Shown here piece after piece: positions 1-64,000 of a DNA stretch of 64,000 nucleotides. The stretch covers positions 1-64,000 of the forward strand of contig JAFLVG010000006.1 of assembly GCA_022508445.1 (NCBI GenBank). The letters are read 5' to 3'. The stretch is from Clostridiales bacterium (lineage in GTDB: Bacteria > Bacillota > Clostridia > Christensenellales > Pumilibacteraceae). The position numbers and the translations under genes were made by a program. How positions within the stretch are numbered: position 1 is the first letter of the stretch; each line of letters begins with the position of its first letter. A model generated the notes under the pieces. The model was not told the DNA's origin. It worked only from the letters and a program-made list of their open reading frames with translations, and ran no database searches.

Positions 1-55
1 TCAAAATCCGGTGGGCTAATAACCCGTATCGGTTCGACTCCGATCACCGGCACCA
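1..55 (+). tRNA. tRNA-Leu (anticodon CAA), 3' part only
   Basis: The 5' half lies outside the window. Visible are the anticodon loop with CAA at about positions 2-4, a long variable arm (GGG/CCC stem) typical of class II tRNAs, a T-arm with stem 28-32/40-44 and loop TTCGACT, the 3' acceptor strand 45-51, discriminator A52 and an encoded CCA. The long variable arm together with A73 and CAA point to leucine. The isotype call is limited by the missing D-arm. Confidence 0.85.
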
Positions 56-60
56 CAAAA

Positions 61-100
61 AGACGGAGACTTCGGTATAAACCGAAGTCTCCGTCTTTTT
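61..100 (+). terminator. Rho-independent terminator of the tRNA
   Basis: A perfect 16-bp stem (61-76 with 81-96) has a 4-base loop and is followed by a T-run. It starts directly after the tRNA CCA end. Confidence 0.95.
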
Positions 101-154
101 GCTGAAACAAATTAGGCATTTAAACAAGTAAATTTATTTCTCGAACAAGAACAG

Positions 155-445
155 TTAATCTCCTATACGAAACTCATTATCGCTGTTCGGGAAGTTTTCA
201 TCGTTGAACTTGTAAAGCAGTTCTTGCGCAAGCTCCATTTGCAAGAGATTGGCGTTTGTCGGCTCTAAACCGAGCATGCCCATAGACGAGGTGAGTGCAA
301 GCGCTTCGTATGCCGCGTCCCTGTCTATGTCTTCCGCTCTTCTTTGCGCGCGGTCGGAATCATTATCTATGCCTGCCGCCTTTTCAATTGTTTTATGATA
401 GTCGTGAGTGTTGTTTTCCATGCGTTTAGTATGTGCGGAAAACAA
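155..445 (-). CDS. Hypothetical protein, 96 aa
   Basis: A short soluble acidic protein with no recognised domain. The first half is charged and helix-prone (many D, R and E); the second half is mixed. The longest reading starts at a TTG (445). An internal ATG at 421 would give an 88-residue protein. Neither has a good ribosome site, so the start is open. It lies just downstream of the WYL regulator on the same strand and could be co-transcribed with it. It may also be spurious. Confidence 0.5.
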   Translation of the reverse strand: MFSAHTKRMENNTHDYHKTIEKAAGIDNDSDRAQRRAEDIDRDAAYEALALTSSMGMLGLEPTNANLLQMELAQELLYKFNDENFPNSDNEFRIGD

Positions 446-471
446 TCAGAATATTAAAACCCGGAAGTCTG

Positions 472-1401
472 TTATCTTTTTTCGTAAATTTCCGCCATGC
501 GCAAAGCCTCGTCGCGCAGTTGTTCTCTCAAATCGGGCGGATTGATGACCTTTATCGACGAGCCGTAGGACAAAAGTCGCTTTACTAGTGCGTCGGTCAG
601 CGGCACTTCCGCGCACGCCACAAGCCGAGTGCCGCGCTCTGTGATTGCATCAAGTCCCAGCCAATCGATTATGCTTTCCGAAACGGACGGAAAGAACTCG
701 AATTCCAGATCGACATATACCTCGTTGTAGTATTCGAGTTCGAGCTTTTCAATCAGCTTGCTGTCGTACTTGACAAACCGCTTGCTCGTCATACGAAGAT
801 CGCTTATCCTCGACAGTCTGAACAGTCTGAAATCTCCGCGCAGTTTGCACATCGCGTATATATACCATACGCCTTCCTTGAAAACAAGCGTATACGGCTC
901 GATTGTACGGTAAGAAATATAACCGTGAGCGTCGGTGTACTTAATGTCCACCGCGCGCGTTTTTTCTATCGCTTGCGACAAAGTTTTTATTTTAGGGCGG
1001 AGTAGAGCGGCTTGCTCGTACTCGCAGTCTATGTAAAGCTCGTCTTGCTTGATAACGTAGTTGTCCTGCTCGCGGCTCTTGTTAACGCTGTTCAGTTTTT
1101 CAATGAGCGCGCGGTTGACGTTGTCGTCGTAGCCGTTCGACGTGCGGTCGAGCGCGTCTTTCAACCTTATTGTTTCCGCCTCGGTGAAAAATGATTTGTC
1201 GAGCATGTAATCGTCTGAAAGCGAAACGCCGCCGCCACGCCCCGGAATTGACGTTATGGGTACGCCGGCGTCCTCCAAAACGTTCAAGTACCGCGAAACG
1301 GTGCGCTTGCTTATAGAAAACCTTTCGGCGAGATAATCACGCGATACCTGCCGCTTGTCTACCAAAATCATCAGTATCGAAAAAATCGTCGATTGTTGCA
1401 T
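472..1401 (-). CDS. HTH/WYL-domain transcriptional regulator
   Basis: 309 residues. The N-terminus (about 1-60) is a winged helix of the HTH_11/DeoR type, containing DYLAERFSISKRTVSRYL. The centre and C-terminus form a WYL domain with the family signatures YRTIEPYTLVFKEGVWYIYA and FRLFRLSRI, then the WCX-like extension. YafY-type proteins of this length bind DNA as dimers and the WYL domain usually senses a ligand, often a nucleotide or nucleic acid. No ligand or target can be deduced here. The divergent membrane-protein gene at 1754 is a possible target, by position only. Confidence 0.88.
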   Translation of the reverse strand: MQQSTIFSILMILVDKRQVSRDYLAERFSISKRTVSRYLNVLEDAGVPITSIPGRGGGVSLSDDYMLDKSFFTEAETIRLKDALDRTSNGYDDNVNRALIEKLNSVNKSREQDNYVIKQDELYIDCEYEQAALLRPKIKTLSQAIEKTRAVDIKYTDAHGYISYRTIEPYTLVFKEGVWYIYAMCKLRGDFRLFRLSRISDLRMTSKRFVKYDSKLIEKLELEYYNEVYVDLEFEFFPSVSESIIDWLGLDAITERGTRLVACAEVPLTDALVKRLLSYGSSIKVINPPDLREQLRDEALRMAEIYEKR

Positions 1402-1753
1402 TCTTTCTTATCCGTTCAGATACATTTTTGCATACTATTATAGATTATAGAGCTGCCGCTGTCAAGACGGAATTTTTTGATATGCGGCTAACGCTATGGT
1501 TCCTTCGGAGGGTAGAAAACGCACTTTGTGCTTCAATCAAATAATGGGGCATGGCTACTGGTCCTCCCAAACAGAATAGCGTCCAAGCAATTTCTAACGT
1601 TACGACATTACTCGGGTGTAACGTAAAACAATCCACCACAGCAAACACACGACGGTTAAAAAAGAAATTTTGAAAAAAGCCGTTAAATCAATTGTAATAA
1701 TCTTTGAAGTATGTTAAAATATCTTTATACCTATAATTATATTCGGAGCTGTA
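1402..1753. promoter_or_regulatory. Intergenic region with promoter for the 1754 gene
   Basis: This 352-base divergent intergenic region holds a plausible plus-strand promoter: TTGTAA at 1692-1697 and TAAAAT at 1715-1720, 17-bp spacing, followed by the ribosome site GGAG just before ATG 1754. I see no convincing gene in it. A 67-codon minus-strand reading (1445-1648) has no ribosome site and an unlikely composition. Confidence 0.5.
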
Positions 1754-4642
1754 ATGAGTAACGAAGAGAACGTAAAAGAAGAAGAAATGACTGTCGATAC
1801 GGCCGAATCGCAAGATGCGCCCGAGCAATCGACAGCCGAGCCGCAGGCTGAGTCCGCATCCGAAAACTATGCGGACGTATCGGCTGACGAGCCGACAAAA
1901 GCGAAAGCGCCCGAGAAAGCGCAAAAACCCGAAAAGCCCGCAAAAGCTCGCAACACAAGCACCAAATCGGCGGCAGAAAAGCGCAAGCTGTTCAAGCTCG
2001 TTTATTATCCGATCTTGGCGGTGTTTGTCGCGCTCATGCTCGTGTTTTCGATAGTCGACGGCGTGTACGGATACAATCCCAACGCGTACGGCGACGGATA
2101 CTATAAAGCCGTCAATACCCATATCGCCGAGCTTTCGCAGGCGGCGCGCTCTTCGATGTCGGCGTCCGACAGCGCAGGCAACCCCATCGGTATCGCGTAT
2201 GCACGCGAATACATTTTGAAAACGCTGAAAGAGGGCAAATTTAACGAAGTAGAGGAGCGCAAGCCCGAGGTAGAGGACGACGAAAAAGAAGTCACCGACA
2301 CGGATTGGTACAGGATTGCCGGCGCGGAAGAACCGACCGTGACTCTTCATACATCAGCGTTAACGGCAGACCTTCAACAGAGAATCGGCGCGGACAAGTA
2401 CCTTGTCGGCACGGAAATAACAAATATCATTGCGGCAATTCCTTCGCGCAGAGCAAACGCGAAATCGATAATAATAACCGTTCGGTACGACAGCCGTACA
2501 GACACAAACGGTGCGGCACAGAACGCATCGTTTGTAGCGACCGTTATGCAGAGCTTGATAGAATACGCCAAAGCAGGTACGACGTTCAAGAACGACCTTA
2601 TCGTGGTGTTCACCGAGGACCTCGACTATGCTTACGGCGCGTATGCGTTCTTCGATTCGTTCGTCGGATTGAACGACGCAGTTGTTCGTGCGAAAGTCGG
2701 CATAAGCCTCGACGCTTACGGCAACGCGGGAACGCTCGCGCTCACCGACGCGTCGGGTGCAGGCTTCGATTACATGAACGCATACACCAAGATTTCGGGC
2801 AGTGTGTTCAATTCGTCGGTTGTACCCGACTCGATAGCGGACGAGCTGATTAACAAGCACTCGGTCGCGGCGTTCGGCAAAATACCCGCACTCCAAGTAG
2901 CCGTCCTCGGCGGACTTGACGCGGCACAGTCCACGCTCGACACCGCGGACAATATCTCGCAATCGATTGTTCATCAGCAAGCGCAGTTCGTAAAAGCGTA
3001 TATCGACGAGTTCGCAAATACTTCGGACAGTTTCAAAGCAAACGCGAGCGGGGAGCTTGTGTTCTTCTCGTATCTCGACGGCGGCACGGTAGCCTATACA
3101 AAGGTTGCCGCGTATGTGATAGGCGCACTCATTCTCGCCGCAATAGCCGGCGTGATTGTCGCCATGATACTCAAAAAGACTTTCTCGCTCAAAAAGATGT
3201 TTGTCGCGCTTGGCGTCGAGCTTCTCGTGGTAGCGAGCACGCTTATCGCAATGTTTGCGGCATACTTCCTCGTCACGCTCATGCTGACAGGCTTCGGCGT
3301 ACTTCCCATACACGCAATAACAGAGCTTCGTTACTTCAATGCGGGAATACTGATTGCCGCAATGTTCGTGACGCTCGCCGCCGCGTTCGGATTCACAACG
3401 CTTTATAAAAAGCTGTTCAGAGTGACGTCGTCCGAAGTCGTTCGCGGCACGGCAATGCTGTTCGGCGTCGCTGGCGCGGTAATGAGCTTTGCGGCCCCGG
3501 AGTATTCGTTTATGACGTCATGGCTCGGCCTTCTCATGGTTTTGGTGCTTTTGGCGTCGGTGCTACTTCACAAAATGTTCAAAGCCAAGTTCGGCATGGG
3601 TATGGACCAACTGTACTTGTACGCTGTGCCCGTAGCGCTCTGCCTGCCGCTCATTATGCCTCAGGTATCAATCCTCATGTGGCTACTGCCGCTTACGCTC
3701 ATGCCCGTGTACATGACGGTGTTTACGGCGCTTCTCGGAATCGCCGTGCCGTATCTCGACCGCACGCGAGTCGTATTCGATAAGGTCGCCAAAAAGCTTC
3801 CCAAGCGCACAATCAGAGTGGAGCGCGTTGTGACCGAGAAGGTAGAGGACAGAGCGAAAAAAGGCAAGTTCACAGAAAAGACGTTTAAGCGCGTAGAGAA
3901 AGAAAAGGTTGCAATCAATTACAAAAACTACTTCGGCGTATGCGTGATTGCGGTATTGGGCGTTGTAATCGCGTTGTTCTCGGGCGGCTTCGGAGTGGAC
4001 TTCGACAAGACGCTTACCGGTTATCACACCTACGATCAAGCAATATACAACAACGCGCTTGTCTACGAATGGGAAAAGACCGGCTCGGGCGAGGCGGTAC
4101 AGCGCATAGTCGTAGACGACCTTATGGCATACAAATTCATTCGCTATTCGATCAACGACCTCGAATGGGACAGCGAGAACGGCAGATACAGCAAGAACGT
4201 TCATTATAACTGGCAGGATATTATCAGCGAGCCTACAATCGAAAAGAGCGGCGACGCGTACAGAGTGAAAACTTTCGACGGTGCGCGTTCCAATGTGACG
4301 ATTACAATCCCGTCGGCACGCGCCGTCACAAAGATCACCGTTAAGCAATTGTCAAAGGTGGACGGAGATTACGAAGGATATTTCTACGAATTCAACAGAC
4401 AAGAATCCATAGTCTTGCGAATGCCTTACGGCTTCGGCGACTTCACATTGGAATTTGAAACGACCGGATCGAATCCCACCAAGTTCGAGTACGAGGAGCA
4501 TCGTTACGTGTCGGCAAACGGCGCAGACGGCGCGCTCGACAACGTTGACGAGTGGAACAGAGTGAGAGGCGACTATATCGGCACCGATACGGGCAAAGGT
4601 CTCCGCGGCGGTATTGTCGTCAAATGCACCATAAGCTTGTAA
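1754..4642 (+). CDS. Large membrane protein with a decayed M28 peptidase-like domain
   Basis: 962 residues. An acidic, Ala/Pro/Lys-rich cytoplasmic N-terminus (1-80) is followed by a first membrane segment (about 82-102), an extracytoplasmic domain (about 110-430) that follows the M28 aminopeptidase fold order, and then about nine hydrophobic segments (about 445-750) and a C-terminal beta-rich outer region. The zinc-site motifs are altered: the usual HYDS is VRYDS (243-247), the GAxDN motif is GAAQN (253-257), the EE pair is ED (288-289), while an Asp in ISLDAYGN (about 320) remains. Fxna-like M28 membrane proteases share this layout. I infer a non-catalytic relative with unknown role. RBS GGAGCTGTA precedes the ATG. 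Confidence 0.65.
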   Translation: MSNEENVKEEEMTVDTAESQDAPEQSTAEPQAESASENYADVSADEPTKAKAPEKAQKPEKPAKARNTSTKSAAEKRKLFKLVYYPILAVFVALMLVFSIVDGVYGYNPNAYGDGYYKAVNTHIAELSQAARSSMSASDSAGNPIGIAYAREYILKTLKEGKFNEVEERKPEVEDDEKEVTDTDWYRIAGAEEPTVTLHTSALTADLQQRIGADKYLVGTEITNIIAAIPSRRANAKSIIITVRYDSRTDTNGAAQNASFVATVMQSLIEYAKAGTTFKNDLIVVFTEDLDYAYGAYAFFDSFVGLNDAVVRAKVGISLDAYGNAGTLALTDASGAGFDYMNAYTKISGSVFNSSVVPDSIADELINKHSVAAFGKIPALQVAVLGGLDAAQSTLDTADNISQSIVHQQAQFVKAYIDEFANTSDSFKANASGELVFFSYLDGGTVAYTKVAAYVIGALILAAIAGVIVAMILKKTFSLKKMFVALGVELLVVASTLIAMFAAYFLVTLMLTGFGVLPIHAITELRYFNAGILIAAMFVTLAAAFGFTTLYKKLFRVTSSEVVRGTAMLFGVAGAVMSFAAPEYSFMTSWLGLLMVLVLLASVLLHKMFKAKFGMGMDQLYLYAVPVALCLPLIMPQVSILMWLLPLTLMPVYMTVFTALLGIAVPYLDRTRVVFDKVAKKLPKRTIRVERVVTEKVEDRAKKGKFTEKTFKRVEKEKVAINYKNYFGVCVIAVLGVVIALFSGGFGVDFDKTLTGYHTYDQAIYNNALVYEWEKTGSGEAVQRIVVDDLMAYKFIRYSINDLEWDSENGRYSKNVHYNWQDIISEPTIEKSGDAYRVKTFDGARSNVTITIPSARAVTKITVKQLSKVDGDYEGYFYEFNRQESIVLRMPYGFGDFTLEFETTGSNPTKFEYEEHRYVSANGADGALDNVDEWNRVRGDYIGTDTGKGLRGGIVVKCTISL

Positions 4643-4666
4643 TCGGCATAAAAGAATAGTGTGATG

Positions 4667-4695
4667 AAAACCGCACGTTTTGTGCGGTTTTTCAA
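4667..4695 (+). terminator. Terminator after the M28-like gene
   Basis: The stem AAAACCGCAC (4667-4676) pairs with GTGCGGTTTT (4682-4691) and is followed by T residues. Confidence 0.85.
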
Positions 4696-4867
4696 TTGAT
4701 TGAACGCGCGTCTAGGATGCGGATATCCGCACCGAAAACGGCTTGCTTTTTGGGTAGTAAAATTCATGTCGCAAGTAAATTACGCGTTTACAGGCATTTT
4801 AAGGGGCAAAATAGGGCTATTTTTTGATTAAATCGTTAATTTATGCCTCGAAAAGTATGTCGAATAG

Positions 4868-4897
4868 TGGACAAAACCGAAAATAATATGATATAAT
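4868..4897 (+). promoter_or_regulatory. Promoter of the GH95-like gene
   Basis: TGGACA at 4868-4873 and a consensus TATAAT at 4892-4897, spaced by 18 bases, upstream of the GGAAGGAG ribosome site of the gene at 4933. Confidence 0.6.
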
Positions 4898-4932
4898 TCA
4901 TTGGTGAAATACACAGTCGGAAGGAGCATAAA

Positions 4933-7326
4933 ATGGCAGTAACAAGAAAACCGAAGAATACTTTGCGGTTCTCCCAACCTTCGTCATGGTGGGGAAGTCA
5001 GTGGCGCGAAGGCCTGCCGCTCGGCAACGGTGTGCTTGGCGCGTCTGTCTACGGGGGCGCTGCCAACGATATCATTATGCTTACTCATGGCGATCTTTGG
5101 TGGCAAGGTAAAGACTCCGCTTTACAGGACGTTTCCGAAAAAGTTCCCGCCGTACGCAAAAAGATCGACGAAGGCGATTTTATCGGCGCGGAGAAAATTC
5201 TGTCCACCGAGCTCATAAGAAAGGGATACCGTCCGCAATTGTCGTATCCGCTTCCGCTTTGTGATTTTGTAATAGATATGAATCTCGACCGCGCGGCCAA
5301 GGAATATTCGCGCACTCTCGACATGGAGAGCGCGGAGGCGTCGGTTTCATTCAAGGACGGTGCTACGCGTTTCGAACGCAACGCGTTTGTTTCGCGCGCG
5401 AGAGATATAATCGTGTACGAGATAACGCGTACGGGGCAGAAGAACATAGACGCGAGCTTTAAGTTCACTCTTCATGAAAAATTCAATGCAAGAACGCAGG
5501 TAGCGGTTTCGGCAACTCCCGAGAATATAAATAACAAATGCGAAAACTATTGGCTGTATTTCTCCGCGCGCTCGTCGAGCGGTGCGGATTTCGGCGCGGT
5601 TGCAAAAATCAATTTCTTTGCCGGAAAGCAAGAGATTAAAGGCGACAGCTTGGTCGTAACGGGCGCGGAAAAAATTCTTGTTATTATTAAACCCTTTATC
5701 GAGGCGCCGCGTGAAAAAGCATGGAAGGACTGCAAATCGTCGATAATGGAGATAAAGCTTCCGTACGATAAGCTTTTGAAAGAGCATCAAGCGTTGCATC
5801 AAAAGCTGTTCTATTCGGCGGAGTTGGATTTTGCCGCCGACGCGCAGGAAAGAGAGGAATTTGTCGACAAATCGATAACCGCCGCAGTACAGAGCGGCGA
5901 AACAAAAGCCGCCACACTCGAAAAATTGTGGGCGTTCGGCAGATATCTTATGATTACGGGCTCGCGTCCCGACGCGCGGCCTTTTGCGCCGTACGGATTG
6001 TGGTGCGGCGATTACAAGGCGGAAAAAGCGCAGATAAACGCCGCGGGTGATTTGCAGTCTGTTTACGACATGACGCAGAGCGGGAACCTCAATGATTTTG
6101 CGGAGAGCGTTTTCCATCTCTACGAATCGGTCATGCCGTCGCTCAAAACCAATGCGTCAAGGCTTTACGGCTGCCGCGGTATCTTTGTGCCGTACACCAC
6201 TTCACCCTCGACGGGGTATTTGGGCGATATCAGCGATTCCATGATACACTTTACGGGAGTCGCCGGCTGGCTGGGCAATCTTTTCTACGACTACGCGCTT
6301 TACACCAACGATCAAAAATTCCTAAAAACACGTGCGCTTCCGTTTATGAAAGAAGCGGCTACGTTCTACGAGGAGTTTTTCAAGCTCGTAGACCTCAAAT
6401 ATTACGAGTCGTCGCCGTCGTATTCGCCGTTTACAACGCCGGGCAGTCTTGTCGGAACGGGCGAGGAGCATGCGATTGCAAAGAACGCGACTATCGATTT
6501 CGCCGTAGCGCGCAGTTTGCTTATGAACCTTATCGAGGGCTCGAAAGCCGCCGCTATGAATAAATCGGATATCATCAAGTGGGAAGATATGCTCAAAAAG
6601 ATCCCTCCGTACAAGTACAATACGGACGGAACGCTCAGCGAGTTTATAGACGACAGATGCACCGACAACCCCACATCGCCTTCGCTCGCGCTCTATTATC
6701 CCGTATATCCCGATTACCGTAGCCGCGACAACTTGGAGCTCAACAAAGCGATGTCTGTAACCGCGCGTAAAAAATCGTCTTCGGCAAGAGAAAACATGAC
6801 CGCCGCCGACATAGCGCGTTACGCGCAGGTGTATGCACGGCTCGGTGACGGAGATCAGCTCTACGAGCAAATAAACGCGCTCGTTCGCGGCATGGCGATG
6901 AACAACCTCATGTTTGCCGCCGACGACTGGCGCGGCATGGGAAGCGGCAGAAAAGAAATTTGGGCCCAGCCCGTGCCGTATGTCAACCTCATAGTAACCG
7001 GCGCAATGCAAGAAGCGCTTGTGCAATCCACGCCCGACATGATACATCTGCTTCCGGCAGTGCCGTCCGAAATGAGCAAGGGAACACTCTCCGGCTTCCA
7101 AACCCGCGCAAACGTGGAGATTGCGGCGATGGAATGGGATATGTCTCGCGGAACGCTCATCGTAAAGCTCAAAGCAAAGCGCACTACCGAGATAGACGTG
7201 CAGTTCCCCAAAACGGCAAAACCGCCCAAAAAGGTGGATGCACAAAAGTTCGACGATACGCGCGGACTACTCATAGGACTTAAACTTGCGGCAAACAAAA
7301 TCGTACAGCTCGACATAAAATTCTGA
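4933..7326 (+). CDS. GH95-like glycoside hydrolase, divergent active site
   Basis: 797 residues, the usual GH95 length (alpha-L-fucosidase/galactosidase family), with no signal peptide, so probably cytoplasmic. The family N-terminus is clear (REGLPLGNGVLGASVYGG, then DLWWQGKD), as is the C-terminal pattern ALVQSTPDMIHLLPAVPSEM. The catalytic regions do not match the family: the usual PSxSPEN reads PSYSPFTTPG, the (T)NINxQMNYW segment reads INAAGDLQSVY, and the QIDGNFG segment is replaced by WAQPVPYVNLIVTG. It is therefore a remote or re-specialised member, and substrate and activity are open. The amylase gene downstream suggests a carbohydrate-use cluster. Confidence 0.7.
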   Translation: MAVTRKPKNTLRFSQPSSWWGSQWREGLPLGNGVLGASVYGGAANDIIMLTHGDLWWQGKDSALQDVSEKVPAVRKKIDEGDFIGAEKILSTELIRKGYRPQLSYPLPLCDFVIDMNLDRAAKEYSRTLDMESAEASVSFKDGATRFERNAFVSRARDIIVYEITRTGQKNIDASFKFTLHEKFNARTQVAVSATPENINNKCENYWLYFSARSSSGADFGAVAKINFFAGKQEIKGDSLVVTGAEKILVIIKPFIEAPREKAWKDCKSSIMEIKLPYDKLLKEHQALHQKLFYSAELDFAADAQEREEFVDKSITAAVQSGETKAATLEKLWAFGRYLMITGSRPDARPFAPYGLWCGDYKAEKAQINAAGDLQSVYDMTQSGNLNDFAESVFHLYESVMPSLKTNASRLYGCRGIFVPYTTSPSTGYLGDISDSMIHFTGVAGWLGNLFYDYALYTNDQKFLKTRALPFMKEAATFYEEFFKLVDLKYYESSPSYSPFTTPGSLVGTGEEHAIAKNATIDFAVARSLLMNLIEGSKAAAMNKSDIIKWEDMLKKIPPYKYNTDGTLSEFIDDRCTDNPTSPSLALYYPVYPDYRSRDNLELNKAMSVTARKKSSSARENMTAADIARYAQVYARLGDGDQLYEQINALVRGMAMNNLMFAADDWRGMGSGRKEIWAQPVPYVNLIVTGAMQEALVQSTPDMIHLLPAVPSEMSKGTLSGFQTRANVEIAAMEWDMSRGTLIVKLKAKRTTEIDVQFPKTAKPPKKVDAQKFDDTRGLLIGLKLAANKIVQLDIKF

Positions 7327-7335
7327 TGTAAACAT

Positions 7336-7360
7336 AACGCACGGTCCTCCGTGCGTTTTT
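7336..7360 (+). terminator. Terminator after the GH95-like gene
   Basis: The 9-bp stem AACGCACGG / CCGTGCGTT has a TCCT loop and is followed by T residues. Confidence 0.9.
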
Positions 7361-7456
7361 GCGTTTTGATAGTTTTGTGTTAAAAACAAAAGCGTATGCT
7401 GTGAAAATTATGCTGTTTAATAGTATTATGCCGATAAGAAAAAACATGGAGATAAA

Positions 7457-9190
7457 ATGAACGTTTACGCAATCAGACACGACGCAATAACCGGTTGTTA
7501 TGCGTATGATAAAAACACTTTAATAGTAAAGCTCGAAACGGGCAAGGATATAACCGCAGTGAACCTCTTTGCAAACGATCCTTACGTAGGGGAATTCGGC
7601 GACGTGTGGAAAGGCAACGCTTACAAAATGAAATGCACTGCGGAGCTTAAAAATTCGTTCGTTTGGCAGACGTCGGTAACGCCCCAATACAAACGGTTGC
7701 AGTACTATTTTGAGATAGTGTGCGGCAATGAAAAACTGTACCTTTTCGAGGACGGACTGCACAATGACGGCAAGGGCAAGGCAGGGACTATCGTTCAATA
7801 CTTTAAGTTTGCTTGGCTAAATCCTGCGGACGTCTGCGTCGTTCCCAAGTGGGCGGAGGACGTCGTTTGGTATCAAATCTTTCCAGATAGGTTCTGCCGT
7901 TCGGGCGTAACAAAAAGCGCTCTCAAAATTTTGCCTTGGGGCGAAGAGAAGGGCGCGCGGTTCAATAATTTTTACGGCGGTAATATTCGCGGCATAATAG
8001 ACAAGCTCGGATACATTAAGGGCCTCGGCGTAGGCGGACTGTACTTGACGCCCATCATGCGCTCCGACACCAATCATAGATATAACGTTCACGATTACAA
8101 GCTCGTCGATTCCGAACTCGGCAGCAATGACGATCTCAAAGAGCTGATAGAAAAAGCGCACGGCATGGGGCTTAAAATCATGCTCGACGCAGTATTCAAT
8201 CATTGCGGAAGGGAGTTTTTCGCTTGGCGCGACGTCGTTAAAAACGGCAAAAATTCAAAGTATTTCAATTGGTTCTTTATAAACAGTGATAAGTTTGAAA
8301 TCGGCAACAACAGCACCAAAGACGGGCGGTACTATTCGTTTTCTTTTGCCGCATACATGCCCAAGCTGAACACAAACAATCAAGAAGTTATGGACTATTT
8401 CATCGATATCTGCAAGGGCTGGATTGCGCTCGGCGTAGACGGAATAAGATTCGATGTAGGGAACGAAATCTCGCATGCGTTTTTGAAGAAAATGCGCACG
8501 GAGCTTAAAGCGGTCAAACCCGATCTGTATTTGCTCGGCGAAATTTGGCACAGGTCGTTGCCGTGGCTCATGGGCGATGAGTACGATTCGGTGATGAACT
8601 ATCAGTTCTTGGAAAGCGTAAACGACTTCATGGTCGACAAAAAAGAAACATCACGCGATCTGATGTACGCACTCAACGAGTCATACAACATCTATTACAA
8701 GCAGATTAACGGCGTACTTTTTAACATGCTCGACAACCACGACGTCGATCGCGCCGTCACACGGTGCAAGTCTATTGACAGCTTACTTCAAGAGTTGACC
8801 GTGCTTATGACCATGCCGGGCAGTCCGAGTATTTACTACGGCACAGAAACGGGCTTGTGCGGCGAGGTGCAGGAATCGCGCAACAGACGTTGCATGGATT
8901 GGAGCGGCATAGACAGCGGAAAGTTCGACAACATCATTTCGGAGTTTAAAAAGATAGTCGCATTGAAAAAGCTTTTTTCGCGCTTCAAAGACGGTGATAT
9001 CGAGTGGCGAGCGAGCGACGACCGCTTAGTTCACTATCTGTGGAAAAACGCACATGGCGAAATCTTGGAGATTTATTTGAACGCATCGGACGATGGCGTG
9101 ACTGTATCGATTGACAAGCCTGTCGTTTACAGCCGTTTGCTTGAAGGGAGTGCGCTTCGTTCGGGCGGTATTGCGGTGCTTTGTAGTTGA
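7457..9190 (+). CDS. GH13 alpha-amylase family enzyme (neopullulanase/cyclomaltodextrinase-like)
   Basis: 577 residues, no signal peptide. An N-terminal beta-sandwich (about 1-120), typical of the GH13_20 type, precedes the (beta/alpha)8 barrel, which starts at VVWYQIFPDRF. All four conserved regions are present: DAVFNH (244-249), GIRFDVGNE with nucleophile D333, LLGEIWH with acid/base E362, and MLDNHD with D429. The family hydrolyses alpha-1,4 (and some alpha-1,6) bonds in maltodextrins or cyclodextrins in the cytoplasm. RBS GGAG lies eight bases before the ATG. It is separated from the GH95-like gene by a terminator, so it is probably transcribed on its own. Confidence 0.88.
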   Translation: MNVYAIRHDAITGCYAYDKNTLIVKLETGKDITAVNLFANDPYVGEFGDVWKGNAYKMKCTAELKNSFVWQTSVTPQYKRLQYYFEIVCGNEKLYLFEDGLHNDGKGKAGTIVQYFKFAWLNPADVCVVPKWAEDVVWYQIFPDRFCRSGVTKSALKILPWGEEKGARFNNFYGGNIRGIIDKLGYIKGLGVGGLYLTPIMRSDTNHRYNVHDYKLVDSELGSNDDLKELIEKAHGMGLKIMLDAVFNHCGREFFAWRDVVKNGKNSKYFNWFFINSDKFEIGNNSTKDGRYYSFSFAAYMPKLNTNNQEVMDYFIDICKGWIALGVDGIRFDVGNEISHAFLKKMRTELKAVKPDLYLLGEIWHRSLPWLMGDEYDSVMNYQFLESVNDFMVDKKETSRDLMYALNESYNIYYKQINGVLFNMLDNHDVDRAVTRCKSIDSLLQELTVLMTMPGSPSIYYGTETGLCGEVQESRNRRCMDWSGIDSGKFDNIISEFKKIVALKKLFSRFKDGDIEWRASDDRLVHYLWKNAHGEILEIYLNASDDGVTVSIDKPVVYSRLLEGSALRSGGIAVLCS

Positions 9191-9225
9191 CGTAGCCGTA
9201 AAGTCGTTTATAAAATTTGAAAATA

Positions 9226-9262
9226 AAAAGATGTGCCGTCATAATTGTTCGGCACATCTTTT
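9226..9262. terminator. Bidirectional terminator between the amylase and dapB
   Basis: The 13-bp stem AAAAGATGTGCCG / CGGCACATCTTTT is flanked by A-runs and T-runs, so it can stop both convergent genes. Confidence 0.9.
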
Positions 9263-9286
9263 TCAGTTTGTTTTTTCATGAATAAA

Positions 9287-10018
9287 TTATAAAAGCGTGT
9301 TGACCAAGTCATCCATATCGTACAGGGCAGGAGGTGCGGACAGCAAAAAGTCCGCGGCTTTGTACGCGCCTTGGGCAAACAGCTTGCGGCTTCTTGCCGA
9401 GTGCGAGATTGTGACAATCTCGTCGTCGCCGTAGAATCCTATTTCGTGTTCGCCTATGACTCCGCCGCCGCGAACGGACGTTATACCGAGTTCGCCGTGA
9501 TTGCGTTTTCCGTTGCGATTTATCACTTGATGTTCGGAAGAAGCAAGTGCGTCTGCAAGAAGTAGCGCCGTACCCGACGGACTGTCCGCTTTTTGATTGT
9601 GGTGCTTTTCGACGATCTCGATATCGAAGCTGTCGCCGAGTATTGCCTGCGCCGTTTTTGCCGCCGCTTTCATTGCGGCAATCCCAAGGCTCATATTGCC
9701 GGAGCGAAGCAGGGGAACTTTTTTTGAAAGCTCGGAAATAACTTCAAGCTCGCTTTTGGTGTAACCCGTCGTCGCAATAACCGCAGGAACGCCTCGGCCG
9801 GATGCGAGCTCAACGAGAGCGGCAAGCGTTTGAGGCCGTGAAAAATCGATAATAACGTCAAACGGAACGTCGATTTTTTGTACGTCCGAGAACGTCGGTA
9901 TATCGGCATTGGGCGCAACGTCAAACCCACCGGTTATTTCGTAACCGCAGTCCTTGGCGCACTCCGTGAGCATTTTGCCCATTTTGCCGTTTAGTCCGAA
10001 AATAAAAGCCTTTTTCAT
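9287..10018 (-). CDS. dapB: 4-hydroxy-tetrahydrodipicolinate reductase
   Basis: 243 residues, normal length. An N-terminal NAD(P)-binding motif (GLNGKMGKM), the ATTGY segment, and the substrate-binding/catalytic motif EKHHNQKADSPSGTA are present. The enzyme reduces the DapA product with NAD(P)H on the way to diaminopimelate and lysine, in the cytoplasm. It is the last gene of asd-dapA-dapB, 11 bases after dapA, and ends at a shared terminator. Confidence 0.97.
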   Translation of the reverse strand: MKKAFIFGLNGKMGKMLTECAKDCGYEITGGFDVAPNADIPTFSDVQKIDVPFDVIIDFSRPQTLAALVELASGRGVPAVIATTGYTKSELEVISELSKKVPLLRSGNMSLGIAAMKAAAKTAQAILGDSFDIEIVEKHHNQKADSPSGTALLLADALASSEHQVINRNGKRNHGELGITSVRGGGVIGEHEIGFYGDDEIVTISHSARSRKLFAQGAYKAADFLLSAPPALYDMDDLVNTLL

Positions 10019-10029
10019 TTAGATACTTC

Positions 10030-10911
10030 CTAAATAAGCCCGACTTCTTTCATGGCGGCGGACAGCCTTGCAACATGCTCGGGTTCGAGCTCGGTGAGAG
10101 GAAGACGGGGAACGCCAACCTCAAACCCAATGAGCTGCATGGCTTTCTTTACGGGGATGGGGTTGACCTCGCAGAACAGACTGTGAATAAACTCGCTGAG
10201 CTTGAATTGAAGAGCGCGCGCAGACTTATAGTCGTTTTTCATGCAAAGCTCCGTAAGCTCGCTCATGTACTTGGGCGCAGGGTTTGCAGCCACCGAAATA
10301 ATGCCCAAACAGCCGAGCGCCATGGCAATGGTGGTCAAACTGTCGTCGCCGCAGTACATGTCAAAGCCCGTTTCGAGGCAGACCTTTGCCGCGTCTTGGA
10401 ATTGGTCGATGTCGCCGCTCGCTTCCTTAATGCCTATGATTCCGTCGATTTTGGCAAGCTCGGCAATCGTTTTCGGCAAGATGTTCACGCATGTGCGCGT
10501 GGGTACATTGTAAACGATGACGGGAGATCCGACCTTTGCGACGGCTTTATAGTGTTCCACAATGCCGCGCTGTGTGCATTTGTTGTAGTAGGGTGTAACT
10601 ACGAGTACGGCGTCGGCACCGAGCGATTTTACCGTTTTTGCGCGTTCGCAGGCAACGGCGGTGCTGTTGCTTCCTGCGCCTACAATGACGGGCACTCTGC
10701 CTGCGGCTTTTTTGACGACGAACTCGATGCCTCTTTTGTATTCGTCGGTCGTGACCGTTGCCGGTTCACCCGTTGTGCCGAACGGTATGAGGGCGGACAC
10801 GCCGCCCGAAATCAAATGCTCGATATAGCGTTCGAGAACATTGTAATCGATATTTCCGTCTTTGCCGAACGGCGTGACCATTGCCGCGCCGACGCCGGTG
10901 AAAAGTGCCAT
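10030..10911 (-). CDS. dapA: 4-hydroxy-tetrahydrodipicolinate synthase
   Basis: 293 residues, the usual length. Motifs: GTTGEPATVTTDE (pyruvate/aldehyde site), TPYYNKCTQRG with the catalytic Tyr, YNVPTRT, and the Schiff-base Lys in IIGIKEASGD. It condenses pyruvate with aspartate semialdehyde, the committed step of lysine/DAP synthesis. It lies between asd and dapB on the same strand, which fits one operon. Confidence 0.97.
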   Translation of the reverse strand: MALFTGVGAAMVTPFGKDGNIDYNVLERYIEHLISGGVSALIPFGTTGEPATVTTDEYKRGIEFVVKKAAGRVPVIVGAGSNSTAVACERAKTVKSLGADAVLVVTPYYNKCTQRGIVEHYKAVAKVGSPVIVYNVPTRTCVNILPKTIAELAKIDGIIGIKEASGDIDQFQDAAKVCLETGFDMYCGDDSLTTIAMALGCLGIISVAANPAPKYMSELTELCMKNDYKSARALQFKLSEFIHSLFCEVNPIPVKKAMQLIGFEVGVPRLPLTELEPEHVARLSAAMKEVGLI

Positions 10912-10969
10912 TGTCTACCTCGAAAAATTTAAATTCTTTTTATTGTATGAGCTTTAATAAAAGCATATG

Positions 10970-11962
10970 TTAAACGCGCGAATGCAATAGCTCCGCTATT
11001 TGTACGGCGTTTGTTGCCGCGCCTTTTCTGATGTTATCCGCAACAACCCAGAGGTTGAGACCGCTATCCACAGATTTATCCTCGCGCACTCTGCCTACGA
11101 AAACCTCGTCGCGGCCTTCGGCGTTTATCGGCATGGGGTACACGTTGTTTTGCGGATCGTCGCACAAGACCACGCCCTTTGCGTTTTTAAGCACTTCGAG
11201 CGCGGCGGCTCTTGTGACGGGATTATAAAACTCGACGTTTATGCTCTCGCTGTGACCGTAGTAAACGGGAACACGTGCGGTGGTCGCCGTTATGCGCAAA
11301 GCTTCGTCGCCGAGGATTTTGCGCGTTTCGTTGACCATTTTGAGCTCTTCCTTCGTGTAGCCGCTTTCCGTAAACACGTCTATGTGCGGAAGCACGTTAA
11401 ATGCAATCGGGTGGGGGAATTTTTTGGGCGGCTGACCGTTTACGCCGTTTGTCAGATCGTCGTAACCCTGCCGACCTGCGCCCGAAACCGCTTGGTATGT
11501 AGAATAAACAATGCGCTTGATTTTGAATGCGTCGTGTAAAGGCTTCAATGCGACAACCGCCTGAATGGTGGAGCAGTTGGGGTTTGCGATAATGCCGTTA
11601 TGTGCAAACGCCGCTTCGGGATTGACCTCCGGCACGACGAGCGGAACGGACTTATCCATGCGCCAATAGCTCGAATTGTCTATCGCAACGCCGCCGCATT
11701 CGGCAAAAACAGGTGCGTAGCGCTTTGAGACGTCGCCGCCTGCCGAAAATATGGCGTACTTGACCGCCGCTTTTTTTATGTTTTCGTCCGAGAGCAGCTC
11801 GACGGTATAAGTTTTTCCGCAGTACTGCATTTTTGTGCCTGCGCTACGCTCCGACGCAAAAAGATGCAGCTCGCTTATTGGGAAATTGCGTACTTCGAGG
11901 ACTTTGAGCATCATTCTGCCCACGAGTCCGGTAGCACCGACAACAGCAACTTTTTCTCTCAT
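10970..11962 (-). CDS. asd: Aspartate-semialdehyde dehydrogenase
   Basis: 330 residues. The N-terminal Rossmann motif is VGATGLVGRMMLKVL; the catalytic Cys lies in ANPNCSTIQ, and the active-site region RVPVYYGHSESINVEF carries the conserved His. It makes the aspartate semialdehyde used by DapA and by the threonine/methionine branch. First gene of the operon. Confidence 0.97.
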   Translation of the reverse strand: MREKVAVVGATGLVGRMMLKVLEVRNFPISELHLFASERSAGTKMQYCGKTYTVELLSDENIKKAAVKYAIFSAGGDVSKRYAPVFAECGGVAIDNSSYWRMDKSVPLVVPEVNPEAAFAHNGIIANPNCSTIQAVVALKPLHDAFKIKRIVYSTYQAVSGAGRQGYDDLTNGVNGQPPKKFPHPIAFNVLPHIDVFTESGYTKEELKMVNETRKILGDEALRITATTARVPVYYGHSESINVEFYNPVTRAAALEVLKNAKGVVLCDDPQNNVYPMPINAEGRDEVFVGRVREDKSVDSGLNLWVVADNIRKGAATNAVQIAELLHSRV

Positions 11963-12019
11963 TGTTTGTTAGCCTCCGACGAATAAACAATCGTCATTAA
12001 ACCTATATTTTCGTCATCT

Positions 12020-12049
12020 ATATTATCATTTTATGCTCGGCGCTGTCAA
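12020..12049 (-). promoter_or_regulatory. Promoter of the asd-dapA-dapB operon
   Basis: On the minus strand TTGACA (12044-12049) is followed after 18 bases by TAATAT (12020-12025), 57 bases before the asd start. No lysine riboswitch is visible in this short leader. Confidence 0.7.
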
Positions 12050-12154
12050 GCGTATCACACCACCGCAAGCAGTGCCGAAAAAGGCAATATCACTATTTTC
12101 AAAAAGAATGCGGTTTTACTTGAAAAAATAAGCACAAGGTGATATAATGCAATC

Positions 12155-13276
12155 ATGGATAGTGTGTCTTTACAATACTTGACCGATACTCGGCGCAAAT
12201 TACATTCTCTTGCCGAGCTGTCGGGCAAAGAGTATAAAACGTCTGAGTTTATCGTAAGCGAATTAAAACGCTTTGGGTACAAGCCCAAAACGATAGGCAC
12301 CGGCGTGTACTGCGACGCAGGTAAAGGCAATAATCGGATTGCGTTCAGGGCCGATATAGACGCACTGCCCATTACGGAGAACGTCGGTTCTACTGGCATG
12401 CACGATTACGCCGCTCAAAGCGGAGTTATGCACGCGTGCGGTCACGACGGGCATACCGCAAACCTTCTCAATGTGGCGCGTATTGTGGGCGGCAAGAGCA
12501 AAACGCCGTTGCGCTTTATTTTCCAGTTCGGCGAAGAGGGCGAGGGCGGCAGTCAGGTGATGATCGACGAAGGCGTTTTGGACGGTGTCAGCGAAATTTA
12601 CGCGCTTCATCTCTGTCCGGAAATAGAGCAAGGCAAGATCGGTTACTGCTACGGCAGTATGTTCGCCGGGTGCTGCGAGTTCGACATAGACGTGACGGGA
12701 AAAGCTTGTCACTGTGCAACGCCGTCGCTCGGTGCAGACGCCGTAAGAGCGTCCGTCGAAATTGCGGAGAAAGCGTTTAATGTGGCGCAGAATCACGGAC
12801 TGCTCTTGAATCTCGGCAAGGTGTCGGGCGGCTTGGTGAGAAATGTCGTTGCAGATTCGTGCAAGTCCGAGTACACTTTGAGATTTTACGACATGGCAAA
12901 GTGCGAAGCGGCAATGCTGGACATAGAGCGCGCTGCGCTTAACGCTGACGACGCCTACGGAACAAATCACACGCTTATAAGCAGGGGCGTGTATCCGCCG
13001 CTTATAAATTCCGCACTCGCGGTTGACAAGGTCAGAAGCGTTATGAAAGGCCGTTGTATCGCGGTCGAGCCGAGATATACGGCGGAGGATTTTTCTAATT
13101 ATCTGCTTAAAATTACGGGCTGTATGGTATGGCTTGGAGTGCGCGCGGAGGGACACACTTCTCCTCTTCACAGCGAATGTTTTTCTTTCGATGAAAGCGC
13201 ACTGCTTACGGGTACGGAGTTATTTATGAAGCTGATAGAGGCTTCCGCCGAGGTAAATAGGAGAACAAATGGCTAA
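12155..13276 (+). CDS. M20-family amidohydrolase (N-acyl amino acid/peptide deacylase)
   Basis: 373 residues, the M20D amidohydrolase layout: FRADIDALPI, metal-binding HACGHDGHTA, the acid-base and metal pair in GEEGEGG, ALHLCPEI, and a C-terminal metal ligand His in HTSPLHSECF. Members remove acyl groups from amino acids or open small peptides and need divalent metal. It is divergent from the dap operon, so N-acetyl-diaminopimelate deacetylase is a possibility, but that is only positional. The next gene overlaps its 3' end by 8 bases, which fits co-translation. Confidence 0.85.
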   Translation: MDSVSLQYLTDTRRKLHSLAELSGKEYKTSEFIVSELKRFGYKPKTIGTGVYCDAGKGNNRIAFRADIDALPITENVGSTGMHDYAAQSGVMHACGHDGHTANLLNVARIVGGKSKTPLRFIFQFGEEGEGGSQVMIDEGVLDGVSEIYALHLCPEIEQGKIGYCYGSMFAGCCEFDIDVTGKACHCATPSLGADAVRASVEIAEKAFNVAQNHGLLLNLGKVSGGLVRNVVADSCKSEYTLRFYDMAKCEAAMLDIERAALNADDAYGTNHTLISRGVYPPLINSALAVDKVRSVMKGRCIAVEPRYTAEDFSNYLLKITGCMVWLGVRAEGHTSPLHSECFSFDESALLTGTELFMKLIEASAEVNRRTNG

Positions 13277-14519
13277 AACCGAAAAAAAGAAAAAGAAGGG
13301 AATTGTTCAGCGCATGATGTTCGGGGACGACACAAAACCCGATCTCACGCCCGAACGAATGAAAATGTCCAAGTGGGCGATGTTCAAGTTTTTGTTCTTC
13401 CACCGCTTCGGCACAATGGTTTTGCTCAATATTTTGACGGCGCTGTTTGCGATTCCGGCAGTGCTTGTGATTCTTCTGTTTTACATGAACACGGCGATTG
13501 CGTCCGGTTATATACCGTATTCCGGGAATATCGGCATAGGATATCCGATTGTCACGGACGCGGTCAGACAGGGCATGTTGACGTCGTTTACCTACCAAAC
13601 GACCGAATTTTTATTGCTTGTGCCGTGCATAGCCGTATTCGCGCTCGGCGTGGCAGGCAATTTGTACGTCATGCGCAAGCTCGTCTGGGAGGAACCCACG
13701 CACACGGCTCGGGACTTTTTCCGCGGCATTAAGAAGTGTTGGCTGCCCGCCATTTCGATAGGCATAGTTTTCGGACTCACTCTGCTTTTCTTGGTATTCT
13801 CATTAGGATATTTCGACGTTTACAATTTGCCGTCGGCATTAAAGGTGTTTTCGATTATACTGTCGATATTGTTGTTTATTTTCATTATTCTTTTTACTTC
13901 GTTCTTCATGACGCAAAACGCCGCTTTTAAAATGCGGCCGATGGTGCTTATTCGCAATTCCTTCCTGTTTGTGGTCGGAACGCACTTGCAGTCGATTTTC
14001 ATGATCGGCTTGGGACTTCTTCCCGTATACTTGATGTTTATACCTGGGATTACCATGATTCTGGTCATGGTATACTTCTTTCTCGGTTTTTCCTTTTCGA
14101 CGCTTGCGATAACGGTTTACTGTCATCACTGCTACGAGAAGTTCTTGTACAGCAAGATCGAGGACAAGCCGTCCACGGCGTATTTCAAGCGGCAAAACGA
14201 GTTTGCTGAAAGCAGAGAAAAAGAAAAGAAGAAATCTGCCGCACCGTATAAAAATCCCAAAAAACGTAAAAGGTCAATTGACGAGGGTGCGTCGATTACG
14301 CCGCTTACACCCACGTTCCGCCGCGAGGATTTGGAGCGTCTTGAACAAGAACACTTGATGGTGATGAAAGAAAGCGAGGATTGTGACGTAGATCCGTCCG
14401 AAATCGAGATAGATGCTCCCGAGAACGTGGCGGCGGCAAATGTGGGCGGTGATTTCGCGCCTACCGATACCAAATTGAAAGACGGAAGCGGCGACGCCGA
14501 CGTCAAGGACGAGCAATAG
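13269..14519 (+). CDS. DUF624/YesL-like multispanning membrane protein
   Basis: 416 residues. A basic N-terminus is followed by about six hydrophobic helices between residues 40 and 285, then a charged cytoplasmic tail (290-416). The segments LNILTALFAIPAVLVILLF and ARDFFRGIKKCW resemble the YesL/DUF624 family, whose function is unknown. It overlaps the amidohydrolase gene and is followed two bases later by the TPR gene, so it is in the middle of a run of same-strand genes. Confidence 0.6.
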   Translation: MAKTEKKKKKGIVQRMMFGDDTKPDLTPERMKMSKWAMFKFLFFHRFGTMVLLNILTALFAIPAVLVILLFYMNTAIASGYIPYSGNIGIGYPIVTDAVRQGMLTSFTYQTTEFLLLVPCIAVFALGVAGNLYVMRKLVWEEPTHTARDFFRGIKKCWLPAISIGIVFGLTLLFLVFSLGYFDVYNLPSALKVFSIILSILLFIFIILFTSFFMTQNAAFKMRPMVLIRNSFLFVVGTHLQSIFMIGLGLLPVYLMFIPGITMILVMVYFFLGFSFSTLAITVYCHHCYEKFLYSKIEDKPSTAYFKRQNEFAESREKEKKKSAAPYKNPKKRKRSIDEGASITPLTPTFRREDLERLEQEHLMVMKESEDCDVDPSEIEIDAPENVAAANVGGDFAPTDTKLKDGSGDADVKDEQ

Positions 14520-14521
14520 GT

Positions 14522-16726
14522 TTGATAACCGAATTCGATAAAAGCCGCATTGTCGCGCATTATAAACGTGAGTTCAAAGAGCAGCTTGCAAACAACAACT
14601 ACGAGAACGCGCTCGATTTGCTGTTGAAATTTCACGATGAAACGAACGATCCCGATTTTCACAAGGCGTGCGGCATGCTGTACTTGCTGATGTCGCAGGA
14701 CAGCGACGACAACGAGTTTTTGACTCTCGCGTTTCGCGAATTCATGATGTACGTGCGCGAGCATCCCGATTGCACGGAGGTATACCGCGACATACTCGCA
14801 ACCGCGCTGTTGCGTCGCGATCCGGTGTCAATTATCGAGTGCGCAGAATGGATCAGAAAAAGAGGTCAGAACGTAGATGCGATGATGTCCGAGATCGCCG
14901 AAACGGGTATCGATCCGTACTCCGGCGAATCGGAGTTTCTTTATCTCGACGATATGTTCGAGGCAGGTGAATTCGGCACGATAGATCCCATGTACGTCGC
15001 AAAAACAAGCGATGACGGTGAAGATGACGGCATACACGCCGAACAGGAAAAAAGATCAAAAATAATAGCTTTTCGCGGAGCACCGGAATCTCACAAGCGC
15101 GAAAGCGTATTGCCGCAAAACACCGAAAATACAACGGGGCATGGGAATATCGCAGGGCGCGCGCATCAAAGCGACGGCGAGCCTTTAAGCGACGACCTAT
15201 CAATTTCGCGCGATTCCGACAGCGAGGACAAGAACGAACTTTCGAGTGATGCGAACGTCGGGGACGTGATTGTCGAAATGCTTGAACGGTTTTGCGACGA
15301 GTTTGGTTTGGAAAGCAACGATTTGGACGTTGCCTCCGTCATTCAGTACGCACTCAAAGGACACAACAATACAGCGTTGCTTCCGCCCGAGCTTCGGGCA
15401 GGTATAGCGCTTCGCAATGCGGAGAAGCACTGCGAAAAGGGCGAGTTCGACGAGGCAATCGCCGAGCTTAATAAGATAGACAACGACGGCGGCAATGTTT
15501 ATTACTGTGCGGAATGTGTGCGCGCATATATATTTACCGAAACGAATAGGCTCGATGAAGCCGAAGCGTCGCTCAAAAATGCGCTTCGGATAAATCCGCA
15601 CGGTGCGCTTGCCGGCACGCTTATGTGCAATATTTGCGAAATCGAAAACAGATACGCCGAGATACCGCAAATTCTCAAAAACATCGATGTTGCGGACTTT
15701 ATCGATGCCGACCATGTGTACAGCGCAATGCGCATGGCGATGAAATATTGCGAAACGGACGACGTTCTCGATCTTGCCGAGGACTATATCGACGAGTACA
15801 ATATTTTGGATATTCGTCAGCTTTACGCTCAAATTCTGTACAACAGCGGCGACCGCGAAAATGCTGTCGAGGAGTTACGACTGTTGTCGCGCATATTCTA
15901 CGACGACTTCAACACGCAGTACTACTACTTGGCGGCAAAGTCGGGGATGGACGCCTTGCCGGAAGGCGAAGAAGTGCCGCAAAAAGTTCTCATCGGCATG
16001 GTCGATAACGTCACAAAGTTGGCAAGTTCCGAAAAACTAACCGACGACGTAATTGACAGCGACATTTTCAAGTATTCCCTCGAAGTGTTTTTGACGCTCG
16101 AATACCGTCAGGAAAAAAAGATATTGCTGTTGATGTTCGACGCTTTGAGAAAGCTCGCAAAAGAGATCAAGCTGGAACAAAGAATGCGCGACGCGCTTGT
16201 TTCGCCGTATGTAGAGCCTCTCGTAAAGGCGGTGATTTTGTCAGAGCTACTCATGCGCGGCGACGAGTTTTTGTTGACGATTTCGTACCGCCCGATATCT
16301 GACGATCAAGTATCTACGTTAGGCGACGGTTATTCGTCGGGCTGTTACACCGCGTATGCGTTCGTTCTTATACTTGCGGAAAAATCGGTTAAGCGGCTCA
16401 TTGAGACAGTAAAATCTATTCAGCCTGTCCTGTCTTGTTCGGAATTTTACGATCGGTCGGATTGTGATGTGAACAGCGCTTTGAATGTTGAGCGCGATAT
16501 TGCATACTACCTGATAAAGACAATCAAGCACTCGGCAGGTCGAGGCGAGTTTAAAGGCGACGACCGCTTGGAGTATGCGCTGGGATTTGCTTCAAAGGCC
16601 GCCGCAAACAAGGCGTATTCACGAATTGCCGCAAAGCTCGACGGAGCGGTTGCGGACGTTGTAGCCCCCGAAACGCCCGAAAAAAGAAAACACTCGAAAG
16701 GAGAAACATTAAATGAGCGACAATAA
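14522..16726 (+). CDS. TPR-type repeat protein, 734 aa
   Basis: A cytoplasmic, acidic helical-repeat protein. Repeats are seen in NYENALDLLLKFHDETNDP, KGEFDEAIAELNKIDND, RLDEAEASLKNALRINP and NSGDRENAVEELRLLSRIF, with an acidic disordered linker at about 160-240. The TTG start at 14522 follows the previous stop directly; no ATG fits better. The 14-base overlap with the next gene and shared strand suggest an operon of proteins that act together. A scaffold role is inference only. Confidence 0.65.
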   Translation: MITEFDKSRIVAHYKREFKEQLANNNYENALDLLLKFHDETNDPDFHKACGMLYLLMSQDSDDNEFLTLAFREFMMYVREHPDCTEVYRDILATALLRRDPVSIIECAEWIRKRGQNVDAMMSEIAETGIDPYSGESEFLYLDDMFEAGEFGTIDPMYVAKTSDDGEDDGIHAEQEKRSKIIAFRGAPESHKRESVLPQNTENTTGHGNIAGRAHQSDGEPLSDDLSISRDSDSEDKNELSSDANVGDVIVEMLERFCDEFGLESNDLDVASVIQYALKGHNNTALLPPELRAGIALRNAEKHCEKGEFDEAIAELNKIDNDGGNVYYCAECVRAYIFTETNRLDEAEASLKNALRINPHGALAGTLMCNICEIENRYAEIPQILKNIDVADFIDADHVYSAMRMAMKYCETDDVLDLAEDYIDEYNILDIRQLYAQILYNSGDRENAVEELRLLSRIFYDDFNTQYYYLAAKSGMDALPEGEEVPQKVLIGMVDNVTKLASSEKLTDDVIDSDIFKYSLEVFLTLEYRQEKKILLLMFDALRKLAKEIKLEQRMRDALVSPYVEPLVKAVILSELLMRGDEFLLTISYRPISDDQVSTLGDGYSSGCYTAYAFVLILAEKSVKRLIETVKSIQPVLSCSEFYDRSDCDVNSALNVERDIAYYLIKTIKHSAGRGEFKGDDRLEYALGFASKAAANKAYSRIAAKLDGAVADVVAPETPEKRKHSKGETLNERQ

Positions 16727-17543
16727 AGAGCTGTACTATATCGATTTCGATAAGCTTTTCGAAAACTATGCGGATAAGTATTACAACGAGCATAAATACG
16801 AATATTCGTCGCCCGAGGACTACGCGCGGCGCGATCTCGACCATGTCTATCACATGTGGGAAAAATCACCGCAAGTCGCGCTCGGCGGTATTTCTCCGTC
16901 GGAGTTTTTCGGTCGCATACCCAAAGACGAGCTTATCGACATTTTAAAGGGCTCGTGCGTGGGCGATCTCAATCCCTGCTCGCTGTTGTTCGACCGCATA
17001 GCGTCGGAGCCGTCGTTATTGAACGATCTCGTCAAGCTTGCAAAGAAGGCGACGGATGAAAAACTGCTTGCGGTTACCGTAAGCTTAGTAATCGAGCTTG
17101 GCGGCGCGGACGACGGGTTTTATCTCGACATGATAGACCGCGACATAGACAGTGACATCAAAGAGATTTGCACGGAAGTGCTTTGCGAACATGCGGAGAG
17201 GGTTAAGGAAGAGTTGCTTTCTCGCGCTCAAAAAACGGACGAGATAGAAAAGAAAGAACTGTACGCCGAAGTGCTTACGTTCTGCAAGCCCGGTGACGAC
17301 AGAATACTCGCACTGCTTCGGTATCTTCTTGCAAACGATCAAAAAGTTCCGTACATAGTTGCGCTCATTGGCAGATACGGCGACGACAGGGCGTGCGCCG
17401 ATTTGTATAAGCTGATAGATACTTGCAGCTTTGCGGAGTTTCTCGAAATACGAAATTCTATCGAGATGATGGGCGGCACGGTTGACGAGCACTGCCGCGA
17501 TTTTACAAACGATCCGTTATATAAATCTTATTACGGCTTATAA
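16713..17543 (+). CDS. Helical-repeat (HEAT-like) protein of unknown function
   Basis: 276 residues, soluble and acidic. A Tyr/Asp-rich N-terminus (YYIDFDKLFENYADKYYNEH) is followed by alpha-helical repeats that look HEAT-like (LLNDLVKLAKKATDEKLLAV, DDRILALLRYLLANDQ, DDRACADLYKLID). The ATG has a strong GAAAGGAG site inside the end of the TPR gene. No catalytic motif was found. Confidence 0.65.
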   Translation: MSDNKELYYIDFDKLFENYADKYYNEHKYEYSSPEDYARRDLDHVYHMWEKSPQVALGGISPSEFFGRIPKDELIDILKGSCVGDLNPCSLLFDRIASEPSLLNDLVKLAKKATDEKLLAVTVSLVIELGGADDGFYLDMIDRDIDSDIKEICTEVLCEHAERVKEELLSRAQKTDEIEKKELYAEVLTFCKPGDDRILALLRYLLANDQKVPYIVALIGRYGDDRACADLYKLIDTCSFAEFLEIRNSIEMMGGTVDEHCRDFTNDPLYKSYYGL

Positions 17544-17557
17544 TAGTAAGAGAGATT

Positions 17558-18283
17558 ATGTCAAAAATCATAACATTAAACGACGTAAAGGAAAACGAAG
17601 AATTCAGAAGCCTAATCGAGGCGAGCAACAACAGTCTGAAAGTGCTCGGGTATACCGAACACGGGATTAGGCATGTCGGGTACGTTTCAAAAACGACCGC
17701 CAATATTTTGAGTACGCTCGGATACGATGAGCGCACGGTGGAGCTCGGCGCGATAGCAGGCTGGATACATGATATAGGTAACGCGATAAACCGTGCCCAC
17801 CACGGTCTTACAGGCTCGCTCCTCGCTTACGATATTCTCATAAGAATGGGTATGAATGCGAACGAGGCGGCTTTGATAATCGCGGCGATAGGAAATCATG
17901 AAGAGGAAACGGGAATGCCGGTGAACGAAATCGCCGCCGCGCTCATTCTTGCCGACAAATCGGACGCGCACAGAAGCAGAGTGCGCCGCGAAACGGCAGA
18001 CCGTAAGGACATTCACGACCGCGTAAATCTTTCCATAAAAAAGAACTATCTCGCGATAGATAAACACAAAAAAACGATACGGCTTGTCATTCAAATGGAC
18101 AACACGTCGGCGACTATGGAGTATTTGCAAATTTATCTGTCTCGAATGGTGTTGTCCGAAAAGGCGGCGGCGTTTCTCGGGTATTGGTTCGAACTTGTAA
18201 TAAACGGCAACGTAATCAACCGCAGAAAGCCGGCCGCGCCCGTATACCCGAAAGCAGGCGAAACCGAGGTCAGCGAAGACTGA
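17558..18283 (+). CDS. HD-domain phosphohydrolase
   Basis: 241 residues with the HD signature: an upstream His in HGIRHVGYV, HD in GWIHDIGNAINRAHH, a later His in GNHEEE, and Asp in ILADKSDAH. Such domains hydrolyse phosphomonoesters or phosphodiesters of nucleotides using one or two metals. The substrate cannot be read from the sequence. It ends the run that begins at the amidohydrolase. Confidence 0.82.
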   Translation: MSKIITLNDVKENEEFRSLIEASNNSLKVLGYTEHGIRHVGYVSKTTANILSTLGYDERTVELGAIAGWIHDIGNAINRAHHGLTGSLLAYDILIRMGMNANEAALIIAAIGNHEEETGMPVNEIAAALILADKSDAHRSRVRRETADRKDIHDRVNLSIKKNYLAIDKHKKTIRLVIQMDNTSATMEYLQIYLSRMVLSEKAAAFLGYWFELVINGNVINRRKPAAPVYPKAGETEVSED

Positions 18284-18293
18284 TGTAATAACC

Positions 18294-18335
18294 AATAGCG
18301 CGTGGGATTGTGCGGTATCACGGTGCCGCGCTATT
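18294..18335 (+). terminator. Inverted repeat after the HD gene
   Basis: AATAGCGCG (18294-18302) pairs with CGCGCTATT (18327-18335) over a 24-base loop. The T-tract is short, so this is a weak terminator candidate. Confidence 0.45.
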
Positions 18336-18368
18336 TCTAAACACCGATTTTAAGGCATACAATATTGT

Positions 18369-19415
18369 ATGCTAAAATCGTTTTTGCGCGCATTGTCTGT
18401 TTCGATGCTGATAATAGGCACGATGATAGGTGCCGGATTCGCGTCGGGCAAGGAAGTGGTAACCTTTTTCGGCGCTGTTCCCAATATGTTCATTGCGCTC
18501 ATAACCGGCGTTTTGGTTTTTTGCTGTTCTGCGCTGTTCCTGTTTGTCGGACGGCGCGTAAAAAAAACCGATATAGGCGAGGTGAACGGGGTTGTGTTCG
18601 GCAAACTCCGTCCGTTTGCCGATGTTTTCATGCTGTTCAATTCGATGACCGTTCTCGGCGCAATGCTTGCCGGAACGGACAGTCTTGCGTCCGAGTTTAT
18701 AGATATTCTCCCCGTGGCGTCCATCGTTATGGGGCTTCTGTGCGCGGTAATCGCAGTCAAGGGCTTGTCCGGCGTAATCAAAGCAAACGCCGTGCTCGTC
18801 CCGATAATGATAGTGTTTTTGTGCGTGTGTTCTGTCGCCGCAATCGAGTTTCCGTTTCGCGCACAAACGGGCAGTATCAATATGTACTCGATTGTGCTGT
18901 ACGTTTCAATGAACATGATACTCGGCGGCGGGGTGTTGACTACCGTGCACAAGCTGTCGCCGCGCGAGATTATTCTCGCTTCCGCAATCGCCGCAACCGT
19001 GATTGCCGCTTTGCTCATGTGTATTATGGGCGCTTTGCAATCTTGCGCCGCGGCTTATGCCGACATGCCCATACTTCTCATAGCGCTCAAAAACGGACGG
19101 ATCATGTATTTCGTGGCGATCCCCGTCATAGCTACGTCAATATTTACGACAATGCTTTCCGCGTTCAAATCGGTTTACGACTACGTCTTGGGATTTTTCA
19201 AGCACAAAATAATAGCCGCCGGCACTGTTCTCGTCGGCGGACTTATCGTGGGCGCTTTCGGGTTTTCCAACGTCGTCGGCACGCTGTACCCGATAATCGG
19301 AATAATCGGACTGTTATATCTCGCGTGCAATTGCTGGTATCTTATAAGAACGCGCGTCAAGCGCGAGGTGAAAAGAAAGGCCAAACGCCTGAAATCGAAG
19401 ATGTCAAAGACATAA
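18369..19415 (+). CDS. YkvI-type membrane transporter (APC-like fold)
   Basis: 348 residues with about ten membrane helices. The N-terminal helix with GTMIGAGFASGKEVVTFF is the hallmark of the YkvI family, related to amino-acid/LeuT-fold permeases, where unwound Gly-rich helix 1 binds substrate. The C-terminus is short and basic. The substrate is unknown. It is flanked by terminators, so it is a single-gene unit. Confidence 0.8.
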   Translation: MLKSFLRALSVSMLIIGTMIGAGFASGKEVVTFFGAVPNMFIALITGVLVFCCSALFLFVGRRVKKTDIGEVNGVVFGKLRPFADVFMLFNSMTVLGAMLAGTDSLASEFIDILPVASIVMGLLCAVIAVKGLSGVIKANAVLVPIMIVFLCVCSVAAIEFPFRAQTGSINMYSIVLYVSMNMILGGGVLTTVHKLSPREIILASAIAATVIAALLMCIMGALQSCAAAYADMPILLIALKNGRIMYFVAIPVIATSIFTTMLSAFKSVYDYVLGFFKHKIIAAGTVLVGGLIVGAFGFSNVVGTLYPIIGIIGLLYLACNCWYLIRTRVKREVKRKAKRLKSKMSKT

Positions 19416-19419
19416 TATA

Positions 19420-19449
19420 AAACCCCCGACGCACTCGCCTCGGGGGTTT
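19420..19449. terminator. Terminator between the YkvI-like gene and the ABC permease
   Basis: The 10-bp GC-rich stem AAACCCCCGA / TCGGGGGTTT serves the convergent genes. Confidence 0.85.
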
Positions 19450-19469
19450 GTGCATTGTTTGATTATTTC

Positions 19470-20303
19470 TTACTCTACATGGTAGCGCTTTTTGGTCAGC
19501 TTTTCCACGCCTGCGACGACGAGGTACATGACCGTTGCGAGTATGCACAGTATGACCGTGCTTGCCATTACGAGATCCATTTTGAACACTTGACTGCCGT
19601 ATATGATTAGATATCCGAGACCGGCGGTCGAGACTAGATATTCGCCCATGATAGTACCCACCCAAGCCAGACCGACGTTGATTTTGAGCATGTTTACAAG
19701 CGCCGGTATATTCGCAGGGATGATGAGCTTTATAAGAATTTGAAATCGCGAAGCGCCCATGGAGCGCATTAGAAGTATTTTGCCCTCGTCGACTGCCATG
19801 AACCCGTTAAGAACGCTGATGACGGTGACGATTATGCAGATGAGAACGGTCATGACGATTATCGCTTGCGCGCCTGCGCCCACCCAGATGATTATAATCG
19901 GTCCGAGCGCGATCTTGGGCAGGGCGTTAAGCACTACGATGTACGGTTCGAGTACGCGGCGAAGCTTATTAAACCGCCATAGCAAAATCGCTATCAGAAT
20001 TCCAAGTCCGCTTGCGACAAAGAATCCTATTATACATTCTACAAGAGTGTACAGTATATGCGTAAAAAGCTCGGAGACGTCGATAGTAGACAGTATCTTG
20101 ACAATGCGCGAAGGGCAGGACGTTATGAAAGGATCAATCCAGTCGAGCTTTGCCGCAAGCTCCCACAACCCAATCAAAAATACGAGAAGCCCTATGCGGA
20201 AAAGTATTACGGTTATTTTGTCTGTCCTGCGTTTCCAAAGATATACTTGGCGCGGGGTTTTCGAAGTAGTCATGCGACACGGAAGTCGTTTATTTATCTT
20301 CAT
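19470..20303 (-). CDS. ABC transporter permease, SsuC/ThiX type
   Basis: 277 residues with six membrane helices. The cytoplasmic coupling loop typical of binding-protein-dependent permeases (EAA-type: SMGASRFQILIKLIIPANIP) is present, followed by GLAWVGTIMGEYLVSTAGLGYLI. It pairs with the ATPase at 20577 and the binding lipoprotein split by the prophage. This family imports sulfonates, taurine, thiamine precursors or similar small molecules; the substrate is open. Confidence 0.9.
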   Translation of the reverse strand: MKINKRLPCRMTTSKTPRQVYLWKRRTDKITVILFRIGLLVFLIGLWELAAKLDWIDPFITSCPSRIVKILSTIDVSELFTHILYTLVECIIGFFVASGLGILIAILLWRFNKLRRVLEPYIVVLNALPKIALGPIIIIWVGAGAQAIIVMTVLICIIVTVISVLNGFMAVDEGKILLMRSMGASRFQILIKLIIPANIPALVNMLKINVGLAWVGTIMGEYLVSTAGLGYLIIYGSQVFKMDLVMASTVILCILATVMYLVVAGVEKLTKKRYHVE

Positions 20304-20370
20304 GTTTAAGCTCCTTTAAATAACGGCAGAGCGCAGTTAATACGGTCGGAAAGGCGAGAGCCGTCCTACG

Positions 20371-20580
20371 TCATGCTTTTACGCTTTGAACGCAGGCGTC
20401 CTGCGCGTTTTCCGTCTTCGGGCAGTTGTCTTGTTCGTCGTTTTTCGTACATAATGCCGACTTGATGGCGCGGTACGCGCGCTTACTCAACTCGAAAATG
20501 TATGTGCCTGTGTCTTTTGCGAGCGTGACGGCGTCGAGCAAAACCTTTTTGCCCGTGACTCTTTGTTGTTCTTCCTTCAT
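20371..20580 (-). CDS. Small protein between ABC ATPase and permease, 69 aa
   Basis: The start at 20580 is chosen because its ATG overlaps the ATPase stop (ATGA) and GGAGGT lies six bases upstream. The protein is soluble, with a helical amphipathic centre (LLDAVTLAKDTGTYIFELSK) and a C-terminus with three Cys. I do not recognise a family. Tight coupling to the ATPase suggests an accessory role in the transporter operon, which is inference. Confidence 0.6.
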   Translation of the reverse strand: MKEEQQRVTGKKVLLDAVTLAKDTGTYIFELSKRAYRAIKSALCTKNDEQDNCPKTENAQDACVQSVKA

Positions 20581-21326
20581 TGCGTTACCTCCTTCCATAC
20601 GCGGTCAAACCAATACGAAAATTTTTGGTTTTCGCGGCGTTTGAGCGGCGTAGGTGAATTGATATCTATGTCGAATACCGCTTTCACGGTAGCCGGACGT
20701 TTGGTGAGAACGACTATGCGGTCGGCCATTGAAACGGCTTCCGCAATGTCGTGCGTGACGAGTACGGCGGTCTTGTTTTCGTTTTTTATAATCGAGTAAA
20801 CATCGTCGCACACCGTCATGCGCGTTTGGAAATCTATTGCGGAAAACGGCTCGTCTAGAAGAAGTAGGCGCGGCCTAAACGCGAGAGTCCGTATGAGCGC
20901 GGCGCGTTGGCGCATACCGCCCGAAAGCTGGGTGGGGAATGCGTTTTTGAAATCGCCGAGTCCGTACTTGTCGAGCATGCTCAACGCGTACTTTTTGCTC
21001 TCGTCGTTCAGCTTTTTTTGCACCGACAGCCCGAGCAATACGTTTGATTCGATAGTGCGCCATTCGAAAAGATTATCGCGTTGCAGCATATATCCGACGT
21101 TGCCGTTTGCAACGACCTTTTCTCCGTCGATTGTCACGCTGCCGTTGGTGGGTTGAAGCAGACCTGCTATCATCGAGAGAATGGTGGTTTTACCGCAACC
21201 CGACGGGCCGACGACGGCGATAAATTCGCCCTCGTCGACCGTCAAGGTCAAATCGCGCACAGCCTCGGTTTCGCTCTTTTCGGTCTGGTAAATTATATCG
21301 ACGTGGTTAATATCGAGTAGCGCCAT
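20577..21326 (-). CDS. ABC transporter ATP-binding protein, SsuB/ThiZ type
   Basis: 249 residues from the ATG at 21326, which has GGAG upstream; a longer upstream reading is a frame extension without family similarity. Walker A GPSGCGKTT, Q-loop LQRDNLFEW, signature LSGGMRQRAA, Walker B LLLLDEPFSAID and the H-loop VTHD are all present. It energises uptake with the permease at 19470. Its natural upstream gene is interrupted by the prophage, so its expression may depend on the prophage state. Confidence 0.93.
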   Translation of the reverse strand: MALLDINHVDIIYQTEKSETEAVRDLTLTVDEGEFIAVVGPSGCGKTTILSMIAGLLQPTNGSVTIDGEKVVANGNVGYMLQRDNLFEWRTIESNVLLGLSVQKKLNDESKKYALSMLDKYGLGDFKNAFPTQLSGGMRQRAALIRTLAFRPRLLLLDEPFSAIDFQTRMTVCDDVYSIIKNENKTAVLVTHDIAEAVSMADRIVVLTKRPATVKAVFDIDINSPTPLKRRENQKFSYWFDRVWKEVTQ

Positions 21327-21340
21327 AATAACTCCGAACG

Positions 21341-22071
21341 TTAGATGCCGAGTTCTTCGACAAGCTCTTTCGCGATAGTGTTGTCTACGGCAAGGTTGTA
21401 GTCGGCACGGCTTTTGAGCGTGCCCGCGTTTTCCATGATGTCTTGAAGCCGCTCGAACGGCGCTTTGTCGAGAACGGGACTCAATGCCCATGCGTTTATT
21501 TCGAGATAGCTCTTGACCGCGGCGGCCGCCGATGTTTCGCTCGTGCCGGGGAAGGATTTGACGAGCGATTTGGCAACTACCTCGGGCGAGTTTTCAGACA
21601 TATATTGATAGCCGCGAAGCACCGCGCGCAAGAACGCTTTTGCGGTATTGTTGTTCTTTTTCAGCCACGATTTCTGTGCGGAAAACGCAGTGTAAGGAAC
21701 TTCGCCGGACGCTGCGCCGACAGACGCTACTATATAGCCCTTGCCGAGAGCGACGTACTCGGACGCAGTGGGCTCGAACATCGTGGTGTAATCTATTGAT
21801 TTATCCGTTTCGAACGTTCCGACCATGGCGTCGAACGCAACCGATGTGTCGAAGTTTTTGTTGTTTGTGGAAACGCCGTGTTTGTTAAGCACCCACTGCA
21901 AAGTCATCGCGGGAACGCCGCCGGGACGACCGGCGAGGATGTGCTTGCCTTCGAGGTTAGCCCAGTCGAAATCGGGTTCGGGTTTGCGCCCCACGAGGAA
22001 AGAGCCGTCGCGCATTGTTAATTGTCCGAATATGACGGGATAGTCGCGCTGTCCCTCCACGTGGCAGTAAA
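21341..22071 (-). pseudogene. C-terminal fragment of an SsuA/THI5-like binding lipoprotein, split by the prophage
   Basis: 242 codons continue the protein whose first 93 residues are encoded at 55774-56055. The fragment begins YCHVEGQRDYPVIFGQL, then FLVGRKPEPDFDW, and carries the second lobe of an NMT1/THI5-like periplasmic-binding fold. As it stands it has no signal peptide; a GTG at 22060 could start a 239-residue product, but without a ribosome site it would be non-functional in uptake. The minus-strand frame stays open through the junction into prophage DNA. Precise excision would restore a 335-residue lipoprotein. Confidence 0.9.
22068..22071. repeat. Left prophage junction (att core TAAA/TTTA)
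   Basis: The only sequence shared by both ends of the prophage in register with the split gene is this 4-base core. Joining GAAGCCACGATTTA from the right end to CTGCCACGTGGAG from here restores an open frame that reads GPEATIYCHVEGQ. Large serine integrases need only a 2-3-base identical crossover core, so a short repeat is expected. Confidence 0.85.
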
Positions 22072-22096
22072 GAGCTACTTCAAAAAGTGACCTAAA

Positions 22097-22123
22097 AATA
22101 CCACCATATATTGTGGTGGTATT
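22097..22123 (-). terminator. Inverted repeat ending the integrase gene
   Basis: The 10-bp arms AATACCACCA and TGGTGGTATT with a 7-base loop overlap the integrase stop codon, followed on the minus strand by TTTTT. It can end the abi-integrase transcript 25 bases before the attachment core. It may also be part of the integrase-binding arm. Confidence 0.65.
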
Positions 22124-23525
22124 ACTTTACATTCCAATTTATAGTGATTTGGTCGCCGTCTATTACGATTTGCCGTATAAGCTGTTGTAATAGGCGGCGT
22201 TTTTCTTTCTTTGTGGCAGTAGGGTATTCGCGCTGTCGCTGTTTCAGATATTCGATTGATACCGTAGGCGATTTCGCAAGAGTTTGCTTTTCGTTGTCGA
22301 TGACGGCAAGGTTTTTGGATATGCGTTTGTTGATATCGTCGAAGCGCATTGTGTAAGTGTCTTTGTCGATAGCTTCCGCGAGATAGAGATCGAGGATGCG
22401 CTCCTTTTGCTTTTTCAGCTCGCTGTTTTCAAGCAATAGCCTATCAATCGCGCCCGTGCTTGTTTGCGGCGTGACAAATTCTGTAAAGTGCAGATTCATG
22501 ACACGTTCGCTGACGTACTGCTCTAATTCTTCGGTGGGGTACAACTCATTGTCGCACGGCGTTGATCCATGCTCGGCGCTTGCGTATTTCACGCGAGCTG
22601 TGCAGCCGTAAGACGTATAGGTGTATTTTTCCGCACCGTTTATCTTGTGCGCCCTGCGCTTGCCGCAGTACGCGCGGCCGCAGCGTGCGCAGTAAATCAG
22701 ACCCGTAAGCAAATACGGCGTGTTGTCGTGTTCGCGGTGCGAGGTGTTGCGCTTTATAGCCTCCTGCGCTTGCAGATAGGTGTCGTATGATATAATCGGC
22801 TCGTAGTTCGTCGCCTTTATAAGCTCACCGTTATGCTCGAAATAGCCTGCGTACATCGGGCGCTCAATAACGGGCTTGCAGCTCATAGAGTTTGAAAAGT
22901 AGCGCATGTCGGGGTATTTCTCGCGGCAGTAGGCATAGAGCTTACGGAACGAATAGCCCTCTATGTATTTGGCGTACATCTCGCGGATTGCGTCTGCTTC
23001 TTCCGGTACGATCTCCAAGCGGTCACGCTCTTTGTCGAGCTTGTAACCGAAAGGGGATTTGCCCGGGCAAGTGTACTTGCCGCTGCGTGCGCGTGCGGTT
23101 TTACCCATTTGCATGCGCTCTACGATAGTCTCGCGTTCGAGCTCCGAGAATGTTGCCGACATTTTGAGCGCGGCTCTGCCGAACGGGGAAGATAGGTCAA
23201 GATTTTCGTTGAGAGAATAGAGCGTGACGGAATATTTGTCGAACAGCTCCACAAGCTCCAAGACGTCTTTAACGTGGCGCGACAGACGGTCGAGCTTGTA
23301 AATGAGAACGATATTAATGCGCTTGTTTTCGACGTCGGCAATAAGCCGCTCCATAGCAGGACGGTGCAATGTTTTGCCGGAAAAGCCCTCGTCAGAGTAA
23401 ATGTCCGCAACCTCATAAGACTGTGCGGTGGCATACGCCGACAGTTTCTCTTTCTGCACGCCGATGGAATAACCTTCGGTCGCTTGTTCGAGTGTACTCA
23501 CTCTGCAATAGATAGCGGCCTTCAT
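22122..23525 (-). CDS. Large serine recombinase (phage integrase)
   Basis: 467 residues. The resolvase domain (1-150) has YCRVST with nucleophile S10 and the DRLSR motif. A recombinase domain (about 170-270, GKSPFGYKL) and a zinc-ribbon (YCARCGRAYCG, then later Cys) follow, then a coiled coil (about 365-450). It integrates and, with a directionality factor, excises the prophage. The gene lies directly at the attachment site. Its ATG overlaps the stop of the abi gene (ATGA), so the two are probably translated together. No directionality factor could be named; the early small HTH or hypothetical genes are candidates. Confidence 0.95.
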   Translation of the reverse strand: MKAAIYCRVSTLEQATEGYSIGVQKEKLSAYATAQSYEVADIYSDEGFSGKTLHRPAMERLIADVENKRINIVLIYKLDRLSRHVKDVLELVELFDKYSVTLYSLNENLDLSSPFGRAALKMSATFSELERETIVERMQMGKTARARSGKYTCPGKSPFGYKLDKERDRLEIVPEEADAIREMYAKYIEGYSFRKLYAYCREKYPDMRYFSNSMSCKPVIERPMYAGYFEHNGELIKATNYEPIISYDTYLQAQEAIKRNTSHREHDNTPYLLTGLIYCARCGRAYCGKRRAHKINGAEKYTYTSYGCTARVKYASAEHGSTPCDNELYPTEELEQYVSERVMNLHFTEFVTPQTSTGAIDRLLLENSELKKQKERILDLYLAEAIDKDTYTMRFDDINKRISKNLAVIDNEKQTLAKSPTVSIEYLKQRQREYPTATKKEKRRLLQQLIRQIVIDGDQITINWNVK

Positions 23526-24442
23526 GATAAGAAAGATTGCGGCACGCCCATTTTGTCCAAAATAGACTGATTAGGGATGCTATGTATGTATGTAAAAAAC
23601 TCCTTAACGGTGTTCTTAAAGTTCTTGATAAAGCGTGAAAACTCCAATGGCTTAATAAAAAATGAAAAACAACTTAAAGTACCGAATAATGATTGAATAT
23701 TTGTAACGTTTCCTAAATGCCTAATTGTGAAACTATTTGGCTTAATATTAGTGGGAAATGTGTTAAAATCGTAAATGCGCTGATCATGTGCACACTTATT
23801 ACGTAAGAACACTAATACGCTTAATGCATTTTGAATTGTGTCTGGGAATAATTTAACACCAGATATTTGCGATATCTCTACAGCAATGCTGTCTCTTACT
23901 TTTGATGGCAAGCATTCGTACATTTTGCTCAATGTCCCAAACGATATAATGTTAATGAATACCCAAATGGGTACAAAATTGTATTTGCTTTTGTAATGAA
24001 GAATCATTGGATTAGACTTTGATATAGCATAATCAAGTTCATCGGATAGTTTAGTTATTAGTTGAGATGTTTGTACTGTACGTCTCGGATTATAATTTGC
24101 AATATCCAAATAGAAATCTATTGCATTATTTTGATTCGCATACGCAAATTTATGCGCTAAAACGGATTTGAATGTACGCTCTATCAAAGTTAGATAATGA
24201 GATAAATCATGACGCAAAGTTTTATCGAATTGATGCATGGCGTATATCTCATCGAAAGTTGTACCTAAAATATATTTTTCGGGATTGCTACCTTTTAGAA
24301 TAAAAAGGTCCTTGTAACCATTAATAATATTATAATAATTATGTCGCATCAATGCTTCTTTAGCTGCATCCACATCAAATATAATCATGCCGCGATTAAG
24401 CAGTATGTTGATCTGTTCATCATAGGTTTTGTAGTCTAACAT
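23522..24442 (-). CDS. Abi_2 (AbiD/AbiF) family abortive-infection protein
   Basis: 306 residues. The family start is clear (LDYKTYDEQINILLNRG and HNYYNIINGYKDLF), and the HEPN-type RX4H motif is intact as R214-NKCA-H219, followed by DQRIYDF. HEPN proteins of this kind are usually RNases, and AbiD/AbiF members protect lactococci from phage. AT-rich compared with the integrase, which suggests separate origin. RBS AGGAG lies at 24449-24453. A short structured RNA with its own promoter lies immediately upstream. Likely role: lysogen defence against other phages. Confidence 0.85.
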   Translation of the reverse strand: MLDYKTYDEQINILLNRGMIIFDVDAAKEALMRHNYYNIINGYKDLFILKGSNPEKYILGTTFDEIYAMHQFDKTLRHDLSHYLTLIERTFKSVLAHKFAYANQNNAIDFYLDIANYNPRRTVQTSQLITKLSDELDYAISKSNPMILHYKSKYNFVPIWVFINIISFGTLSKMYECLPSKVRDSIAVEISQISGVKLFPDTIQNALSVLVFLRNKCAHDQRIYDFNTFPTNIKPNSFTIRHLGNVTNIQSLFGTLSCFSFFIKPLEFSRFIKNFKNTVKEFFTYIHSIPNQSILDKMGVPQSFLS

Positions 24443-24453
24443 AGTATTCTCCT

Positions 24454-24522
24454 AAAAAGAAAGCGCCCACGATGGGCGCTTCTTCGTTGACGGGCCCCGA
24501 AAGCATCCGTCAATCATTCAAC
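24454..24522 (-). ncRNA. Structured RNA upstream of the Abi_2 gene (abiF-RNA-like)
   Basis: A consensus promoter precedes it: TTGCAT (24552-24557), 17 bases, then TGG-TAATAT with an extended -10 (24529-24534). The predicted RNA of about 69 nt holds a 7-bp hairpin (24487-24493 with 24507-24513, 13-base loop rich in G and U) and a GC-rich terminator hairpin (24461-24469 with 24473-24481) followed by five U. The abi start codon is 12 bases past the U-run. From memory, a conserved motif called abiF RNA has been described upstream of this gene family; a covariance search is needed to assign it. Confidence 0.65.
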
Positions 24523-24647
24523 AGTAATATATTACCATACGCCCACAAAAAATGCAACTGTTTTTGAAAAAAAAGTCAACTTTTAGTGTAAAAAGTGCAC
24601 TTTTATATTTCGCAGGCTACTATTTCGCCTGCATTATATCTTAAAAC

Positions 24648-25253
24648 TCATCTCACATCGCTTTGAAACGCGATAGCTTTGGCGAGAATGCGGATTTGCT
24701 CTAACTCTTCGCCAATATACACAAACGGCTCGTACTTCGGGTTTTCCGCCTGCAGTATGAGTTTTTTCTTTTCGGGGTAGTAGAATACGCGTTTGAGCGT
24801 TGCCGAGTCATCGATGAGCACGACTGCTATATCGCCGTTGTCCACCATGCTTTGTTTGCGACAGAACACGATATCGCCGTCCATGATGCGCGCGCCTGTC
24901 ATACTGTCGCCCTGCGCTATCAAGCAGAAATCGGCATTTATATCTGTTCCTGCCATTACATAGCTTTCGCGATCTTCATCGGCAAAGATAGGCTCGCCGC
25001 ACGCGACTTTTCCGAGTACGGGAATACGACGCGTGGCAATAGGTGATACGCCGGGAATGGAGTAGATGGTTTTACTGTCACTTAACCCAAGAACACCCTC
25101 TATCGCTTGCACGGTGTCAACTCTGGGAGCGTATGTAGCTCCTCGAAAGATGTCCTTAACGGTGCTAATGCTTATGCCGGTGCGCTCTGCGATTTCTTCG
25201 AGAGTGAGTTTAAGCTCCTTTTTTCGTGCTTTCCATAGTTCTAAATCGTACAT
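24648..25253 (-). CDS. CI/LexA-like prophage repressor (HTH + S24 peptidase)
   Basis: 201 residues. An N-terminal XRE helix-turn-helix (about 10-58: LTLEEIAERTGISISTVKDI) is joined to an S24 Ser-Lys peptidase domain with S117 in GDSMTGARI and K154 in ATLKRVFYY. The probable self-cleavage region is VACGEP (83-88). RecA-stimulated autocleavage would release lytic promoters. It is divergent from the Cro-like gene, with operator-like GTACGA repeats between them. RBS GAGG precedes ATG 25253. Confidence 0.93.
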   Translation of the reverse strand: MYDLELWKARKKELKLTLEEIAERTGISISTVKDIFRGATYAPRVDTVQAIEGVLGLSDSKTIYSIPGVSPIATRRIPVLGKVACGEPIFADEDRESYVMAGTDINADFCLIAQGDSMTGARIMDGDIVFCRKQSMVDNGDIAVVLIDDSATLKRVFYYPEKKKLILQAENPKYEPFVYIGEELEQIRILAKAIAFQSDVR

Positions 25254-25380
25254 ATTTTCGTACCTCGTGGGTTAATTATAAACAAAAAGTACGAAAAAAG
25301 TAAACTATTTGTGAAAAAATGCTTGACAAGTACGATAAATCGTGCTAATATATGCGCATAAGTACGAAATAACCGTGCTT
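25247..25380. promoter_or_regulatory. CI/Cro operator region and early promoter
   Basis: Operator-like sites with an AGTACGA/TCGTGCT core occur at 25247-25263, about 25287-25296, 25328-25346 and 25360-25380. The rightward early promoter is TTGACA (25323-25328), 17 bases, TAATAT (25346-25351). One operator fills its spacer, so repressor binding would block polymerase. The 25247 site overlaps the CI start codon and could serve autoregulation. Confidence 0.8.
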
Positions 25381-25393
25381 TTATGGAGGCGGT

Positions 25394-25594
25394 ATGGACA
25401 AATTACTTGAATTCAAAGCAATGCGGATACGAAAGGGGCTGACGCAAATAGAACTGTCAAGGCGCATGAATATGTCCCAACAGGCTGTCTCGCAATGGGA
25501 GAGCGGACGTAGTAAACCTCCTGTAAATATTTTGCGAAGGCTTGCCAATACGTTAGAGGTAGACGTCGAAGAGTTAATCCAATGTTTTGAATAA
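25394..25594 (+). CDS. Cro-like XRE helix-turn-helix protein
   Basis: 66 residues, nearly all HTH (KGLTQIELSRRMNMSQQAVS, then WESGRSKPP). It is the first rightward gene from the operator region and has GGAGGCGGT before the ATG. The position and size fit a Cro-type lytic repressor of CI. Confidence 0.88.
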   Translation: MDKLLEFKAMRIRKGLTQIELSRRMNMSQQAVSQWESGRSKPPVNILRRLANTLEVDVEELIQCFE

Positions 25595-25595
25595 A

Positions 25596-25620
25596 CAAAG
25601 CCCGCTGTGAACGGGCTTTG
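25596..25620 (+). terminator. Hairpin after the Cro-like gene
   Basis: The 9-bp stem CAAAGCCCG / CGGGCTTTG has a 7-base loop but no T-run behind it. It may be an antitermination-controlled or weak terminator. Confidence 0.5.
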
Positions 25621-25633
25621 CAGAAAGAGAAGC

Positions 25634-25762
25634 TTATTTGCCTTTCTTTGTTTGGGAAAGTGCGGAGCCGGCGACTGATTTCGATTTATCGCTATAACGA
25701 TCGTCTCTTAAAATTTTGCTCGCCGTGCTTGCTACACTCTTCGACGTCTGTTTCTTATTCAT
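25634..25762 (-). CDS. Small basic protein, 42 aa (KQTSKSVA...SALSQ type)
   Basis: Reads MNKKQTSKSVASTASKILRD, then a second half ending KSVAGSALSQTKKGK. This Lys/Ser/Ala-rich pattern recurs in short proteins of phages and plasmids, function unknown. A near-perfect ribosome site (TAAGGAGGTAAAAG) and a consensus minus-strand promoter (25793-25821) support it. It is on the lysogeny strand, so probably expressed in the lysogen. Confidence 0.75.
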   Translation of the reverse strand: MNKKQTSKSVASTASKILRDDRYSDKSKSVAGSALSQTKKGK

Positions 25763-25792
25763 GACTTTTACCTCCTTATTAGATTTGATAGT

Positions 25793-25821
25793 ATTATACC
25801 GTTAAAATACATTATTGTCAA
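25793..25821 (-). promoter_or_regulatory. Promoter of the 42-aa gene
   Basis: TTGACA (25816-25821) and TATAAT (25793-25798) with exactly 17 bases between them, both perfect consensus. Confidence 0.85.
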
Positions 25822-25881
25822 TCTATATATAGTGGTAGAAGATTAAAATTTCATTAAAAACCACAATATATAGTGCTTTTT

Positions 25882-25910
25882 ATGAAGTAGTAGTTATTGC
25901 GCTACTTCAT
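25882..25910. other. Hairpin in the early leader
   Basis: ATGAAGTAG (25882-25890) is repeated inverted as CTACTTCAT (25902-25910), 44 bases before the next start codon. Just upstream is CCACAATATATAGTG, which resembles the inverted repeat next to the attachment site. It may be an attenuator or protein site. Confidence 0.35.
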
Positions 25911-25953
25911 TAAGAGGCCTATAAACAATCAATAACCATTTAAGGAGGTACTC

Positions 25954-26133
25954 ATGAAAGGACTTAAGCAAAAGCGTAAGGACGGAAGGTGGAGGGCACA
26001 GGAAGTCGCCTCCGCCGCAGGCGTGACGATTTCGGCTATATACACTTACGAAAAAGGCACACGCTTTCCGCGCAAGGAAACGCTCGAAAAGCTGTGCAAG
26101 TTCTTCGACTGCAAAGTCGACGATCTGCTGTAA
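25954..26133 (+). CDS. Small XRE-type HTH protein, 59 aa
   Basis: A single helix-turn-helix (WRAQEVASAAGVTISAIYTY, then EKGTRFPRKETLEKLCKFFD) ending in VDDLL. Taken from ATG 25954 after a perfect TAAGGAGG site. As the first gene of the early run it could be a second regulator or the recombination directionality factor; neither is shown by sequence. Confidence 0.85.
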   Translation: MKGLKQKRKDGRWRAQEVASAAGVTISAIYTYEKGTRFPRKETLEKLCKFFDCKVDDLL

Positions 26134-26173
26134 CACGGACAAGCACATTCGGCATATACGATTTGGGGTAATT

Positions 26174-26437
26174 ATGCGTAAAAAACAAGTCAATCCAAAA
26201 ATAACTCACATCATGGCAGGCGGCAAAGTTCTGTCAGATGATGAGTTCATGGCGCAACCTTATGTTGTAGTGGCCGAAGAGAATTACGATTTCCATGTGC
26301 AGTGTAATAAGGTCTTCGATCCGAACTATTGGGAAAAGGAACGTATGCGCCGAAAGTGGGAGCGTTCGGAAGCGCGCCGAGCCAAGCTCGAAGCACAGCA
26401 AGCCGAGATCGCTCGCCAAATGCGCGATGTTACATAG
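26174..26437 (+). CDS. Hypothetical phage protein, 87 aa
   Basis: Soluble, with a basic start (MRKKQVNPKITHIMAGGKV) and a highly charged helical C-terminus (KERMRRKWERSEARRAKLEA) likely to form a coiled coil. No family recognised. It is in the early run after the small HTH gene. Confidence 0.65.
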   Translation: MRKKQVNPKITHIMAGGKVLSDDEFMAQPYVVVAEENYDFHVQCNKVFDPNYWEKERMRRKWERSEARRAKLEAQQAEIARQMRDVT

Positions 26438-26481
26438 TTCGCAGTATTCGGACAAGCATTAAATCTTAAAAGGAGGTAATA

Positions 26482-26712
26482 ATGGCAAGCCAAGAGATCG
26501 AGAAGTATTATGAACCGAGCGGTCGGGAACACACTGTCAGAAGCGAATGGATTTCGGGATGTTTCGTTATATTCGTCGATGGCGAGTTCTACGCAAACGC
26601 CGACGATCGACTGGACAAGCGCGAGACCATCGATGAGCTTGTTAAGTATAAGATGTGGTCGGCGACAAAACCGCTCAAAAGAAATACTCCGCTCGTGCCG
26701 GCAAGCAAGTGA
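26482..26712 (+). CDS. Hypothetical phage protein, 76 aa
   Basis: A strong AAAGGAGG site precedes the ATG. Mixed alpha/beta composition with ISGCFVIFVDGEFYANADDR and a basic C-terminus. Its last codons lie inside the terminator hairpin of a minus-strand RNA (26674-26751). No function recognised. Confidence 0.65.
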   Translation: MASQEIEKYYEPSGREHTVRSEWISGCFVIFVDGEFYANADDRLDKRETIDELVKYKMWSATKPLKRNTPLVPASK

Positions 26713-26751
26713 GCGGAGTAGAAGTAAACGGCTTGGGACAAGCCTTAAACT
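26674..26751 (-). ncRNA. Antisense small RNA C
   Basis: Minus-strand promoter TTGACT (26781-26786), 17 bases, TACAAT (26758-26763). The predicted RNA has a 5' hairpin GGCTTG/CAAGCC (26730-26735 with 26739-26744) and a 9-bp terminator stem ACTCCGCTC/GAGCGGAGT (26686-26694 with 26711-26719) followed by ATTTCTTTT. The terminator loop starts with ACUUG. Layout and loop motif match the RNAs at 45138 and 45440. It is antisense to the end of the 76-aa gene. Confidence 0.65.
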
Positions 26752-26834
26752 GTCCTAATTGTATCACAAATGCAAGAATCAGTCAATCATTCGGAGCTAT
26801 CCGACAACAAAAAATTCAATTAGGAGTAAAAATC

Positions 26835-27155
26835 ATGGAACTCAAACTTATAGAAATCCGAGATAGAGGAACAACAATTGCAGCACTTGCAATTAAAATG
26901 TCGCCTGAACGCGAAGGAGACATCCATTTTCTACGCCGAAGCGGCTTCGGGATAGACAGCAGCCTCGTGTATCTCATTAAGGTCGAAGGACAGGAAGCGC
27001 ACTATGACGCATTTCAGTGGCGTAATCGCACTATGCACGAAGCGCACCGTTACATTCAACAACACTTCGACGAACTCAAAGACTGCGATTTGGTCGATGT
27101 CGAATACATACTCGGCGAGTCGAACAAGCCTAAAACATCGGAGATTTGGAGGTAG
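26835..27155 (+). CDS. Hypothetical phage protein, 106 aa
   Basis: The ATG at 26835 is chosen for its AGGAG site; a longer frame upstream runs through non-coding DNA and the small RNA. The protein reads MELKLIEIRDRGTTIAALAI and contains FLRRSGFGIDSSLVYLIKVE. This pattern occurs in Firmicutes phages before recombination genes; its function is unknown. Confidence 0.7.
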   Translation: MELKLIEIRDRGTTIAALAIKMSPEREGDIHFLRRSGFGIDSSLVYLIKVEGQEAHYDAFQWRNRTMHEAHRYIQQHFDELKDCDLVDVEYILGESNKPKTSEIWR

Positions 27156-27157
27156 TC

Positions 27158-28036
27158 ATGATAATCACGAATAACAACAATCTGCCGGCACCGTTCGTTA
27201 AAATGGCAGAAGATCACTATGAGATTAAGCCGAAGAGATATTCGGTTACTACGCTGTTAAAACCCGTAAGAGAGATACTGCTCAACCGCAGATATAACGA
27301 TGTGATCGAGCAGGACTGCTCGGACATGATATGGATGCTTTTCGGACAAGCCACACATGCAATACTTGAAAAATACACCGTAGGCAAGACGGAGTTTGCC
27401 GAAGAAAAACTCGAATACACGTTTGATAGCGGTTACACAGTCAGCGGAGTAATTGACCTCTATGACATGGAAAAGGCGGAGGTTGTCGACTATAAGACCG
27501 CGAGCGTATGGAAAGTCATCAAGCGCGATTTCGATGACTGGCGCAAGCAGGGGCTTATGTATGCGTGGTTGCTACGCAAAAACGGCTTGCCGTGCGATGA
27601 TATCACGTTCTACGCCATACTCAAAGATCACTCCATAGGTAAAGCCAAGCGTGAAGCAGGCTATCCGCAGTCCAATATATTCAAGTACGCGTTTCCGGTC
27701 ACAGATGCGGCAATCGCCGAGATAGATAAATTCATTCGCGATAAGCTCGACGATATCATCGAGTATGAGGACAAGTCCGATGACGAGCTGCCGTTGTGTT
27801 CGGAAGAGGACAGATGGAACGACGGCGATAAATACGCCGTTATGAAAAAGGGCAGAAAGACCGCGCTCCGTGTCCTCGACAGCGAGGAAGAAGCGGAGCT
27901 GTACAAGCAGAACAACGGCGGCGACTATATAGAAAAACGTCCTGGCGAAGATAAAAAGTGTAACGATTACTGCAGATGCTGTACGAAGTGCGGTTATTGG
28001 CAATCAACGCATAAGGAGGAGACCGATGCACTTTAG
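27158..28036 (+). CDS. PD-(D/E)XK nuclease, RecB/Cas4-like
   Basis: 292 residues from ATG 27158, which has GGAGGT upstream. The nuclease core shows GQATHAILEKY, GVIDLYDM and VVDYKTASVW with the D...(D)xK metal site, followed by a Gln helix (DDWRKQGLMYAWLL). The C-terminus has five clustered Cys (CNDYCRCCTKCGYW), suggesting a metal site. It overlaps the next gene (annealing protein); an exonuclease paired with an annealase is a common phage recombination unit. Confidence 0.88.
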   Translation: MIITNNNNLPAPFVKMAEDHYEIKPKRYSVTTLLKPVREILLNRRYNDVIEQDCSDMIWMLFGQATHAILEKYTVGKTEFAEEKLEYTFDSGYTVSGVIDLYDMEKAEVVDYKTASVWKVIKRDFDDWRKQGLMYAWLLRKNGLPCDDITFYAILKDHSIGKAKREAGYPQSNIFKYAFPVTDAAIAEIDKFIRDKLDDIIEYEDKSDDELPLCSEEDRWNDGDKYAVMKKGRKTALRVLDSEEEAELYKQNNGGDYIEKRPGEDKKCNDYCRCCTKCGYWQSTHKEETDAL

Positions 28037-28877
28037 AGATTTAACAGAAAAGGATATAGACGTACGCATTGGGCAGGTTGGAGTATATCCCTCCGGCGAC
28101 GGTTATGTAATGCTATTGCTTTACAAAGACGCACGAGTGGATATGGACATTCTCGACGAAACGGTCGGATCAGAAAATTGGCAGCGCAAACACTACGAAG
28201 TCAAAGGCAATATGTACTGTTCTGTCGGCATCAATTGTGGCAAGACCGAGCAATCGGAGTGGGTTTGGAAAGATGATTGCGGCACGGAAAGCAATACCGA
28301 AAAGGAAAAGGGCGAGGCGAGTGACGCCTTTAAGCGAGTGTGCGTGAATTGGGGTATTGGCAGAGAACTATATACAGCTCCGCCTATAAGTGTCAAGTGC
28401 GAAGTCGAGGAAGTCAAAGGCAAAAAGGTTGTCAAGAATTTATCACGGTTTGAAGTGACGCACATCAAGATTGAAAACAAGGTCATTACCGAATTGACAA
28501 TATTGGCTTACGATAAAAACGAACGCGTCAATAAAGAAGTATTCGTATATAGCAGAAAAGTATATACAGCAGAGCGAAATAACACAGAAGGCACACAGCA
28601 GCCGAAAGCGCCCATACGCCAAGCGTATGACAACACGCCACCTCCACCGCCTCCGCCGTCCGAAGAACATGGCAATGGCGCGGACGCAGAAAAGAGCATT
28701 CGTACACGGCAACTCGAACATCTTATTGCAGGCACAAAGCACACCCTCGACGAGGCTAACGACTTTGCACTTAAAGTCTACGGTATAAAGCATTACGACG
28801 AGCTCACGCAAAGGCAATACAACAATCTTTACGACCGTTTGGAAACAAAGATAAAGCAGGAGCGCGGCAATGGCTGA
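28026..28877 (+). CDS. Rad52/22-family single-strand annealing protein
   Basis: 283 residues. The N-terminal domain (1-175) follows the Rad52/22 pattern: LLYKDARVDMDILDETVG, then KGEASDAFKRVCVNWGIGRE. After a Pro-rich linker (PPPPPPP at about 205-215) comes a small helical C-terminus. It should anneal ssDNA made by the nuclease at 27158, and probably works with the SSB at 29446. Gene overlaps on both sides fit one operon. Confidence 0.85.
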   Translation: MHFRDLTEKDIDVRIGQVGVYPSGDGYVMLLLYKDARVDMDILDETVGSENWQRKHYEVKGNMYCSVGINCGKTEQSEWVWKDDCGTESNTEKEKGEASDAFKRVCVNWGIGRELYTAPPISVKCEVEEVKGKKVVKNLSRFEVTHIKIENKVITELTILAYDKNERVNKEVFVYSRKVYTAERNNTEGTQQPKAPIRQAYDNTPPPPPPPSEEHGNGADAEKSIRTRQLEHLIAGTKHTLDEANDFALKVYGIKHYDELTQRQYNNLYDRLETKIKQERGNG

Positions 28878-29442
28878 CACTATCGGCACGATCGAATGCA
28901 AGATCGAGAACTGCTTGACCGACCGCGACGGCTCGCTCGTAATGCTTTTACGGGCAAATAGTCGCGAAAAGCGTTCGGTCGAGCAAATTCTCGACGCGAT
29001 GCGTTCGGGGCAAACAGAGCCAAATAAACGGCTTACAGCGCAATTCGCGTGGCACAGAGAAAAACGCAGCTTGAACGCAAATGCGTACTTCCATGTGCTT
29101 GTCGGGAAGATAGCCAAGGCAATAGACAGCGGCGAGGAAGAAGTCAAGAAGCATTTAGTCGTTGACTACGGCATGCAAGTGGCGATTATAGCACTACCTT
29201 GCGAAGTAACGCCACAAAGTGCCGGTATAGCGTATGCAAGGTGGCTTAACGATTTCACATCGCCCAAAGGCATTAAATGCGCACAATACGCTGTATATAA
29301 GCCCACGCACACGCTCGATACTGCGGAAATGGCGAGGCTTATCGACGGTACGGTGAGCGAGGCGCAACAGCTCGGAATAGAAACCAAAACGCCCGCCGAG
29401 CTCGAACAAATAAAACAATTATGGGTAAATCAAAAGGAGTAG
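28870..29442 (+). CDS. NinB-like recombination protein
   Basis: 190 residues. The segment REKRSLNANAYFHVLVGKIA resembles the NinB/Orf family, which loads recombination proteins on SSB-coated DNA. The rest is helical. Its start overlaps the annealing protein gene, and the SSB gene follows three bases after its stop. Family assignment is from one motif and context. Confidence 0.65.
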   Translation: MADTIGTIECKIENCLTDRDGSLVMLLRANSREKRSVEQILDAMRSGQTEPNKRLTAQFAWHREKRSLNANAYFHVLVGKIAKAIDSGEEEVKKHLVVDYGMQVAIIALPCEVTPQSAGIAYARWLNDFTSPKGIKCAQYAVYKPTHTLDTAEMARLIDGTVSEAQQLGIETKTPAELEQIKQLWVNQKE

Positions 29443-29445
29443 ATC

Positions 29446-29847
29446 ATGAACAAAATCATTCTTATAGGCAATCTCACACGCGATCCCGAATCGGGTAGCA
29501 CGAACAGCGGCGTGAACTTCACACGCTTTACAATAGCAGTTAATCGACCGTTCACCAACGCTGACGGTGAGCGTGTAGCCGATTACTTTGACATAATTGC
29601 ATGGCGCCAACTTGCAGACCGCTGCGCAAAGTATCTGTTCAAAGGCAGTAAGGTCGGCATTGTCGGCTCGGTGCAGCGTCGGCAGTTCGAAGATCGCGAC
29701 GGAATAAAGCGCACGTCGTTCGATGTCGTAGCGGACGAGGTGGAGTTTTTAACGCCGAAATCCAACAACGAGCAACCGCGCGGCAATCAGCCCAACAATG
29801 TGCCGCCCGATATGACGCCGGTAGATAACGACGACTTACCGTTTTAG
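29446..29847 (+). CDS. ssb: Single-stranded DNA-binding protein
   Basis: 133 residues. An OB-fold (MNKIILIGNLTRDPE, FTIAVNR, DYFDIIAWRQLADRC, KGSKVGIVGSVQRRQFED) is followed by a Gln/Asn/Pro linker and the acidic tip DNDDLPF that recruits partner proteins. It protects ssDNA in phage replication and recombination. Confidence 0.96.
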   Translation: MNKIILIGNLTRDPESGSTNSGVNFTRFTIAVNRPFTNADGERVADYFDIIAWRQLADRCAKYLFKGSKVGIVGSVQRRQFEDRDGIKRTSFDVVADEVEFLTPKSNNEQPRGNQPNNVPPDMTPVDNDDLPF

Positions 29848-29857
29848 GAGGTGAAAC

Positions 29858-30625
29858 GTGGCAAGAAAGCGAATGATTTCCCCCGAGATATGGGAATCGT
29901 CGTCTTTCGCCGAATTAACTGATTTTGCAAAAATCGTCTTTATAGGACTGATTTCAAATGCCGACGACGAGGGCAAAGGCGAAGCGAACCCCGCCTTGTT
30001 GAAGTCAAAATTGTTCCCAAGAGATGAAAAGAAAAGAGCAGCCGATGTCAAATCCGCCCTATCCGAGATAGCACGCAGTACGTCCACTCTCTTTTACTCC
30101 GTTGAGGGACACGACTATTACGCTTTGACAACGTGGAAACGCTGGCAAAAGCTCGACCGTCCGACGCCATCAAAAATACCCAATCCCCCGAAAGAGCAAT
30201 CTGTGGGGGAAAGGGGGAACTGTATGCAAAATCAGCAATTCGACGAGGGCTCGACGAATACTCGACGAATACTCGACGAGGGCTCGCCCTTAATAGAAAA
30301 GAATAGAAAAGAAAAGAATGGAATAGAAGAATTAAATAAAAATAATATAACACAATACGCGCGCGTGCGCGAGGTGAAGCTGGTAACGGCATTGGGCGAG
30401 TTTTCGGACAAAACGGAATCGGAGGCTTTGTGGAAATCAATCCTCGATAAGCTCGAAGAAGAAATTAACTCGTTGAGCTTCGACGTTTGGATTAAGCCGC
30501 TTGTACCTATCGGATTTTATAATAACGCGCTTGTGCTGCGAGCGCCGAGCGAGGGCGCGCTCGCCGAAGTCCAAGCAAGGCACTTGCCGCTCATAAACAA
30601 ATACATATCAGAGGTCAACAAATGA
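29858..30625 (+). CDS. Phage replication initiator with C-terminal DnaA domain-I-like module
   Basis: 255 residues from a GTG with TAGGAGGTG upstream. The N-terminus (1-110) matches phage replisome-organiser starters (MARKRMISPEIWESSSFAEL and YYALTTWKRWQKLDRPTPSK). A repetitive linker (about 125-175) is encoded by 11-bp iterons and a purine-rich tract. The C-terminus (about 188-250) reads like DnaA domain I: ALWKSILDKLEEEINSLSFD, then VWIKPLVPIGFY and LVLRAPSEGALAEVQARHLP. DnaA domain I recruits the helicase, so this module may load host DnaB directly. The gene probably contains the origin, as lambda O does. Confidence 0.72.
   Translation: MARKRMISPEIWESSSFAELTDFAKIVFIGLISNADDEGKGEANPALLKSKLFPRDEKKRAADVKSALSEIARSTSTLFYSVEGHDYYALTTWKRWQKLDRPTPSKIPNPPKEQSVGERGNCMQNQQFDEGSTNTRRILDEGSPLIEKNRKEKNGIEELNKNNITQYARVREVKLVTALGEFSDKTESEALWKSILDKLEEEINSLSFDVWIKPLVPIGFYNNALVLRAPSEGALAEVQARHLPLINKYISEVNK
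30240..30286. repeat. Four tandem 11-bp iterons inside the initiator gene (candidate origin)
   Basis: Units start at 30240, 30251, 30262 and 30273: TCGACGAGGGC, TCGACGAATAC (twice), TCGACGAGGGC, then TCG. The 11-bp period places each site on the same helix face. A polypurine/AT-rich tract (30294-30355) follows, the classical order of iterons then unwinding element. Confidence 0.7.
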
Positions 30626-32712
30626 AAGGATATCAAGACAGTTTATTCAACGAGTTAATCGTAGACAATTTCGCGGGCGGCGGCGGAGCGAGCGTTGGAA
30701 TAGAGCTTGCTGTCGGTCGCCCGATAGATATAGCGGTCAATCATGACGAAGATGCAATCTCTATGCACAGAGTAAACCATCTATTTACGGACCATTACCG
30801 CGAGGACGTATTCGTAATCGATCCCGTAAAGGTTACAGGCGGCCGTCCTGTCGGCATTGCGTGGTTTTCACCCGACTGTAAGCATTTTAGCAAGGCAAAG
30901 GGCGGCAAGCCCGTAGACAAAAAGATACGCGGTCTTTCATGGGTAATTCTTAAATGGGCGATGACGGCAGTCGCACCGCGCATCATCCTTATGGAGAACG
31001 TCAAAGAGATACAGACGTGGGGACCACTCATAAGCGTAGATGGGAAACAGCGTCCCGATCCTGCGAGGGCAGGTGAAACGTTCAAAGGCTTTATCGCTAT
31101 GCTTACAACAGGCATAAGCAAAAGTCATCCCGCGTTTGCCGAAGCGTGCGAGTTTTTGAAAATAGAGCCTTATAGCGTGGACGGTGACAAGCTATCTCGC
31201 GGATTGGGTTATAAGGTCGATTTTCGCGTATTAAAAGCGTGTGATTACGGCGCTCCGACGATACGCGAGAGATTCTACCTTGTCGCAAGAAATGACGGAA
31301 AGCCTATTGTGTTTCCCGAGCCTACACACGGCAAGGGAACGGGTTTGAAACCGTACAGGACGGCAGCGGAGTGTATTGATTGGAGTTTGCCTTGTCCTTC
31401 TATATTCGGGCGCAAAAAGCCGCTCGCAGTCAATACACAGCGCAGGATCGCGCGTGGGCTTGATAAGTTCGTTATCAAGAATCCGAAGCCGTTTCTCTTG
31501 CAAATGAATTTCGATAACGCGCCGCAGGATGTCGAAAAGCCGATGAGTACGCAAACGGCGGTCAATAAGCACTTTGTTGTCAACCCGTCCATCGTTCCGA
31601 TAGGCTACGGTGAACGCAAAGGACAAGCTCCACGCGTGAACGATATCGCTGAACCGTTAAGCACGGTCGTATCAAGTTGTAAGCAAAACCTTTGCGCACC
31701 GCAATTAGAGCCGTACATAATGAGCAACAACGCGAATAATGTGCCGAAAGGAACTAATGAGCCTGTGCCTACGGTAACTACCGGCAACCGCAATTATTTG
31801 TGTGCGCCGTCGCTTATTCAGTATCATTCCGAGCAGGGTGATAGAGAAGTGCGCGGACAGAAAGTCGACGAGCCAATTAACACGGTAGACACGCAACCGC
31901 GTTACGGCGTAAACGCATGCTATTTGACAAAGTATTTCAGCGGAGACAGGGTAAACGCTTCGGCGGCAGACGCGCCCAATCCGACCGTTACAGCGCACGA
32001 TCACAGCGCAGTAGTAGCTGTGCATTTGTCGAGCAGATACGGTGACGGTAAAGATGGTCGCGGAAGTAGCGCGGAAAGTCCGGCGCCGACAATTATAGGA
32101 ACGAATCACGAGCATCTTATTGCGGCAGATATAGTCCATTATTACAGCGGAGCCGACCACGCAAGCAAAGCAGACAGTCCGCTTCCGACCGTAACCACAA
32201 AGCCGCGCCACTACTTGACCGAAAGCCACTTATGCGTATTGCGTAACAACACGGATTGTAAGAGCTTAAATGAGCCGATGCCGACACTTACCACTTCGCC
32301 CGGTCACATGGCACAAATCGTAACGTATCTGCAGAAGATAGACAGCACGCAAGACTTGGGACATTGGAACGAGGTGCGCGCGCTACTCAACACATACGCG
32401 GGTTACAATATCGCTGACGATGAGATTTTGATTATCGAGATCGACGGTATGCCGTACTTCATTTCGGACATCGGAATGCGAATGTTAAAGGCGCGTGAGC
32501 TTAAACTCGCGCAGGGTTTCCCCGAAGATTACATAATCGACATCGAGCAGTATATCGGCAAGAAGTACAGCGAGGCGAAGCAGATAGCGCGTTTAGGTAA
32601 CGCCGTTTGTCCGCCCGTTGCTACCGCGCTCATTCGGGCGAATTGCCCCGATATGGCGTATAAGAAACCGTTACAGACGGTTGCAGAACTAAACGACGTG
32701 ATATGCGCGTAA
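30622..32712 (+). CDS. C5-cytosine DNA methyltransferase with repeat-rich target region
   Basis: 696 residues, long for the family. Motif I DNFAGGGGASVGIEL (15-29), motif IV with catalytic C86 in WFSPDCKHFSKAKG, motif VI IILMENVKE (121-129), and motif X-like GNAVCPPVATALI near the C-terminus. Between about 295 and 570 are eight repeats of about 28-37 residues built on (D/N)EPxPTVTT...Y. It methylates cytosine in DNA, probably protecting phage DNA from host restriction. It overlaps the initiator gene by four bases. No restriction gene is nearby. Confidence 0.92.
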   Translation: MKGYQDSLFNELIVDNFAGGGGASVGIELAVGRPIDIAVNHDEDAISMHRVNHLFTDHYREDVFVIDPVKVTGGRPVGIAWFSPDCKHFSKAKGGKPVDKKIRGLSWVILKWAMTAVAPRIILMENVKEIQTWGPLISVDGKQRPDPARAGETFKGFIAMLTTGISKSHPAFAEACEFLKIEPYSVDGDKLSRGLGYKVDFRVLKACDYGAPTIRERFYLVARNDGKPIVFPEPTHGKGTGLKPYRTAAECIDWSLPCPSIFGRKKPLAVNTQRRIARGLDKFVIKNPKPFLLQMNFDNAPQDVEKPMSTQTAVNKHFVVNPSIVPIGYGERKGQAPRVNDIAEPLSTVVSSCKQNLCAPQLEPYIMSNNANNVPKGTNEPVPTVTTGNRNYLCAPSLIQYHSEQGDREVRGQKVDEPINTVDTQPRYGVNACYLTKYFSGDRVNASAADAPNPTVTAHDHSAVVAVHLSSRYGDGKDGRGSSAESPAPTIIGTNHEHLIAADIVHYYSGADHASKADSPLPTVTTKPRHYLTESHLCVLRNNTDCKSLNEPMPTLTTSPGHMAQIVTYLQKIDSTQDLGHWNEVRALLNTYAGYNIADDEILIIEIDGMPYFISDIGMRMLKARELKLAQGFPEDYIIDIEQYIGKKYSEAKQIARLGNAVCPPVATALIRANCPDMAYKKPLQTVAELNDVICA

Positions 32713-32723
32713 AGGATTAAATC

Positions 32724-32981
32724 ATGGAACAACAGAAAGCGATTGATGAAATGGCAACCGATTTGGACGATTGTCTTGTGTGGATAAGCGGCGATGAGGG
32801 CGACGAAATAGAAACAAAAGAAACTGCGGCTAACCTTATTAGGTTTGGCTACGGCAATATCCATCAAGCACGTACGGAGTTTGCAGAAAGGTTGAAAAAG
32901 CGTATGTTTGCTAATGGATTTAGAACGGCTCTGTATTCTTACATAATCGACGAAACATTAAAGGAGTTTTTGCATGAATAG
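32724..32981 (+). CDS. Hypothetical phage protein, 85 aa
   Basis: A helical acidic protein (EMATDLDDCLVWISGDEGDE, then TKETAANLIRFGYGN). AAAGGATT ribosome site. It overlaps the next small gene by 8 bases. No family recognised. Confidence 0.65.
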   Translation: MEQQKAIDEMATDLDDCLVWISGDEGDEIETKETAANLIRFGYGNIHQARTEFAERLKKRMFANGFRTALYSYIIDETLKEFLHE

Positions 32982-33150
32982 CGAAATAACAATCTCGCCG
33001 TATGACGAGCAGGAAAAGCGCGTCATCGGCGGCAGAGTGAAAAATGTGACATACCACGCGATAGATTGGGCGTGGAACATCAGTGGCGTAAAGCCGCCCG
33101 AAAAGCGAAACAAAGACGCGGTGGTGACGGTTTACACGGCGAAGGACTGA
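32974..33150 (+). CDS. Hypothetical phage protein, 58 aa
   Basis: Start ATG 32974 with AAGGAG upstream. It reads MNSEITISPYDEQEKRVIGG then RVKNVTYHAIDWAWNISG, and ends VTVYTAKD. Soluble, no family recognised. Confidence 0.6.
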   Translation: MNSEITISPYDEQEKRVIGGRVKNVTYHAIDWAWNISGVKPPEKRNKDAVVTVYTAKD

Positions 33151-33227
33151 ACGCGCGGTTGCTTGTACGCGCCATGCCCATGAAGCTGATTCGATATCTC
33201 TCGAATATGTTGGAGGTGCTGAACAAA

Positions 33228-33308
33228 TGAAAGCAGTCATGTTATCAATACAGCCGAAATACTGCGAGTTTAAAAAGTATTATCAAATATGTTTTACGTA
33301 TAGGTAAC
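33228..33308 (+). pseudogene. Truncated ASCH-like phage protein start
   Basis: Only the first 26 codons remain after an intact ribosome site. The first 13 residues are family-like and the rest diverges before a TAA. A micro-peptide is possible but less likely. Confidence 0.5.
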
Positions 33309-33474
33309 GATTAAGATCGCTATCACGGTGACAAGCTGAAGTATCACTCGCTGATATGTGGCGACCCAAAATATAAGAAACCTCGGATGCAAAAGCCGTG
33401 ACTGACATTGAACTCGATTCCGTGTAATAACAAGTACAAGATGGTGTATCGTAATATAACCAATATTTATACAT
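33283..33474 (-). CDS. Possible 63-aa protein expressed from the lysogeny strand
   Basis: The protein sequence itself is unremarkable (Ser/Tyr/Cys-rich, MYKYWLYYDTPSCTCYYT). The signals in front are good: TTGACT (33526-33531), 17 bases, TATACT (33503-33508), and AGGGGA five bases before the ATG. It could be a real small gene inserted over the broken ASCH-like gene, or the promoter could make an antisense RNA. Confidence 0.4.
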   Translation of the reverse strand: MYKYWLYYDTPSCTCYYTESSSMSVTAFASEVSYILGRHISASDTSACHRDSDLNRYLYVKHI

Positions 33475-33557
33475 AGTATCCCCTAATAAATTTATTTAGT
33501 CGAGTATATCATAGGAGACAATTAAAGTCAATAGCAAACAGTAATAGGAGAATTCAA

Positions 33558-34151
33558 ATGACCGACAAGCAAACGAATTACCTTCGCGCCAAAGCGATTG
33601 AGCAGAGGAACAAAGAGCGGATATTAGCGGTAAATTGTGCGGTGCGAGATGCAAGCGGTATATACATATTGACGCGCTATGAAAACGGATTCAAGTACGC
33701 TTACGTCGGACAAGCCAAAAAAATGCTTACTCGATTAGCTCAACATCTTTCCGGCTACGACCAACACATAGATAGGTCGTTAAAGCGACACGGACTTGTT
33801 AGCGACAATAATCCGACAGGGTGGCACATTCTTTTTCAAGAATGCGACGAGGGCGACTTGAACACAAAAGAGCGTGAGCTTATACAAATGTGTGCCGACG
33901 AGGGTTTTCAACTTCGTAATGTTACTTCGGGCGGACAAGATAGCGGCAAGACAGACATTAACGAACGCAAGCCATCGCGTGGCTACCGAGAGGGCGTAAA
34001 GCAGGGCGAGAAGAACGTAAAGAAACAAATCGCTCACTTATTCGACCTGCACCTAAAAGCCGTTACAAAGGTAGAAAAGCCGTCGAAAAATGCGATGAAA
34101 GCACTCGATCGCTTTTACTCTTTAATTGGAGATAACAATGATGAGCAATGA
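33558..34151 (+). CDS. GIY-YIG nuclease-domain protein
   Basis: 197 residues. The GIY motif in ASGIYILTRY, YVG in YAYVGQAKKMLTRLAQH with the catalytic Arg, and a Glu in TKERELIQ make a GIY-YIG domain at residues 25-125. A Lys-rich C-terminus (EGVKQGEKNVKKQIAHLFDL) follows. Possible roles are a homing endonuclease or a host-DNA nuclease. AATAGGAG ribosome site. Confidence 0.82.
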   Translation: MTDKQTNYLRAKAIEQRNKERILAVNCAVRDASGIYILTRYENGFKYAYVGQAKKMLTRLAQHLSGYDQHIDRSLKRHGLVSDNNPTGWHILFQECDEGDLNTKERELIQMCADEGFQLRNVTSGGQDSGKTDINERKPSRGYREGVKQGEKNVKKQIAHLFDLHLKAVTKVEKPSKNAMKALDRFYSLIGDNNDEQ

Positions 34152-34194
34152 GATTATTGGAGGATATTTCAGTTAAATTACGGAGGTGATAATC

Positions 34195-34326
34195 ATGTGC
34201 GGAGAAGTCATATTCGGGCTTGTGGCGGCAGGGCTACATATCGCGATAGATATCGTGTTATTGTGCATAAGTGTCGCACGACGCAGAAAAAACAAGGAGG
34301 GTATACATAATGGCGACAACAGATGA
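34195..34326 (+). CDS. Small single-pass membrane protein, 43 aa
   Basis: MCGEVIFGLVAAGLHIAIDI, then VLLCISVARRRKNKEG: one hydrophobic helix and a basic tail. A near-perfect ribosome site (ACGGAGGTGAT) supports it. It overlaps the start of the next gene by 17 bases. Function unknown. Confidence 0.65.
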   Translation: MCGEVIFGLVAAGLHIAIDIVLLCISVARRRKNKEGIHNGDNR

Positions 34327-34744
34327 AGTGAAAGAGATGATACAGTCCGCAAAATCAATCGAGCGTGAATGCGAACGATTTAAGCGCGAGATCAAGCAGC
34401 GGCGTGAGGAGCTTTTGAGCATCAAGAGCGTGATGGGCGGCAGCGAGCGCGTCATGAGCAGCGAGCAGATCTCCATGCCAGAGCGCGTGTATTTCAGCTT
34501 GGAAAAGCTGTATGTGCAATACAGCAATGTGCTTCAACAATTGAACGATAAGCGTAATGAAATCGAACAAGCGATATCCGCGCTCGATCCGATAGAACAG
34601 GAGATTGTGCGCGCGTGGATAAACGGCAAGACCGAAGAGCAGATTGGGGCGGCGGTCGGGTATTCGGGTAGGCATGTGCGGCGTGTTAAGAGGGCGATTC
34701 TTATTAAATTGTCAAATCTTAAAACTTGTCCGCCCATGTCCTAA
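34310..34744 (+). CDS. Phage late-gene regulator, sigma-region-4/ArpU-like
   Basis: 144 residues from ATG 34310, which has AAGGAGGG upstream. A coiled-coil N-terminus (about 1-90) is followed by a sigma-70 region-4-like HTH: DPIEQEIVRAWINGKTEEQI then GAAVGYSGRHVRRVKRAI. Proteins of this kind sit just before the packaging genes in Firmicutes phages and switch on late transcription. The promoter at 34792 may be its target. Confidence 0.75.
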   Translation: MATTDEVKEMIQSAKSIERECERFKREIKQRREELLSIKSVMGGSERVMSSEQISMPERVYFSLEKLYVQYSNVLQQLNDKRNEIEQAISALDPIEQEIVRAWINGKTEEQIGAAVGYSGRHVRRVKRAILIKLSNLKTCPPMS

Positions 34745-34780
34745 TAATCCGTGATATAATGGTAGTGTTCAATATTACGC

Positions 34781-34839
34781 AAAGGCACTACTTGACACGG
34801 CGTGGCGGCTGTGATATACTTCAAGCAGTGCCTTTTTGT
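34781..34839 (+). promoter_or_regulatory. Promoter nested in a 15-bp inverted repeat with T-run
   Basis: AAAGGCACTACTTGA (34781-34795) pairs with TCAAGCAGTGCCTTT (34821-34835; 14 of 15) and is followed by TT, so RNA from upstream can form a terminator. Inside is TTGACA (34792-34797), 17 bases, TATACT (34815-34820), a good promoter for the packaging operon. The -35 lies partly in the left arm, so structure and promoter cannot be separated. Confidence 0.75.
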
Positions 34840-34849
34840 TGGAGGCACA

Positions 34850-35224
34850 ATGGCAGAGAAGAAAGGCGCCGGCGGAAAGAATCAACCATTCGATACAAAG
34901 ACAGGTCGATATGGCAGCGAAAGTCAAGCGACAGGCGAATACGACAGCTTGCCGAGCGCACGAAAAATTACAAGGCGTGCGGAAAAAGTTATCGGTAAAA
35001 TTGAGGCGATAACTAAACACGACTATTCGACTATTCGTTCTGAAGTTTTTAGGAAACAATCCCAACTCGGTTACAACAAAAAGAGGGACTATGTGTATTC
35101 GGCAAATTACTTCTATGTCTTTGATAATCACGATATAGATAACTTTACTATAAACATCAAAGTGGCTATCGTTGGCAACGAGAAATACATTGATATGATT
35201 TGGAAGGAGCTTGAAAATGGCTAA
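34850..35224 (+). CDS. Hypothetical phage protein, 124 aa
   Basis: Start ATG 34850 after TTGGAGGCACA. A basic Gly/Lys-rich N-terminus (MAEKKGAGGKNQPFDTKTGR) is followed by a mixed alpha/beta domain (KKRDYVYSANYFYVFDNHDI). First gene after the nested promoter. No family recognised. Confidence 0.65.
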   Translation: MAEKKGAGGKNQPFDTKTGRYGSESQATGEYDSLPSARKITRRAEKVIGKIEAITKHDYSTIRSEVFRKQSQLGYNKKRDYVYSANYFYVFDNHDIDNFTINIKVAIVGNEKYIDMIWKELENG

Positions 35225-35471
35225 TGTAACAAAGGAGTTTGAGGCTCTGGTGCAGTATATGTTTAGAATAATGAAGTGGGGCGAAGACGCTGTGCCAATA
35301 GCTTTATTGTGTATTGAGCATGGAGAGTATGGCGAAATGGCTGCTGAGGTTTTAGACTATATTAAATCTACACCGAATATCACTCCCGAAGCAGCAGGCG
35401 ATAAAGCGCAAGAATTACGAGACAAGAAATACGGTAAATCAAAATTTGTAGTCGTTAACGATGATAACTAA
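35217..35471 (+). CDS. Hypothetical phage protein, 84 aa
   Basis: ATG 35217 is preferred over a TTG six bases upstream because AAGGAG lies at the right distance. Helical and acidic (YMFRIMKWGEDAVPIALLCI, then PEAAGDKAQELRDKKYGKSK). It overlaps the previous gene by 8 bases; a terminator follows. Confidence 0.65.
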   Translation: MANVTKEFEALVQYMFRIMKWGEDAVPIALLCIEHGEYGEMAAEVLDYIKSTPNITPEAAGDKAQELRDKKYGKSKFVVVNDDN

Positions 35472-35476
35472 AAGTT

Positions 35477-35501
35477 AAGCAACCCAATCGGTTGCTTTTT
35501 T
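35477..35501 (+). terminator. Terminator before the packaging genes
   Basis: AAGCAACC / GGTTGCTT stem (35477-35484 with 35490-35497), 5-base loop, followed by T residues. Confidence 0.8.
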
Positions 35502-35529
35502 CATGCAAGAAAAAGGAGCGTGATGTAAT

Positions 35530-35916
35530 GTGGCGAACGAAAAAAACCTAAAGCCGCATGAAATACGAAGCACGAGCGAAGCGCGAGAAAAGGGCGCAAA
35601 AGGCGGCAAGGCGAGCGGCGAAGCGCGACGTCGAAAAAGGGACTCGCGGCAAGTGCTCGAAATGATTAGTAATCTTTCCGCAAAAGGCGCAGGCGCACAA
35701 TTGCTTGAGGTGGCAGGAGTTCCAAAGAATGCGCGAACTTTACGAACGCTTAGGCTACTTGGACTGCAAAAGAAAGCCGAGCTTGGCGACGTGTCGGCAA
35801 ATCGCCTTATACTCGAAATATTGGGCGAGCTTAACGCTCCGCCTGTTAGCGATGATGACTATGGTTTCTCATTTACTATAGAGGATTTCAGCGATGACAA
35901 CGTTTCCAATACCTAA
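35530..35916 (+). CDS. Probable terminase small subunit
   Basis: 128 residues from a GTG; an overlapping ATG is in another frame. N-terminus basic, with EAREKGAKGGKASGEARRRK, a helical centre and an acidic C-terminus. It overlaps the large terminase gene by 23 bases, the usual place for the small subunit that recognises phage DNA. Family similarity is weak, so the call leans on position. Confidence 0.6.
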   Translation: MANEKNLKPHEIRSTSEAREKGAKGGKASGEARRRKRDSRQVLEMISNLSAKGAGAQLLEVAGVPKNARTLRTLRLLGLQKKAELGDVSANRLILEILGELNAPPVSDDDYGFSFTIEDFSDDNVSNT

Positions 35917-37228
35917 ACCGTTCAGACCTTTGCTCGATCCGAATGTGCGGAAGATAGTCGAGGAAAGCGGACGGTCGACAGGAAAGTCCACAACAAATGA
36001 AACGCTCGGAATCGCGCTCACTTTGCAAAGCAAATACAACAATGTCCTGTATATGCGAGCGGAGCAGAGAGACTTACGCGACATATTCAATTCGACAATT
36101 TCTACTATGCAAGCGCTCGGAGTTGAGCGGTTTTTCGAATATAAGACATCGCCGTTCGAGATTACGTGCATAGTGACAGGCGCGAAGATATACTTTCGCG
36201 GAATAAACGGTAAGACTGCTGACGATCTAACCGCAACAAAAGGTTTTACGCCGCAGTACAAGACGTTAGCACTCGCTATACTTGACGAGGCGAATGAGGT
36301 CAAGTGTTTCAATCACGTTCGGGCGGCGGAAACGACGGTCAACAAATTTCTGCTTCCGAACGCGAAAATCATATACGCGTATAATCCGCCGTCGAGCCGT
36401 AAGCATTGGGCGAATCGAGAGTTCGCGGAAATGGTCAGAAACGGCGCGACGAAGATACATAGCACGTGGGAAGATATCCGCAAGTTGCTTAAAGCAGAAA
36501 CGATAAGCGAGATCGAGCGCATACGGGAGCAGGACCCGAAGCACTACGCGTTTTGGTACGGCGGCGAGATTGTCAGTCTTGAAGGCGCTGTCATCTGGTC
36601 ATTTGACCGTAAAAAGCATCTTATTCCCGTGTCAATGCTTCAAGAGCGCATACGGGCAAATATTTACTATCAGCCGGTAGTTATGTTTTACGGCGTTGAC
36701 AGCGGTATAACAAGCGATGCGACGGCAATCAGCGCATGGGGCTTTTACCCGGACGGGCGGCTTATCAAACTCGATACAATGTACTTCGATATAGCGCAAG
36801 CGCGGCGCATGACAAACATCAAGGGCTTCTCTCACACCGACCAAGTGATTTACATGCTCGATTGGTATAAGAGTTTTAGACAGCGCATGAGTGCGTTAGG
36901 AATAAACATACCGCCGCCCGATTGCGAGCGGTGGTGTTTTGACGGCGCGGCGTTGACGCAAGATCTTATGCTCGAATGGGAAAAGACGACGCACTACAAT
37001 GTGACAGCTGTTACAAACAAGGACATAGAGCGAGACATCGCGCGACTTGTCAACAGCTTCAAATCGGACATGCTGTTTATTTTAGACACGCACGAGAACG
37101 CGGTATCGGTTGAGCAGCTCGAAACATTCAGCTATGATGAGAACAACGAAATACCGGACGGGCAAGCAGACCACACAATCGATGCGGACAAATACGCAAC
37201 CTATGAAGTGTACTACAATTATATTTAG
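35894..37228 (+). CDS. terL: Terminase large subunit
   Basis: 444 residues. Walker A in GRSTGKSTTNE (26-36), Walker B LAILDEANE (about 127-135), coupling and nuclease regions with acidic residues in MFYGVDSGITSDATAISAWG and a late Asp in DGQADHTIDADKY. It cuts and pumps DNA into the prohead using ATP. Directly followed by the portal gene. Confidence 0.94.
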   Translation: MTTFPIPKPFRPLLDPNVRKIVEESGRSTGKSTTNETLGIALTLQSKYNNVLYMRAEQRDLRDIFNSTISTMQALGVERFFEYKTSPFEITCIVTGAKIYFRGINGKTADDLTATKGFTPQYKTLALAILDEANEVKCFNHVRAAETTVNKFLLPNAKIIYAYNPPSSRKHWANREFAEMVRNGATKIHSTWEDIRKLLKAETISEIERIREQDPKHYAFWYGGEIVSLEGAVIWSFDRKKHLIPVSMLQERIRANIYYQPVVMFYGVDSGITSDATAISAWGFYPDGRLIKLDTMYFDIAQARRMTNIKGFSHTDQVIYMLDWYKSFRQRMSALGINIPPPDCERWCFDGAALTQDLMLEWEKTTHYNVTAVTNKDIERDIARLVNSFKSDMLFILDTHENAVSVEQLETFSYDENNEIPDGQADHTIDADKYATYEVYYNYI

Positions 37229-37237
37229 AGGTGAGAA

Positions 37238-38779
37238 ATGGGATTTAGAATTCCTAAATACTTACAAAACTATGTAGATAAGAAAAACGCAAGCCCTTTT
37301 GCTAACTTCGTCAACACATCGCAATATTACGCCAATCGAAACACCTATGTGATGAATTACTTAAATCGCGTGGTGCGGCAGTGTATAGCGTATGCTTGCG
37401 GCGTACAGGATGGAGCGTATAATCAAGGACTGTCCGCGAATATTGGTTATGCGGCTATTAGAAACGCCGTTAAGCTTATCAAGGGTGATAAGACGATATT
37501 CACCGGAGACGACCGCGCGACAGCGTTCTTGTCAGATATCTGGGCGGCTTATGCGCGGTTTGATATCTTCCTCGATGAGCTTATTACATACGGCGAGCAG
37601 GGCGGTACGGCGTTATTTAAGATTAACAAAGACGCGCTCGGACGCTGTTCTCTGTCCGCGTCGAGGGTAGACCGCAGCGATTTTGCCGTAGCGGATAACG
37701 GCGACATAATAGAAGCCAACTTCTTTATATCGCTACTTTCAAGCACGACCGCGAACGGCATAGATGAGGAGTTATGGCTTATTGAGCGCAGGTATTATCT
37801 CGACGGCAAGCCTACCGTTAGTTATCATGTACATCGTAAGAGCGGAACGGCAGGCAATGAAGTGTTGCCGCAAGTCGACGAAAAAGGCATACCGTACAAG
37901 CGGTTAAACAAAACCATTCGGCAGATGATAGATCGACTTGGTATAGAGCTCGATACGCCTATGCGGCTTCCGTACCATGATGGGCTTGGCGTGTGGACGT
38001 ATCGCAGAACGGCGACAAACAGCTGCGTTCCGGGCTTGTGCATGGGCGATCCTGCACTGTACGGCACACTCGATATTTTGTGGTCGATAGACACCGTATT
38101 CAGCGGATCGCTGATTGACGTACTTAACGGCGAGGGTAAAGTGCTCGTTCCGAAGCGTTTTCTTGGGAATATCAATGCGGCCATTCAGAAAGCGTTGGGG
38201 GCAAATCCCGAATGGGGTGGACTCGATAGCGTTACGGAAGGCGACGATGAATTTGTGTATGTCTCTACGCCGCACGATAAAGACTTTCCTCCGACAAGCG
38301 TGCAGTTTAACATTCGCGCCGAAGAGTATCGCGGAATGTTGGAAATGTATCTCAAACAGTTTGCCGTCGCGTACGGCTATGCGCCGACGACACTGTTTCC
38401 GTACTTACAGGATAGCTCGCCCAAGACGGCACGCGAAGTTACGGCGGAGGAAAACCTCACACGCGCAAGCGTACAATCGGCGCACCGTATGCTTATTCCC
38501 GAGCTCAATCGCGCGATTGCAGAGGTGCTTATACAGAGCGGATTTGTAGGAAAGGCGACAATACAGCTTTCCGACTACATAGGCAACAAGCTAATGCGTG
38601 ACGAGAACACGCGGCAAAACTACGCCGCAGGGCTTATACCGCATGAAACGGCGGTTCAAATTGTCAACGGTCTTTCTGCGCGCGAGACGGCGGAATATAT
38701 GCAAAAAATCGGCACGGAGCAAAAAGAGACGGCATTCGGCGCGAGAGTGTACGACGACAGCGACTACTTCGGGGGTTGA
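37238..38779 (+). CDS. Portal protein
   Basis: 513 residues, SPP1 gp6-like length. Typical features are the central helical region and PTTLFPYLQDSSPKTAREVT then RASVQSAHRMLIPELNRAI near the C-terminus, where portal proteins carry their crown helix. It forms the dodecameric channel at the capsid vertex. AGAGGTGAG ribosome site ten bases after terL. Confidence 0.92.
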   Translation: MGFRIPKYLQNYVDKKNASPFANFVNTSQYYANRNTYVMNYLNRVVRQCIAYACGVQDGAYNQGLSANIGYAAIRNAVKLIKGDKTIFTGDDRATAFLSDIWAAYARFDIFLDELITYGEQGGTALFKINKDALGRCSLSASRVDRSDFAVADNGDIIEANFFISLLSSTTANGIDEELWLIERRYYLDGKPTVSYHVHRKSGTAGNEVLPQVDEKGIPYKRLNKTIRQMIDRLGIELDTPMRLPYHDGLGVWTYRRTATNSCVPGLCMGDPALYGTLDILWSIDTVFSGSLIDVLNGEGKVLVPKRFLGNINAAIQKALGANPEWGGLDSVTEGDDEFVYVSTPHDKDFPPTSVQFNIRAEEYRGMLEMYLKQFAVAYGYAPTTLFPYLQDSSPKTAREVTAEENLTRASVQSAHRMLIPELNRAIAEVLIQSGFVGKATIQLSDYIGNKLMRDENTRQNYAAGLIPHETAVQIVNGLSARETAEYMQKIGTEQKETAFGARVYDDSDYFGG

Positions 38780-38781
38780 TA

Positions 38782-39810
38782 ATGACTCTCGCGGATAAAG
38801 GACTAAACTTGCAAGCGGAAGCGCTCGAAGAAGCACAGACACTCATACGGCTCGCGGTGCGTGACGGTTGGTTGAAAAACGAAAGCAAGATTAAGATAAA
38901 CGCGAAGGTGCAAAAGATTATTCGCAACGCGCTTGTACAAATCAATCTCCGTGAATTACGCGAGGCCGCATACCGTAGCCTTAATACCTTTGCTAATCGG
39001 CAGTATGAAACGTATCTGCGCGAGTTCGGTATGATTTCGAGCTATGTACTTGCGCTTATCGCATTATCTAACAGCAAGCTTGAATCGCAAGAGCATGTGC
39101 GCGCAGAACGCACTTTGTACGAAATGCGTTTAGATACCGATGCGCGCGGCGTGCCGCTTCAAGAATACGCCAAAGACTATTTGGAAAATCGAGTAATGCC
39201 GGTATTCGACCGTATTATTGCGCAGAAAGCTCTCGATCCCGATGATGTATCTGGTAATAATTCGTTGCGTAATCGCGCAGAAATGGAAGTACGGTACGCG
39301 GTACACGAGCAGAATATTTCCGATCTGCGCGCGGAAGGTGTAAAGCTTGTCGTATGCTCTGTTCACGCGGACTGTTCCGATCGCTGCGCGAAGTGGCAAG
39401 GGCGCGTATATAGTCTCGATGGCACGAGCGGCAAAACGGAAGACGGGCGATCCTATGTACCGCTTGAAGTGGCGCGCGATGTCTATTACACGACAAAAGC
39501 AGGGAAGACATATAAAAACGGATTGCTTGGATTCAATTGTAGGCACACCCTGTCGCCTTACAGCGTCGGCATGGTAATTCCGCATGTCGACCATGAAACG
39601 CAACAACGAGAACAGCGTATTAACACGCGGCAGCGCGAGCTTGAAAGGAGAGTGCGCGAACAACGAGAAAGGGCGCTCGTGTATCGCAATATAGAACGCG
39701 AGCGTTATCTCAAAGCGCGGCGGCTCGCTATAAAGGCGAACAAAGAATACATACAGTTTAGCAAAGATAACGGCAGGGCATATTACCCGAGCCGCACAAA
39801 ACTTTTATAA
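38782..39810 (+). CDS. Minor head (capsid) protein, SPP1 gp7/Mu F-like
   Basis: 342 residues from ATG 38782, with GGGGG six bases upstream; a TTG at 38776 is an alternative. The C-terminal Cys/His region CSVHADCSDRCAKWQGRVYS, then FNCRHTLSPYS, is characteristic of phage minor head proteins that act in DNA ejection and head assembly. The first 270 residues are helical. Confidence 0.88.
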   Translation: MTLADKGLNLQAEALEEAQTLIRLAVRDGWLKNESKIKINAKVQKIIRNALVQINLRELREAAYRSLNTFANRQYETYLREFGMISSYVLALIALSNSKLESQEHVRAERTLYEMRLDTDARGVPLQEYAKDYLENRVMPVFDRIIAQKALDPDDVSGNNSLRNRAEMEVRYAVHEQNISDLRAEGVKLVVCSVHADCSDRCAKWQGRVYSLDGTSGKTEDGRSYVPLEVARDVYYTTKAGKTYKNGLLGFNCRHTLSPYSVGMVIPHVDHETQQREQRINTRQRELERRVREQRERALVYRNIERERYLKARRLAIKANKEYIQFSKDNGRAYYPSRTKLL

Positions 39811-39819
39811 GGAGTAATT

Positions 39820-39888
39820 ATGAAAAAGACAGCACGGAGCCGCGACCACCCTCGCGGTATTTTTATGCAAATTTTCAATGGGAGGTAA
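39820..39888 (+). other. 22-codon leader reading frame with terminator-like hairpin
   Basis: AAGGAG precedes ATG 39820 (MKKTARSRDHPRGIFMQIFN, then GR). Inside it CCGCGA/TCGCGG (39840-39845 with 39852-39857) is followed by TATTTTTAT, a small intrinsic-terminator shape just before the scaffold and capsid genes. It may tune the amount of capsid message by coupling to translation. Confidence 0.4.
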
Positions 39889-39899
39889 CAAGGGCAAAT

Positions 39900-40412
39900 A
39901 TGTCATTTTTATTTCGAAAAAAGAAAGTCAAGGAGGACAACAACAAAATGACCACTCTCGAACAAGTCCAAAAGGCGTACGAAGACCTTTCGGATGACGA
40001 CAAAAAGAGTTTCCATCAGTCTATTGCCGACCGCGTGCACGAAAGCATAGCGGCACAGGAGCGCGCTGACGGAGACGAGGACGGGCAGTCGGCGGAAGCG
40101 CGCGAGCATGAAGCGCTTGGCGAGGAACATGCCAACGGCAAGGGCGAGGTCGAAGAACTCCACGAGAGTGACGACACCGCCGAAGAAAAGCACGAGGACA
40201 AAGCGGACGAAGATCGTTTTGCGACACTTCTCTCGCGCTTGGAAGCGTTAGAGGCTCGCTTCAAGGAAGACGGCGATACCGACAAGGAGGCCGCCGAAAA
40301 AGCCGAAAAAGTGTACGGCGTAGGTAACGGTGTGTTCGCCGCCGCGCACAAAGACGAAGACACAATCACACCGAAAGAAGCGGCGGAAATCGCCAAAAAA
40401 TTTAAGATATAA
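39900..40412 (+). CDS. Probable scaffold/head assembly protein, acidic
   Basis: 170 residues from ATG 39900; ATG 39948 (MTTLEQVQKAYEDLSDDDKK) after AAGGAGG is equally possible and would drop the basic first 16 residues. Very rich in Glu, Asp and Ala, with a long predicted coiled coil (about 50-140) and a compact C-terminal helix (TPKEAAEIAKKF). Composition and position before the major capsid gene fit a scaffold. Confidence 0.7.
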   Translation: MSFLFRKKKVKEDNNKMTTLEQVQKAYEDLSDDDKKSFHQSIADRVHESIAAQERADGDEDGQSAEAREHEALGEEHANGKGEVEELHESDDTAEEKHEDKADEDRFATLLSRLEALEARFKEDGDTDKEAAEKAEKVYGVGNGVFAAAHKDEDTITPKEAAEIAKKFKI

Positions 40413-40431
40413 AAAGGAGTAAATAAACATT

Positions 40432-41709
40432 ATGGCAGATAACGTTATTACCACCGGTCTTAACGACACCGCGGTATTCCTTCAGAATGCCGCAAACCTC
40501 AAAGCCCCGTTCACGGTAGATGCCAAGAGCGGACAATTCCCTGCGCTCGGAAGCGTAGCGGTCAATCGCCGGCTCGCTTCACAATGGCAGGTAATTCACC
40601 TTGACGAGCGTATATTCGTCGACGGCATGGGCGTCACATCTATGAGCGCCGAAAGCGAAGATGCGGCAGGCGTTCGCATTCCGATGCTTGTTCCGCCTGT
40701 GCGTAACATGCGTACGCTCGCTATCACTCCCGCGGGCAGCGGTGTAGGTGCAGGTACTCCCGGCAACGATCAACCGTTTAACCGCAACCTTCCTCACGGC
40801 ATGCAGACCAATGCAGTCGATATATGGTTCAAGCAACTGTACGACGAAGCGGCGCAAATCTCGCGCGATCAAGCGAGGATGATAGGCAACAACCTTGATA
40901 TTCTCGGGCAGTTTACCGCCACGATACCGCAGGTCACGGCACAGCTCATGGACGCGGAAATCATGGCGACGCAAATAGGTTCCGCGCTTTCCGTTCTCGG
41001 CAACGACGGGCTGTACTATAACCCCAATACCGACACGGACGGATACATGCAGTCTATAATGAACGAGCTCGGCACGGCACTGTCGAACGTAAAGAACGGT
41101 TACGTCGAGGGCATTCTCTCGTATCCGGCGGAAAAGAGCGTGTATGTACTTCGTTACAGCGTGTTCAACAAGCTTATGAGCATCAAGAACGGCGCGATTG
41201 TCAACAGCGACATCGGTCAGAAGATATTGCTCAACGGCAAGTTCGACGAAACCGGATCGCGCTATCTCGGCGGCGCAATTCGCGGTGCGTACGGCGGAAT
41301 ACTTATCAAGGTCGTTCCCGACGCGTACTGGGATTTGGCGGCGGCTCTTCTAAACCTTACAAAAGAGCAAAAAGCACAGTTCGATAAGATTGCCGGCTAT
41401 ATTGCCAACGGTCTCGGCACATACTTCGGTCGCGCTTCCGTCGTTACCGATGTCGATAAGTCGCCGACTACCTCTATGGGCTATATCGTGCGCAACGATT
41501 GGCGTTGGGGTACGGTCGTCACTCGTCGTTCGTCTATCAAGCTTCTCATAAGCTCGACAAACAACGGCACCGACTTCACCAATCCGATTACGAGCTTCGA
41601 GAGTGTTATTGCTCCGAGCGATGTCGAGGCGGTGCTTTCCACTTACAACGGCGGCACCGAGACGACGGTACAGCGTATCGAAGTCAACGGCACAGATAAA
41701 GCTAAGTAA
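40432..41709 (+). CDS. Major capsid protein
   Basis: 425 residues, soluble, directly after the scaffold gene and before a terminator, the expected place and size. Features include a long alpha region (DAEIMATQIGSALSVLGNDG) and the beta-rich C-terminus. I recognise it mainly by order, length and composition, not by a sharp motif. AAAGGAG site. Confidence 0.82.
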   Translation: MADNVITTGLNDTAVFLQNAANLKAPFTVDAKSGQFPALGSVAVNRRLASQWQVIHLDERIFVDGMGVTSMSAESEDAAGVRIPMLVPPVRNMRTLAITPAGSGVGAGTPGNDQPFNRNLPHGMQTNAVDIWFKQLYDEAAQISRDQARMIGNNLDILGQFTATIPQVTAQLMDAEIMATQIGSALSVLGNDGLYYNPNTDTDGYMQSIMNELGTALSNVKNGYVEGILSYPAEKSVYVLRYSVFNKLMSIKNGAIVNSDIGQKILLNGKFDETGSRYLGGAIRGAYGGILIKVVPDAYWDLAAALLNLTKEQKAQFDKIAGYIANGLGTYFGRASVVTDVDKSPTTSMGYIVRNDWRWGTVVTRRSSIKLLISSTNNGTDFTNPITSFESVIAPSDVEAVLSTYNGGTETTVQRIEVNGTDKAK

Positions 41710-41716
41710 CAACACA

Positions 41717-41747
41717 AAAAGGCGAGGCAAACACAGCTTCGCCTTTT
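41717..41747 (+). terminator. Terminator after the capsid gene
   Basis: AAAAGGCGA (41717-41725) pairs with TCGCCTTTT (41739-41747). Confidence 0.75.
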
Positions 41748-41803
41748 CTATGCCGTCAAGAGTATAGCCGTGCAACTCGGCAGACGGTAACACGAGGTGA
41801 ATT

Positions 41804-42331
41804 ATGAACGAACAACAAACGCTGTCGCGCTTTCCGTACGACGACGAAATTATGAAGTACGATTACAACGCGCACCGCTACGTACTTACTGAACAGGGCG
41901 TACTGACAGAGCTAGGCGAGAATTTGGGTATTATTTTGAACGCCACAGGCGACGCCAATTCGAGCACGCTTGCGGAGCGTATTCTCAAACGCGTATCGCA
42001 TACCGTGTATATGTATTTGTTCCGCGATAGCCAAGGCGAGGCGTGGCTTGAATACATCCTCGCCAAACATCCGCCGCTCCGCGATCGCGTAAAAGAAATG
42101 TTGCAGGCACAGCTTTTGTATATGCTGATGAACGGCGATATCGGGCTGTATTCGGGCGTAAACGTAGCAAAGGGACAGATTATGGACATCGATAAGTTGC
42201 GTGACCGCGCGCGAATTGCGCCCGAGGTAGAGGACATTGCTTTGCAAACTATACCCGGACTCGGCTATTGCCTTAAATACGTGGGAGCTTTGCCGTGCGT
42301 GCCGTATGGGTGCTACCACGAGGGGTATTGA
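41804..42331 (+). CDS. Head-tail connector-like protein
   Basis: 175 residues, helical (TLAERILKRVSHTVYMYLFR, then REMLQAQLLYMLMNGDIGLY without the first residue uncertain). Its position after the capsid gene and length fit the gp15/adaptor type. No sharp motif, so the call is by context. A GAGGTG site precedes the ATG. Confidence 0.6.
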   Translation: MNEQQTLSRFPYDDEIMKYDYNAHRYVLTEQGVLTELGENLGIILNATGDANSSTLAERILKRVSHTVYMYLFRDSQGEAWLEYILAKHPPLRDRVKEMLQAQLLYMLMNGDIGLYSGVNVAKGQIMDIDKLRDRARIAPEVEDIALQTIPGLGYCLKYVGALPCVPYGCYHEGY

Positions 42332-42332
42332 T

Positions 42333-42689
42333 ATGATAAACGCTCTAAAAGGTCTCGGACACAATCAGTTCGAGTTTGCGCGTTGGGCGCCCGAAAAGTA
42401 TAACAGATACAAGATAATCCGCGTAGAAGTCGTAAGCGAAAACGAGAAGCGGTGGAGTACAGTCATTCAAAATCTCATTACCGTTGCCGATAGCACGCTC
42501 ATACGCACCGCTTTTGTCTATGACTATAAGCCGGGGCAGCATATATTTTTCCGCAACAAATGGTGGGAGATACGGAGCGTCGGGGAAATGACGGGCGACG
42601 TCAATCCGCAAGCGTTGTCGCTTGTGAATGGCGGTAATACACAGTACGTTTTGGAACTGACGGAGGTAAACGGTTTTGACGTCGAGTAA
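42333..42689 (+). CDS. Head-tail joining protein, 118 aa
   Basis: ATG 42333 follows the previous stop by one base and GGGG lies upstream; an upstream in-frame extension lies inside the previous gene. A beta-rich protein (RWSTVIQNLITVADSTLIRT, FFRNKWWEIRSVGEM) like the small stopper/joining proteins of siphophages. Confidence 0.65.
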   Translation: MINALKGLGHNQFEFARWAPEKYNRYKIIRVEVVSENEKRWSTVIQNLITVADSTLIRTAFVYDYKPGQHIFFRNKWWEIRSVGEMTGDVNPQALSLVNGGNTQYVLELTEVNGFDVE

Positions 42690-42963
42690 CTTCATGAAGC
42701 TGTGCAAGGAGTGTGAGGCTATTCTCCGCGCCGCCGCGCCGTATAAGACAGGAAATCTGCGCTATAACGCAATCAAGATTGAAATGCCTTCGCCCAATAC
42801 TTGCAGGCTTTACGTCGACGAAGAAATCGCGCCGTATATGAAATACACCAACGAGCCGTGGAAAACGGGGAAGAATCCCAATGAAGGGTGGTTTGATAAA
42901 GCGGCAGAACAAATAGCTATGCACATAGCACGGCGAGTAAAAGGAGCATTGAAAGAATCATGA
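42676..42963 (+). CDS. Minor tail/neck protein, gp10-like
   Basis: 95 residues from TTG 42676, supported by CGGAGG nine bases upstream; ATG 42694 is an alternative. The segments APYKTGNLRYNAI and EIAPYMKYTNEPWKTG match the small HK97-gp10-like tail-completion proteins. It overlaps neighbours on both sides. Confidence 0.7.
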   Translation: MTSSNFMKLCKECEAILRAAAPYKTGNLRYNAIKIEMPSPNTCRLYVDEEIAPYMKYTNEPWKTGKNPNEGWFDKAAEQIAMHIARRVKGALKES

Positions 42964-43784
42964 TAACAATTAACACATGGCTTAACAATTTGCAAAATGG
43001 GCTTAACGCCAACGCTTACGGTATTAAGTTTGCACTGTTTGCTGATGGCGGCTCGTATAAAAAGGCGTTCAAGACGCGCACTGCCAAAACGCGCTATACG
43101 AACGGGCTTTTAACAGTGGGTGAAAGCTCCATTACGCCGACACGCAATCTCACGATAGCTACGCAGCAAGTATCGCTTGAAGTATGCGTGCAATTATTCA
43201 ACCCCGAAACGAACGATGAAGTCATAAGTGCGCACCGTGCCGCGCTCGACGCGTATTTCAAGACTTTCGAGGTATTTACATTGCCCGACGGTGACGATGT
43301 ATATACAGTCAGCGCATTGTATTCGCTTGCAAGCACAGGAACAATGGATATGCGTAGTGAGGCAGGCACGAGCATTACATTCTTCGTCAACATCACCTAC
43401 ACATACATAGAAAACGGCTTGAACTCGTATAACTGCACATTTACGCTTGACGGCCACGAGCTCGGTTATACGTCAGCGAAAATAACAAAAACGCCCATTG
43501 CACAGTCGGACGCGTTCAGCGATAGCGCAGGGCGTGCAACAACCGTCAATACGGCTTTCAAGCGGAGCTTTGATTTTCAAATCCCTGCGCAGGCAGACGG
43601 CGAGTTAAGTGGGATTATAATCGGCGAAATAATGGGCGGTGGGCTGAACACGCCGCATACGCTTGTTGCGATGATAGCAGGCGAGCAGTTCACTTATGAT
43701 GTTACGTTCGGCGAAACCGATATATCGTTCGAGGGCATAAGCAATGCCGGACAAACTATTTCGCTTGTTGAGAGGGTTTTCTGA
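42960..43784 (+). CDS. Tail protein, 274 aa (tube or completion type)
   Basis: An ATGA overlap links it to the previous gene. Beta-rich throughout, with many Thr (RNLTIATQQVSLEVCVQLFN, TFFVNITYTYIENGLNSYNC). Size and position would suit a tail tube protein, or a fusion of completion and tube domains. No motif decides this. Confidence 0.55.
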   Translation: MITINTWLNNLQNGLNANAYGIKFALFADGGSYKKAFKTRTAKTRYTNGLLTVGESSITPTRNLTIATQQVSLEVCVQLFNPETNDEVISAHRAALDAYFKTFEVFTLPDGDDVYTVSALYSLASTGTMDMRSEAGTSITFFVNITYTYIENGLNSYNCTFTLDGHELGYTSAKITKTPIAQSDAFSDSAGRATTVNTAFKRSFDFQIPAQADGELSGIIIGEIMGGGLNTPHTLVAMIAGEQFTYDVTFGETDISFEGISNAGQTISLVERVF

Positions 43785-43785
43785 T

Positions 43786-44280
43786 ATGGCGACGTATGAG
43801 ATTTTCATAAAAAACGAGGCCGCGAGCGAAAAATCCTCGCCGATTGCAGGCGGTGGAAGCGAAAGCAAAAGCGCCTCCCAATCGTCCGGCGGCGTAAATA
43901 TCGGCATCGCAAAAGGGCTCGTGGCGTATAACCACTATATTAAGCCGTTTGTATCGCAAATGGTCAATCATCATGTGTCCACAGTCGCTTTGCGAACGGG
44001 CGCAGAAGAGCACGAGGAGCGTCTATCCTTTGCGGTTAGTGCTGTTCAAAAAGTCGGCGGATTAGTCAGCTCGGTTGCCATGGGCGCGATTATAGGCAAT
44101 TTGCCCGGTGCGATCATAGGCGGCGTGCTGTCCATAGCTACAACAGCTATGGAATACAGCAACAAACAGCGTCAGCTTGATATGCAGCGTACCGTCGAGA
44201 ATATAGGGCTGCGGTATATGAATGCTCGCGCAGGCGGCTCGGTTGCGTCGTTCAGCGGCAGCAGAATGAAAGCGCAGTAA
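43786..44280 (+). CDS. Phage structural protein with hydrophobic Gly-rich centre, 164 aa
   Basis: ATG 43786 is chosen one base after the previous stop, with GAGAGG upstream. A Ser/Gly-rich N-terminus precedes a hydrophobic hairpin (VGGLVSSVAMGAIIGNLPGA, then IIGGVLSIATTAMEY) and a basic C-terminus. It sits where a tape-measure gene is expected but is far too short. It might act in membrane passage of DNA. Confidence 0.55.
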   Translation: MATYEIFIKNEAASEKSSPIAGGGSESKSASQSSGGVNIGIAKGLVAYNHYIKPFVSQMVNHHVSTVALRTGAEEHEERLSFAVSAVQKVGGLVSSVAMGAIIGNLPGAIIGGVLSIATTAMEYSNKQRQLDMQRTVENIGLRYMNARAGGSVASFSGSRMKAQ

Positions 44281-44288
44281 ATATTTTT

Positions 44289-44570
44289 TCGTCGAATATT
44301 CGACGAGTAGTCTGTGAAGTTTCGATAATTACTCGATGAGGACTCGACGAGTATTCGACGAGTATTCGGTTATATGTCGTTGAGTTGTCGTCGAAACCGA
44401 AACCAAAAATAAACCGAAAATAACCAAACTGAAACCGAAAATATGCTATAATGGGGATTTTAAGCAAAAAATGGTGAAATAACCATTGAAAAACAACTAA
44501 AAACGCCCATTCATTTCTCAAAAACCATTCGACGAGGGCTCGTCGAATACTCGTCGAATACTCGTCGAAG
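44289..44570. repeat. Second set of 11-bp iterons
   Basis: Units: TCGTCGAATAT and TCGACGAGTAG (44289-44310); TCGATGAGGAC and TCGACGAGTAT twice (44333-44365); TCGACGAGGGC, TCGTCGAATAC twice and TCGTCGAAG (44529-44570). The junction TCGTCGAATATTCGACGA is a perfect 18-bp palindrome, so both orientations of one site occur. Confidence 0.75.
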
Positions 44571-44900
44571 AAAGAAGAAAGAAAAAAGAGAAAAGAACCA
44601 AAAGAGAATAAAGAAAGAAGAAAGAATTAAAACACACACAACGCATATACGCGCGTACGCGCGCGAAGGTGTGGATGTTATTTCGGTAAAAAAGAGTAAA
44701 CCATACTAAAAAGCAATAAGATTGGTGTTAATGTTACCATGTATCTATGCAAAATTGACAGAATATAACTTATTTGCCACGAAAATGATTTTTTCGAGGG
44801 TTTCTCGTTAAGACAGTTTCGTGTCATACGGGCTAAATTTGAGCAAATTTCGGCAATGTGAAAAATCAGTAAAATTTTTTAAAAAAGTTTGCAAAAACGC

Positions 44901-44945
44901 TTGACATTTGTACGTTCAAAAGTGTATTATGAATGTACGAAAGTT
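44901..44945 (+). promoter_or_regulatory. Promoter and operator of the first RHH gene
   Basis: TTGACA (44901-44906) and TATTAT (44925-44930), 18 bases apart. TTGTACGTTC in the spacer is repeated inverted as GAATGTACGA (8 of 10), a likely operator. The GTACG core resembles the CI operators. Confidence 0.65.
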
Positions 44946-44958
44946 AGGGAGGTATATT

Positions 44959-45147
44959 TTGGTACAACGCAAAAGAATGGGTAGACCCACATTAGACCCT
45001 AAGGTAATGCGTAAAGACATTAGACTTTCACGTTTAGACTGTCAGAAACTTGAATATTGTATAAGGGAGACAGGATTAACGGGTAATGAAATTATACGTA
45101 AGGGAATTGATAGGGTTTACCAAGAATTACAAGAATTAAAAAAATAA
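44959..45147 (+). CDS. Ribbon-helix-helix repressor-like protein 1, 62 aa
   Basis: Starts at TTG 44959 with GGGAGG upstream; a longer frame runs back through the promoter. It reads MVQRKRMGRPTLDPKVMRKD, then IRLSRLDCQKLEYCIRETG, then LTGNEIIRKGIDRVYQEL: a basic arm, a beta strand and two helices, the Arc/CopG pattern. It likely binds the inverted repeat in its own promoter. The antisense RNA A ends just inside its 3' end. Confidence 0.7.
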   Translation: MVQRKRMGRPTLDPKVMRKDIRLSRLDCQKLEYCIRETGLTGNEIIRKGIDRVYQELQELKK

Positions 45148-45208
45148 GGGTTACCGCTCACAACCGTGACAAGTTCAGCGACAACCCAACCGACAGACAA
45201 AGTCCGTC
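45138..45208 (-). ncRNA. Antisense small RNA A
   Basis: Minus-strand promoter TTGACA (45238-45243), 17 bases, TACACT (45215-45220). The RNA of about 70 nt has a 5' hairpin (GACGGAC/GTCTGTC type), then GGTT, then a terminator stem GGGTT-CGCT / AGCG-AACCC (45148-45158 with 45177-45187) and a perfect U-run (TTATTTTTTT). The loop contains GAACUUGUC. It is antisense to the region between the two RHH genes. Confidence 0.7.
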
Positions 45209-45264
45209 TAAATAAGTGTACCATAGATTGCTTTGTTTGTCAACAACAAACTTTCGTCAAACGC

Positions 45265-45293
45265 TTGACATACTACAAATATTGTAGTATAAT
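45265..45293 (+). promoter_or_regulatory. Promoter/operator of the second RHH gene
   Basis: TTGACA (45265-45270), 17 bases, TATAAT (45288-45293), both consensus. The spacer is an operator-like palindrome, ACTACAAATATTGTAGT, so the RHH protein probably represses itself and the genes behind it. Confidence 0.8.
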
Positions 45294-45316
45294 GGTAGTA
45301 AGTAGGAGGTAACACA

Positions 45317-45448
45317 ATGAATGATACAGCTCTTAATATTAAGATTCCGAAAGAACTGTATGACCGATTAAAGCAAGAGGCAGATAAAAAGAATATATCT
45401 TTGGCTTCTTTGGTTCGGTTGATATGTTCCGAATATCTTGATAAATAA
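45317..45448 (+). CDS. Ribbon-helix-helix repressor-like protein 2, 43 aa
   Basis: AGGAGG precedes the ATG. It reads MNDTALNIKIPKELYDRLKQ, then EADKKNISLASLVRLICSEY: a short beta strand (ALNIKIP) followed by two helices, the CopG/Arc fold size. It likely binds the palindrome in the promoter at 45265. Antisense RNA B overlaps its last codons. Confidence 0.78.
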   Translation: MNDTALNIKIPKELYDRLKQEADKKNISLASLVRLICSEYLDK

Positions 45449-45513
45449 AGAGAGGGAGCGCGCCAAGTTTCGCAGACACAACGCACTCCCAACCGACAAG
45501 AAAAACTCTTGCT
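45440..45513 (-). ncRNA. Antisense small RNA B
   Basis: Minus-strand promoter TTGACA (45544-45549), 18 bases, TACAAT (45520-45525). The RNA has a 5' hairpin CAAGA/TCTTG, then GTCGGTT, then a terminator stem (45454-45462 with 45482-45490, one mismatch) and a U-rich tail UCUCUUUAUUUAU. The loop contains GAAACUUGG. It covers the leader between RHH 2 and the antirepressor, 60 bases before that start codon, so it could act on antirepressor mRNA as sar RNA does in P22. Confidence 0.7.
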
Positions 45514-45574
45514 AATAAAATTGTATCATAAGTAAGAGCTTCTTGTCAATCACAAATTTTCAAGGAGTTTTATT

Positions 45575-46303
45575 ATGTCAAATTTAACAGTATTTAACAA
45601 TCAACAGTTCGGGGAAGTTAGAGCGACAGAAATCAATGGCGAACCGTGGTTCGTACTTGCGGATGTGTGCCGCGTATTGGAAATTGGTAACACGCGCAAT
45701 GTAACGCGTCGGTTGGACATAGATGAAAAGGGTGTCCACGAAATGGACACCCTTGGTGGTAAACAAAATTTAACGGTTATAAACGAAAGCGGTCTTTATT
45801 CTGTCATTCTTCGCTCTGACAAGCCGCAAGCGAAACCGTTTCGTAAGTGGGTAACTTCCGAAGTTCTGCCTACAATTCGTAAAACAGGCGAGTACAAAGC
45901 CAAGCCTTCCGACGAGCTACGCCGCAAGAACACCGAGATACGCGAGCAGAACGCCAAAATTCGCACGGCACAGCTTTTATACAAGATAGCCGACAAAACG
46001 GACACAGACTACAAACAAGTCCTACACGCGCGAATAACGCAGCTTTTGACGGGCGAGTATCTTTTGCCGTTGCCGGCTGTAAACGAGCGCACATACAGCG
46101 CGACGGAGATAGGCGAGCGCTTGGGCGTAAGTGCACGCCGCATAGGCATGCTTGCTAATGCTCACGGGCTTAAATCTGCGGAGTTCGGCAAGTATTTTTA
46201 CGATAAGGCAAAGACGGCGGACAAACAAGTGGAAACATTTCGCTACTACGAAAAATCGGTGGACGTGTTCCGCTCGCTCATAAGCGCGGAGGTGGCAGTA
46301 TGA
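45575..46303 (+). CDS. Phage antirepressor (Bro-N domain + C-terminal ANT-like domain)
   Basis: 242 residues. The Bro-N domain (1-110) is clear: GEPWFVLADVCRVLEIGN, then NESGLYSVILRSDKPQAKPF, then RKWVTSEVLPTIRKTGEY. A coiled-coil linker follows, then a DNA-binding-like C-terminus (YSATEIGERLGVSARRIGML). Such proteins bind or titrate CI repressors and trigger induction. CAAGGAG site. Its stop overlaps the start of the S24-like gene. Confidence 0.92.
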   Translation: MSNLTVFNNQQFGEVRATEINGEPWFVLADVCRVLEIGNTRNVTRRLDIDEKGVHEMDTLGGKQNLTVINESGLYSVILRSDKPQAKPFRKWVTSEVLPTIRKTGEYKAKPSDELRRKNTEIREQNAKIRTAQLLYKIADKTDTDYKQVLHARITQLLTGEYLLPLPAVNERTYSATEIGERLGVSARRIGMLANAHGLKSAEFGKYFYDKAKTADKQVETFRYYEKSVDVFRSLISAEVAV

Positions 46304-46665
46304 TGGCTGTGGTCGATCAACGGCAAGATATTGTTCCCACACAATTCGGGAATGCCGACGCGTCAGAATACTTCTCTTTGAAGGTCGTTGATGACGGAAT
46401 GTCACCTACTATTTTGCAAAGCGATGAGATAGTGTTTCACAGACAACAAACGGTCGATAATGGAGAATTAGCCGTCATAACCATAGGCGACGAAAAGAAC
46501 GCAATATTGCGGCGCGTTTATTACGGTACTGACGGTACACTCTTATTGACGACTGACAATACGCAGGTCGCACCGATGATATTCGACAGTGACGAAGCAA
46601 GGCAAGTACATATTCACGGTAAAGTCGTATATCTCGTGCGTGAGATAACACATAACTGTTTCTAA
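46300..46665 (+). CDS. S24/LexA-like C-terminal domain without HTH, catalytic residues lost
   Basis: 121 residues (start 46300 or 46303, both ATG). It aligns with the C-terminal domain of the CI repressor of the same prophage (IVFHRQQTVDNGELAVITIG against IVFCRKQSMVDNGDIAVVLI). The nucleophile Ser in GDSM is Gly (VDDGMSP, G33) and the general-base Lys in LKRV is Arg (ILRRV, R71). No DNA-binding domain is present. The ATGATG overlap couples it to the antirepressor. I infer a dimerisation decoy for CI or a related repressor. Confidence 0.8.
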   Translation: MMAVVDQRQDIVPTQFGNADASEYFSLKVVDDGMSPTILQSDEIVFHRQQTVDNGELAVITIGDEKNAILRRVYYGTDGTLLLTTDNTQVAPMIFDSDEARQVHIHGKVVYLVREITHNCF

Positions 46666-46670
46666 TAATA

Positions 46671-46694
46671 AAAGGACGGTTTGACCGTCCTTTT
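46671..46694 (+). terminator. Terminator after the S24-like gene
   Basis: AAAGGACGGT with ACCGTCCTTTT over a 3-base loop. Confidence 0.88.
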
Positions 46695-46729
46695 CAATTG
46701 GAGTAAAACTATGAATAGCAGTTAAACAT

Positions 46730-46755
46730 AAAGGACGATTACTCGTCCTTTTTTA
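46730..46755 (-). terminator. Terminator of the minus-strand membrane gene
   Basis: AAAGGACGA/TCGTCCTTT stem (46730-46738 with 46743-46751) overlaps the stop codon at 46739. It works in both directions because A- and T-runs flank it. Confidence 0.75.
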
Positions 46756-47155
46756 ATTCGTCAAGCTCGGCTTGGAGCTTTTCTATGCGTTGTTGTTTTG
46801 CGACAGCGGCTTGCTCCGCTTTTGCGGCGGCGCGTTGTTCCTTGCGTGCTTTGAACTTGTTTTTAAGCGACTTAAATATGGGGAAATCTTTGATTGCGAT
46901 TACTACCATAACTGCAATGTCTGCGATTGCGGCGATAAGCATGGGAATGGCGTACGCGAGAGCCTTGTCTATTTGAGCGTTATAATATTTTAGGTCAGTT
47001 GAATAATCAAGGTTTGGATGATTAAGAATAAGACCGTTTATTTCTTCTATATACTCGTTCATTGCTGCAACATGTTTAAGGAACGGACAACAGCATGCAA
47101 TTAGCACGGCAAATATAAAGGCCAAAAGTATTTCAATAACAATTGTTTTTTTCAT
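46739..47155 (-). CDS. Membrane protein with coiled-coil tail (possible lysogenic conversion gene)
   Basis: 138 residues. The first helix (IVIEILLAFIFAVLIACCCP) and a second (AIPMLIAAIADIAVMVVIAI) flank an outer loop; the C-terminus is a charged coiled coil (FKARKEQRAAAKAEQAAVAK). A promoter TTGACA, 17 bases, TAAAAT lies so close that the transcript would start at or just before the ATG, so translation is nearly leaderless. It stands alone against the late genes, the usual position of superinfection-exclusion genes. Function not shown. Confidence 0.65.
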   Translation of the reverse strand: MKKTIVIEILLAFIFAVLIACCCPFLKHVAAMNEYIEEINGLILNHPNLDYSTDLKYYNAQIDKALAYAIPMLIAAIADIAVMVVIAIKDFPIFKSLKNKFKARKEQRAAAKAEQAAVAKQQRIEKLQAELDELKKDE

Positions 47156-47205
47156 AATATCGTAATTTTAACAAAAAATTTTTTATTTGTCAAGGAGGAC
47201 AAATT

Positions 47206-50079
47206 ATGACATTCAAAATAACAATCAACGGCATAGACATCTCTTCTCATGTCGCAATGCCTATAAAGTTTAACGCATTGCTCGATGAAAGACTCGACGA
47301 ATCTCGTCTGTCGTTACGGCATACCGATGTCAAGATTTATGATATTGGTGCAGTAGTTGAAATAGAAATAACAAACCTCGACCAATCTGTCGTTACGCGG
47401 CATTATATAGTGTCAGCAGACGATAGTGTGGAAATTCCTGCGGGTAGCGGTTTCTACGATCATGAGCTGTCAATAATTGAGTCGACAAAGCTTTTGGAGG
47501 GTAGTGTGACCGAAAGCTTAACGTTTTCTAATGACCTAAAACACATTTACGATAATACAGAAGCTTCGCCTGCGCATGCTTCATCGCAGATAAAAGATGA
47601 CTTACTCCCGTATGCAAGTGATTGGCTACATCGGACAATAGCAACGGGGACGCTCTATATTCCTGAATTGGGGAGTCTTATAAAGTTCAAAAATTATACA
47701 GGACAATATAAGATCCAAATCTATGCTCTTGTTTATCGTTATGACGATACAGAGTTCGACGAAAAATTAAGCATAATAAACAATGACTATCAAGATCCAT
47801 ACTATATTGAACCGATACCGATTCAAATAACCGAACCGGGGATGTATCGTATACACCTGCAATGGTCATCAAGCGACGCGACATATAGGTTTTCAGAATC
47901 GTATATTGATTACTATTTTCAATGTGCCGATAATATAAATCCGCTGCCAAAATGGACAATCGCGTCTGTGATTGACCGCGTCCTCGACCTCGAAACGCCG
48001 CATCGAGTCTCTGTACCTCCGCGTTTTCATCTCGATCCTGCGCAACGCGAAATGCTTGCGGCAATCGAATCTCCCGAATTTGCGTTTACAGGGCTTACGC
48101 TCAAAGGCATACTCGATCAGATAGGCGGCTTCATTCACGGTGTGCCGCGCCTTATAAAAGGAGAGAGCGGCAAGTTAGATACAATTCACTTCGACATGCT
48201 CGGCGGCATAAATCCGTGTCGTATAGGCGACGAGCGGTACATAAGCGAAATGCGCTCACAGAATATAGAGGACTACGCCACTGAGCTTGACAGCACTGTC
48301 GAAAACCTTGTAAACACGCTCGACGCGGGCGAGGGCGCAATAGTCGAGCCTTACAAGCGAGGCTTCAAGACCGTGCGGAGCGAGGAGCAGTATGCGCGCA
48401 TAACCGACGGCAATATGGTAATCGAAACATCGTTGCCTATATATTCAGTGCAAAAGCTCGAAGTAATCACGAAAGACAACGAAGTTAAAGACATTACCGC
48501 TTATGTATTTGAGGGTGCGGAATACGGACGGTTTTCGTCGTTTAACGGCAATTTCCCGACAAGCAAGGCTTACGCCATTTATTATACTCTCGGCGAAAAG
48601 AACATCCGGGGATTGAACTATAAATCCCCGACTGTACGCGGCGGTGCGGACTCAAAGTATTCCATTGCAAACATAATAAGCGCCGCTACGGATAGGGCGT
48701 GGAATATCAGTGCAGGCTGGTGGAGCGATGTTATCACTAACGGCAAGACTAAAAGCGGAACATATCCCACGCTTGCATTTCGCATAACGTACACACCCAT
48801 ATTCTCGGCGCGCGTTCTGCAACATAAACCGTTCATTGAGAAGGGTGCGCTCAAACGCACACTGATGTACAATCAGACTGCTAACCTCGTGGAAACGCGG
48901 TATTACGGCGAGAACATGAAAGGCGCAATTGCTCGCATGGGTAATCCCGAGCTCGTCAGAACGTACCGCATGCGCGATTTGTCGCTTATGCCCGATATCG
49001 GTGACGTGTGGGAACATGAAGGTTTCGAATACTACGTTGCGAGCGTGACGGTGCAGGCATATCACGACTTTGCGGATATAATGGTCGGATACTCGCGCGA
49101 TTTTAACAGATTGAGCGAGTACATCGGTATAAACTCCGAATGGCGCGCATACGAGGTCAGCGAACGCAAGGCGTACAATCGCGATATGGTATACCGTGAT
49201 TTCTGCGTCATCGGCGATTCCATAACGCCGGACAAGTTACACTTATTTTCGCCGGGTAATTATTATCTGTTGAATACATTTTTGCAATCAAATATTGGCA
49301 TCAGCGGTGAAAACATGCTCGCTCTAACTGTCGCAAGTGTCACTACATACGATGAGCAAGGGAACGATTACAATGTTACATTGCCTGTAACGTCGGCCGC
49401 CATGGGCAATACGCTTGTGTTTAATTTTAATATGGCAGACAACTATTCAGCAGGCGCGAAAAGCGTGTACGACGGGAACGGAGACATAACGGGCTATTGG
49501 CAGACCGATGTCCCGTATAGTGATTATTACGGCAGAGCAGAAACACTCAACTTTGAGTTAAGTGTATACGGCGAGGAGGTTAAGTACAACGATTCAGTCG
49601 GTTTTCTTTTGCCGCAAGGGTCGCATAGTAATTCGCCCGCCAAGATTTCAACGGTGTTGGATCGCGTTAAGCTGAGTAAAAATGGTTCCGAAATATTGCG
49701 CATGAGCTACCAAGTGGCGTTTGTGAGTAATTGGAACGACCTTATTATCGGACCTGCGATGACGCGAAACAATCCGATGGTAAGCGGACGCAAAGAAGGA
49801 CATGCCGCTAAATTGTTCATCTTGCCGAGTAAAGTCGGAAGGTTTGATACCTGCATCAATATGGACAGCGCGACATCGGTCATAACTTTAACAGATGAGA
49901 TAGTCACGAGTGGGCGTAACGATGTGCAATTTTATCCTACAAAGGCGCAGTCGGACGGCGTTGCATGGGCGATCGCGGACGGAGCAACGGGTGAAATCCT
50001 GTTGGCGCGCAATGTGTCTATAAAAGCAGGCGAAGAACTCAATTTGCCATATTTGAATATAACACACGAATTACCTTAA
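47206..50079 (+). CDS. Large tail/baseplate protein, 957 aa
   Basis: Starts after CAAGGAGG. Beta-rich throughout. The N-terminus (MTFKITINGIDISSHVAMPI) and central parts (GLTLKGILDQIGGFIHGVPR; SLMPDIGDVWEHEGFEYYVA) resemble tail-associated baseplate proteins of Firmicutes phages. The C-terminal third looks like a receptor-binding or carbohydrate-binding beta domain. It is the largest phage gene. No peptidase motif was found. Confidence 0.7.
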   Translation: MTFKITINGIDISSHVAMPIKFNALLDERLDESRLSLRHTDVKIYDIGAVVEIEITNLDQSVVTRHYIVSADDSVEIPAGSGFYDHELSIIESTKLLEGSVTESLTFSNDLKHIYDNTEASPAHASSQIKDDLLPYASDWLHRTIATGTLYIPELGSLIKFKNYTGQYKIQIYALVYRYDDTEFDEKLSIINNDYQDPYYIEPIPIQITEPGMYRIHLQWSSSDATYRFSESYIDYYFQCADNINPLPKWTIASVIDRVLDLETPHRVSVPPRFHLDPAQREMLAAIESPEFAFTGLTLKGILDQIGGFIHGVPRLIKGESGKLDTIHFDMLGGINPCRIGDERYISEMRSQNIEDYATELDSTVENLVNTLDAGEGAIVEPYKRGFKTVRSEEQYARITDGNMVIETSLPIYSVQKLEVITKDNEVKDITAYVFEGAEYGRFSSFNGNFPTSKAYAIYYTLGEKNIRGLNYKSPTVRGGADSKYSIANIISAATDRAWNISAGWWSDVITNGKTKSGTYPTLAFRITYTPIFSARVLQHKPFIEKGALKRTLMYNQTANLVETRYYGENMKGAIARMGNPELVRTYRMRDLSLMPDIGDVWEHEGFEYYVASVTVQAYHDFADIMVGYSRDFNRLSEYIGINSEWRAYEVSERKAYNRDMVYRDFCVIGDSITPDKLHLFSPGNYYLLNTFLQSNIGISGENMLALTVASVTTYDEQGNDYNVTLPVTSAAMGNTLVFNFNMADNYSAGAKSVYDGNGDITGYWQTDVPYSDYYGRAETLNFELSVYGEEVKYNDSVGFLLPQGSHSNSPAKISTVLDRVKLSKNGSEILRMSYQVAFVSNWNDLIIGPAMTRNNPMVSGRKEGHAAKLFILPSKVGRFDTCINMDSATSVITLTDEIVTSGRNDVQFYPTKAQSDGVAWAIADGATGEILLARNVSIKAGEELNLPYLNITHELP

Positions 50080-50094
50080 AAGGAGTAAAAATAC

Positions 50095-51987
50095 ATGGTA
50101 ATCTTTCTTAATTTGGACGGATCATGCAAGAACGTCACACCCCAAAAAGTCTATCAGGGCAGTAACAACGTTATCGACGTTACGGTAGTCGCACCGTTTC
50201 CGTCGACGACTGCTTTGCAGATAGGTTTTATTCTGCCCGACGGATTGTATTGGCAATCGCCGCCCGACGGGGCGAGATATGCGCCGATGGAGTTTGTCGA
50301 ACAAGATGCGGTGCATGACGTTAGCGTGTGGCATTTCGCTCTGCCGCTTTCGGTCACGCAACAGCAAGGGGAGTTGCAAATCGCCATAAACGCCGTGACG
50401 ACGGTCGGTAACACCACAAGCTACCTGTGCAAGCAGATAATCGAAGAGAGTATTTTACCCAATCTGCCGAGCGCGCCCGAGCCGAGCGTATACGAGCTGT
50501 TGCAGCTCTACCTCGCACGGCTTGACGGCAGAACGGCAAACGTAGCTAATCTTGTTAAAAGCATTCAAAAGGTCGCGCCCAATGCATTCACTTATACCGA
50601 CAATAAAGGCATAACGAGTGCGCCTATCGTGATTGAGGGCGGTGATGCCGCGCCTATACCAGTAAACGCGGCAAGCACAATCGAAATCCCCGAAGACGCT
50701 TGGCAACCCGTATACAGCGAACAAACGGTTACGGGCTATAACGCGCTCATTACAGCCGCTATGCATGGGCAAATGCGTGACGGTGCGGCTGCGCGCGATT
50801 TGTGGGTGAGCTTTTCCGAAACCGATAGCGAAGTTATTGCAGGTGTGTATCAGGGTTATACGGTGAGCGAAACCGGCTACATAACCATAAGCGTCAAGCA
50901 GCCCGTAGCAATGACGGTACGCGTGTGGAATGGTAAGGGGCTTGTCGATGAAGTTGCGCGAGATATGGTTGAGCAGGAGACTGCTCGTGCGGAGGGCACG
51001 GAGAAAAAACTGCAAGAGCAAATTTACGAATTGCAAAATTCGGGAGTCGATCTTCTCGCGCGAAAAGAAATCGCCGAAGAAACAGAACGTGCCGAGCAAG
51101 CAGAGCAGACTTTACAGAACAACATCGAAGCCGAAACGTCGCGCGCAGAAAACGCAGAGAGCGATTTACGCACCCAAATAGCCACGGAAGCGAGTAGGGC
51201 AACCGAAGCTGAACAAGTTTTAAACTCGGATATTCAAGGTTTACGCGAAGATATCAACAAAGAAAGTCATTTTCGTGGCATGTTCAATAGCGTAGAAGAA
51301 TTGAAAACAGCCTACCCGACAGCCACACCCAATGACTATGCGTGGATTGCAGGCGGCAACATTTGGATATGGGAAAACGAAAAGTGGACAGATTCGAATA
51401 AGCCCGTGCCGAGTACGGCAGTCCCTGCAAGTGATTCCACGCCGCTTATGGACGGTGACGCTTCGCCCGGAACATTGAGCACTTACGCTCGCGGCGACCA
51501 CCGTCACCCGAGCGATACGTCCAAAGTAAGCAAAAGCGGCGATACAATGACGGGCTCGCTCACGGCGCAAGGCTTGTACGACGGAACAAATAACCGCGTT
51601 TTTTCGCCGATAAACAAACCCACTCCTGAGGACATAGGGTTAGGTAATGTAGCAAACGAGCGACAGTATTCTGAGGACAATCCTCAACCTACGGCCGGCG
51701 TTACAATGGTTACACGTAGCTCAAATTCGCTTCGTACCGGCGCCGGGTGGGACACTGTAAATCAAATAGGATTTACGCCGTCATTAATACTAATCAACTT
51801 GCGATTTGCGGCAGGCTCCAATGTTGATACATCGTATATTTTTCCAGATGAGACGTGGAATAACGGACAAACAAAAAACATATACGTTGGTGATGTCGCA
51901 GTAGCGGTCACACGGAGCGGCTATATATTTATAAATACAAATAGCATAGGAGGTTCTTATGCGATAACGGTATCAGCAATCAAATAA
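50095..51987 (+). CDS. Upper-baseplate/tail fibre protein
   Basis: 630 residues. The N-terminal 110 resemble BppU (GSCKNVTPQKVYQGSNNVID), a long trimeric coiled coil lies at about 300-390 (NNIEAETSRAENAESDLRTQ), then a Trp-rich spacer (DYAWIAGGNIWIWENEKWTD), the collar-like GDASPGTLSTYARGDHRHPS, and a beta C-terminal head (about 530-630). It probably binds the host surface. AAAGGAG site. Confidence 0.85.
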   Translation: MVIFLNLDGSCKNVTPQKVYQGSNNVIDVTVVAPFPSTTALQIGFILPDGLYWQSPPDGARYAPMEFVEQDAVHDVSVWHFALPLSVTQQQGELQIAINAVTTVGNTTSYLCKQIIEESILPNLPSAPEPSVYELLQLYLARLDGRTANVANLVKSIQKVAPNAFTYTDNKGITSAPIVIEGGDAAPIPVNAASTIEIPEDAWQPVYSEQTVTGYNALITAAMHGQMRDGAAARDLWVSFSETDSEVIAGVYQGYTVSETGYITISVKQPVAMTVRVWNGKGLVDEVARDMVEQETARAEGTEKKLQEQIYELQNSGVDLLARKEIAEETERAEQAEQTLQNNIEAETSRAENAESDLRTQIATEASRATEAEQVLNSDIQGLREDINKESHFRGMFNSVEELKTAYPTATPNDYAWIAGGNIWIWENEKWTDSNKPVPSTAVPASDSTPLMDGDASPGTLSTYARGDHRHPSDTSKVSKSGDTMTGSLTAQGLYDGTNNRVFSPINKPTPEDIGLGNVANERQYSEDNPQPTAGVTMVTRSSNSLRTGAGWDTVNQIGFTPSLILINLRFAAGSNVDTSYIFPDETWNNGQTKNIYVGDVAVAVTRSGYIFINTNSIGGSYAITVSAIK

Positions 51988-52086
51988 CCCATGTAATTTA
52001 ACTAAATGTTGCAGGTACAAAAAACATAATATCGGAGGAAATTATGAAAATTAACAATATAAACAAAATTAAAAGGAGGGTTGAAA

Positions 52087-52347
52087 ATGCGAGCAATTAA
52101 CGAAGATATAAAAATTCTCGGCAAATTGACCGTCGATAAACTTGACGGTCTTTTTGTCGCCGAATTGTTCCAAAAAATCGATAAACTTCAAACACAGCTT
52201 GATGAAGCCAATCTGCTAATAATCAAGCAACAAGAAAGCATCGATTTGCTTACTGTTTGTTACAACAAGGCAATCGAAGTCATCAACAATCTTTCGGTGC
52301 GTGTGACAGCGCTCGAAAGCAACTACGATCCCACGATCATCGAATAA
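52087..52347 (+). CDS. Coiled-coil phage protein, 86 aa
   Basis: ATG 52087 has AGGAGGG upstream, itself inside a 17-codon leader frame that starts at 52044. It reads MRAINEDIKILGKLTVDKLD followed by a long heptad region (LFQKIDKLQTQLDEANLLII). Probably a structural helper of the fibre/baseplate, by position. Confidence 0.6.
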   Translation: MRAINEDIKILGKLTVDKLDGLFVAELFQKIDKLQTQLDEANLLIIKQQESIDLLTVCYNKAIEVINNLSVRVTALESNYDPTIIE

Positions 52348-52366
52348 ATAACAAGGAGATAGAATC

Positions 52367-52867
52367 ATGAACGAAATTTGGCAAACCGTACAACCGTACA
52401 TACTCACTATCGTCGGCGCGCTCGGCGGTGGCTTTATAATCTACGTAATAGCGCGGATACTGCTCGGACAGCTTATAAACAAGGCATCGTCCGTATACGA
52501 CGTCGACGCAATCGCCAAAAAGGTCGCGGACAAGCTCGGCGGTAAGACAATCAATGTCGACATCACCTCGATCGTCGAGAAACGGCTTAAAGAAATAAGC
52601 GACGTGCTGTCAGAAAAGGTGAAGGTTGTCGCCGACGAAACAAACTCGTACAAGCACTTGCTTGCGCTTATCGGCGAAGCGCTCACGCATCTTAAAATGT
52701 TGACCGATGACGAGCGTACGGAGCTTGTAAAGGCGATTCAAGAACTTGACGGCGAGTATAAACCGCCCGAAAAAGAGGTTATAGCAACGGTCAAGCTCAA
52801 TCCCATAACTCTTTCGGAAACGGCGGACGCAGAGCCTTCGCCAAAAAACACGGTCAATTTCGGGTGA
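52367..52867 (+). CDS. Single-pass membrane protein, 166 aa
   Basis: An N-terminal membrane helix (ILTIVGALGGGFIIYVIARI) is followed by an amphipathic helical domain (about 40-130) and a Pro/Glu tail. It lies where a lysis gene is expected, and a holin or spanin-like role is possible, but one helix and a long cytoplasmic domain are not diagnostic. Confidence 0.55.
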   Translation: MNEIWQTVQPYILTIVGALGGGFIIYVIARILLGQLINKASSVYDVDAIAKKVADKLGGKTINVDITSIVEKRLKEISDVLSEKVKVVADETNSYKHLLALIGEALTHLKMLTDDERTELVKAIQELDGEYKPPEKEVIATVKLNPITLSETADAEPSPKNTVNFG

Positions 52868-52871
52868 TGCC

Positions 52872-53372
52872 ATGAAAATAACGAAGAAGCTCATTACATA
52901 CACGGTGGCGCAGGCGCTTTTTTGTGCGGTTGCGCCGCTTGTGTTTATCTTTGTGCAGTACGGCGATACGCGCGGCGGACTGATGTACAAGCTGCCGCTC
53001 GCCATGCTGTTGTTCGCTCTGACTGTTGTAATAATCGCCAAAAACACGTTGCTCAAACCGAGAATAGCCAAGCTCGTGGCGAATATAGCGCAGCATGAGG
53101 GCGATTTGAAGGTCAAAAGCGACGCGAGCGAAGTCGAAAACATCGAAGCCGTCTTGAAGCACGAACGCACAATTGAGGTCGTGCTTAACGCCATAGTGCC
53201 GATATTACTGCTTGCGGCACTTTTAATAGCGTGTAAGGCTCTCGAAAGCGCTATGCTCGAATTGTCCGGCGCCATAGGCTTTACGCTTGTATCGTATGTG
53301 TTTGGCACGGTGTTCGGTGTGTTGGCGGCGAGAGAAGTACACAGTAAGCACGGAGGGGAACAGGCAACATGA
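52872..53372 (+). CDS. Four-helix membrane protein, 166 aa
   Basis: Two N-terminal helices (about 10-30 and 38-55), a charged cytoplasmic centre (about 60-95), and two C-terminal helices (VVLNAIVPILLLAALLIACK; LSGAIGFTLVSYVFGTVFGV). Overlaps the next membrane gene by four bases (ATGA). Possible holin-like or conversion protein. Not recognised. Confidence 0.5.
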   Translation: MKITKKLITYTVAQALFCAVAPLVFIFVQYGDTRGGLMYKLPLAMLLFALTVVIIAKNTLLKPRIAKLVANIAQHEGDLKVKSDASEVENIEAVLKHERTIEVVLNAIVPILLLAALLIACKALESAMLELSGAIGFTLVSYVFGTVFGVLAAREVHSKHGGEQAT

Positions 53373-54223
53373 AAGACAGCATAAGACGCTTGATACCGCT
53401 TGCAATCAGCGCTGTTACAATCGTCGTGACGCTCATAATTCAGTTTGCTGTATTCAGCGTCAATGAGCGCTTCGACTGGTCGGAGTTCCTGCCGCAGCTC
53501 GCCATCAATATATTTCTGTTGGTATCAATGGCAGTGATTTGGATCAATGCAGGAACGGACAGGGCAAAGCGCGAAGAGAACTCGGCATATAAGACGAACG
53601 CCGAGCTATATGCCGTTCAGATAAAGAAAGTCACGGACGGCAATCGTCTCGGCGATCTCCGGGCGTTCTGTCGTGTGAAATCGGATGAAATGCTCGATTC
53701 CAAGATTACTATAACGCTTGCCAATGCGGGCATTGACCGCAAACTTTATAACGACACGCTCAAAACGCTGACGGACGAGCAGCTAAAAGCAGACGGTTAT
53801 AACAAACGGCAGCGAAGAGCCATAAGTCGCGTAAAGAGCGGTCGAGTCCGAGTCGCGCCCATCCGCGCAATCAATCTGTTGAGCGACAGCAAGACGGTCG
53901 ACGACTACGGCGTCAATTACGACGAACAGGCGGACAAAGCGCGGCGAATATCGTTTCGGGCCGTTCGGTCGGTTTTTACGGCGTTGGTGCTTGCCGTTCT
54001 GTCAATCGAGCCGGCGCAGGATTTGACGAATATAGCCGCGTGGGTGATGTTTTTCATGCGGCTTTTCACGATCGTATGGACGGCGTACAGCTCCGATCAC
54101 GAAGGCTACGCACGGATAGCAGAAACAAAGAATAAAGTTTTTTTGCGGCGCATCGCATTCTTGCACGAGTTTGACGAGTGGGCGAAAGTGCCGAGATTAA
54201 ATAACGGGAAGTCGGGCGGTTGA
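53369..54223 (+). CDS. Membrane protein, 284 aa, coupled to the 52872 gene
   Basis: Two N-terminal helices (AISAVTIVVTLIIQFAVFSV; LAINIFLLVSMAVIWINAG), a long soluble middle (about 65-200) rich in Lys/Arg/Asp, and two more helices (about 205-250). Each end mirrors the plan of the 52872 protein. The two are probably made together. No family recognised, and no lytic enzyme motif. Confidence 0.5.
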   Translation: MKDSIRRLIPLAISAVTIVVTLIIQFAVFSVNERFDWSEFLPQLAINIFLLVSMAVIWINAGTDRAKREENSAYKTNAELYAVQIKKVTDGNRLGDLRAFCRVKSDEMLDSKITITLANAGIDRKLYNDTLKTLTDEQLKADGYNKRQRRAISRVKSGRVRVAPIRAINLLSDSKTVDDYGVNYDEQADKARRISFRAVRSVFTALVLAVLSIEPAQDLTNIAAWVMFFMRLFTIVWTAYSSDHEGYARIAETKNKVFLRRIAFLHEFDEWAKVPRLNNGKSGG

Positions 54224-54240
54224 TATGCCGTCCGATTTTT
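54212..54240 (+). terminator. Terminator after the 53369 gene
   Basis: TCGGGCGG (54212-54219) pairs with CCGTCCGA (54228-54235), with one G-U pair, and is followed by five T. It overlaps the stop codon and ends the late operon. Confidence 0.85.
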
Positions 54241-54283
54241 ATCGTTTTGGGGAGATTTTTTTAATTAATAGGCGTTGATTTGA

Positions 54284-54312
54284 TTGACATATTATTATAG
54301 AGTAGTTATAAT
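54284..54312 (+). promoter_or_regulatory. Promoter of the AT-rich cargo operon
   Basis: TTGACA (54284-54289), exactly 17 bases, TATAAT (54307-54312), both consensus. It drives the three genes at the right end independently of the late operon. Confidence 0.85.
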
Positions 54313-54362
54313 AGATAAGCTGATGTTTAATTGGCGTTAAATCACGCACCATAAAGGTTTAC

Positions 54363-54797
54363 ATGGAATACTATACGAATGATGAATTAAATATGAAAGG
54401 AGTAAGGCAGACCTTTTTTTTGTCTTTAGCAGTTCTATTGGTTGTTGCGTTTCTTGATATAGCACCTGTGCTAGATAAACAAATTTATTTCGGCCACCAA
54501 TTGGCGTTTCAAATTATAAATTTATTGGTAGCTGATTTCAATATATCCATAATAACTTTTGTAGTTACAATGGTTATTTCAAACTCGTTGTTTCGCAGAG
54601 ATAATTGGAGTGTATGGTTAGTTGGGGCTTTTACTGTACTTTCATTTGCTTCTGTGGTAATCTTAAAATTAAGAAACAATGATCTTTGGCTCATTGTGGC
54701 ATTGATATGTTCCATTCTTACAATGGTCAGTCTTCTGTTGTTCTTTGCTCGAATAATTCGTTACATAAAATCAAACGGCAGGAGGTTGCCTTTTTAG
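54363..54797 (+). CDS. Cargo membrane protein 1, 144 aa
   Basis: Four hydrophobic helices (FFLSLAVLLVVAFLDIAPVL; IINLLVADFNISIITFVVTM; WLVGAFTVLSFASVVIL; LIVALICSILTMVSLLLFFA). AT-rich, unlike the structural genes. First gene of the cargo operon. Unknown function; superinfection exclusion or defence is inference from position. Confidence 0.6.
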   Translation: MEYYTNDELNMKGVRQTFFLSLAVLLVVAFLDIAPVLDKQIYFGHQLAFQIINLLVADFNISIITFVVTMVISNSLFRRDNWSVWLVGAFTVLSFASVVILKLRNNDLWLIVALICSILTMVSLLLFFARIIRYIKSNGRRLPF

Positions 54798-54811
54798 TTA
54801 AGGCGGATTAT

Positions 54812-55048
54812 ATGGAAGTTGTTATATACAGTTTGTTCATTATTTTGGCATTGCTTATGCTTTCCTTTGTCGTATTTGTTTTATATAGACATAAAATAAA
54901 CTCAATACAGATTAAAAATGTACCGAGAGATGATGATGATTTTGGTACGATTCTATCTAATAATAGTGAGCTTTTGTCATCTTGTTATGCTAAAAATAAC
55001 AATACTGAATATGAGGGTAGAGATCGAATTCAGGAAGGAAAAGAATAA
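54812..55048 (+). CDS. Cargo membrane protein 2, 78 aa
   Basis: ATG 54812 is preceded by AAGGCGG; the longer upstream frame overlaps the previous gene. One membrane helix (VVIYSLFIILALLMLSFVVF) and an acidic, Asn-rich cytoplasmic tail. It ends exactly one base before the next ATG. Confidence 0.6.
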   Translation: MEVVIYSLFIILALLMLSFVVFVLYRHKINSIQIKNVPRDDDDFGTILSNNSELLSSCYAKNNNTEYEGRDRIQEGKE

Positions 55049-55729
55049 ATGGATTATAATGCTTTTAGTAATGTGCTGGCTGATATTGTTTTAAAAAGAA
55101 ACATTGAAATCGAATATAAGGCTTTACAGCAATTTGATAGAAAAGATAAGTATAAAATAAGATGTGATTTGTTAGATAATGATGTAGCATTCACATCTTA
55201 TAAGAAAGATTTATATGATTGCTACAGCGCAAGGCGAAAAGAACTTAAAAAGAGTCTCAAAATGAGCGAAAGAGACAAGATAGATAGTCATAAAATAGCC
55301 GCTGTCGTTTTGTATTCCATTTTAGATTTAAAGCCTATAAAGTTTTCACTGCATGCTGTAAAACAAGTAGATGATGTCGACGATAGTGTTAAATTAGTAA
55401 ATTATAGAATTGCTTTTGATACTGCTTGTGGCATAGTTTATATAGATATGTTAGATGCACTTAACAAGGTTAAGAGCAATGATGTTGAAATATTTGAAAA
55501 CAAAGAGCGAGCAATGAAACAACTCGTGAAACATGGGCAGCTGTTTTTGCCCGTAGCTAGAAAAGAGGTAGGTCCGTATAGGGATAATTATTCTAAAATA
55601 TTGTATATCAATGATAGAATTAAAAAAGAACCTTCAGACTATTTAGAAATAGCAGATACGATGTTTTTGTTAGAGTGTTTTAATTGGGATTGTTTGGGTT
55701 TTCATATAAGTGACGATTATTTTGAATGA
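55049..55729 (+). CDS. Cargo soluble protein, 226 aa
   Basis: AT-rich and Lys/Asp-rich, no membrane segment. A helical region has FTSYKKDLYDCYSARRKELK, then MSERDKIDSHKIAAVVLYSI, with a conserved-looking SHK motif. I have no family name for it. GGAAAG ribosome site. It closes the operon of two membrane proteins, a layout seen in some phage-defence cassettes; this is inference. Confidence 0.6.
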   Translation: MDYNAFSNVLADIVLKRNIEIEYKALQQFDRKDKYKIRCDLLDNDVAFTSYKKDLYDCYSARRKELKKSLKMSERDKIDSHKIAAVVLYSILDLKPIKFSLHAVKQVDDVDDSVKLVNYRIAFDTACGIVYIDMLDALNKVKSNDVEIFENKERAMKQLVKHGQLFLPVARKEVGPYRDNYSKILYINDRIKKEPSDYLEIADTMFLLECFNWDCLGFHISDDYFE

Positions 55730-55752
55730 CTTAATATATTCAGAATAAATTT

Positions 55753-55775
55753 AGCCACCAATGAGGTGGCTTTTT
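55753..55775 (+). terminator. Terminator at the right prophage end
   Basis: AGCCACC (55753-55759) pairs with GGTGGCT (55765-55771), followed by TTTT that runs into the att core. Confidence 0.85.
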
Positions 55776-56055
55776 AAATCGTGGCTTCGGGGCCCATTAG
55801 TCCTATATCGGCGGAGCCCGAAATAACCGATGTCATTACTTTGTCGGCGCCGCCGCCGTTTGACAGTTTGATTTTGATATTCTCGTCGTCGAAATAGCCG
55901 TTATTTATGGCTATGTACAGCGGCGCGTAGAAGATCGAGTGTGTGACTTCGCACAGCCTGACCGTGGTTTTGCCGTCGTCGTTGCACGCAGACAGCGACA
56001 GCGGACACAGTGCAAGCACGAGTGCGGTGAGTAGAGCGGTGAGTTTACCTTTCAT
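55774..56055 (-). pseudogene. N-terminal fragment of an SsuA/THI5-like binding lipoprotein
   Basis: 93 residues from ATG 56055 (AAGGAGG upstream; a longer frame to 56094 lacks this). A lipoprotein signal (MKGKLTALLTALVLALCPLS then LSAC lipobox) is followed by the first beta strands of an NMT1/THI5-like fold (VTHSIFYAPLYIAINNGYFD and MGPEATI) and then the stop made by the att junction. The remaining 242 residues are at 21341-22071. In the lysogen only a short secreted fragment could be made. Confidence 0.92.
55775..55778. repeat. Right prophage junction (att core TAAA/TTTA)
   Basis: The partner of the core at 22068. On the minus strand the host frame reads GAAGCCACGATTTAA here: the phage base after TTTA turns a Tyr codon (TAC) into a stop (TAA). 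Confidence 0.85.
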
Positions 56056-56228
56056 ATGTTCCTCCTTGGACAGCCGAACGTTTTTCGGCATCAAATATAT
56101 TCCATTGTATGCAAGGCGGCACGGCGTAGTGAGTGCAACTTACGGTGCAAAAATTTTCTTATGCGGCGTAAATAATTGCTATTTTGCTTTTATTGTGTTA
56201 AAATGCCATACATAGAGGAGTATACGCA

Positions 56229-58787
56229 ATGGACAAGACATACGATCCGCACAGCTTCGAGCGCCGTCTTTACAAGAGATGGGTGGACGGCGGCTGTTTC
56301 AAACCGCGCGCCGGTAAGATGAAAAAGAAATTTTCGATAGTCCAGCCTCCGCCTAACATCACGGGACAACTGCACATGGGGCATGCCATGAACGTTACTA
56401 TCCCCGACGCAATCGTGCGCTACAAGCGCATGAAGGGCTACGAAACGCTGTGGGTGCCCGGCTACGACCATGCCTCCATTGCAACCGAGGTCAAGGTGGT
56501 TGACGCAATGCGCGAGGAGGGTTTGAGTAAAGCCGACGTAGGCCGCGACGGGTTTTTGAAGCGCGCTTGGGATTGGAAGGAAAAATACGGCAACCGCATT
56601 GTGGAACAGCTCAAAACGATGGGCGTCAGCCTCGACTGGTCGAGAATGGCGTTTACCATGGACGAGGAGCGTTCGCGCGCAGTGCGAGAGGTGTTTGTGT
56701 CGCTGTACGAGCAAGGCTATATCTACCGCGGCGACAGAATAATAAATTGGTGCCCGGGCTGTAAGACGGCTATATCCGACGTAGAGGTCGATTACGCGTC
56801 GGAGCCGTCACATCTTTGGCACATTAAATACCCGTTCAAGGACGGTAGCGGATATGTTACCGTTGCGACGACACGTCCCGAAACTTTGCTCGGCGATACG
56901 GCGGTCGCGGTCAGCCCCAAGGACAAGCGTTACGCCGGCATGGAAGGGAAATTGCTTATACTGCCGCTTGTCGGAAGAGAGATTCCCATAGTTTACGACG
57001 ATTACGTTGAAGCGGACTTCGGCACGGGTGCGGTCAAGATTACGCCTGCGCACGATCCCAACGACTTCGAAGTGGGGCTTCGTCACAACCTCGAAGTTAT
57101 ATGCGTGATGAACGACGACGGAACGATGAACGAAAAGGCGGGCGCCTACTGCGGCATGCCGCGCGACAAGGCGCGTGCGGCGGTTGTAAAAGACTTGCAG
57201 GCGCAGGGCCTCATGGAAAAGATAGAGGACTACACGCACAACGTCGGGCATTGCAGTAGGTGCAAGCAGACGGTCGAGCCGCTCGTGTCCAAGCAGTGGT
57301 TTGTCAAAATGACAGAGCTTGCCGCGCCTGCAATCGAGGCGGTCAAGACGGGCAAAATAAAGTTCATACCCAAGCGTTTCGAAAAATCGTATTTCAATTG
57401 GATGAATAACATTCGCGATTGGTGCATTTCGCGTCAGCTTTGGTGGGGACATCGCATTCCCGTGTTCTATTGCGACGGTTGCGGAAAAGAGATTGTCAGT
57501 AAGACCGATATCGAGGTCTGTCCGCATTGCGGCGGCAAGGTACACCAAGACGAGGACGTTCTCGATACTTGGTTCAGCTCCGCGCTGTGGCCGTTTTCCA
57601 CAATGGGCTGGCCTGACAAAACCGACGATCTCAAAAAATACTATCCAACCGACCTTCTCGTGACCGCTTACGACATCATCACATTCTGGGTGTCGCGCAT
57701 GATATTTGCCGGATTGAAGTTCACGGGCGACGTGCCGTTTAAAGACGTTTATATACACGGGCTTGTGCGCGACGAGCAGGGTAGAAAGATGAGTAAATCG
57801 CTCGGCAACGGCGTCGATCCCATGGAAGTTATCGAAACGGTGGGCGCGGACGCGTTGAGATTTTCGCTCGTAAACGGCATTGCGAGAGGCGGAGACGTTT
57901 GCTTTTCCAACAATGCGTTAACGGCTTACCGCAACTTCATGAACAAGCTGTTTAATGCGGCGAAGTTTGTCATAGGCGCGTGCCAAAACGGTTATGTCAA
58001 AAACCCCAAGGCTCTTACCGCCGCCGACGGCTGGGTTATCGGTCGTATAAACGAGCTTATCGCCGCAGTAAATCATTCTATGAACAGATACGACGTTGGG
58101 CATGCGGCACAACTTTTGTACGATTTCATTTGGGACGAGTTCTGCGATTGGTACATCGAGTTTGCAAAAGTGCAAATGAAAACGGGCAATGCACAAAACA
58201 CCGCCGGCATACTGCGCTACGCGCTCGAAGTGCTGTTAAAGCTCGTGCACCCGATTATTCCGTTCATTACGACCGAGATTTACGACAGCTTGCCGGATGC
58301 GGAAGGCGAGCTCATGCTCAAAGACTTTCCCAAGAAAAAGCGCGGCGACTATGAGGGCGCGGTCAAGCTCACCGAGCGACTTAAAGACTGCGTGCGCGCT
58401 GTGCGCAATCTTAAACAGACCAATTCGGCAGTTGCAAAAACTCCCGAGGTGTTCTGCGACGGCGACGAGGAGCTTTGCGAGCTTATCAAGCAATATTTGC
58501 CCACGCTCGCCAAAACCGCCGAGGTCAAGGACGGCACCGCCCAAAACAGCGCGCTCATCGCACTCGACAGAATCAAGATATGTGTTCCGCTTGCCGATAC
58601 GCAAAAGGAGCGCGACCGCCTCGAAAAAGAGCTTCAAAAATGCAAGTTCGAGCTTGAACTCGCTAAGTCCAAGCTAAACAACGAGGGCTTCCGCAGCAAG
58701 GCGCCGCAAAAACTGATTGACGCCGAGCTCGAAAAAGTGGAGCGTTACACGGCGAACATCAAGGTGCTTACCGAAAAACTCGCATAA
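56229..58787 (+). CDS. valS: Valyl-tRNA synthetase
   Basis: 852 residues, class Ia. The HIGH motif is HMGH in PPNITGQLHMGHAMN, and KMSKS is in GRKMSKSLGNGVDP. The editing domain segments VTVATTRPETLLGDTAVAV and a Cys pair zinc-like region (CPHCGGKV) are present, with the C-terminal coiled-coil arm (KERDRLEKELQKCKFELELA). It charges tRNA-Val. AGAGGAG site. No T-box is visible in the short upstream region. Confidence 0.98.
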   Translation: MDKTYDPHSFERRLYKRWVDGGCFKPRAGKMKKKFSIVQPPPNITGQLHMGHAMNVTIPDAIVRYKRMKGYETLWVPGYDHASIATEVKVVDAMREEGLSKADVGRDGFLKRAWDWKEKYGNRIVEQLKTMGVSLDWSRMAFTMDEERSRAVREVFVSLYEQGYIYRGDRIINWCPGCKTAISDVEVDYASEPSHLWHIKYPFKDGSGYVTVATTRPETLLGDTAVAVSPKDKRYAGMEGKLLILPLVGREIPIVYDDYVEADFGTGAVKITPAHDPNDFEVGLRHNLEVICVMNDDGTMNEKAGAYCGMPRDKARAAVVKDLQAQGLMEKIEDYTHNVGHCSRCKQTVEPLVSKQWFVKMTELAAPAIEAVKTGKIKFIPKRFEKSYFNWMNNIRDWCISRQLWWGHRIPVFYCDGCGKEIVSKTDIEVCPHCGGKVHQDEDVLDTWFSSALWPFSTMGWPDKTDDLKKYYPTDLLVTAYDIITFWVSRMIFAGLKFTGDVPFKDVYIHGLVRDEQGRKMSKSLGNGVDPMEVIETVGADALRFSLVNGIARGGDVCFSNNALTAYRNFMNKLFNAAKFVIGACQNGYVKNPKALTAADGWVIGRINELIAAVNHSMNRYDVGHAAQLLYDFIWDEFCDWYIEFAKVQMKTGNAQNTAGILRYALEVLLKLVHPIIPFITTEIYDSLPDAEGELMLKDFPKKKRGDYEGAVKLTERLKDCVRAVRNLKQTNSAVAKTPEVFCDGDEELCELIKQYLPTLAKTAEVKDGTAQNSALIALDRIKICVPLADTQKERDRLEKELQKCKFELELAKSKLNNEGFRSKAPQKLIDAELEKVERYTANIKVLTEKLA

Positions 58788-58874
58788 TTATCCATTTAAA
58801 TTTGCGAAACTGTTTACTTTTGACCGTAAAAATGTTATAATGACACTCTACTCTCAATTTTTATAACGGAGTGA

Positions 58875-59402
58875 ATGTTGGAACAATCCGAAGAGGAATT
58901 GCTGAATAAACTTATTGTATTGTTCGTTTTCGACAAAATGGACATTGCACTCGACTACAATACTATAATCAACATCTGCTACACACAAAACGGATGGATG
59001 ATGCCTTTGTATTGTATGGACGCAATCGATAAGCTTGTCAAATCGAACTTCATACATAAGGTTGACCGCGGGCGCGAAAAGCTGTATTCTATGACGCCCG
59101 ACGGCAGGGCGTGCCTTGCGAATTTTTATTCGCGCATTCCCGAATCGCTGCGGCAGGAGATAAGCGACTACGTCAAAGCGAACAGAATGTCGTATAAACG
59201 CCGTCAGGAATACAAGCATACATATTATAAGAATAAGGACGGCACCTATACGGTGTGGCTACGCGTCGTCGAGCCGTCGTCCACTCTTCTCGATTTGAAG
59301 TTCGTAGTTGCCAACAATAGAACGGCGAAGTATATTCACGAGAATTGGGAAAAGAATGCGGCAAGCATATATCTGATGCTACACGACAGGCTCACGGAGT
59401 GA
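58875..59402 (+). CDS. DUF4364-family winged-helix protein
   Basis: 175 residues. The pattern LNKLIVLFVFDKMDIALDYN, then NGWMMPLYCMDAIDKLVKSN, is typical of DUF4364, a Clostridia-specific winged-helix family presumed to regulate transcription. CGGAGTG site before ATG 58875. Target unknown. Confidence 0.82.
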   Translation: MLEQSEEELLNKLIVLFVFDKMDIALDYNTIINICYTQNGWMMPLYCMDAIDKLVKSNFIHKVDRGREKLYSMTPDGRACLANFYSRIPESLRQEISDYVKANRMSYKRRQEYKHTYYKNKDGTYTVWLRVVEPSSTLLDLKFVVANNRTAKYIHENWEKNAASIYLMLHDRLTE

Positions 59403-59414
59403 AGGAGAGAAATC

Positions 59415-59672
59415 ATGTATACATACAAAACGCAAGGAACTTGTTCGCGTGAGATACAGTTCGATGTGGAAAACAACAAGATTACGGCGGTTAAGTTTAT
59501 AAACGGCTGCGCGGGCAATACGCAGGGTGTTGCGCGGCTTGCGGTCGGTCGCGACGTGGACGAGGTAATATCGCTGCTCGAAGGTGTTAAGTGCCGCAAC
59601 GGCACGTCTTGTCCCGATCAGCTTGCCCGTGCATTGAAGGAGTACAAGGCGAACAGCGTAGCCGAAGTGTAA
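59415..59672 (+). CDS. TSCPD-domain protein
   Basis: 85 residues: TYKTQGTCSREIQFDVENNK, then FINGCAGNTQGVARLAVG, and the name motif GTSCPDQLARAL. Short TSCPD proteins resemble the C-terminal domain of B12-dependent ribonucleotide reductases. Three conserved Cys may bind metal. AAGGAGAG site, 12 bases after the DUF4364 gene. Confidence 0.88.
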   Translation: MYTYKTQGTCSREIQFDVENNKITAVKFINGCAGNTQGVARLAVGRDVDEVISLLEGVKCRNGTSCPDQLARALKEYKANSVAEV

Positions 59673-59679
59673 TCGATTG

Positions 59680-60273
59680 ATGAACACGAGACGTCTATTG
59701 TACATAGCTATATTCACTGCGCTTATCACAGTGGGCGGACTTGTGTCCGTTCCGGTGCCGTTTACACAAGTGCAGCTGTCCTTCCAGACGGTATTCGTGA
59801 TCATGGCAGGGCTTGTACTCGGCGGACGTGACGGAGCGTTTTCCGTTCTCGTTTATCTTGCAATGGGACTTTTGGGACTGCCGGTATTCACGCAAGGCGG
59901 CGGTCTCGGTTACGTAACGATGCCGTCGTTCGGTTATTTGATAGGCTTCCCGATAGGCGCTTTTGTCGCCGGCGCTTTGCGCTACAAGCTCAAAACCTCT
60001 GTGCGCGGCAAGGTGTTTTTGTGCGCGCTCGTCGGAATGATACCCGTGTACATTTTCGGCGTAACCTATCAAGTGCTTATTCTGTATTATTATACGGGAA
60101 GTGCCTGGGCGGCCGCAATAGGCTCTGTCGCCGGAGTAGCCATTTTGATGCTCAAAGACGCAGTGCTTTTGGGATGTGCGTCGTCGCTGTACCCGTCGAT
60201 AAATAGGGCGATGCCGCACGTCACGCACGATAGGCTCGTCCGTCGTACCGAAAAACATTCGAGCAAGCAATAA
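59680..60273 (+). CDS. bioY: Biotin ECF transporter substrate-binding protein
   Basis: 197 residues, six membrane helices. The BioY signature is present: VPVPFTQVQLSFQTVFVIMA, then GLLGLPVFTQGGGLGYVTMP. It imports biotin, with or without an ECF energising module; none is nearby. Start ATG 59680, with a TTG three bases before as an alternative; neither has a strong ribosome site, so coupling to the TSCPD gene is likely. Confidence 0.93.
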   Translation: MNTRRLLYIAIFTALITVGGLVSVPVPFTQVQLSFQTVFVIMAGLVLGGRDGAFSVLVYLAMGLLGLPVFTQGGGLGYVTMPSFGYLIGFPIGAFVAGALRYKLKTSVRGKVFLCALVGMIPVYIFGVTYQVLILYYYTGSAWAAAIGSVAGVAILMLKDAVLLGCASSLYPSINRAMPHVTHDRLVRRTEKHSSKQ

Positions 60274-60289
60274 AAACCGTATTTTAATC

Positions 60290-60317
60290 AAGCCCGACGC
60301 GTATTCGGGCTTTTTTG
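60290..60317 (+). terminator. Terminator after bioY
   Basis: AAGCCCGA (60290-60297) pairs with TCGGGCTT (60305-60312), followed by a T-run. Confidence 0.88.
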
Positions 60318-60325
60318 TTAAAAAT

Positions 60326-60417
60326 AAATTAGGTATTATACTAAGAAGCAAGCCTCTTCCTCGCGTGCATTGTACGCTTTTTCCGCTTGCCTTGCAACCG
60401 GATATCATACCTAATTT
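60326..60417. repeat. 92-bp imperfect inverted-repeat element
   Basis: AAATTAGGTAT (60326-60336) is repeated inverted at 60407-60417, with nested inner pairing (CAAG...CTTG and GCGT...ACGC). The stretch 60274-60579 holds no gene; besides this element it contains the promoter TTGCTA...TATAAT of the next gene. AACAAATTAGG(C/T)AT also occurs near position 108, so it may be a dispersed element. Confidence 0.5.
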
Positions 60418-60579
60418 GTTCTCGTCGCAAATTTGCCATTGCAAGCAAGCAAATTTACTCCTCGAATCAATAGTCAAATTATACAAAATCGTCGGTCGAT
60501 ATTTATGCAAAATTACATTGCTATCTTAATCGAAAGGGTGTATAATATTTAAAACCCACATAGTAATAAGGAGAAAATT

Positions 60580-62769
60580 ATGGCAAGTTTGTCTTTGCAG
60601 CACATCTACAAGATTTACTCGGGCGGCGTTCGCGCTGTCAGTGATTTCAACCTCGAAATCGACGACAAAGAATTCATCGTTTTCGTCGGTCCGTCGGGTT
60701 GCGGTAAATCCACTACGCTTCGTATGATTGCCGGCTTGGAGGATATATCTTCCGGTGCGCTTTATATCGACGATAGGCTCGTAAACGACGTAGAACCGAA
60801 GGATCGCGATATCGCGATGGTTTTCCAAAACTACGCGCTTTATCCGCACATGACGGTGTACGACAACATGGCTTTCGGATTGAGACTTCGCCATGTTCCC
60901 GCAAAGGTCATAGACGAGAAAGTTCAAGAGGCGGCGAGCATACTCGGCATACAACATCTTTTGAACCGCAGACCCAAGGCTTTGTCGGGCGGTCAGCGTC
61001 AGCGTGTCGCGCTCGGTCGTGCTATCGTTCGCGAACCCAAGGTATTCCTTTTGGACGAGCCGCTTTCTAACCTCGACGCAAAACTGCGCGTTCAGATGCG
61101 TACCGAGATCACAAAGATTCACCACCGTCTTGCCACGACGTTCATTTACGTCACGCACGACCAGACCGAGGCTATGACGATGGGTACGCGTATCGTCGTC
61201 ATGAAAGACGGTATCGTGCAACAGGTAGACACGCCCACCACTCTTTACGACAACCCCGCAAACTTGTTTGTCGCGTGCTTCCTCGGCTCGCCGCAAATGA
61301 ACATATTCAAATCCAAGCTCGTTGAAGAGAACGGCGAGTTGTACGCACTCATCGGCGAAACCAACAAGGTCATGATCCCCAAAGCGCGTGCAAAACGTAT
61401 CATCGACAACAGCATTGTCGGCAGTGACGTGCTTTTGGGTATCCGTCCCGAGGACGTACATTACGAACAAGCGCTCATCGACGCGCATCCCGAATCGGTT
61501 ATCGACGCGACGATCGACGTTATCGAAAATCTCGGTAACGAAACCATTTTGTATCTCAACGTAGAGGGAAAAGACGACTATACGATTGCGCGCGTCAATT
61601 CGCGCTACTCGTTCGAGCAGGGCGATCAGGTCAAGATGTATCTTGCGACTGACCACGCGCATCTTTTCGATCCCACAACCGAGTTCACGCTCATGGGCGT
61701 ACCCGACTACAACCTCATCCCTGCGCAAGCGGTTGCTACCGACGGATCGCTTTCCGTCGTGTTCGGCGATACCCGTATCGATCTTCCCGAATCTGTTTTG
61801 ACAAAGATTACAGACAAGAGCGTTATCAACAATCAAGTTGTGCTCGGCATACCTCCTGCGGCGCTTAAAGCAGAGGGCGGAGAGGGCGACGCGGTCATCG
61901 AAGGCGTTGCGGAATTCTTCGACAATTATCCGCGCTTCAAAGCGGTTTACGCTACCGTATCCGGCATGAAGAACTATCTCATCATGTCGTATCCGCTCGA
62001 CGCACCGTTCCACGGCGGCGAGAAAGTCAAAGCGTATGTCGATCCGACAAAGATTCAATTGTTCAATGCCGACGGCGAGCGCCTCGTTGCCGACACCGAT
62101 GTCGGAAGCAACACGACGACCGGCGCTATCACCGACACGAACGGAACGTTGGCGTACAGATTTACCGCCGAAAACGGTTCCAAGAATAAGCTCGCATTCG
62201 ACAACTACACCATCGAATCAGACGAGAGCGGCGTCAAACAGACAAAAATCAAATTCGACGATTTGCAGACTGCCGCGGAAGGCACGCCTATGTATATTCT
62301 TCCGCACGGCATGGCTATCGACAAGGAATCGCTCGCACAAACGCCCAAGATGGTGCTTAGCGGCATTATCAAACATCTCGACGAGTACCGCAAGGACGCG
62401 ATAATCACCGTCGAGGTAGCAGGTATCAACGGTGACTTGACGGCAATCGTCCGCAACTTCTCCGGATATAACACCGGCGACAAAATCAAACTCGCGGTCA
62501 ATCCTCATGCGATTGTCATCGGTGAATACGAAAGCGTTGCGCAGGCGGTCAAGAGCGAGGCGGCGCAAAGCGAAGGCGAGGCGCGCATGAAGGAGCTTGT
62601 AGCGGCGCGTCAAAAAGAGAAGGAGCTCGAAGAAGCCGCAAAACGCCCCGTGAAGCCGGCAAAAGAGCAAGCGGCTACTACCGTAAAGGCGCCCGCGGCT
62701 AAAAAGACCGCAGCGAAAAAACCTGCCGCAAAGCCGGCTGTGAAGCGCCCGACCGCAAAAAAGAAATAA
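60580..62769 (+). CDS. MalK/UgpC-type sugar ABC ATPase with long C-terminal extension
   Basis: 729 residues, about twice the family length. The ATPase (1-235) has Walker A GPSGCGKST, signature LSGGQRQRVALGRA, Walker B VFLLDEPLSNLD and the H-loop THDQTEAM. TOBE/OB regulatory domains follow (about 240-370), then a second TOBE-like region (about 380-650), a charged helix, and a basic Lys/Ala/Pro tail (PAKEQAATTVKAPAAKKTAA, then KKPAAKPAVKRPTAKKK). It should energise several sugar importers. The tail resembles histone H1-like DNA- or membrane-associating tails. TAAGGAG site. Confidence 0.9.
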   Translation: MASLSLQHIYKIYSGGVRAVSDFNLEIDDKEFIVFVGPSGCGKSTTLRMIAGLEDISSGALYIDDRLVNDVEPKDRDIAMVFQNYALYPHMTVYDNMAFGLRLRHVPAKVIDEKVQEAASILGIQHLLNRRPKALSGGQRQRVALGRAIVREPKVFLLDEPLSNLDAKLRVQMRTEITKIHHRLATTFIYVTHDQTEAMTMGTRIVVMKDGIVQQVDTPTTLYDNPANLFVACFLGSPQMNIFKSKLVEENGELYALIGETNKVMIPKARAKRIIDNSIVGSDVLLGIRPEDVHYEQALIDAHPESVIDATIDVIENLGNETILYLNVEGKDDYTIARVNSRYSFEQGDQVKMYLATDHAHLFDPTTEFTLMGVPDYNLIPAQAVATDGSLSVVFGDTRIDLPESVLTKITDKSVINNQVVLGIPPAALKAEGGEGDAVIEGVAEFFDNYPRFKAVYATVSGMKNYLIMSYPLDAPFHGGEKVKAYVDPTKIQLFNADGERLVADTDVGSNTTTGAITDTNGTLAYRFTAENGSKNKLAFDNYTIESDESGVKQTKIKFDDLQTAAEGTPMYILPHGMAIDKESLAQTPKMVLSGIIKHLDEYRKDAIITVEVAGINGDLTAIVRNFSGYNTGDKIKLAVNPHAIVIGEYESVAQAVKSEAAQSEGEARMKELVAARQKEKELEEAAKRPVKPAKEQAATTVKAPAAKKTAAKKPAAKPAVKRPTAKKK

Positions 62770-62802
62770 TAACAAAAAAGAAATAATAAAGTGAAATAAA
62801 TA

Positions 62803-62832
62803 AAACTGCCCCGATTATTCGAGGCAGTTTTT
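62803..62832. terminator. Bidirectional terminator between the ATPase gene and cysS
   Basis: AAACTGCC (62803-62810) pairs with GGCAGTTT (62823-62830), extended by CGA/TCG, with A- and T-runs on both sides. Confidence 0.88.
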
Positions 62833-62855
62833 TCATGCAATCACATGTTAATAAT

Positions 62856-64000
62856 TTATTTCTTTTTAAGCTCGTAGCCGGTCTTGCTGTCGAGAACGGT
62901 GTAGCCAAGCTCGTCGAGCTTTGTCCTGAGAGCGTCCGAGGTCGCCCAGTCCTTGTTCTGTCTTGCGGCAAACCGCTCTTCTGCGATTTTTTTCACGTCA
63001 TCGGGAATGGCTTGATCGTCATGCGCATTCGGCTGTTCGGGGGCGAGGTGAAGATCAAGGCCCAAAATATCGTTCAATTGCTCGGCGGCGTCGTAAATCT
63101 GCCTGCATGCCGGGAGCTTTGCCATCGTCCAAAGCTCGCCGAGCGCGAGAGGAAAGTTAAGATCGTCATACACTGCGGCAATCACCGCGGCTTTTTGATT
63201 TTCGACCTTCTGCGCAGTTTCCGAATCCGCGGATTTCGCAGCCTTGCATGCGGAAATAGCCGAACGCAAGCGGTTATAAGCGGTAGCCGCACTCGACAAT
63301 CCGTCAAACGTGAAGTTGAGCTTGTTGCGGTAGTGCGTGTTCATGCAAAAGTAACGGAAGGCGAGCGGCGAGTAGCCCTTTGCGATGAGATCGTCGATAG
63401 TGTATACATTGCCGAGCGACTTACTCATTTTGCCGCCGTCGACGAGCATAAATTCGCCGTGCATCCACAGATTGACTACTTGATGTCCTTCGAGCGATTC
63501 TGATTGCGCAATCTCGTTTTCGTGATGAATGGGAATATGATCGACTCCGCCCGTGTGTATGTCGAAACGTTCGCCCAAGAACTTTTTGCTCATGGTCGAG
63601 CATTCGATATGCCAACCCGGGTAGCCCATGCCCCAGGGCGAAGCCCATTGCATTATGTGGTTCTTTTCTGCTTTTTTCCAAAGCGCGAAGTCGGCGGGAT
63701 GACGTTTTTGCGTGTTTATCGCCACGCGCGCTCCGGCAAGCGCGTCCTCTATATTGCAACGCGACAGCTTGCCGTAGCCGTCGAACTTGGAAATATCGAA
63801 GTAAATTCCATCGTCCGTTTCGTAGCCGTAGCCCAGCTCGCACAACTTTTGAACGAACTCTATCATTTCATCGATGTTGTCGGTGGCTTTGGCTATGATT
63901 TCAGGCGTGAGAATGTTAAGACGGGCGAGGTCTTTGAAGAAAACCTCCGAATAGAACGCGGCAATCTCCTCGGGCGATTTGTTTTGTTTCTTGGCGGCGG
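62856..64000 (-). CDS. cysS: Cysteinyl-tRNA synthetase, C-terminal part
   Basis: The frame is open to the window end; the N-terminus with the HIGH motif is outside. Visible are WHIECSTMS (zinc-site Cys), HHENEIAQSE, GKMSKSLGN, and the C-terminal anticodon-recognising helical region (FAARQNKDWATSDALRTKLD). It charges tRNA-Cys. An internal ATG at 63866 is not the real start because upstream residues (SPEEIAAFYSEVFFKDLARL) continue the family. Confidence 0.96.
   Translation of the reverse strand, partial: AAKKQNKSPEEIAAFYSEVFFKDLARLNILTPEIIAKATDNIDEMIEFVQKLCELGYGYETDDGIYFDISKFDGYGKLSRCNIEDALAGARVAINTQKRHPADFALWKKAEKNHIMQWASPWGMGYPGWHIECSTMSKKFLGERFDIHTGGVDHIPIHHENEIAQSESLEGHQVVNLWMHGEFMLVDGGKMSKSLGNVYTIDDLIAKGYSPLAFRYFCMNTHYRNKLNFTFDGLSSAATAYNRLRSAISACKAAKSADSETAQKVENQKAAVIAAVYDDLNFPLALGELWTMAKLPACRQIYDAAEQLNDILGLDLHLAPEQPNAHDDQAIPDDVKKIAEERFAARQNKDWATSDALRTKLDELGYTVLDSKTGYELKKK

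Follow-up and report, generated by a model that had tools for sequence, protein, structure and literature searches.

A prophage of a Clostridiales bacterium carries an abortive-infection (abi) gene directly behind what looks like a small RNA gene, which raises the question of whether this RNA is a gene in its own right, to which family it belongs, and whether it acts as partner or antitoxin of the protein encoded behind it. The original prediction, made from the DNA letters of the window (the whole stretch analysed, 64,000 nucleotides from contig JAFLVG010000006.1), had answered with a structured RNA and an AbiF-type HEPN protein. Our analysis indicates that the locus, in the lysogeny region of the prophage, is very probably an AbiF-type module in which an RNA and a protein form a toxin-antitoxin pair that serves abortive infection.

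Genes for a terminase, a portal protein, an exonuclease and an annealing protein are present in the prophage, which is about 33.7 kb long (roughly 22,061–55,773). An NMT1/THI5-like substrate-binding gene is split by it, and because the two halves of that gene flank the prophage (C-terminal part 21341–22060, N-terminal part 55774–56094) we place the insertion within this gene. The abi gene lies in the lysogeny region between the repressor and the recombinase, a usual site of prophage defence genes. Its stop codon overlaps the start of the serine recombinase gene (ATGA, 23522–23525); in homologous locus L001 the two genes are 12 bases apart.

The abi product belongs to the Abi_2 family, with a domain score of 142.7 bits compared to a curated cut-off of 25.6, and R214, N215 and H219 are invariant across seven homologues, yielding the R-x4-H active site of the HEPN fold. 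A phmmer search identified one solved relative, PDB 8vz6 (E 5e-14), an AbiF dimer in complex with its ncRNA, and aligned the RN-x-C-x-H sites of the two proteins. AlphaFold2 modelling from seven homologues (pLDDT 88) gave a structure that matched 8vz6 with a Z of 23.6 across 277 residues (2.5 A). The next-best structural matches of the model were Cas13d (Z 7.3) and Cas13b, in the Z range 5–7, as expected from the published placement of AbiF in the ancestry of Cas13 (PMC12165695, PMC12737573). Foldseek matches apart from 8vz6 were unrelated helical proteins and were set aside. The AbiF-type HEPN gene is thus borne out by family, fold and catalytic motif.

On the minus strand a promoter, a hairpin, a terminator, a ribosome site and the Abi_2 gene follow one another inside 120 bases (Table 1). 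The predicted +1 of the RNA is near 24522 and the terminator ends 11 bases before the abi ATG. The predicted extended −10 promoter with 17-bp spacing, the hairpin, the terminator with its T-run and the abi ribosome site are all present on this strand. The hairpin had been described as a 7-bp stem with a 13-base loop; the stem is present and the loop has 13 bases (AUGCUUUCGGGGC), but it is not plain. Both RNAfold and RNAalifold (nine homologues) fold it into AUG, a 3-bp tip CUU-UCG-GGG (CUU/GGG paired, loop UCG) and C, placing the tip behind a 3x1 internal loop. As read from the sequence, abi can be transcribed only if a polymerase that started at the RNA promoter, or at a site beyond it upstream, reads through the predicted terminator. 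Judged against the consensus the window promoter is weak, with 7 of 12 matches, and falls under the threshold of the promoter scan, and the window RNA folds 2.3–3.1 SD better than shuffles, so that single-sequence statistics are merely suggestive. Upstream of the promoter is an AT-rich stretch (AAAAGTGCACTTTTTACACTAAAAGTTGACTTTTTT, 24565–24605, minus strand), alike in locus L003 despite 40% protein identity, that is possibly a regulator site.

Table 1. Features of the abi module in the window and abiF-like hairpins in complete phage genomes.
Feature	Position	Strand	Evidence or source
abiF-type gene for a 306-aa Abi_2/HEPN RNase with RNKCAH as active-site motif (R214, H219)	23522..24442	-	PF07751 E 2.1e-41
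RNA promoter: -35-like TTGCAT 24557-24552, spacer exactly 17, extended -10 TGG-TAATAT 24537-24529 (TGGTAATAT)	24529..24557	-	sequence and homologues
Class A RNA hairpin, conserved 5' end UGUUGAAUG (AGUGAUCG in most relatives)	24477..24523	-	model R1 match 50.8 bits (as training member), covariation
Outer stem, 7 bp, TTGACGG 24513-24507 / CCGTCAA 24493-24487; 3x1 internal loop; 3-bp tip	24487..24513	-	
Rho-independent terminator hairpin, stem GAAGCGCCC/GGGCGCTTTC and TTTTT, between RNA and abi	24454..24482	-	sequence
abi ribosome binding site AGGAG	24449..24453	-	sequence
abi start codon ATG	24442	-	
Serine recombinase, probable integrase	22122..23525	-	PF00239 E 2e-40
Prophage repressor, HTH_3 and peptidase S24, upstream neighbour of the abi module	24648..25253	-	
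Unannotated abiF-like hairpin	L151 2001-2027 (around 32191-32217 of KF669652.1)		Bacillus phage Grass
Unannotated abiF-like hairpin	L156 2001-2027		Bacillus phage SBSphiJ5
Unannotated abiF-like hairpin	L172 1501-1525		Enterococcus phage EfV12-phi1
Unannotated abiF-like hairpin	L152 511-535		Enterococcus phage MF-DL
Unannotated abiF-like hairpin	L155 2001-2029		Lactobacillus phage P1
Unannotated abiF-like hairpin	L153 2001-2024		Staphylococcus phage SapYZU04

Comparative evidence is decisive that the predicted hairpin is real. Searches with the single protein gave one relative in viral contigs and one in genome contigs, so the homologues derive mainly from searches of genomes. The layout is kept in L001 (a virus contig, 57% protein identity) and L003 (40%) with entirely different stem sequences; the order of elements is identical in these loci, in L004 and in more distant loci, where the stems differ and the unpaired letters are the same, and homologues whose proteins are only about 30% identical still keep the layout. 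From nine homologues, with no structure supplied, MAFFT and RNAalifold recovered the hairpin with compensatory changes in 8 of 12 pairs. We built a covariance model, R1, from nine loci including the window, and the window RNA belongs to the resulting class A by its R1 match and its conserved, covarying 12-bp hairpin.

The R1 search found independent class A copies among about 1,100 other genomes. It matched 15 of 391 genomes from the class, 5 of 398 from the phylum and 56 of 348 from one family; in genome G000 there is just one class A copy. In an alignment of 84 distinct copies, 91% of the cells are paired and compensatory changes occur in 144; shuffles gave 38.7 and slid controls no more than 33. 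This alignment was fitted to the structure, whereas the RNAalifold alignment of nine homologues was not. An Abi_2 frame lies directly downstream in 61 of 97 copies examined (52/88 without the nine training loci). Among 60 abi-linked copies, 56 have a promoter-like −10 at a fixed distance, the second motif base being the fourth to ninth base after the −10 and nearly always the seventh or eighth, and 54 have a T-run at most 60 nt downstream of the RNA. The fixed position of the −10 identifies the conserved AGUGAUCG as the predicted transcript 5′ end. The anatomy originally proposed, an RNA with its own promoter and terminator and an abi gene reached by read-through only, is therefore confirmed and conserved across dozens of homologous loci.

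Some class A loci vary this arrangement. In L078 abi is preceded by a tandem pair of class A hairpins (247–359), and in L128 abi is flanked on both sides by a class A hairpin (3434–3480 and 4500–4546). The tip of the terminator hairpin is often CCUGCGGG in class A loci (e.g. L011, L041 and L044) and resembles the first-hairpin tip CUUGCGAAG/CCUGCGAGG; possibly the terminator hairpin is a second protein-binding hairpin.

The RNA family previously associated with these genes is Rfam RF03085, a short hairpin RNA directly before Abi_2 genes that, like class A, has an outer stem and a small inner stem. A match to this abiF model had been anticipated for the window RNA and did not materialise: there was none at the gathering cut-off (37 bits), nor when E was relaxed to 10. 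RF03085 likewise does not match L009, a class A homologue, or any class A locus scanned at Rfam gathering. The conserved letters differ, RF03085 having ACGCCUCU..AAUGCG.ACCAAG and class A AGUGAUCG..ACUUGCGAAGCC, with no cross-match at E up to 10. The original prediction would have been undermined if homologous loci held no match to abiF-type RNAs. The outcome is mixed: the Rfam match is indeed missing, but the homologous loci do share the window RNA, which identifies it as a member of a different family. On these sequence comparisons class A is a second abi-linked RNA family, undescribed and missing from Rfam. Sub-threshold Rfam matches (ROSE, MicC, SraG etc.) were rejected as chance. The best of them, ROSE (E 0.11), would make the element a temperature-sensing 5′ structure, a reading we consider exceedingly improbable since its 23.8 bits are far under the gathering threshold of 45, the Shine-Dalgarno sequence follows the terminator and lies outside the stems, and L009 has no ROSE match.

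Upstream of other Abi_2 genes in the same bacterial class we found RF03085 (L006, L026, L028 and L031) and other hairpin types (L008/L018/L029 and L020/L025). When searched with R1 with filters off, the hairpins of L008, L018, L020, L023, L025 and L029 gave chance-level scores, and only that of L023 was correctly placed (E 1.8). Mapped onto a tree built from 69 AbiF proteins, the RNA classes take 8 changes compared to a shuffled mean of 20.8 (0 of 200 shuffles as low), and class A takes 3 label changes compared to 18.9 (0 of 500). One class A entry, L098, has a broken reading frame, and its long branch carries no meaning; with L098 omitted, class A would have arisen about twice, or once with one loss. 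The RNA classes thus cluster with AbiF protein clades, as expected of cognate partners.

The closest parallel is AbiF-Cd/RCd22 of C. difficile phi027 (PMC12373285), a prophage Abi_2 HEPN toxin with the same order of SigA-type promoter, structured ncRNA, terminator, RBS and abi and no second promoter. RCd22 is about 100–130 nt long and most of its transcripts end at the terminator; AbiF is toxic in C. difficile and RCd22 neutralises it by binding, in cis and in trans (PMC12373285). RCd22 differs in having two RF03085 motifs of 33–35 nt, whereas the window has one hairpin of another family and a separate terminator hairpin; the tandem hairpins of L078 resemble the two motifs of RCd22. Because the window RNA is not an RF03085 member, transfer of function from RCd22 relies on gene order and protein homology. 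The second parallel, PbAbiF/AbiFr (PDB 8VZ6), binds an ncRNA, with one RNA per protomer (PMC12737573), and shares with the window the fold and the aligned HEPN motif, a likeness read here from the protein alone and at 20% identity. Type III toxin-antitoxin systems (ToxIN, AbiQ, CptNI and TenpNI) have the same order of antitoxin RNA gene, terminator and RNase toxin gene, but their toxin fold is unrelated and their antitoxins are tandem repeats, whereas the window RNA is a single hairpin (two in homologue L078). As in AbiF-RNA toxin-antitoxin systems, the window has an ncRNA gene directly upstream with its own promoter and a terminator before abi.

By analogy with these systems, a role of the class A RNA as partner or antitoxin of AbiF is supported. 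The promoter would make a hairpin RNA of about 70 nt, mostly ending at the terminator before abi with a predicted 3′ end near 24454–24458, and occasional read-through would provide the abi mRNA, leaving the RNA in excess of the toxin. The hairpin, as in published AbiF systems, would bind the HEPN dimer and block its RNase centre. An infecting phage, for instance, could disturb transcription or the RNA; the toxin would then be freed, RNA would be cut and the cell would stop.

The same layout could serve as a cis-only attenuator, the hairpins just limiting transcription into abi and the recombinase with no contact to the protein. The terminator stands directly before the ribosome site, so every abi transcript must cross it, and RCd22 also acts in cis (PMC12373285). 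The 47-nt hairpin upstream of the terminator, however, keeps invariant unpaired letters and covarying stems that a plain terminator does not need, it persists in copies without abi and, in one phage lineage, without the T-run, and the published AbiF RNAs work in trans; we therefore regard a purely cis-acting role as improbable. Because the abi stop overlaps the recombinase start, the attenuator also precedes the prophage's own recombinase gene, and it could affect prophage excision too. Alternatively, the nuclease may need the RNA as a cofactor or be activated by it in a guide-like way, which would make the RNA a forerunner of the Cas13 crRNA, as the Cas13 ancestry of AbiF and the second-best fold matches might suggest. 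In both AbiF systems for which data exist the RNA is an inhibitor (PMC12373285, PMC12737573), and the loci inspected have no variable spacer-like segment beside the hairpin, making an activator very unlikely. An antitoxin remains our preferred reading of the class A RNA.

Class A RNAs also occur as orphans. Among 13 virus contigs carrying class A, Abi_2 is absent from the whole record in 10. In L058 (201–262) and L059 (5597–5658) the RNA is part of a phage tRNA array, with tRNA-Met ending a few bases ahead of it and tRNA-Arg following; both hairpins are kept, the T-run is lost and there is no Abi_2 on the record. The array of L059 has eight tRNAs, and in L132 a class A RNA precedes two tRNAs. 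The orphans in L133 (3911–3951), L134 (9096–9142) and L135 (8865–8911) lie shortly upstream of the small terminase gene on prophage or virus contigs without Abi_2. Thirteen class A orphans still covary (19 double-changed cells versus 5.2). Several chromosomal orphans are clearly toxin-deleted remnants (L065, L075 and L141), and chromosomal orphans were therefore not counted towards decoys; the phage orphans do not resemble such remnants. A very strict RNA pattern search of viral contigs found nothing, as did blastn with the class A consensus in named phages and plasmids, so that class A is so far known only from genome assemblies and IMG/VR.

The RF03085 core was found in 15 virus contigs of up to 146 kb (L136–L150), with no Abi_2 nearby or on the whole record. 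Eleven of the 15 reach the Rfam cut-off, 10 through the core copy and L148 through a tandem neighbour; L148 has two RF03085 copies in tandem, as L137 and L139 probably do. The outer stems of the virus copies covary (43 of 50 pairs versus 29.6; 0 of 2,000 shuffles). In the control set from cellular genomes, Abi_2 lies directly downstream of 10 of 15 RF03085 copies. Five of the 15 virus loci are located within or next to tRNA genes (L142, L143, L146, L148 and L150), and L141, also among the 15, is a remnant that has lost its toxin gene by deletion.

A blastn search with the RF03085 core matched about 100 named phage records, eight of which we inspected; a whole-record search in six of the eight found no Abi_2. 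The hairpins are mostly in tRNA clusters or between terminase subunits: in a tRNA cluster in Bacillus phages Grass and SBSphiJ5, just after tRNA-Gly in Enterococcus phage EfV12-phi1, between terminase subunits in Enterococcus phage vB_EfaS_MF-DL, and just before tRNA-Gly and between terminase subunits in Lactobacillus phage P1, where the inner stem CAC/GUG replaces CGC/GCG. Core matches in Staphylococcus phage SapYZU04, Sulfurimonas phage SNW-1 and Streptococcus phage Javan129 were also inspected. Only SNW-1 (33.3 bits) and MF-DL (31.1 bits) come near the Rfam cut-off of 37 bits; the other six copies are weaker claims, based on near-exact cores and matching stems.

The simplest reading of the phage orphans, we infer, is that they may be decoys against AbiF. 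Solitary phage copies of a defence-system RNA act as mimics in pseudo-ToxI of phage PhiTE (PMC3475682) and in RNA anti-CRISPRs (PMC10651486); those mimics are experimentally tested, whereas the AbiF-type orphans are known here from sequence. The broader proposal is that phages captured class A and RF03085 RNAs as free-standing genes, often in tRNA arrays or between terminase genes, and that these RNA decoys hold the host AbiF RNase during infection as a general RNA-based anti-AbiF, to which we assign an even chance. That cyanophage S-CREM1 carries an RF03085 copy, and that Rfam lists three from phages, had been noticed without this reading (PMC9964418). Our literature search returned no proposal that AbiF antitoxin RNAs standing on their own serve counter-defence; its reach did not extend to the main AbiFr paper (Cell 2025) or to the 2017 paper on the abiF motif, and we do not claim priority.

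These results suggest that AbiF proteins, the closest known kin of Cas13 ancestors, work with more than one hairpin RNA family, and they provide a covariance-ready definition of a family absent from Rfam. The phage orphans are the most interesting lead. Their presence in complete genomes of Bacillus and Lactobacillus phages that are tractable in the laboratory makes the counter-defence hypothesis directly testable, and decoys would offer a reason for the odd non-tRNA hairpins in phage tRNA arrays.

Follow-up and report, generated by a model that had tools for sequence, protein, structure and literature searches.

A predicted antisense RNA in a clostridial prophage probably controls an early operon by translational attenuation

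The analysis covered one stretch of 64,000 nucleotides, here called the window, which carries a prophage. A minus-strand unit in its early operon, C, is very likely an antisense RNA gene, the third such unit in this prophage beside two units termed A and B. Judged from its sequence and surroundings, its product RNA C is probably a cis-encoded antisense RNA that controls the distal early operon via translational attenuation.

The unit was composed of a minus-strand promoter, a short hairpin and an intrinsic terminator (26786-26677). Its elements and those of the sense leader opposite and beyond it were as follows.

26482..26712, plus strand: 76-aa open reading frame encoding a charged protein, its 3' end overlapped by RNA C
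26677..26751, minus strand: predicted antisense RNA C, about 75 nt, from fold and descriptor scan
26677..26684, minus strand: T-rich terminator tail of RNA C, ATTTCTTTT
26685..26720, minus strand: terminator hairpin of RNA C, stem of 9-10 bp, loop with ACTTGCTTGCC, including CUUG (U-turn type) and GCCGGC
26730..26744, minus strand: 5' hairpin of RNA C, GGCUUG-UCC-CAAGCC, 6 bp
26733..26740, plus strand: arm 1 of the sense leader, UUGGGACA, inside the stretch covered by RNA C and able to pair with arm 2
26753..26761, plus strand: arm 2, UCCUAAUUG, just outside RNA C, complementary to the Shine-Dalgarno (SD) region (anti-SD)
26758..26763, minus strand: -10 hexamer TACAAT, 17-nt spacer from the -35 hexamer
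26781..26786, minus strand: -35 hexamer TTGACT of the antisense promoter
26791..26804, plus strand: palindrome TCGGAGCTATCCGA, between arm 2 and the SD and adjoining the -35 box
26817..26825, plus strand: arm 3, CAAUUAGGA, SD region of the downstream gene
26835..27155, plus strand: downstream early gene, 106 residues, the proposed regulated gene

The promoter, 5' hairpin and terminator stem with its tail were all present as an earlier sequence-only reading had described them. The promoter TTGACT-17-TACAAT (26786-26758) was a 10-of-12 sigma-70 match, and the presumed transcript, with +1 set near 26751 from the promoter spacing, was predicted to fold into two hairpins (26751-26677, -30.4 kcal/mol, z = -5.4). 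The overlap with the last codons of the 76-aa gene was likewise confirmed, the terminator covering these codons and the stop codon at 26710-26712.

A descriptor (promoter, then 5' hairpin, then terminator, all within about 95 nt) was scanned in place of a covariance model, since the stems of the units differ in length and sequence. The background rate of the layout was taken from shuffles and from fetched loci. Four matches were found in the window, namely A, B, C and a weaker site in a host gene (+9409), compared with a mean of 0.32 and a maximum of 3 in 60 dinucleotide-shuffled windows, the promoter, arm and motif definitions having been drawn up on the very sequences tested. The layout of C was therefore regarded as real and above chance. 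At gathering score, Rfam 15 gave no match at C or at the antisense units of 13 related loci.

The two other units of the prophage lie in the following positions.

45141..45243, minus strand: antisense RNA A and its promoter, overlapping the end of RHH1
45446..45549, minus strand: antisense RNA B and its promoter, flanked by the Arc-like RHH2 gene and a Bro-N antirepressor gene

All three units share a promoter, a 5' hairpin, a terminator that overlaps the 3' end of the gene before it, a CUUG/UUGG loop and a three-arm sense leader. The proposal that they form one RNA family holds for architecture; in sequence, no homology was seen between C and A or B. A lies over the end of RHH1, an RHH-like repressor gene (PHROG 876), and B, with the same layout, over that of RHH2; the 76-aa gene at C is not recognisable as RHH, its protein having no Pfam or PHROG match. 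RHH1 and RHH2 (window 44889-45330) each have an apparent promoter of their own with an inverted repeat (e.g. CTACAAATATTGTAG), as expected for autoregulated repressors. Periodic 11-bp repeats of the TCGACGAATAC type were also observed at 30227-30290 and 44287-44579, 14 kb apart and partly inverted.

DNA and protein searches for relatives of C took in 74 genomes from the family and 396 from the order, and the sole convincing one was found in genome G011. There, C occupies the matching place of a related prophage, in the order S24-type repressor, Xre-like regulator, 76-aa homologue, C, recombination genes and ssb. Between G011 and the window, both the -35 box and arm 2 with the -10 box were 100% identical, the 17-nt spacer 71%, the 5' hairpin 86%, the terminator hairpin 76% and the rest of the leader 96%, compared with 48% for the 76-aa gene (38% for its protein) and 42% for the downstream gene. 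The 5' hairpin of G011 has one change, from a G-C to a G-U pair, by which the stem is kept; the terminator stem is kept as well, with the loop core GCUUGCCGGCACG. In the terminator loop, the 13 bases of CGTGCCGGCAAGC are identical in both prophages and are read in different frames in the two genes. The palindrome TCGGAGCTATCCGA is also identical in G011; it had no second exact copy in the window, its pattern was absent from the viral contigs, and it is possibly an operator or an mRNA hairpin. Because the hexamers and leader are 96-100% identical, the flanking genes 42-48%, and the loop run lies in another frame, what is conserved in this pair of sequences is nucleic acid, that is promoter, RNA and leader, rather than protein. 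It had been considered that relatives might keep the coding frame and lose the promoter and terminator. The opposite was found in G011, where the promoter and hairpins were kept and the coding frames were not.

Wider searches yielded little for C. With the downstream protein, 19 loci were obtained from IMG/VR, all distant, showing one weak promoter-like match and no antisense unit, and hence uninformative for C; IMG/VR searches with the 76-aa protein and RHH1 returned no relatives. When the arm 2/promoter pattern was searched in genome and viral contigs, only the G011 match was real and the rest were unrelated on inspection. Separately, a promoter TTGACA-17-TATACT was noticed inside the loop of a terminator-like hairpin (AAAGGCACT...AGTGCCTTTTTG) at window 34785-34850 (+), and the same arrangement was present in the G011 prophage (L072 near 17044, +).

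In the sense leader of C, arm 2 can pair with either neighbour. With arm 1 it forms a local hairpin of -10.2 kcal/mol, and this pairing is retained in G011, where arm 1 is UUAGGACA and an A-U pair replaces a G-U pair. With the SD region it forms 9 perfect pairs, matched in length by 11 of 5000 shuffles, compared with an anti-SD match of at most 7 for 35 other genes of the window; the full duplex amounts to -11.0 kcal/mol. In a swap control the arm 2:start-region score of C was ordinary (19 of 28 swapped partners were as good), in part because the interval scored clipped two bases of the duplex. At equilibrium the predicted SD accessibility of the window leader was 0.44 with RNA C and 0.45 without it, so that no switch was visible. 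Since the equilibrium fold is indifferent to RNA C, the switch would require the arm 1:arm 2 hairpin to form first, during transcription. Blocking the antisense region lowered SD accessibility from 0.74 to 0.44 in the G011 leader, and in the B leader it fell from 0.59 to 0.00 when the antisense-covered region was made unavailable.

The arms recurred beyond C. In all of 15 sense leaders compared, arm 1 faces the 5' hairpin of the antisense RNA and is able to pair with arm 2 just past the antisense start, and arm 2 has an alternative partner in the start region of the next gene or in a terminator hairpin. Several of the streptococcal leaders are nearly identical copies, L055, L061 and L064 having much of their leader in common, so that the 15 are not independent. 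Mean energies were -15.6 kcal/mol for arm 1:arm 2 (-8.3 with swapped partners) and -14.4 kcal/mol for arm 2:start region (-9.6 swapped). Judged from their sequences, the longer leaders of L055, L060, L061, L062 and L064 seem to allow arm 2 a hairpin with a T run behind it, giving a terminator output. The loop motif CUUG/UUGG was present in 14 of the 15 loops, compared with a shuffled mean of 3.8 and a maximum of 10 (none of 5000 shuffles reached 14), and is probably a U-turn kissing motif.

According to the mechanism we propose, when RNA C is absent arm 2 could be captured by arm 1 during transcription, and the SD would stay accessible. RNA C would dock via its CUUG loop and 5' hairpin and cover arm 1, by which arm 2 would be freed to close the SD (arm 3), and the early gene at 26835 would then be poorly translated. 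The alternative pairings are features of the leader itself; their order of folding and the OFF direction of the switch are postulated. Steady RNA C output from the prophage would keep leaky early expression low in the lysogen, and RNA C could also act on the early mRNA of a superinfecting relative, which would give it a role in immunity.

RNA C could instead be a real cis-antisense RNA without any switch, whose duplex with the end of the 76-aa gene's message exposes the early mRNA to RNase III cleavage or to decay, or whose promoter disturbs the operon by convergent transcription. The layout by itself makes RNA C fully complementary to the sense mRNA, and the equilibrium SD accessibility of C independent of the antisense RNA would fit as well. 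However, the best conserved part is the leader beyond the RNA start (96%), which holds the anti-SD, and the arm complementarity across the family would be left unexplained; we consider this reading rather unlikely. The same downstream conservation speaks against an antitoxin-like RNA of a type I toxin-antitoxin pair, even though an RNA of roughly 75 nt over a 3' end has the geometry of yonT/SR6 (PMC5848175). The 76-aa protein is charged rather than a small hydrophobic peptide and has no family match, and the same layout meets an RHH regulator gene at B and a repressor-like gene at A. With no short hydrophobic toxin gene under RNA C, this very improbable reading was rejected. Transcriptional attenuation by a sense terminator was also rejected for C, since no intrinsic terminator was found on the plus strand at 26752-26834.

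The sequence-only reading had raised the possibility of action in trans, the ACUUG loops of the three RNAs being read by a common protein or paired with shared phage mRNAs. The motif CUUG/UUGG in nearly every loop would suit this, but the 5-mer ACUUG itself was lost in G011, the only close homologue (UAGCUUGCC vs CACUUGCUUGCC), and CAAGU, expected near phage start codons, was not enriched (1 of 37 start regions, 2.0 expected). Pairing of the loops with phage start regions was no better than that of shuffled loops and revealed no trans target, and the motif of L058 and L064 is on the sense strand, which suits sense-antisense kissing and not a trans reader. A U-turn loop of the YUNR type, whichever strand carries it, accelerates antisense pairing (Franch et al. 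1999, cited in PMC4485353), so the recurrence of CUUG/UUGG needs no common reader. Trans action is thus disfavoured, with a very small likelihood, and on this evidence each RNA more probably acts on its own sense mRNA. It is also highly doubtful that the conserved stretch lacks RNA function and marks a recombination boundary between exchangeable phage modules, the hairpin and promoter being there by accident. Beyond the leader the genes do differ, being exonuclease-type in the window and Gam- and Erf-like in G011, and the downstream genes of the two prophages look unrelated, with no common family. Against this, both hexamers are invariant where their spacer is 71% identical, the stems survive substitutions, and phages related through RHH1 show the same layout in largely different sequences.

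These RHH1 relatives amounted to 20 records in the phage collection, mostly streptococcal. The ten fetched (L055-L064) all had an antisense promoter, a 5' hairpin and a terminator at the end of the RHH1-type gene, and the gene after the unit in L059 and L062 encodes an antirepressor-type protein. The IMG/VR locus L024 has an RHH1 homologue, then an A-type RNA and immediately after it an antirepressor gene, and the arrangement of L029 is similar; altogether, similar units were found in phages of streptococci, fusobacteria and gut bacteria. The same antisense layout with a 12-of-12 promoter was observed in L054 (G373) near 2596 (+), downstream of an apparent ImmA/IrrE-type gene and not of RHH. 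A 'skipping-rope' RNA (RF02924) was seen in two phage contigs, at L024 1761-1839 and L057 933-1012, in each case preceding the RHH1-antisense unit by a few hundred bases.

Lysogeny control by antisense RNA has been described chiefly for phages of enterobacteria (P22 sar, P1/P7 c4, lambda OOP), and leader switches driven by antisense RNAs are familiar chiefly from plasmids. Literature searches returned no description of these phage antisense units. We tentatively suggest, as a possibility close to evenly balanced, that A, B, C and the streptococcal, fusobacterial and gut phage units may be attenuator cassettes that temperate phages carry as portable antisense-RNA modules, a class so far undescribed. 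Such cassettes would be placed behind a small gene, in many cases one for an RHH regulator, and would control whatever genes come next, be they antirepressor or early genes, through either SD closure or a terminator; three with distinct loops in one prophage would be addressed separately and may set homotypic immunity. Phage lysogeny control and plasmid-type leader switches appear to meet in phages of Clostridia, Streptococcus and Fusobacterium, with antisense attenuators of the plasmid style next to antirepressor genes and, in the case of C, within an early operon. The three-arm layout gives exact and simple predictions, which makes this possible layer of lysogeny control in Gram-positive prophages directly testable.

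P22 sar covers the ribosome-binding site of ant. It is a phage antisense RNA of 68/69 nt that blocks translation of the antirepressor (PMC12197685), ant being controlled in immI by mnt, arc and sar (PMC2629481). The order regulator gene, antisense RNA, antirepressor gene at B, and at L024 with its RHH1-type gene, resembles arc-sar-ant. C differs in that it is neither beside an antirepressor gene nor between RHH repressor and antirepressor genes. Moreover, the predicted RNAs start about 70 nt (C) and about 50 nt (B) from the SD, leaving the ribosome-binding site uncovered, and because of this gap the RNA of B cannot mask the ant SD directly. In pMV158, RNAII is encoded opposite the gap between copG, an RHH repressor gene, and the controlled gene repB (PMC4485353), the resemblance lying in this placement. 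However, RNAII has 48 nt, a single hairpin and no U-turn loop, and its inhibition of repB translation depends on the 5' tail (PMC4485353). With the transcriptional attenuators pT181 RNAI and pIP501 RNAIII the units share a competing-arm leader that would be rearranged by antisense binding, and streptococcal L055, L060, L061, L062 and L064 appear, from their leader sequences, to share the terminator output too, whereas at C the sense strand lacks a terminator from arm 2 to the start codon.

The pSK41 RNAI of staphylococcal RepA_N plasmids is a counter-transcript of about 83 nt with two stem-loops and a spacer, complementary to the rep leader some distance upstream of the start, and its binding was proposed to induce a stem-loop that sequesters the ribosome-binding site (PMC5703833). 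RNA C also has two stem-loops ending in a terminator, and its leader has a segment that can close the ribosome-binding site and a competing upstream segment in the antisense-bound region, a competition not visible at equilibrium. The settings differ, plasmid rep copy-number control against a phage early operon, RNA C overlaps the end of the upstream gene, and the two are likened by description and not by sequence. By analogy, and with C assigned to neither family, RNA C most likely acts in the manner of pSK41 RNAI, and the position of B is reminiscent of P22 sar.

Follow-up and report, generated by a model that had tools for sequence, protein, structure and literature searches.

A candidate doubly locked antirepressor switch in a Clostridia prophage and the recurrence of its ribbon-helix-helix gene and counter-transcribed RNA cassette

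Introduction

In the cited sections of its description, the immI region of phage P22 belongs to an 'ant moron', an insertion within the late operon (PMC2629481). For RNAII of pMV158, the passages cited here propose direct hindrance (PMC5703833, PMC4485353), and for RNAI of pSK41, an RNA of ~83 nt with two stem-loops, one of these passages proposes that the RNA induces a stem-loop which sequesters the ribosome binding site (PMC5703833). Antisense RNAs located upstream of integrase genes have been reported by RNA-seq in Streptococcus pyogenes prophages, according to the part of that report used here (PMC6431027).

Here we analyse a prophage locus in which two ribbon-helix-helix (RHH) genes, each followed by a predicted antisense RNA, precede a Bro-N antirepressor gene. 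We consider it probable (roughly 0.7) that the locus works as an antirepressor switch with two locks, an RHH repressor and antisense RNA B, which would close the Bro-N start site. By linking gene order, predicted RNA structure, and comparisons across related loci, we further describe a cassette consisting of an RHH gene and a counter-transcribed RNA of two hairpins, which recurs in Clostridia and has phage examples. The cassette is new here, and our literature search found no description of an RHH gene combined with a counter-transcribed RNA in this form.

Materials and methods

The window, that is, the whole stretch of 64,000 nucleotides that was analysed (positions 1 to 64,000 of contig JAFLVG010000006.1, assembly GCA_022508445.1), belongs to a 1.78-Mb Clostridia genome, and all coordinates refer to it. 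Relatives of the first RHH gene were sought with profile A1, built from RHH1 and nine relatives. The loci examined held 118 distinct RHH genes, 116 of them with 300 nt of downstream sequence. A second set was drawn from named genome records, viral contigs, and phages; removal of 81 near-duplicates from 152 RHH genes left 71.

In the switch test, each leader was folded free and again with the antisense-covered part kept single-stranded, and ddG denotes the difference in the energy needed to open the region from the Shine-Dalgarno (SD) sequence to the AUG. Folding was thermodynamic, ignored co-transcription, and treated the antisense site as fully covered. From the 117 units of the first set we dropped 19 with no next gene and 21 in which it was over 200 nt distant; a weak antisense terminator removed 9 and a weak antisense promoter 1 more, so that 67 were tested. 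In the second set, 19 units had no next gene within 200 nt and 44 were tested. Of the units leading into another RHH gene, eight were tested, the window's own having been added by hand, and ten more were left out, four for want of a clear start and six for a weak antisense promoter.

Results

Layout of the locus and its promoters

On the plus strand the locus reads RHH1, antisense RNA A, RHH2, antisense RNA B, Bro-N, an orphan S24 gene, and a terminator-like hairpin, and gene, promoter, fold, and Pfam/PHROG evidence places every part where a preliminary description of this DNA had put it. The RHH1 promoter (44901..44938, plus strand) combines TTGACA (44901-44906) with TATTAT (44925-44930), and the 62-aa RHH1 gene (44959..45147, plus strand) starts at a TTG preceded by GGGAGG. 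RNA A (45137..45208, minus strand, ~72 nt) has its start placed from its promoter, TTGACA-17-TACACT (45215..45243, minus strand, promoter scan), and comprises two hairpins, of which the 3' one is a terminator with a U tract overlapping the stop of RHH1. RHH2 (45317..45448, plus strand, 43 aa) stands behind a promoter that scores 12 of 12 in the scan (TTGACA-17-TATAAT, 45265..45293, plus strand). RNA B (45441..45513, minus strand, ~73 nt) again has two hairpins with a 3' terminator, its start being placed from the scanned promoter TTGACA-18-TACAAT (45520..45549, minus strand); both antisense promoters carry TG before the -10 box. Bro-N (45575..46303, plus strand, 242 aa) is followed by the S24 gene (46300..46665, plus strand, 121 aa), whose start overlaps the Bro-N stop. 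The terminator proposed earlier behind S24 is borne out on reading the sequence, where a hairpin with a T run lies at ~46670..46695 (plus strand); the terminator scan lists instead the next hairpin, at 46730-46751. Promoter-like sites in the region number 16, against 7.2 +/- 2.7 in shuffles.

Both RHH promoters had been described as carrying inverted repeats in the -35/-10 spacer, which holds for RHH2 and has to be corrected for RHH1. In the RHH2 promoter the repeat (45270-45278 / 45282-45290, plus strand) does lie inside the spacer, and its palindrome score of 9 is reached by 1 of 500 shuffled promoters. The repeat at RHH1 (44910-44918 / 44930-44938, plus strand) is imperfect and flanks the -10 box; since 120 of 500 shuffles reach its score of 6, it means little by itself. 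Across the family, palindromes occur at 54 of 100 RHH promoters, compared with 44 of 500 shuffles.

RHH2, which is unrelated to RHH1 and has a promoter palindrome of its own, matches Pfam RHH_5 with 29.3 bits, above the cut-off of 26 (E 6.9e-7), and is assigned as a CopG/Arc-like repressor. RHH1 has no Pfam match at 0.1 and matches PHROG 876 ('transcriptional repressor') at 5.6e-10, and the profile of its family, which shares the motif GRPTDNPK, gave weak PDB matches of which nearly all are RHH proteins (MazE7 0.0067, ParG, CopG 0.58). Its AlphaFold model (pLDDT 85.6) shows an extended stretch followed by two helices; fold searches returned weak matches (best Foldseek E 3.6, best Z 3.0, with NikR, ParD, and MatP among the rows), as is expected of a monomer model of a dimeric fold. 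Judged by the profile matches and PHROG 876, RHH1 is likely a small repressor of the ribbon-helix-helix type.

Antirepressor, S24 protein, and prophage setting

Bro-N (Pfam 3e-26, PHROG anti-repressor families) would, by its family, be an antirepressor. Its likely opponent is a CI/LexA-like prophage repressor assigned by family match (HTH_3 + S24; 24648..25253, minus strand), which is 33% identical to the orphan S24 protein. The latter has an S24 domain (Pfam 9.4e-15), no HTH domain in Pfam, and no DNA-binding domain; against the PDB it had no match at 0.001 and weak LexA matches. The catalytic residues of S24 domains we take to be the Ser of GDSM and the Lys of LKR. In the window's protein these motifs read DDGM and ILRR (Ser to Gly, Lys to Arg), and in the S24 protein behind Bro-N of the closest relative, L002, they read TDEM and IIRR (glutamate, arginine), while three aligned full-length repressors (the CI-like one of the window and two from phages) keep both catalytic residues. 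With serine and lysine replaced, the S24 protein should not cleave itself; a role as decoy, by pairing with the CI-like repressor, is speculative.

A serine integrase gene (22122-23525, minus strand), an Abi_2 gene (23522-24442, minus strand), and the CI-like repressor gene lie together, and on the plus strand after the repressor follow replication, terminase, portal, and head genes. The integrase, the repressor, and these replication and structural genes identify a prophage. The RHH-Bro-N locus lies downstream of the head genes, among genes without a clear family, and the tested tail ORFs of the window gave no match to a tape-measure family. The earlier remark that the locus sits among structural genes has parallels, and the position can be called moron-like: the P22 'ant moron' is one such case in the cited part of PMC2629481, and in L260 an RHH-like gene, RNA, and Bro-N stand between an XkdN-like chaperone gene and the tape-measure gene. 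In L051 and L226 an RHH gene directly precedes the tape-measure gene, the former having no good antisense terminator (-7.1) and the latter no switch (-0.6).

Antisense RNAs and the Bro-N leader

Each predicted antisense RNA consists of two hairpins, and a T-rich stretch comes after the second; the z values of the two RNAs are -2.7 and -2.9. Both contain GTCGGTTGGG, of which the window has 2 copies where 0.07 are expected. The covariance model R1 matches RNA A (E 8.5e-6) and RNA B (E 7.1e-4), each of which is a member of its seed, and found no further convincing copy in the same genome (third match, E 0.17). No Rfam family reached gathering anywhere in the window, the antisense RNAs included, and the sole match across 20 loci was a skipping-rope RNA in L002, away from the antisense RNA; lowering the threshold brought up further matches, at other places of the window locus and in eight loci, all of them sub-gathering.

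Thermodynamic folding suggests how RNA B may act. In the free Bro-N leader (45495..45547, plus strand), arm 1 (45495-45513), which is the RNA B target, pairs with arm 2 (45531-45547). When arm 1 is blocked, an alternative helix (45535..45571, plus strand) joins 45535-45545 to 45561-45571 and buries the SD sequence AAGGAG (45562-45567). With the antisense target blocked, the computed opening energy from the SD to the AUG rises from 3.0 to 12.5 kcal/mol (+9.5) and the probability that the SD is unpaired falls from 0.58 to 0.00. RNA B is therefore predicted, on this folding model, to control Bro-N translation by closing the start site, and is a strong case within the family. The idea that the two RHH-RNA units act alike is not supported: RNA A has a ddG of 0.0 on the RHH2 start, and a role as switch for RHH2 is rejected on this model.

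A recurrent RHH and antisense RNA cassette

Profile A1 has matches in 43 of 391 genomes of the class, and a single genome may hold as many as 16 copies. Immediately after the stop codon of the RHH gene, an antisense terminator of -10 kcal/mol or better is present in 97 of the 116 RHH genes with sufficient sequence (56 of 348 shuffles) and an antisense promoter of at least 10 of 12 in 70 of 116 (12 of 348); terminator and promoter together, the latter at 9 or more, occur in 83 of 116 compared with 8 of 348. The second set, which includes Streptococcus phages Javan527 and Javan166, Clostridium difficile phage phiCDIF1296T, and Fusobacterium phage Funu2, gave the combination in 53 of 71 units and in 4 of 71 shuffles, at one shuffle each. 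The published RNA maps of S. pyogenes NZ131, as far as the cited portion goes, yielded no tie to the Javan527 unit.

The cassette RNAs are ~70-95 nt long and begin with a hairpin at the 5' end; their terminator stem covaries, with 84.4% of cells paired, and the covariation score of 0.648 compares with 0.255 in shuffled controls (0 of 500 as high) and at most 0.303 in slid ones. By eye, the terminator loop often reads CUUUGGU(C/U)GGG. On held-out phage loci, R1 found L121 (6.7e-4), L125 (0.0085), L122 (0.031), and L120 (0.076), and L119 only at 0.95, and it missed L118 and the right place of L123. An RNA-first search with R1 had matches in 13 of 398 genomes of the phylum; loci were examined for 20 of the 29 matches, 4 of these being in the training genome G582. 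Among the 16 loci outside G582, seven lie beside a family RHH gene, two beside genes for other RHH-like small proteins (L260, Pfam 5.7e-4, below the cut-off; L266, no clear Pfam), two beside genes for HTH_17 proteins (L256, L258), and five beside nothing fitting.

The genes behind the RNA are varied. They encode Bro-N (the window, L002, L007, L017, L041, L057), the antirepressor-type proteins Rha (L035, L064, Funu2) and ORF6N (L090, L110), in phiCDIF1296T an antirepressor with KilAC, a resolvase (L027), and DUF6809 (L021, L044, L106). Many others encode small proteins that match no Pfam family. This indicates that the lock is not bound to one function and that antirepressors are one main use. 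Conversely, of 13 viral Bro-N loci just two, L002 and L007, have a family RHH gene, one of the 13, L004, having almost no upstream sequence.

The switch across the family

The predicted switch is common. In the first set ddG averages 4.65 kcal/mol and exceeds 2 in 50 of 67 units (27 of 30 when counted by sequence cluster), and in the second set it averages 4.32 and exceeds 2 in 33 of 44. Shuffling of the arm-2 stretch, from the antisense start to the SD, leaves ddG above 2 in 14 of 402 and 8 of 132 cases (3-6%), and shuffling of the antisense-covered part in 112 of 402 and 23 of 132 (17-28%). When the antisense part is swapped between unrelated units the value exceeds 2 in 49 of 268 cases, as against 136 of 268 when the SD and start are swapped, so that the match of arm 1 to arm 2 appears specific and that of arm 2 to the SD largely generic, as expected of an anti-SD arm. 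Seventeen of the 67 units are at or below 2; these include the nearest relative, L002 (+1.4), and, in the window, RNA A.

Doubled units

In L002 the order is RHH1, RNA A, Bro-N, and S24, with nothing between RNA A and Bro-N, whereas in the window a second RHH-RNA unit stands between them. The stretches that follow RNA A and RNA B align until the Bro-N SD begins, where the copy behind RNA A diverges, in keeping with the lack of a predicted RNA A effect on the RHH2 start. From this comparison the RHH2-RNA B unit looks as if it had entered between Bro-N and an RHH1-RNA A unit that was there earlier, the direction of events being our deduction, and such an insertion would have left RNA A without a start site to close.

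Stacking is found elsewhere: 17 of 111 family RHH genes of the first set, in 11 loci, are closely followed by another, and the ddG stays at 1.9 or less in all eight tested units whose next gene is a further RHH gene. Genome G1010 has three RHH genes ahead of a single target, with almost the same sequence in the last two RNAs. It seems that new units are stacked next to the target, a direction that we again infer. The rule that no switch precedes an RHH gene is not absolute, since in genome G757 strong switches stand before a short, weakly RHH-like gene (L037 +7.3, L068 +4.6, L070 +4.1, L083 +5.9, L086 +10.2, L087 +10.8); the three of these scanned with Pfam (L037, L086, L087) showed no clear RHH.

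Discussion

In the doubly locked switch that we favour, the RHH proteins would repress the promoters of the RHH-Bro-N-S24 transcript, and RNA B, for which a strong promoter lies between RHH2 and Bro-N, would bind the Bro-N leader, as complementarity suggests. According to the computed folds, a free leader would hold arm 1 and arm 2 paired and the SD open, and a leader with RNA B on arm 1 would release arm 2 to pair with and close the SD. Bro-N, perhaps along with the inactive S24 protein, would then not be made, and the CI-like repressor would stay in charge. At low levels of RHH protein and RNA, for example just after the phage enters a naive cell or once repressors have run down, a burst of antirepressor might, by analogy with P22, favour lysis.

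The antisense RNA might instead act directly, a duplex or RNase III cleavage blocking or destroying the Bro-N mRNA and the pairing of arm 2 with the SD being incidental. The order of RHH gene, RNA, and target is that of pMV158, for which the cited passages propose direct hindrance (PMC5703833, PMC4485353), and the 17 of 67 units with a ddG of 2 or less would need some such mode. We nevertheless regard it as unlikely for Bro-N, because the switch appears in 50 of 67 and 33 of 44 units, far above the 3 and 6% of the arm-2 shuffles, and because most of it is lost when the antisense part is swapped. Transcription attenuation as in pT181 or pIP501, in which the induced hairpin would end the mRNA before Bro-N, may act in some units, given that a U tract (at least 5 U in 8) follows 12 of 58 closed hairpins. 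It is very improbable in the case described here, as the remaining 46 have no such tract, neither unit of the window is among the 12, and the U run after the Bro-N SD is part of a stem. Finally, the RNAs could be by-products of chance promoters and terminators, or of terminators that insulate the RHH genes, and exert no antisense control; RNA A is not predicted to affect the start that follows it, and the RNAs themselves are predictions from sequence. This we hold to be the most improbable of the three, given that promoter, terminator, covariation, and switch exceed their controls in two sets and that a search with the RNA by itself finds RHH neighbours.

Beyond this locus, we see an even chance that the cassettes form an unnamed, widespread family of portable, tandem-stacked two-layer locks, present in Bacillota and some phages and able to change immunity, here with a non-cleavable S24 protein as a possible decoy. 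Such a lock would consist of a small DNA-binding autorepressor and a counter-transcribed RNA that closes the start of the next gene by way of an anti-SD arm, and may have moved before many genes, including those for antirepressors, recombinases, DUF6809, and small proteins without a known role. A unit inserted beside its target could change operator and antisense specificity in one step, and with them the immunity of the prophage. If this is correct, many Bacillota phages and genomes, and at least one Fusobacterium phage, share a two-input lock otherwise studied in plasmid copy control and in P22 immI, which here would govern prophage antirepressors and small proteins without an assigned role. 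A family of this kind would also explain, in testable form, how these prophages remain quiescent and switch immunity type. It would come with a covariance model that finds the RNA and with a clue to what DUF6809 and the other proteins behind the lock do.

Among described systems, the locus would work like P22 immI (arc-sar-ant), an analogy of function that we put forward without a claim of membership. The logic of small repressor, intercistronic antisense RNA, and antirepressor that the preliminary description had proposed is recovered in silico, and the likeness to the cited parts of the P22 accounts (PMC2629481, PMC13397905) extends to the position among late genes. Here too an RHH gene lies ahead of the antirepressor, RHH1 being assigned by PHROG only and presumably cotranscribed, and an antisense RNA is predicted between the two. 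The differences are that P22 has Mnt divergent from arc, whereas here the second RHH gene is co-oriented inside the unit and no divergent Mnt-like gene was seen; that Bro-N takes the place of Ant; that two RHH-RNA units stand in a row; and that a leader switch is predicted to close the start. In S. pyogenes the likeness is that of antisense RNAs in Bacillota prophages, which in the cited part of that report lie upstream of integrase genes, with no mention there of RHH or antirepressor genes.

With pMV158 copG-rnaII-repB, as covered by the passages cited, the locus shares an RHH repressor, a counter-transcribed intercistronic RNA, and a controlled gene, the binding being putative here. RNAII is described there as 48 nt long with one hairpin and a single-stranded 5' tail, and is proposed to block ribosomes directly, whereas the RNAs of the locus are ~72 nt long, have two hairpins, and would close the start indirectly; the target in pMV158 is the Rep initiator of a rolling-circle plasmid, and here the next gene is Bro-N, a phage regulator. 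The pSK41 scheme fits RNA B in silico and does not fit RNA A, and RNAI controls Rep through a target ~100 nt upstream of the start, the cited passage mentioning no RHH partner. The scheme predicted for the Bro-N leader is that of pSK41 RNAI, joined to a CopG-like repressor as in pMV158.

Composition of the RHH-RNA unit in other genomes

In the RHH-RNA unit, or lock, a small RHH repressor gene is paired with a counter-transcribed two-hairpin RNA ahead of the next gene. In two loci from genomes of the phylum (L256 and L258), the RNA model matched antisense RNAs of the same kind behind small HTH_17 proteins that take the place of an RHH, which suggests that the lock can work with different repressors. 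Locus L066 (genome G693, C12:712600-716300) carries a tandem array of five or more family RHH genes, all in the same orientation; for some of them no clear antisense RNA is seen. In L002, the closest relative of the window locus, a skipping-rope RNA (RF02924; 3261-3339) lies upstream of the RHH1 relative.

Flanking regions and other prophage genes

Ahead of the locus is a long non-coding stretch (window 44290-44670) with several terminator-like hairpins; repeats of the TCGACGAG/CGTCGAAT type are abundant in it and run in both directions. Directly behind the locus, a minus-strand gene (window 46739-47155) encodes a 138-aa protein with no family match, a hydrophobic N-terminus and a Lys/Ala/Gln-rich, coiled-coil-like C-terminal part; this gene may have travelled as a passenger on the moron that carries the locus. 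The Abi_2 (Abi-like) gene (window 23522-24442), adjoining the serine integrase and CI-like repressor genes, is probably a prophage defence gene. An 852-aa protein (window 56229-58787) matches PHROG 12710 over nearly its full length (1e-283), and its gene is close to the probable right end of the prophage.

A lock ahead of a recombinase

In locus L027 (1501-2452) an RHH-RNA unit precedes a serine recombinase, so recombination or mobility may be among the functions under control of the lock. The predicted closing of this unit, i.e. the rise in opening energy of the SD-to-AUG stretch once the antisense target is blocked, is +3.8 kcal/mol.

Follow-up and report, generated by a model that had tools for sequence, protein, structure and literature searches.

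RHH genes followed by antisense RNAs in phages and chromosomes of Bacillota: a probable two-layer lock with a leader switch

Two short antisense RNAs of a prophage, which we call A and B, belong, as judged from sequence, to a large RNA family that is absent from Rfam. Each follows the gene of a small DNA-binding protein of the ribbon-helix-helix (RHH) type, a repressor, and the pairings available to the leader of the next gene indicate that such RNAs flip the neighbouring mRNA into a form that hides the start of that gene. We describe here, by computation from the sequence, the anatomy of these RNAs, their recurrence, two competing locus-specific pairings and their gene context. The best explanation for them, with a probability of roughly 0.7, is a two-layer lock with an antisense-driven leader switch. 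The new result is the predicted mutual exclusivity of this switch: one stretch of the leader (P') would pair either with a second stretch (H', the ON state) or with the ribosome site (the OFF state). A search of the open-access literature, with subscription journals outside its scope, found no description of this arrangement.

The window, i.e., the whole stretch of 64,000 nucleotides that was analysed, carries a prophage on a contig of a Clostridia-type assembly (1.78 Mb, 45 contigs). Profile searches placed genes for a serine recombinase, an Abi_2 protein and a CI-like repressor at 22-25 kb, and capsid and tail genes at about 35-50 kb were assigned by position and size and in part tested. The two RNAs lie among the structural genes, in the order RHH1, RNA A, RHH2, RNA B, ant and Peptidase_S24:

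44901-44939, plus strand: RHH1 promoter TTGACA-18-TATTAT, with an inverted repeat, GTACGTTCA/TGAATGTAC, at 44910-44938 (putative RHH1 operator)
44959-45147, plus strand: RHH1, 62 aa, phage repressor-like, TTG start (phrog_876, E 6e-10)
45138-45208, minus strand: antisense RNA A, about 71 nt, two hairpins, with its terminator over the RHH1 stop codon and a homologue in locus L002
45215-45243, minus strand: RNA A promoter TTGACA-17-TACACT (-35 box at 45243-45238, -10 box at 45220-45215)
45265-45293, plus strand: RHH2 promoter, a perfect TTGACA-17-TATAAT, with the palindrome TACTACAAATATTGTAGTA (45271-45289) between its boxes (putative operator)
45317-45448, plus strand: RHH2, 43 aa, Arc-like (PF07878, 29.3 bits)
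about 45438-45513, minus strand: antisense RNA B, about 76 nt, two hairpins, with a terminator that reaches the RHH2 stop codon
45520-45549, minus strand: RNA B promoter TTGACA-18-TACAAT (-35 box at 45549-45544, -10 box at 45525-45520)
45575-46303, plus strand: ant, Bro-N antirepressor, 242 aa, the target gene of unit B (PF02498, E 3e-26; phrog_130, E 5.5e-58)
46300-46665, plus strand: Peptidase_S24/CI-like protein, 121 aa (PF00717), overlapping the end of ant; L002 keeps the same order

The reading of this region as an immunity locus, made in a preliminary description from the sequence alone, agrees with the profile matches: RHH2 is Arc-like (phrog_582), the next gene encodes an antirepressor (phrog_130), and a Peptidase_S24-type gene follows. 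Homologues of RHH1 with about 54-61% identity occur in L002 and L032, both accompanied by the same antisense RNA. At the DNA level, a similarity search with the 44.9-45.6 kb region gave no phage match, and only chance matches in 74 genomes of the family.

Several other features surround the locus. The two RHH promoters have 13 identical bases (AAACGCTTGACAT, at 44895-44907 and 45259-45271), a possible trace of the insertion of a second unit. Just upstream of the RHH1 operon, at 44289-44570, an 11-base sequence (TCGACGAGTAT) recurs in clusters, in direct and inverted orientation and in helical register; these repeats may be iterons or an array of protein-binding sites. Directly after the ant and S24 genes, a minus-strand gene (46739-47155) oriented against all of its neighbours, with a promoter of its own (TTGACA-17-TAAAAT at 47193), encodes a putative membrane and coiled-coil protein of 138 aa, which matched no family at curated cut-offs. 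Further away, at 34719-34815, a strong terminator-like hairpin (GGCACTACTTG...CAAGCAGTGCC, then TTTTT) holds a complete TTGACA-17-TATACT promoter in its loop.

The preliminary description had proposed that the regions 45138-45243 and 45440-45549 share one design on the minus strand, and we found the promoters, 5' hairpins, common motif and terminators as described. RNA A starts with the hairpin GACGGAC-ttt-GTCTGTC, followed by CGGTTGGG and a terminator with a GAACTTG apex, and ends with TTATTTTTTT at about 45138. RNA B has CAAGA-gtttt-TCTTG, TCGGTTGGG and a terminator with GAAACTTG, and ends at about 45438; it directly precedes ant. Both RNAs carry GTCGGTTGGG between the 5' hairpin and the terminator, and ACTTG in the terminator apex. 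Their predicted folding energies are -24.9 kcal/mol (z -3.8) for A and -25.5 kcal/mol (z -2.7) for B. The two promoters rank among the five best sigma-70 matches within 10 kb, and we infer that both RNAs are transcribed. A search of the window with Rfam at the gathering thresholds gave no match, either to these RNAs or elsewhere.

A third copy had been suggested at 26.67-26.79 kb:

26680-26786, minus strand: element C, consisting of a promoter and a pair of hairpins; it is antisense to the end of an unnamed gene

The promoter and the two hairpins are present, but element C lacks GTCGGTTGGG, the RHH neighbour and the pairing of H' with P' (H':P'). Its H':P' duplex reaches -5.3 kcal/mol, against -20.3 for B and -17.0 for A. 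The ribosome site at element C has a possible pairing partner in a stretch at the 5' end of the RNA itself. Element C is thus at best a cousin of A and B, and may be either a relative with other wiring or a look-alike.

To survey the family we gathered loci by the RHH protein profile, ignoring the RNA, from viral contigs, 84,980 genomes and several hundred whole genomes. An antisense promoter was counted when it scored at least 10.5 of 12 in an interval of 75-175 nt from a point 30 nt inside the RHH gene. Such promoters follow 62% of 134 distinct RHH genes, compared with 1.0% of dinucleotide shuffles and 3.3% of 480 other long open reading frames; the remaining 38% of these related RHH genes missed the cut-off. 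Recurrence behind related RHH genes excludes chance as the origin of the antisense promoters. Their position is narrowly set, with a median of 75 nt (5-95%: 63-83) between the end of the -10 box and the RHH stop codon. The stems of A and B differ while keeping their pairing, which had been read as covariation, and the homologues in other elements bear this out: about 86 RNAs match in structure with stems largely unrelated in sequence. They occupy the corresponding position after related RHH genes, both in phages and in chromosomes.

Removal of near-duplicates left 67 RNAs, of which 65 entered the tests of hairpins, apex and H':P' pairing. The common plan comprises an A/T-rich start (often ATTTA), a 5' hairpin, a linker and a terminator, with the two hairpins spanning a median of 82 nt from the -10 box. 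Both hairpins are more stable than expected (mean z of -2.7 for the 5' hairpin and -4.9 for the terminator), and about seven of the nine bases 3' of the terminator stem are T. A YUUR motif occurs at the apex of 48 of the 65 terminator loops, against 21.3 +/- 3.5 in the null, when the central 14-mers are scored; with minimum free energy (MFE) loops instead, the YUNR signal is weak. In three loci (L074, L101 and L116) it is the sense strand that has the motif, in its longer form (UUUGG or UUURG). U-turn motifs of this kind are typical of antisense recognition loops and can lie in either RNA (PMC4485353).

The stems were not brought into register when 28 of the RNAs were aligned with MAFFT, so the leader stem was examined in place of a covariance model. 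A DNA pattern derived from the 5' hairpin matched only L002 and one unrelated sequence. L002, from IMG/VR, is the closest relative of the locus and has one RHH gene and one A-like RNA, followed directly by ant and S24. The window therefore has an extra RHH-RNA unit between A and ant. Tandem units are common among the collected loci. In L092 (G706:C12:713100-716900), six consecutive RHH genes, two of them with an antisense RNA, adjoin an FMN riboswitch, and the genome has 16 RHH-profile matches. Two relatives, L002 (3261-3339, 53.8 bits) and L024 (966-1045, 60 bits), have another RNA on the plus strand, skipping-rope (RF02924), which precedes the RHH gene by a few hundred bases; the Rfam search did not find this RNA in the window.

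We propose that the unit consists of two genes, one for an autoregulated RHH repressor and a short one for the antisense RNA, which sits inside the next gene's leader. Arc-like RHH proteins are autoregulatory, and antirepressors act on prophage repressors. In the first layer the RHH protein would hold down transcription; in the second, the antisense RNA would hold down the residual transcript. From 5' to 3', the sense leader contains T', H', P' and the ribosome site of the target gene, where P' is the sense transcript of the antisense promoter, H' the sense copy of the antisense RNA's 5' hairpin and T' the complement of its terminator hairpin. For unit B these are:

45455-45490, plus strand: T', sense hairpin complementary to the B terminator (predicted fold)
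45495-45512, plus strand: H', sense copy of the B 5' hairpin, mimicking the ant ribosome site (H' with P', -20.3 kcal/mol)
45520-45549, plus strand: P', sense copy of the RNA B promoter and anti-Shine-Dalgarno/anti-AUG strand
45535-45571, plus strand: OFF hairpin, AGAGCUUCUUG (45535-45545) with CAAGGAGUUUU (45561-45571), -10.9 kcal/mol

When the antisense RNA is absent, H' and P' would be paired and the ribosome site open. RNA B would contact T' first; once it covers T' and H', P' would be freed and would fold onto the Shine-Dalgarno and AUG, blocking translation. The OFF hairpin is predicted to hide the ant Shine-Dalgarno, and the sequence 3' of its stem is U-rich. A U-run is often found 3' of the OFF stem, so that transcription might be terminated too, as in pT181. 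Unit B would thereby silence ant, whose product would inactivate the prophage repressor, and the expected outcome is a stable lysogeny with superinfection immunity in trans. RNA-RNA binding, repression and these roles in lysogeny and immunity are the parts of the scheme that we infer.

The two competing pairings are specific to each locus. Cognate H' and P' form duplexes with a mean of -18.3 kcal/mol, compared with -9.1 for permuted pairs (z -21.8), and in 57 of 65 cases the cognate partner is within the top 10% of its own row. P' is likewise complementary to the ribosome site (Shine-Dalgarno and start) of the gene that follows, with -13.45 kcal/mol against -9.79 (z -9.6, n=52). A median of 74% of the P' bases are common to both pairings, and H':P' is the stronger in 88% of the loci. 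When duplexes were scored with sequences that had been reversed or complemented, or with other segments of the RNA, z ranged from -0.2 to -3.7. Some of these controls depart somewhat from the null (z about -2 to -3.7), so a minor share of the signal is due to base composition. The earlier proposal of a small RNA family acting on plus-strand mRNAs of the immunity locus is supported by these results, as the locus-specific pairing makes the plus-strand leader the plausible target.

Blocking the antisense-target stretch in silico raises the cost of opening the Shine-Dalgarno and AUG from 4.2 to 9.9 kcal/mol (52 loci, p 4e-10), whereas with P' shuffled it goes from 4.8 to 5.1. For unit B the cost rises from 3.0 to 12.5 kcal/mol, which none of 100 P' shuffles reaches. 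Held-out loci, fetched afterwards from other parts of the phylum, behave alike: H' with P' gives z -5.0 (n=11), P' with the ribosome site z -3.0 (n=7), and the opening cost goes from 3.4 to 12.3 in seven out of seven. Among 11 related leaders, the H':P' stem is 92.9% paired, compared with 28-49% for slid partners; the helix contains G-U pairs and both sides have changed at 5 pairs. The antisense promoters often contain TTGAAA, and ATGG before the -10 box, because the ribosome site has TTGAAAGGA and AUGG, of which they are the mirror images. The fraction of T in the spacer that follows the Shine-Dalgarno is high (0.49, compared with 0.23 in other genes), and 34% have a run of at least four T there, against 3% (p 1e-6). 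Hence, termination may accompany the translational block.

Unit A, which is not directly before ant, keeps the H':P' pairing (-17.0 kcal/mol), but the promoter and ribosome site of RHH2 come next. Blocking has a small effect there (+0.9 kcal/mol, 13 of 100 shuffles). L002 has a single unit, a relative of A, and the response of its leader is weak too (7.0 to 8.5 kcal/mol).

The strongest competitor of the leader switch, though an unlikely one, is a simple cis-antisense RNA like sar of P22 or RNAII of pMV158, where the leader duplex itself blocks translation or triggers decay and no conformational switch is needed. The gene order and the position of the terminator match those of P22 arc-sar-ant, and RNAII of pMV158 lies immediately upstream of the repB start signals (PMC4485353). 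Such an RNA leaves unexplained the locus-specific pairings of P' with H' and with the ribosome site, both of which are absent in P22. The family RNAs fall about 50 nt short of the ribosome site and so cannot cover it. A very improbable alternative has the RNA acting in trans, its loops pairing directly with ribosome sites of the locus. Pairing of RNA loops with the next ribosome site was our first idea, but a test on 60 loci gave no better than p 0.016, and the P' switch took its place. There is weak complementarity between the 5' hairpin and its cognate ribosome site (z -3.5), with single striking cases such as L024, but this follows from the mimicry of the ribosome site by H' and falls far short of that of P' (-9.8 against -13.45), while the terminator loop has none (z -0.2).

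Equally improbable is transcriptional interference by the antisense promoter, with the RNA as a by-product. Strong convergent promoters within an operon would fit this, yet interference has no need of a conserved two-hairpin RNA, of an apex of the U-turn type or of leader pairings. The least probable reading has H', P' and the ribosome-site region bound by a protein as inverted repeats in DNA. They necessarily are inverted repeats at that level, but their sequences vary between loci, the H':P' helix contains G-U pairs, and the repeats of A and B are unlike the palindromes in the RHH promoters. We thus favour the two-layer lock with a leader switch.

The type of target gene depends on the genome: antirepressors in phages, DUF6809 in chromosomes. 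Among 90 downstream proteins we found the antirepressor domains Bro-N (16), ANT (7), ORF6N (4) and Rha (2), and 14 DUF6809 proteins; defence-system profiles gave a few weak candidate matches among the downstream genes. In the Streptococcus phages Javan367 and Javan336 the RHH gene is followed by about 120 nt, a small gene and an antirepressor, and in phiCDIF1296T of C. difficile by about 120 nt and a KilAC antirepressor. The satellite phage Javan751 also has the layout. Some chromosomes have 13-16 RHH-profile matches, often with DUF6809 behind. In L093, L095, L104, L118 and others, DUF6809 (PF20648) lies behind chromosomal RHH-antisense units, sometimes with no phage genes adjoining.

One might go further and suppose, at somewhat under even odds, that an unnamed and very widespread class of portable gene locks guards phage antirepressors and chromosomal DUF6809 genes. 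Each lock would comprise an RHH repressor and an antisense attenuator whose promoter serves as the anti-ribosome-site strand, with up to 13-16 copies per chromosome. DUF6809, which would stand out as a tightly locked gene family, may then consist of harmful or mobile-element proteins, and stacked immunity specificities could arise from tandem units. The control of antirepressors is little studied in Bacillota, and the scheme gives a cheap and concrete prediction of which prophage genes are held off by an RNA. It would also offer gene circuits many natural, apparently orthogonal antisense switches. It would be an unusually compact design for a single stretch of DNA to be a promoter when read on one strand and an anti-ribosome-site when read on the other.

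The arrangement links two textbook systems, P22 arc-sar-ant and the pT181 attenuator, in phages and chromosomes of Bacillota. Unit B and its relatives have the layout of P22 immI (arc-sar-ant): an RHH repressor, a two-hairpin antisense RNA over the RHH stop codon, and an antirepressor next. The palindrome between the -35 and -10 boxes of the RHH2 promoter resembles Pant/O-arc of P22. The P22 sar RNA (annotated at 15021-15090, with ant from 15091) begins at the start codon of ant and overlies its ribosome site (PMC7968456), whereas RNA B begins about 50 nt before the Shine-Dalgarno of ant and leaves the ribosome site uncovered. The P22 leader lacks both pairings of P' (-1.5 kcal/mol with H' and -1.1 with the ribosome site). 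Searches with the sar model (RF00262) matched P22 only (97.8 bits) and none of 17 other loci at E up to 1. The copG-RNAII-repB region of pMV158 also combines an RHH repressor with an intergenic antisense RNA in the dual control of the next gene (PMC4485353), but RNAII has 48 nt and one hairpin where the family RNAs have two, and the candidate antisense promoter is at or beyond the repB start, a geometry that differs from that of the family.

The ctRNA/repC attenuator of pT181 (RF00242) likewise has a two-hairpin antisense RNA, with a AAACUUUGGU apex. Its antisense RNA captures the pre-emptor, and the resulting terminator also contains the repC ribosome site (PMC5435934). The leader toggles between pre-emptor pairing (ON) and a ribosome-site hairpin followed by U (OFF), and the antisense RNA drives the OFF state; the family leaders are predicted to form the same mutually exclusive hairpins. 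For pT181, the same computation gave -21.1 (pre-emptor) and -15.2 (ribosome site), values in the range of the family. RF00242 stayed below its gathering score of 56 on every family locus tested and had no match in the window, but its best alignments (37.5 and 33.7 bits, below threshold) spanned the whole model and fell on the predicted RNAs of L071 and L119, which share the AAACUUUGGU apex with the pT181 ctRNA. The anti-ribosome-site strand of pT181 is located outside the antisense promoter, and its partner is a copy of the terminator stem; in the RHH family this strand is the antisense promoter itself, and the pre-emptor is a copy of the 5' hairpin. The family also differs in its surroundings: its units are preceded by an RHH repressor gene, and they target an antirepressor or DUF6809 gene where pT181 targets rep. 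A phage has apparently taken up a plasmid-style RNA switch to keep a 'wake-up' gene off, with the logic of the pT181 attenuator in the layout of P22 arc-sar-ant.
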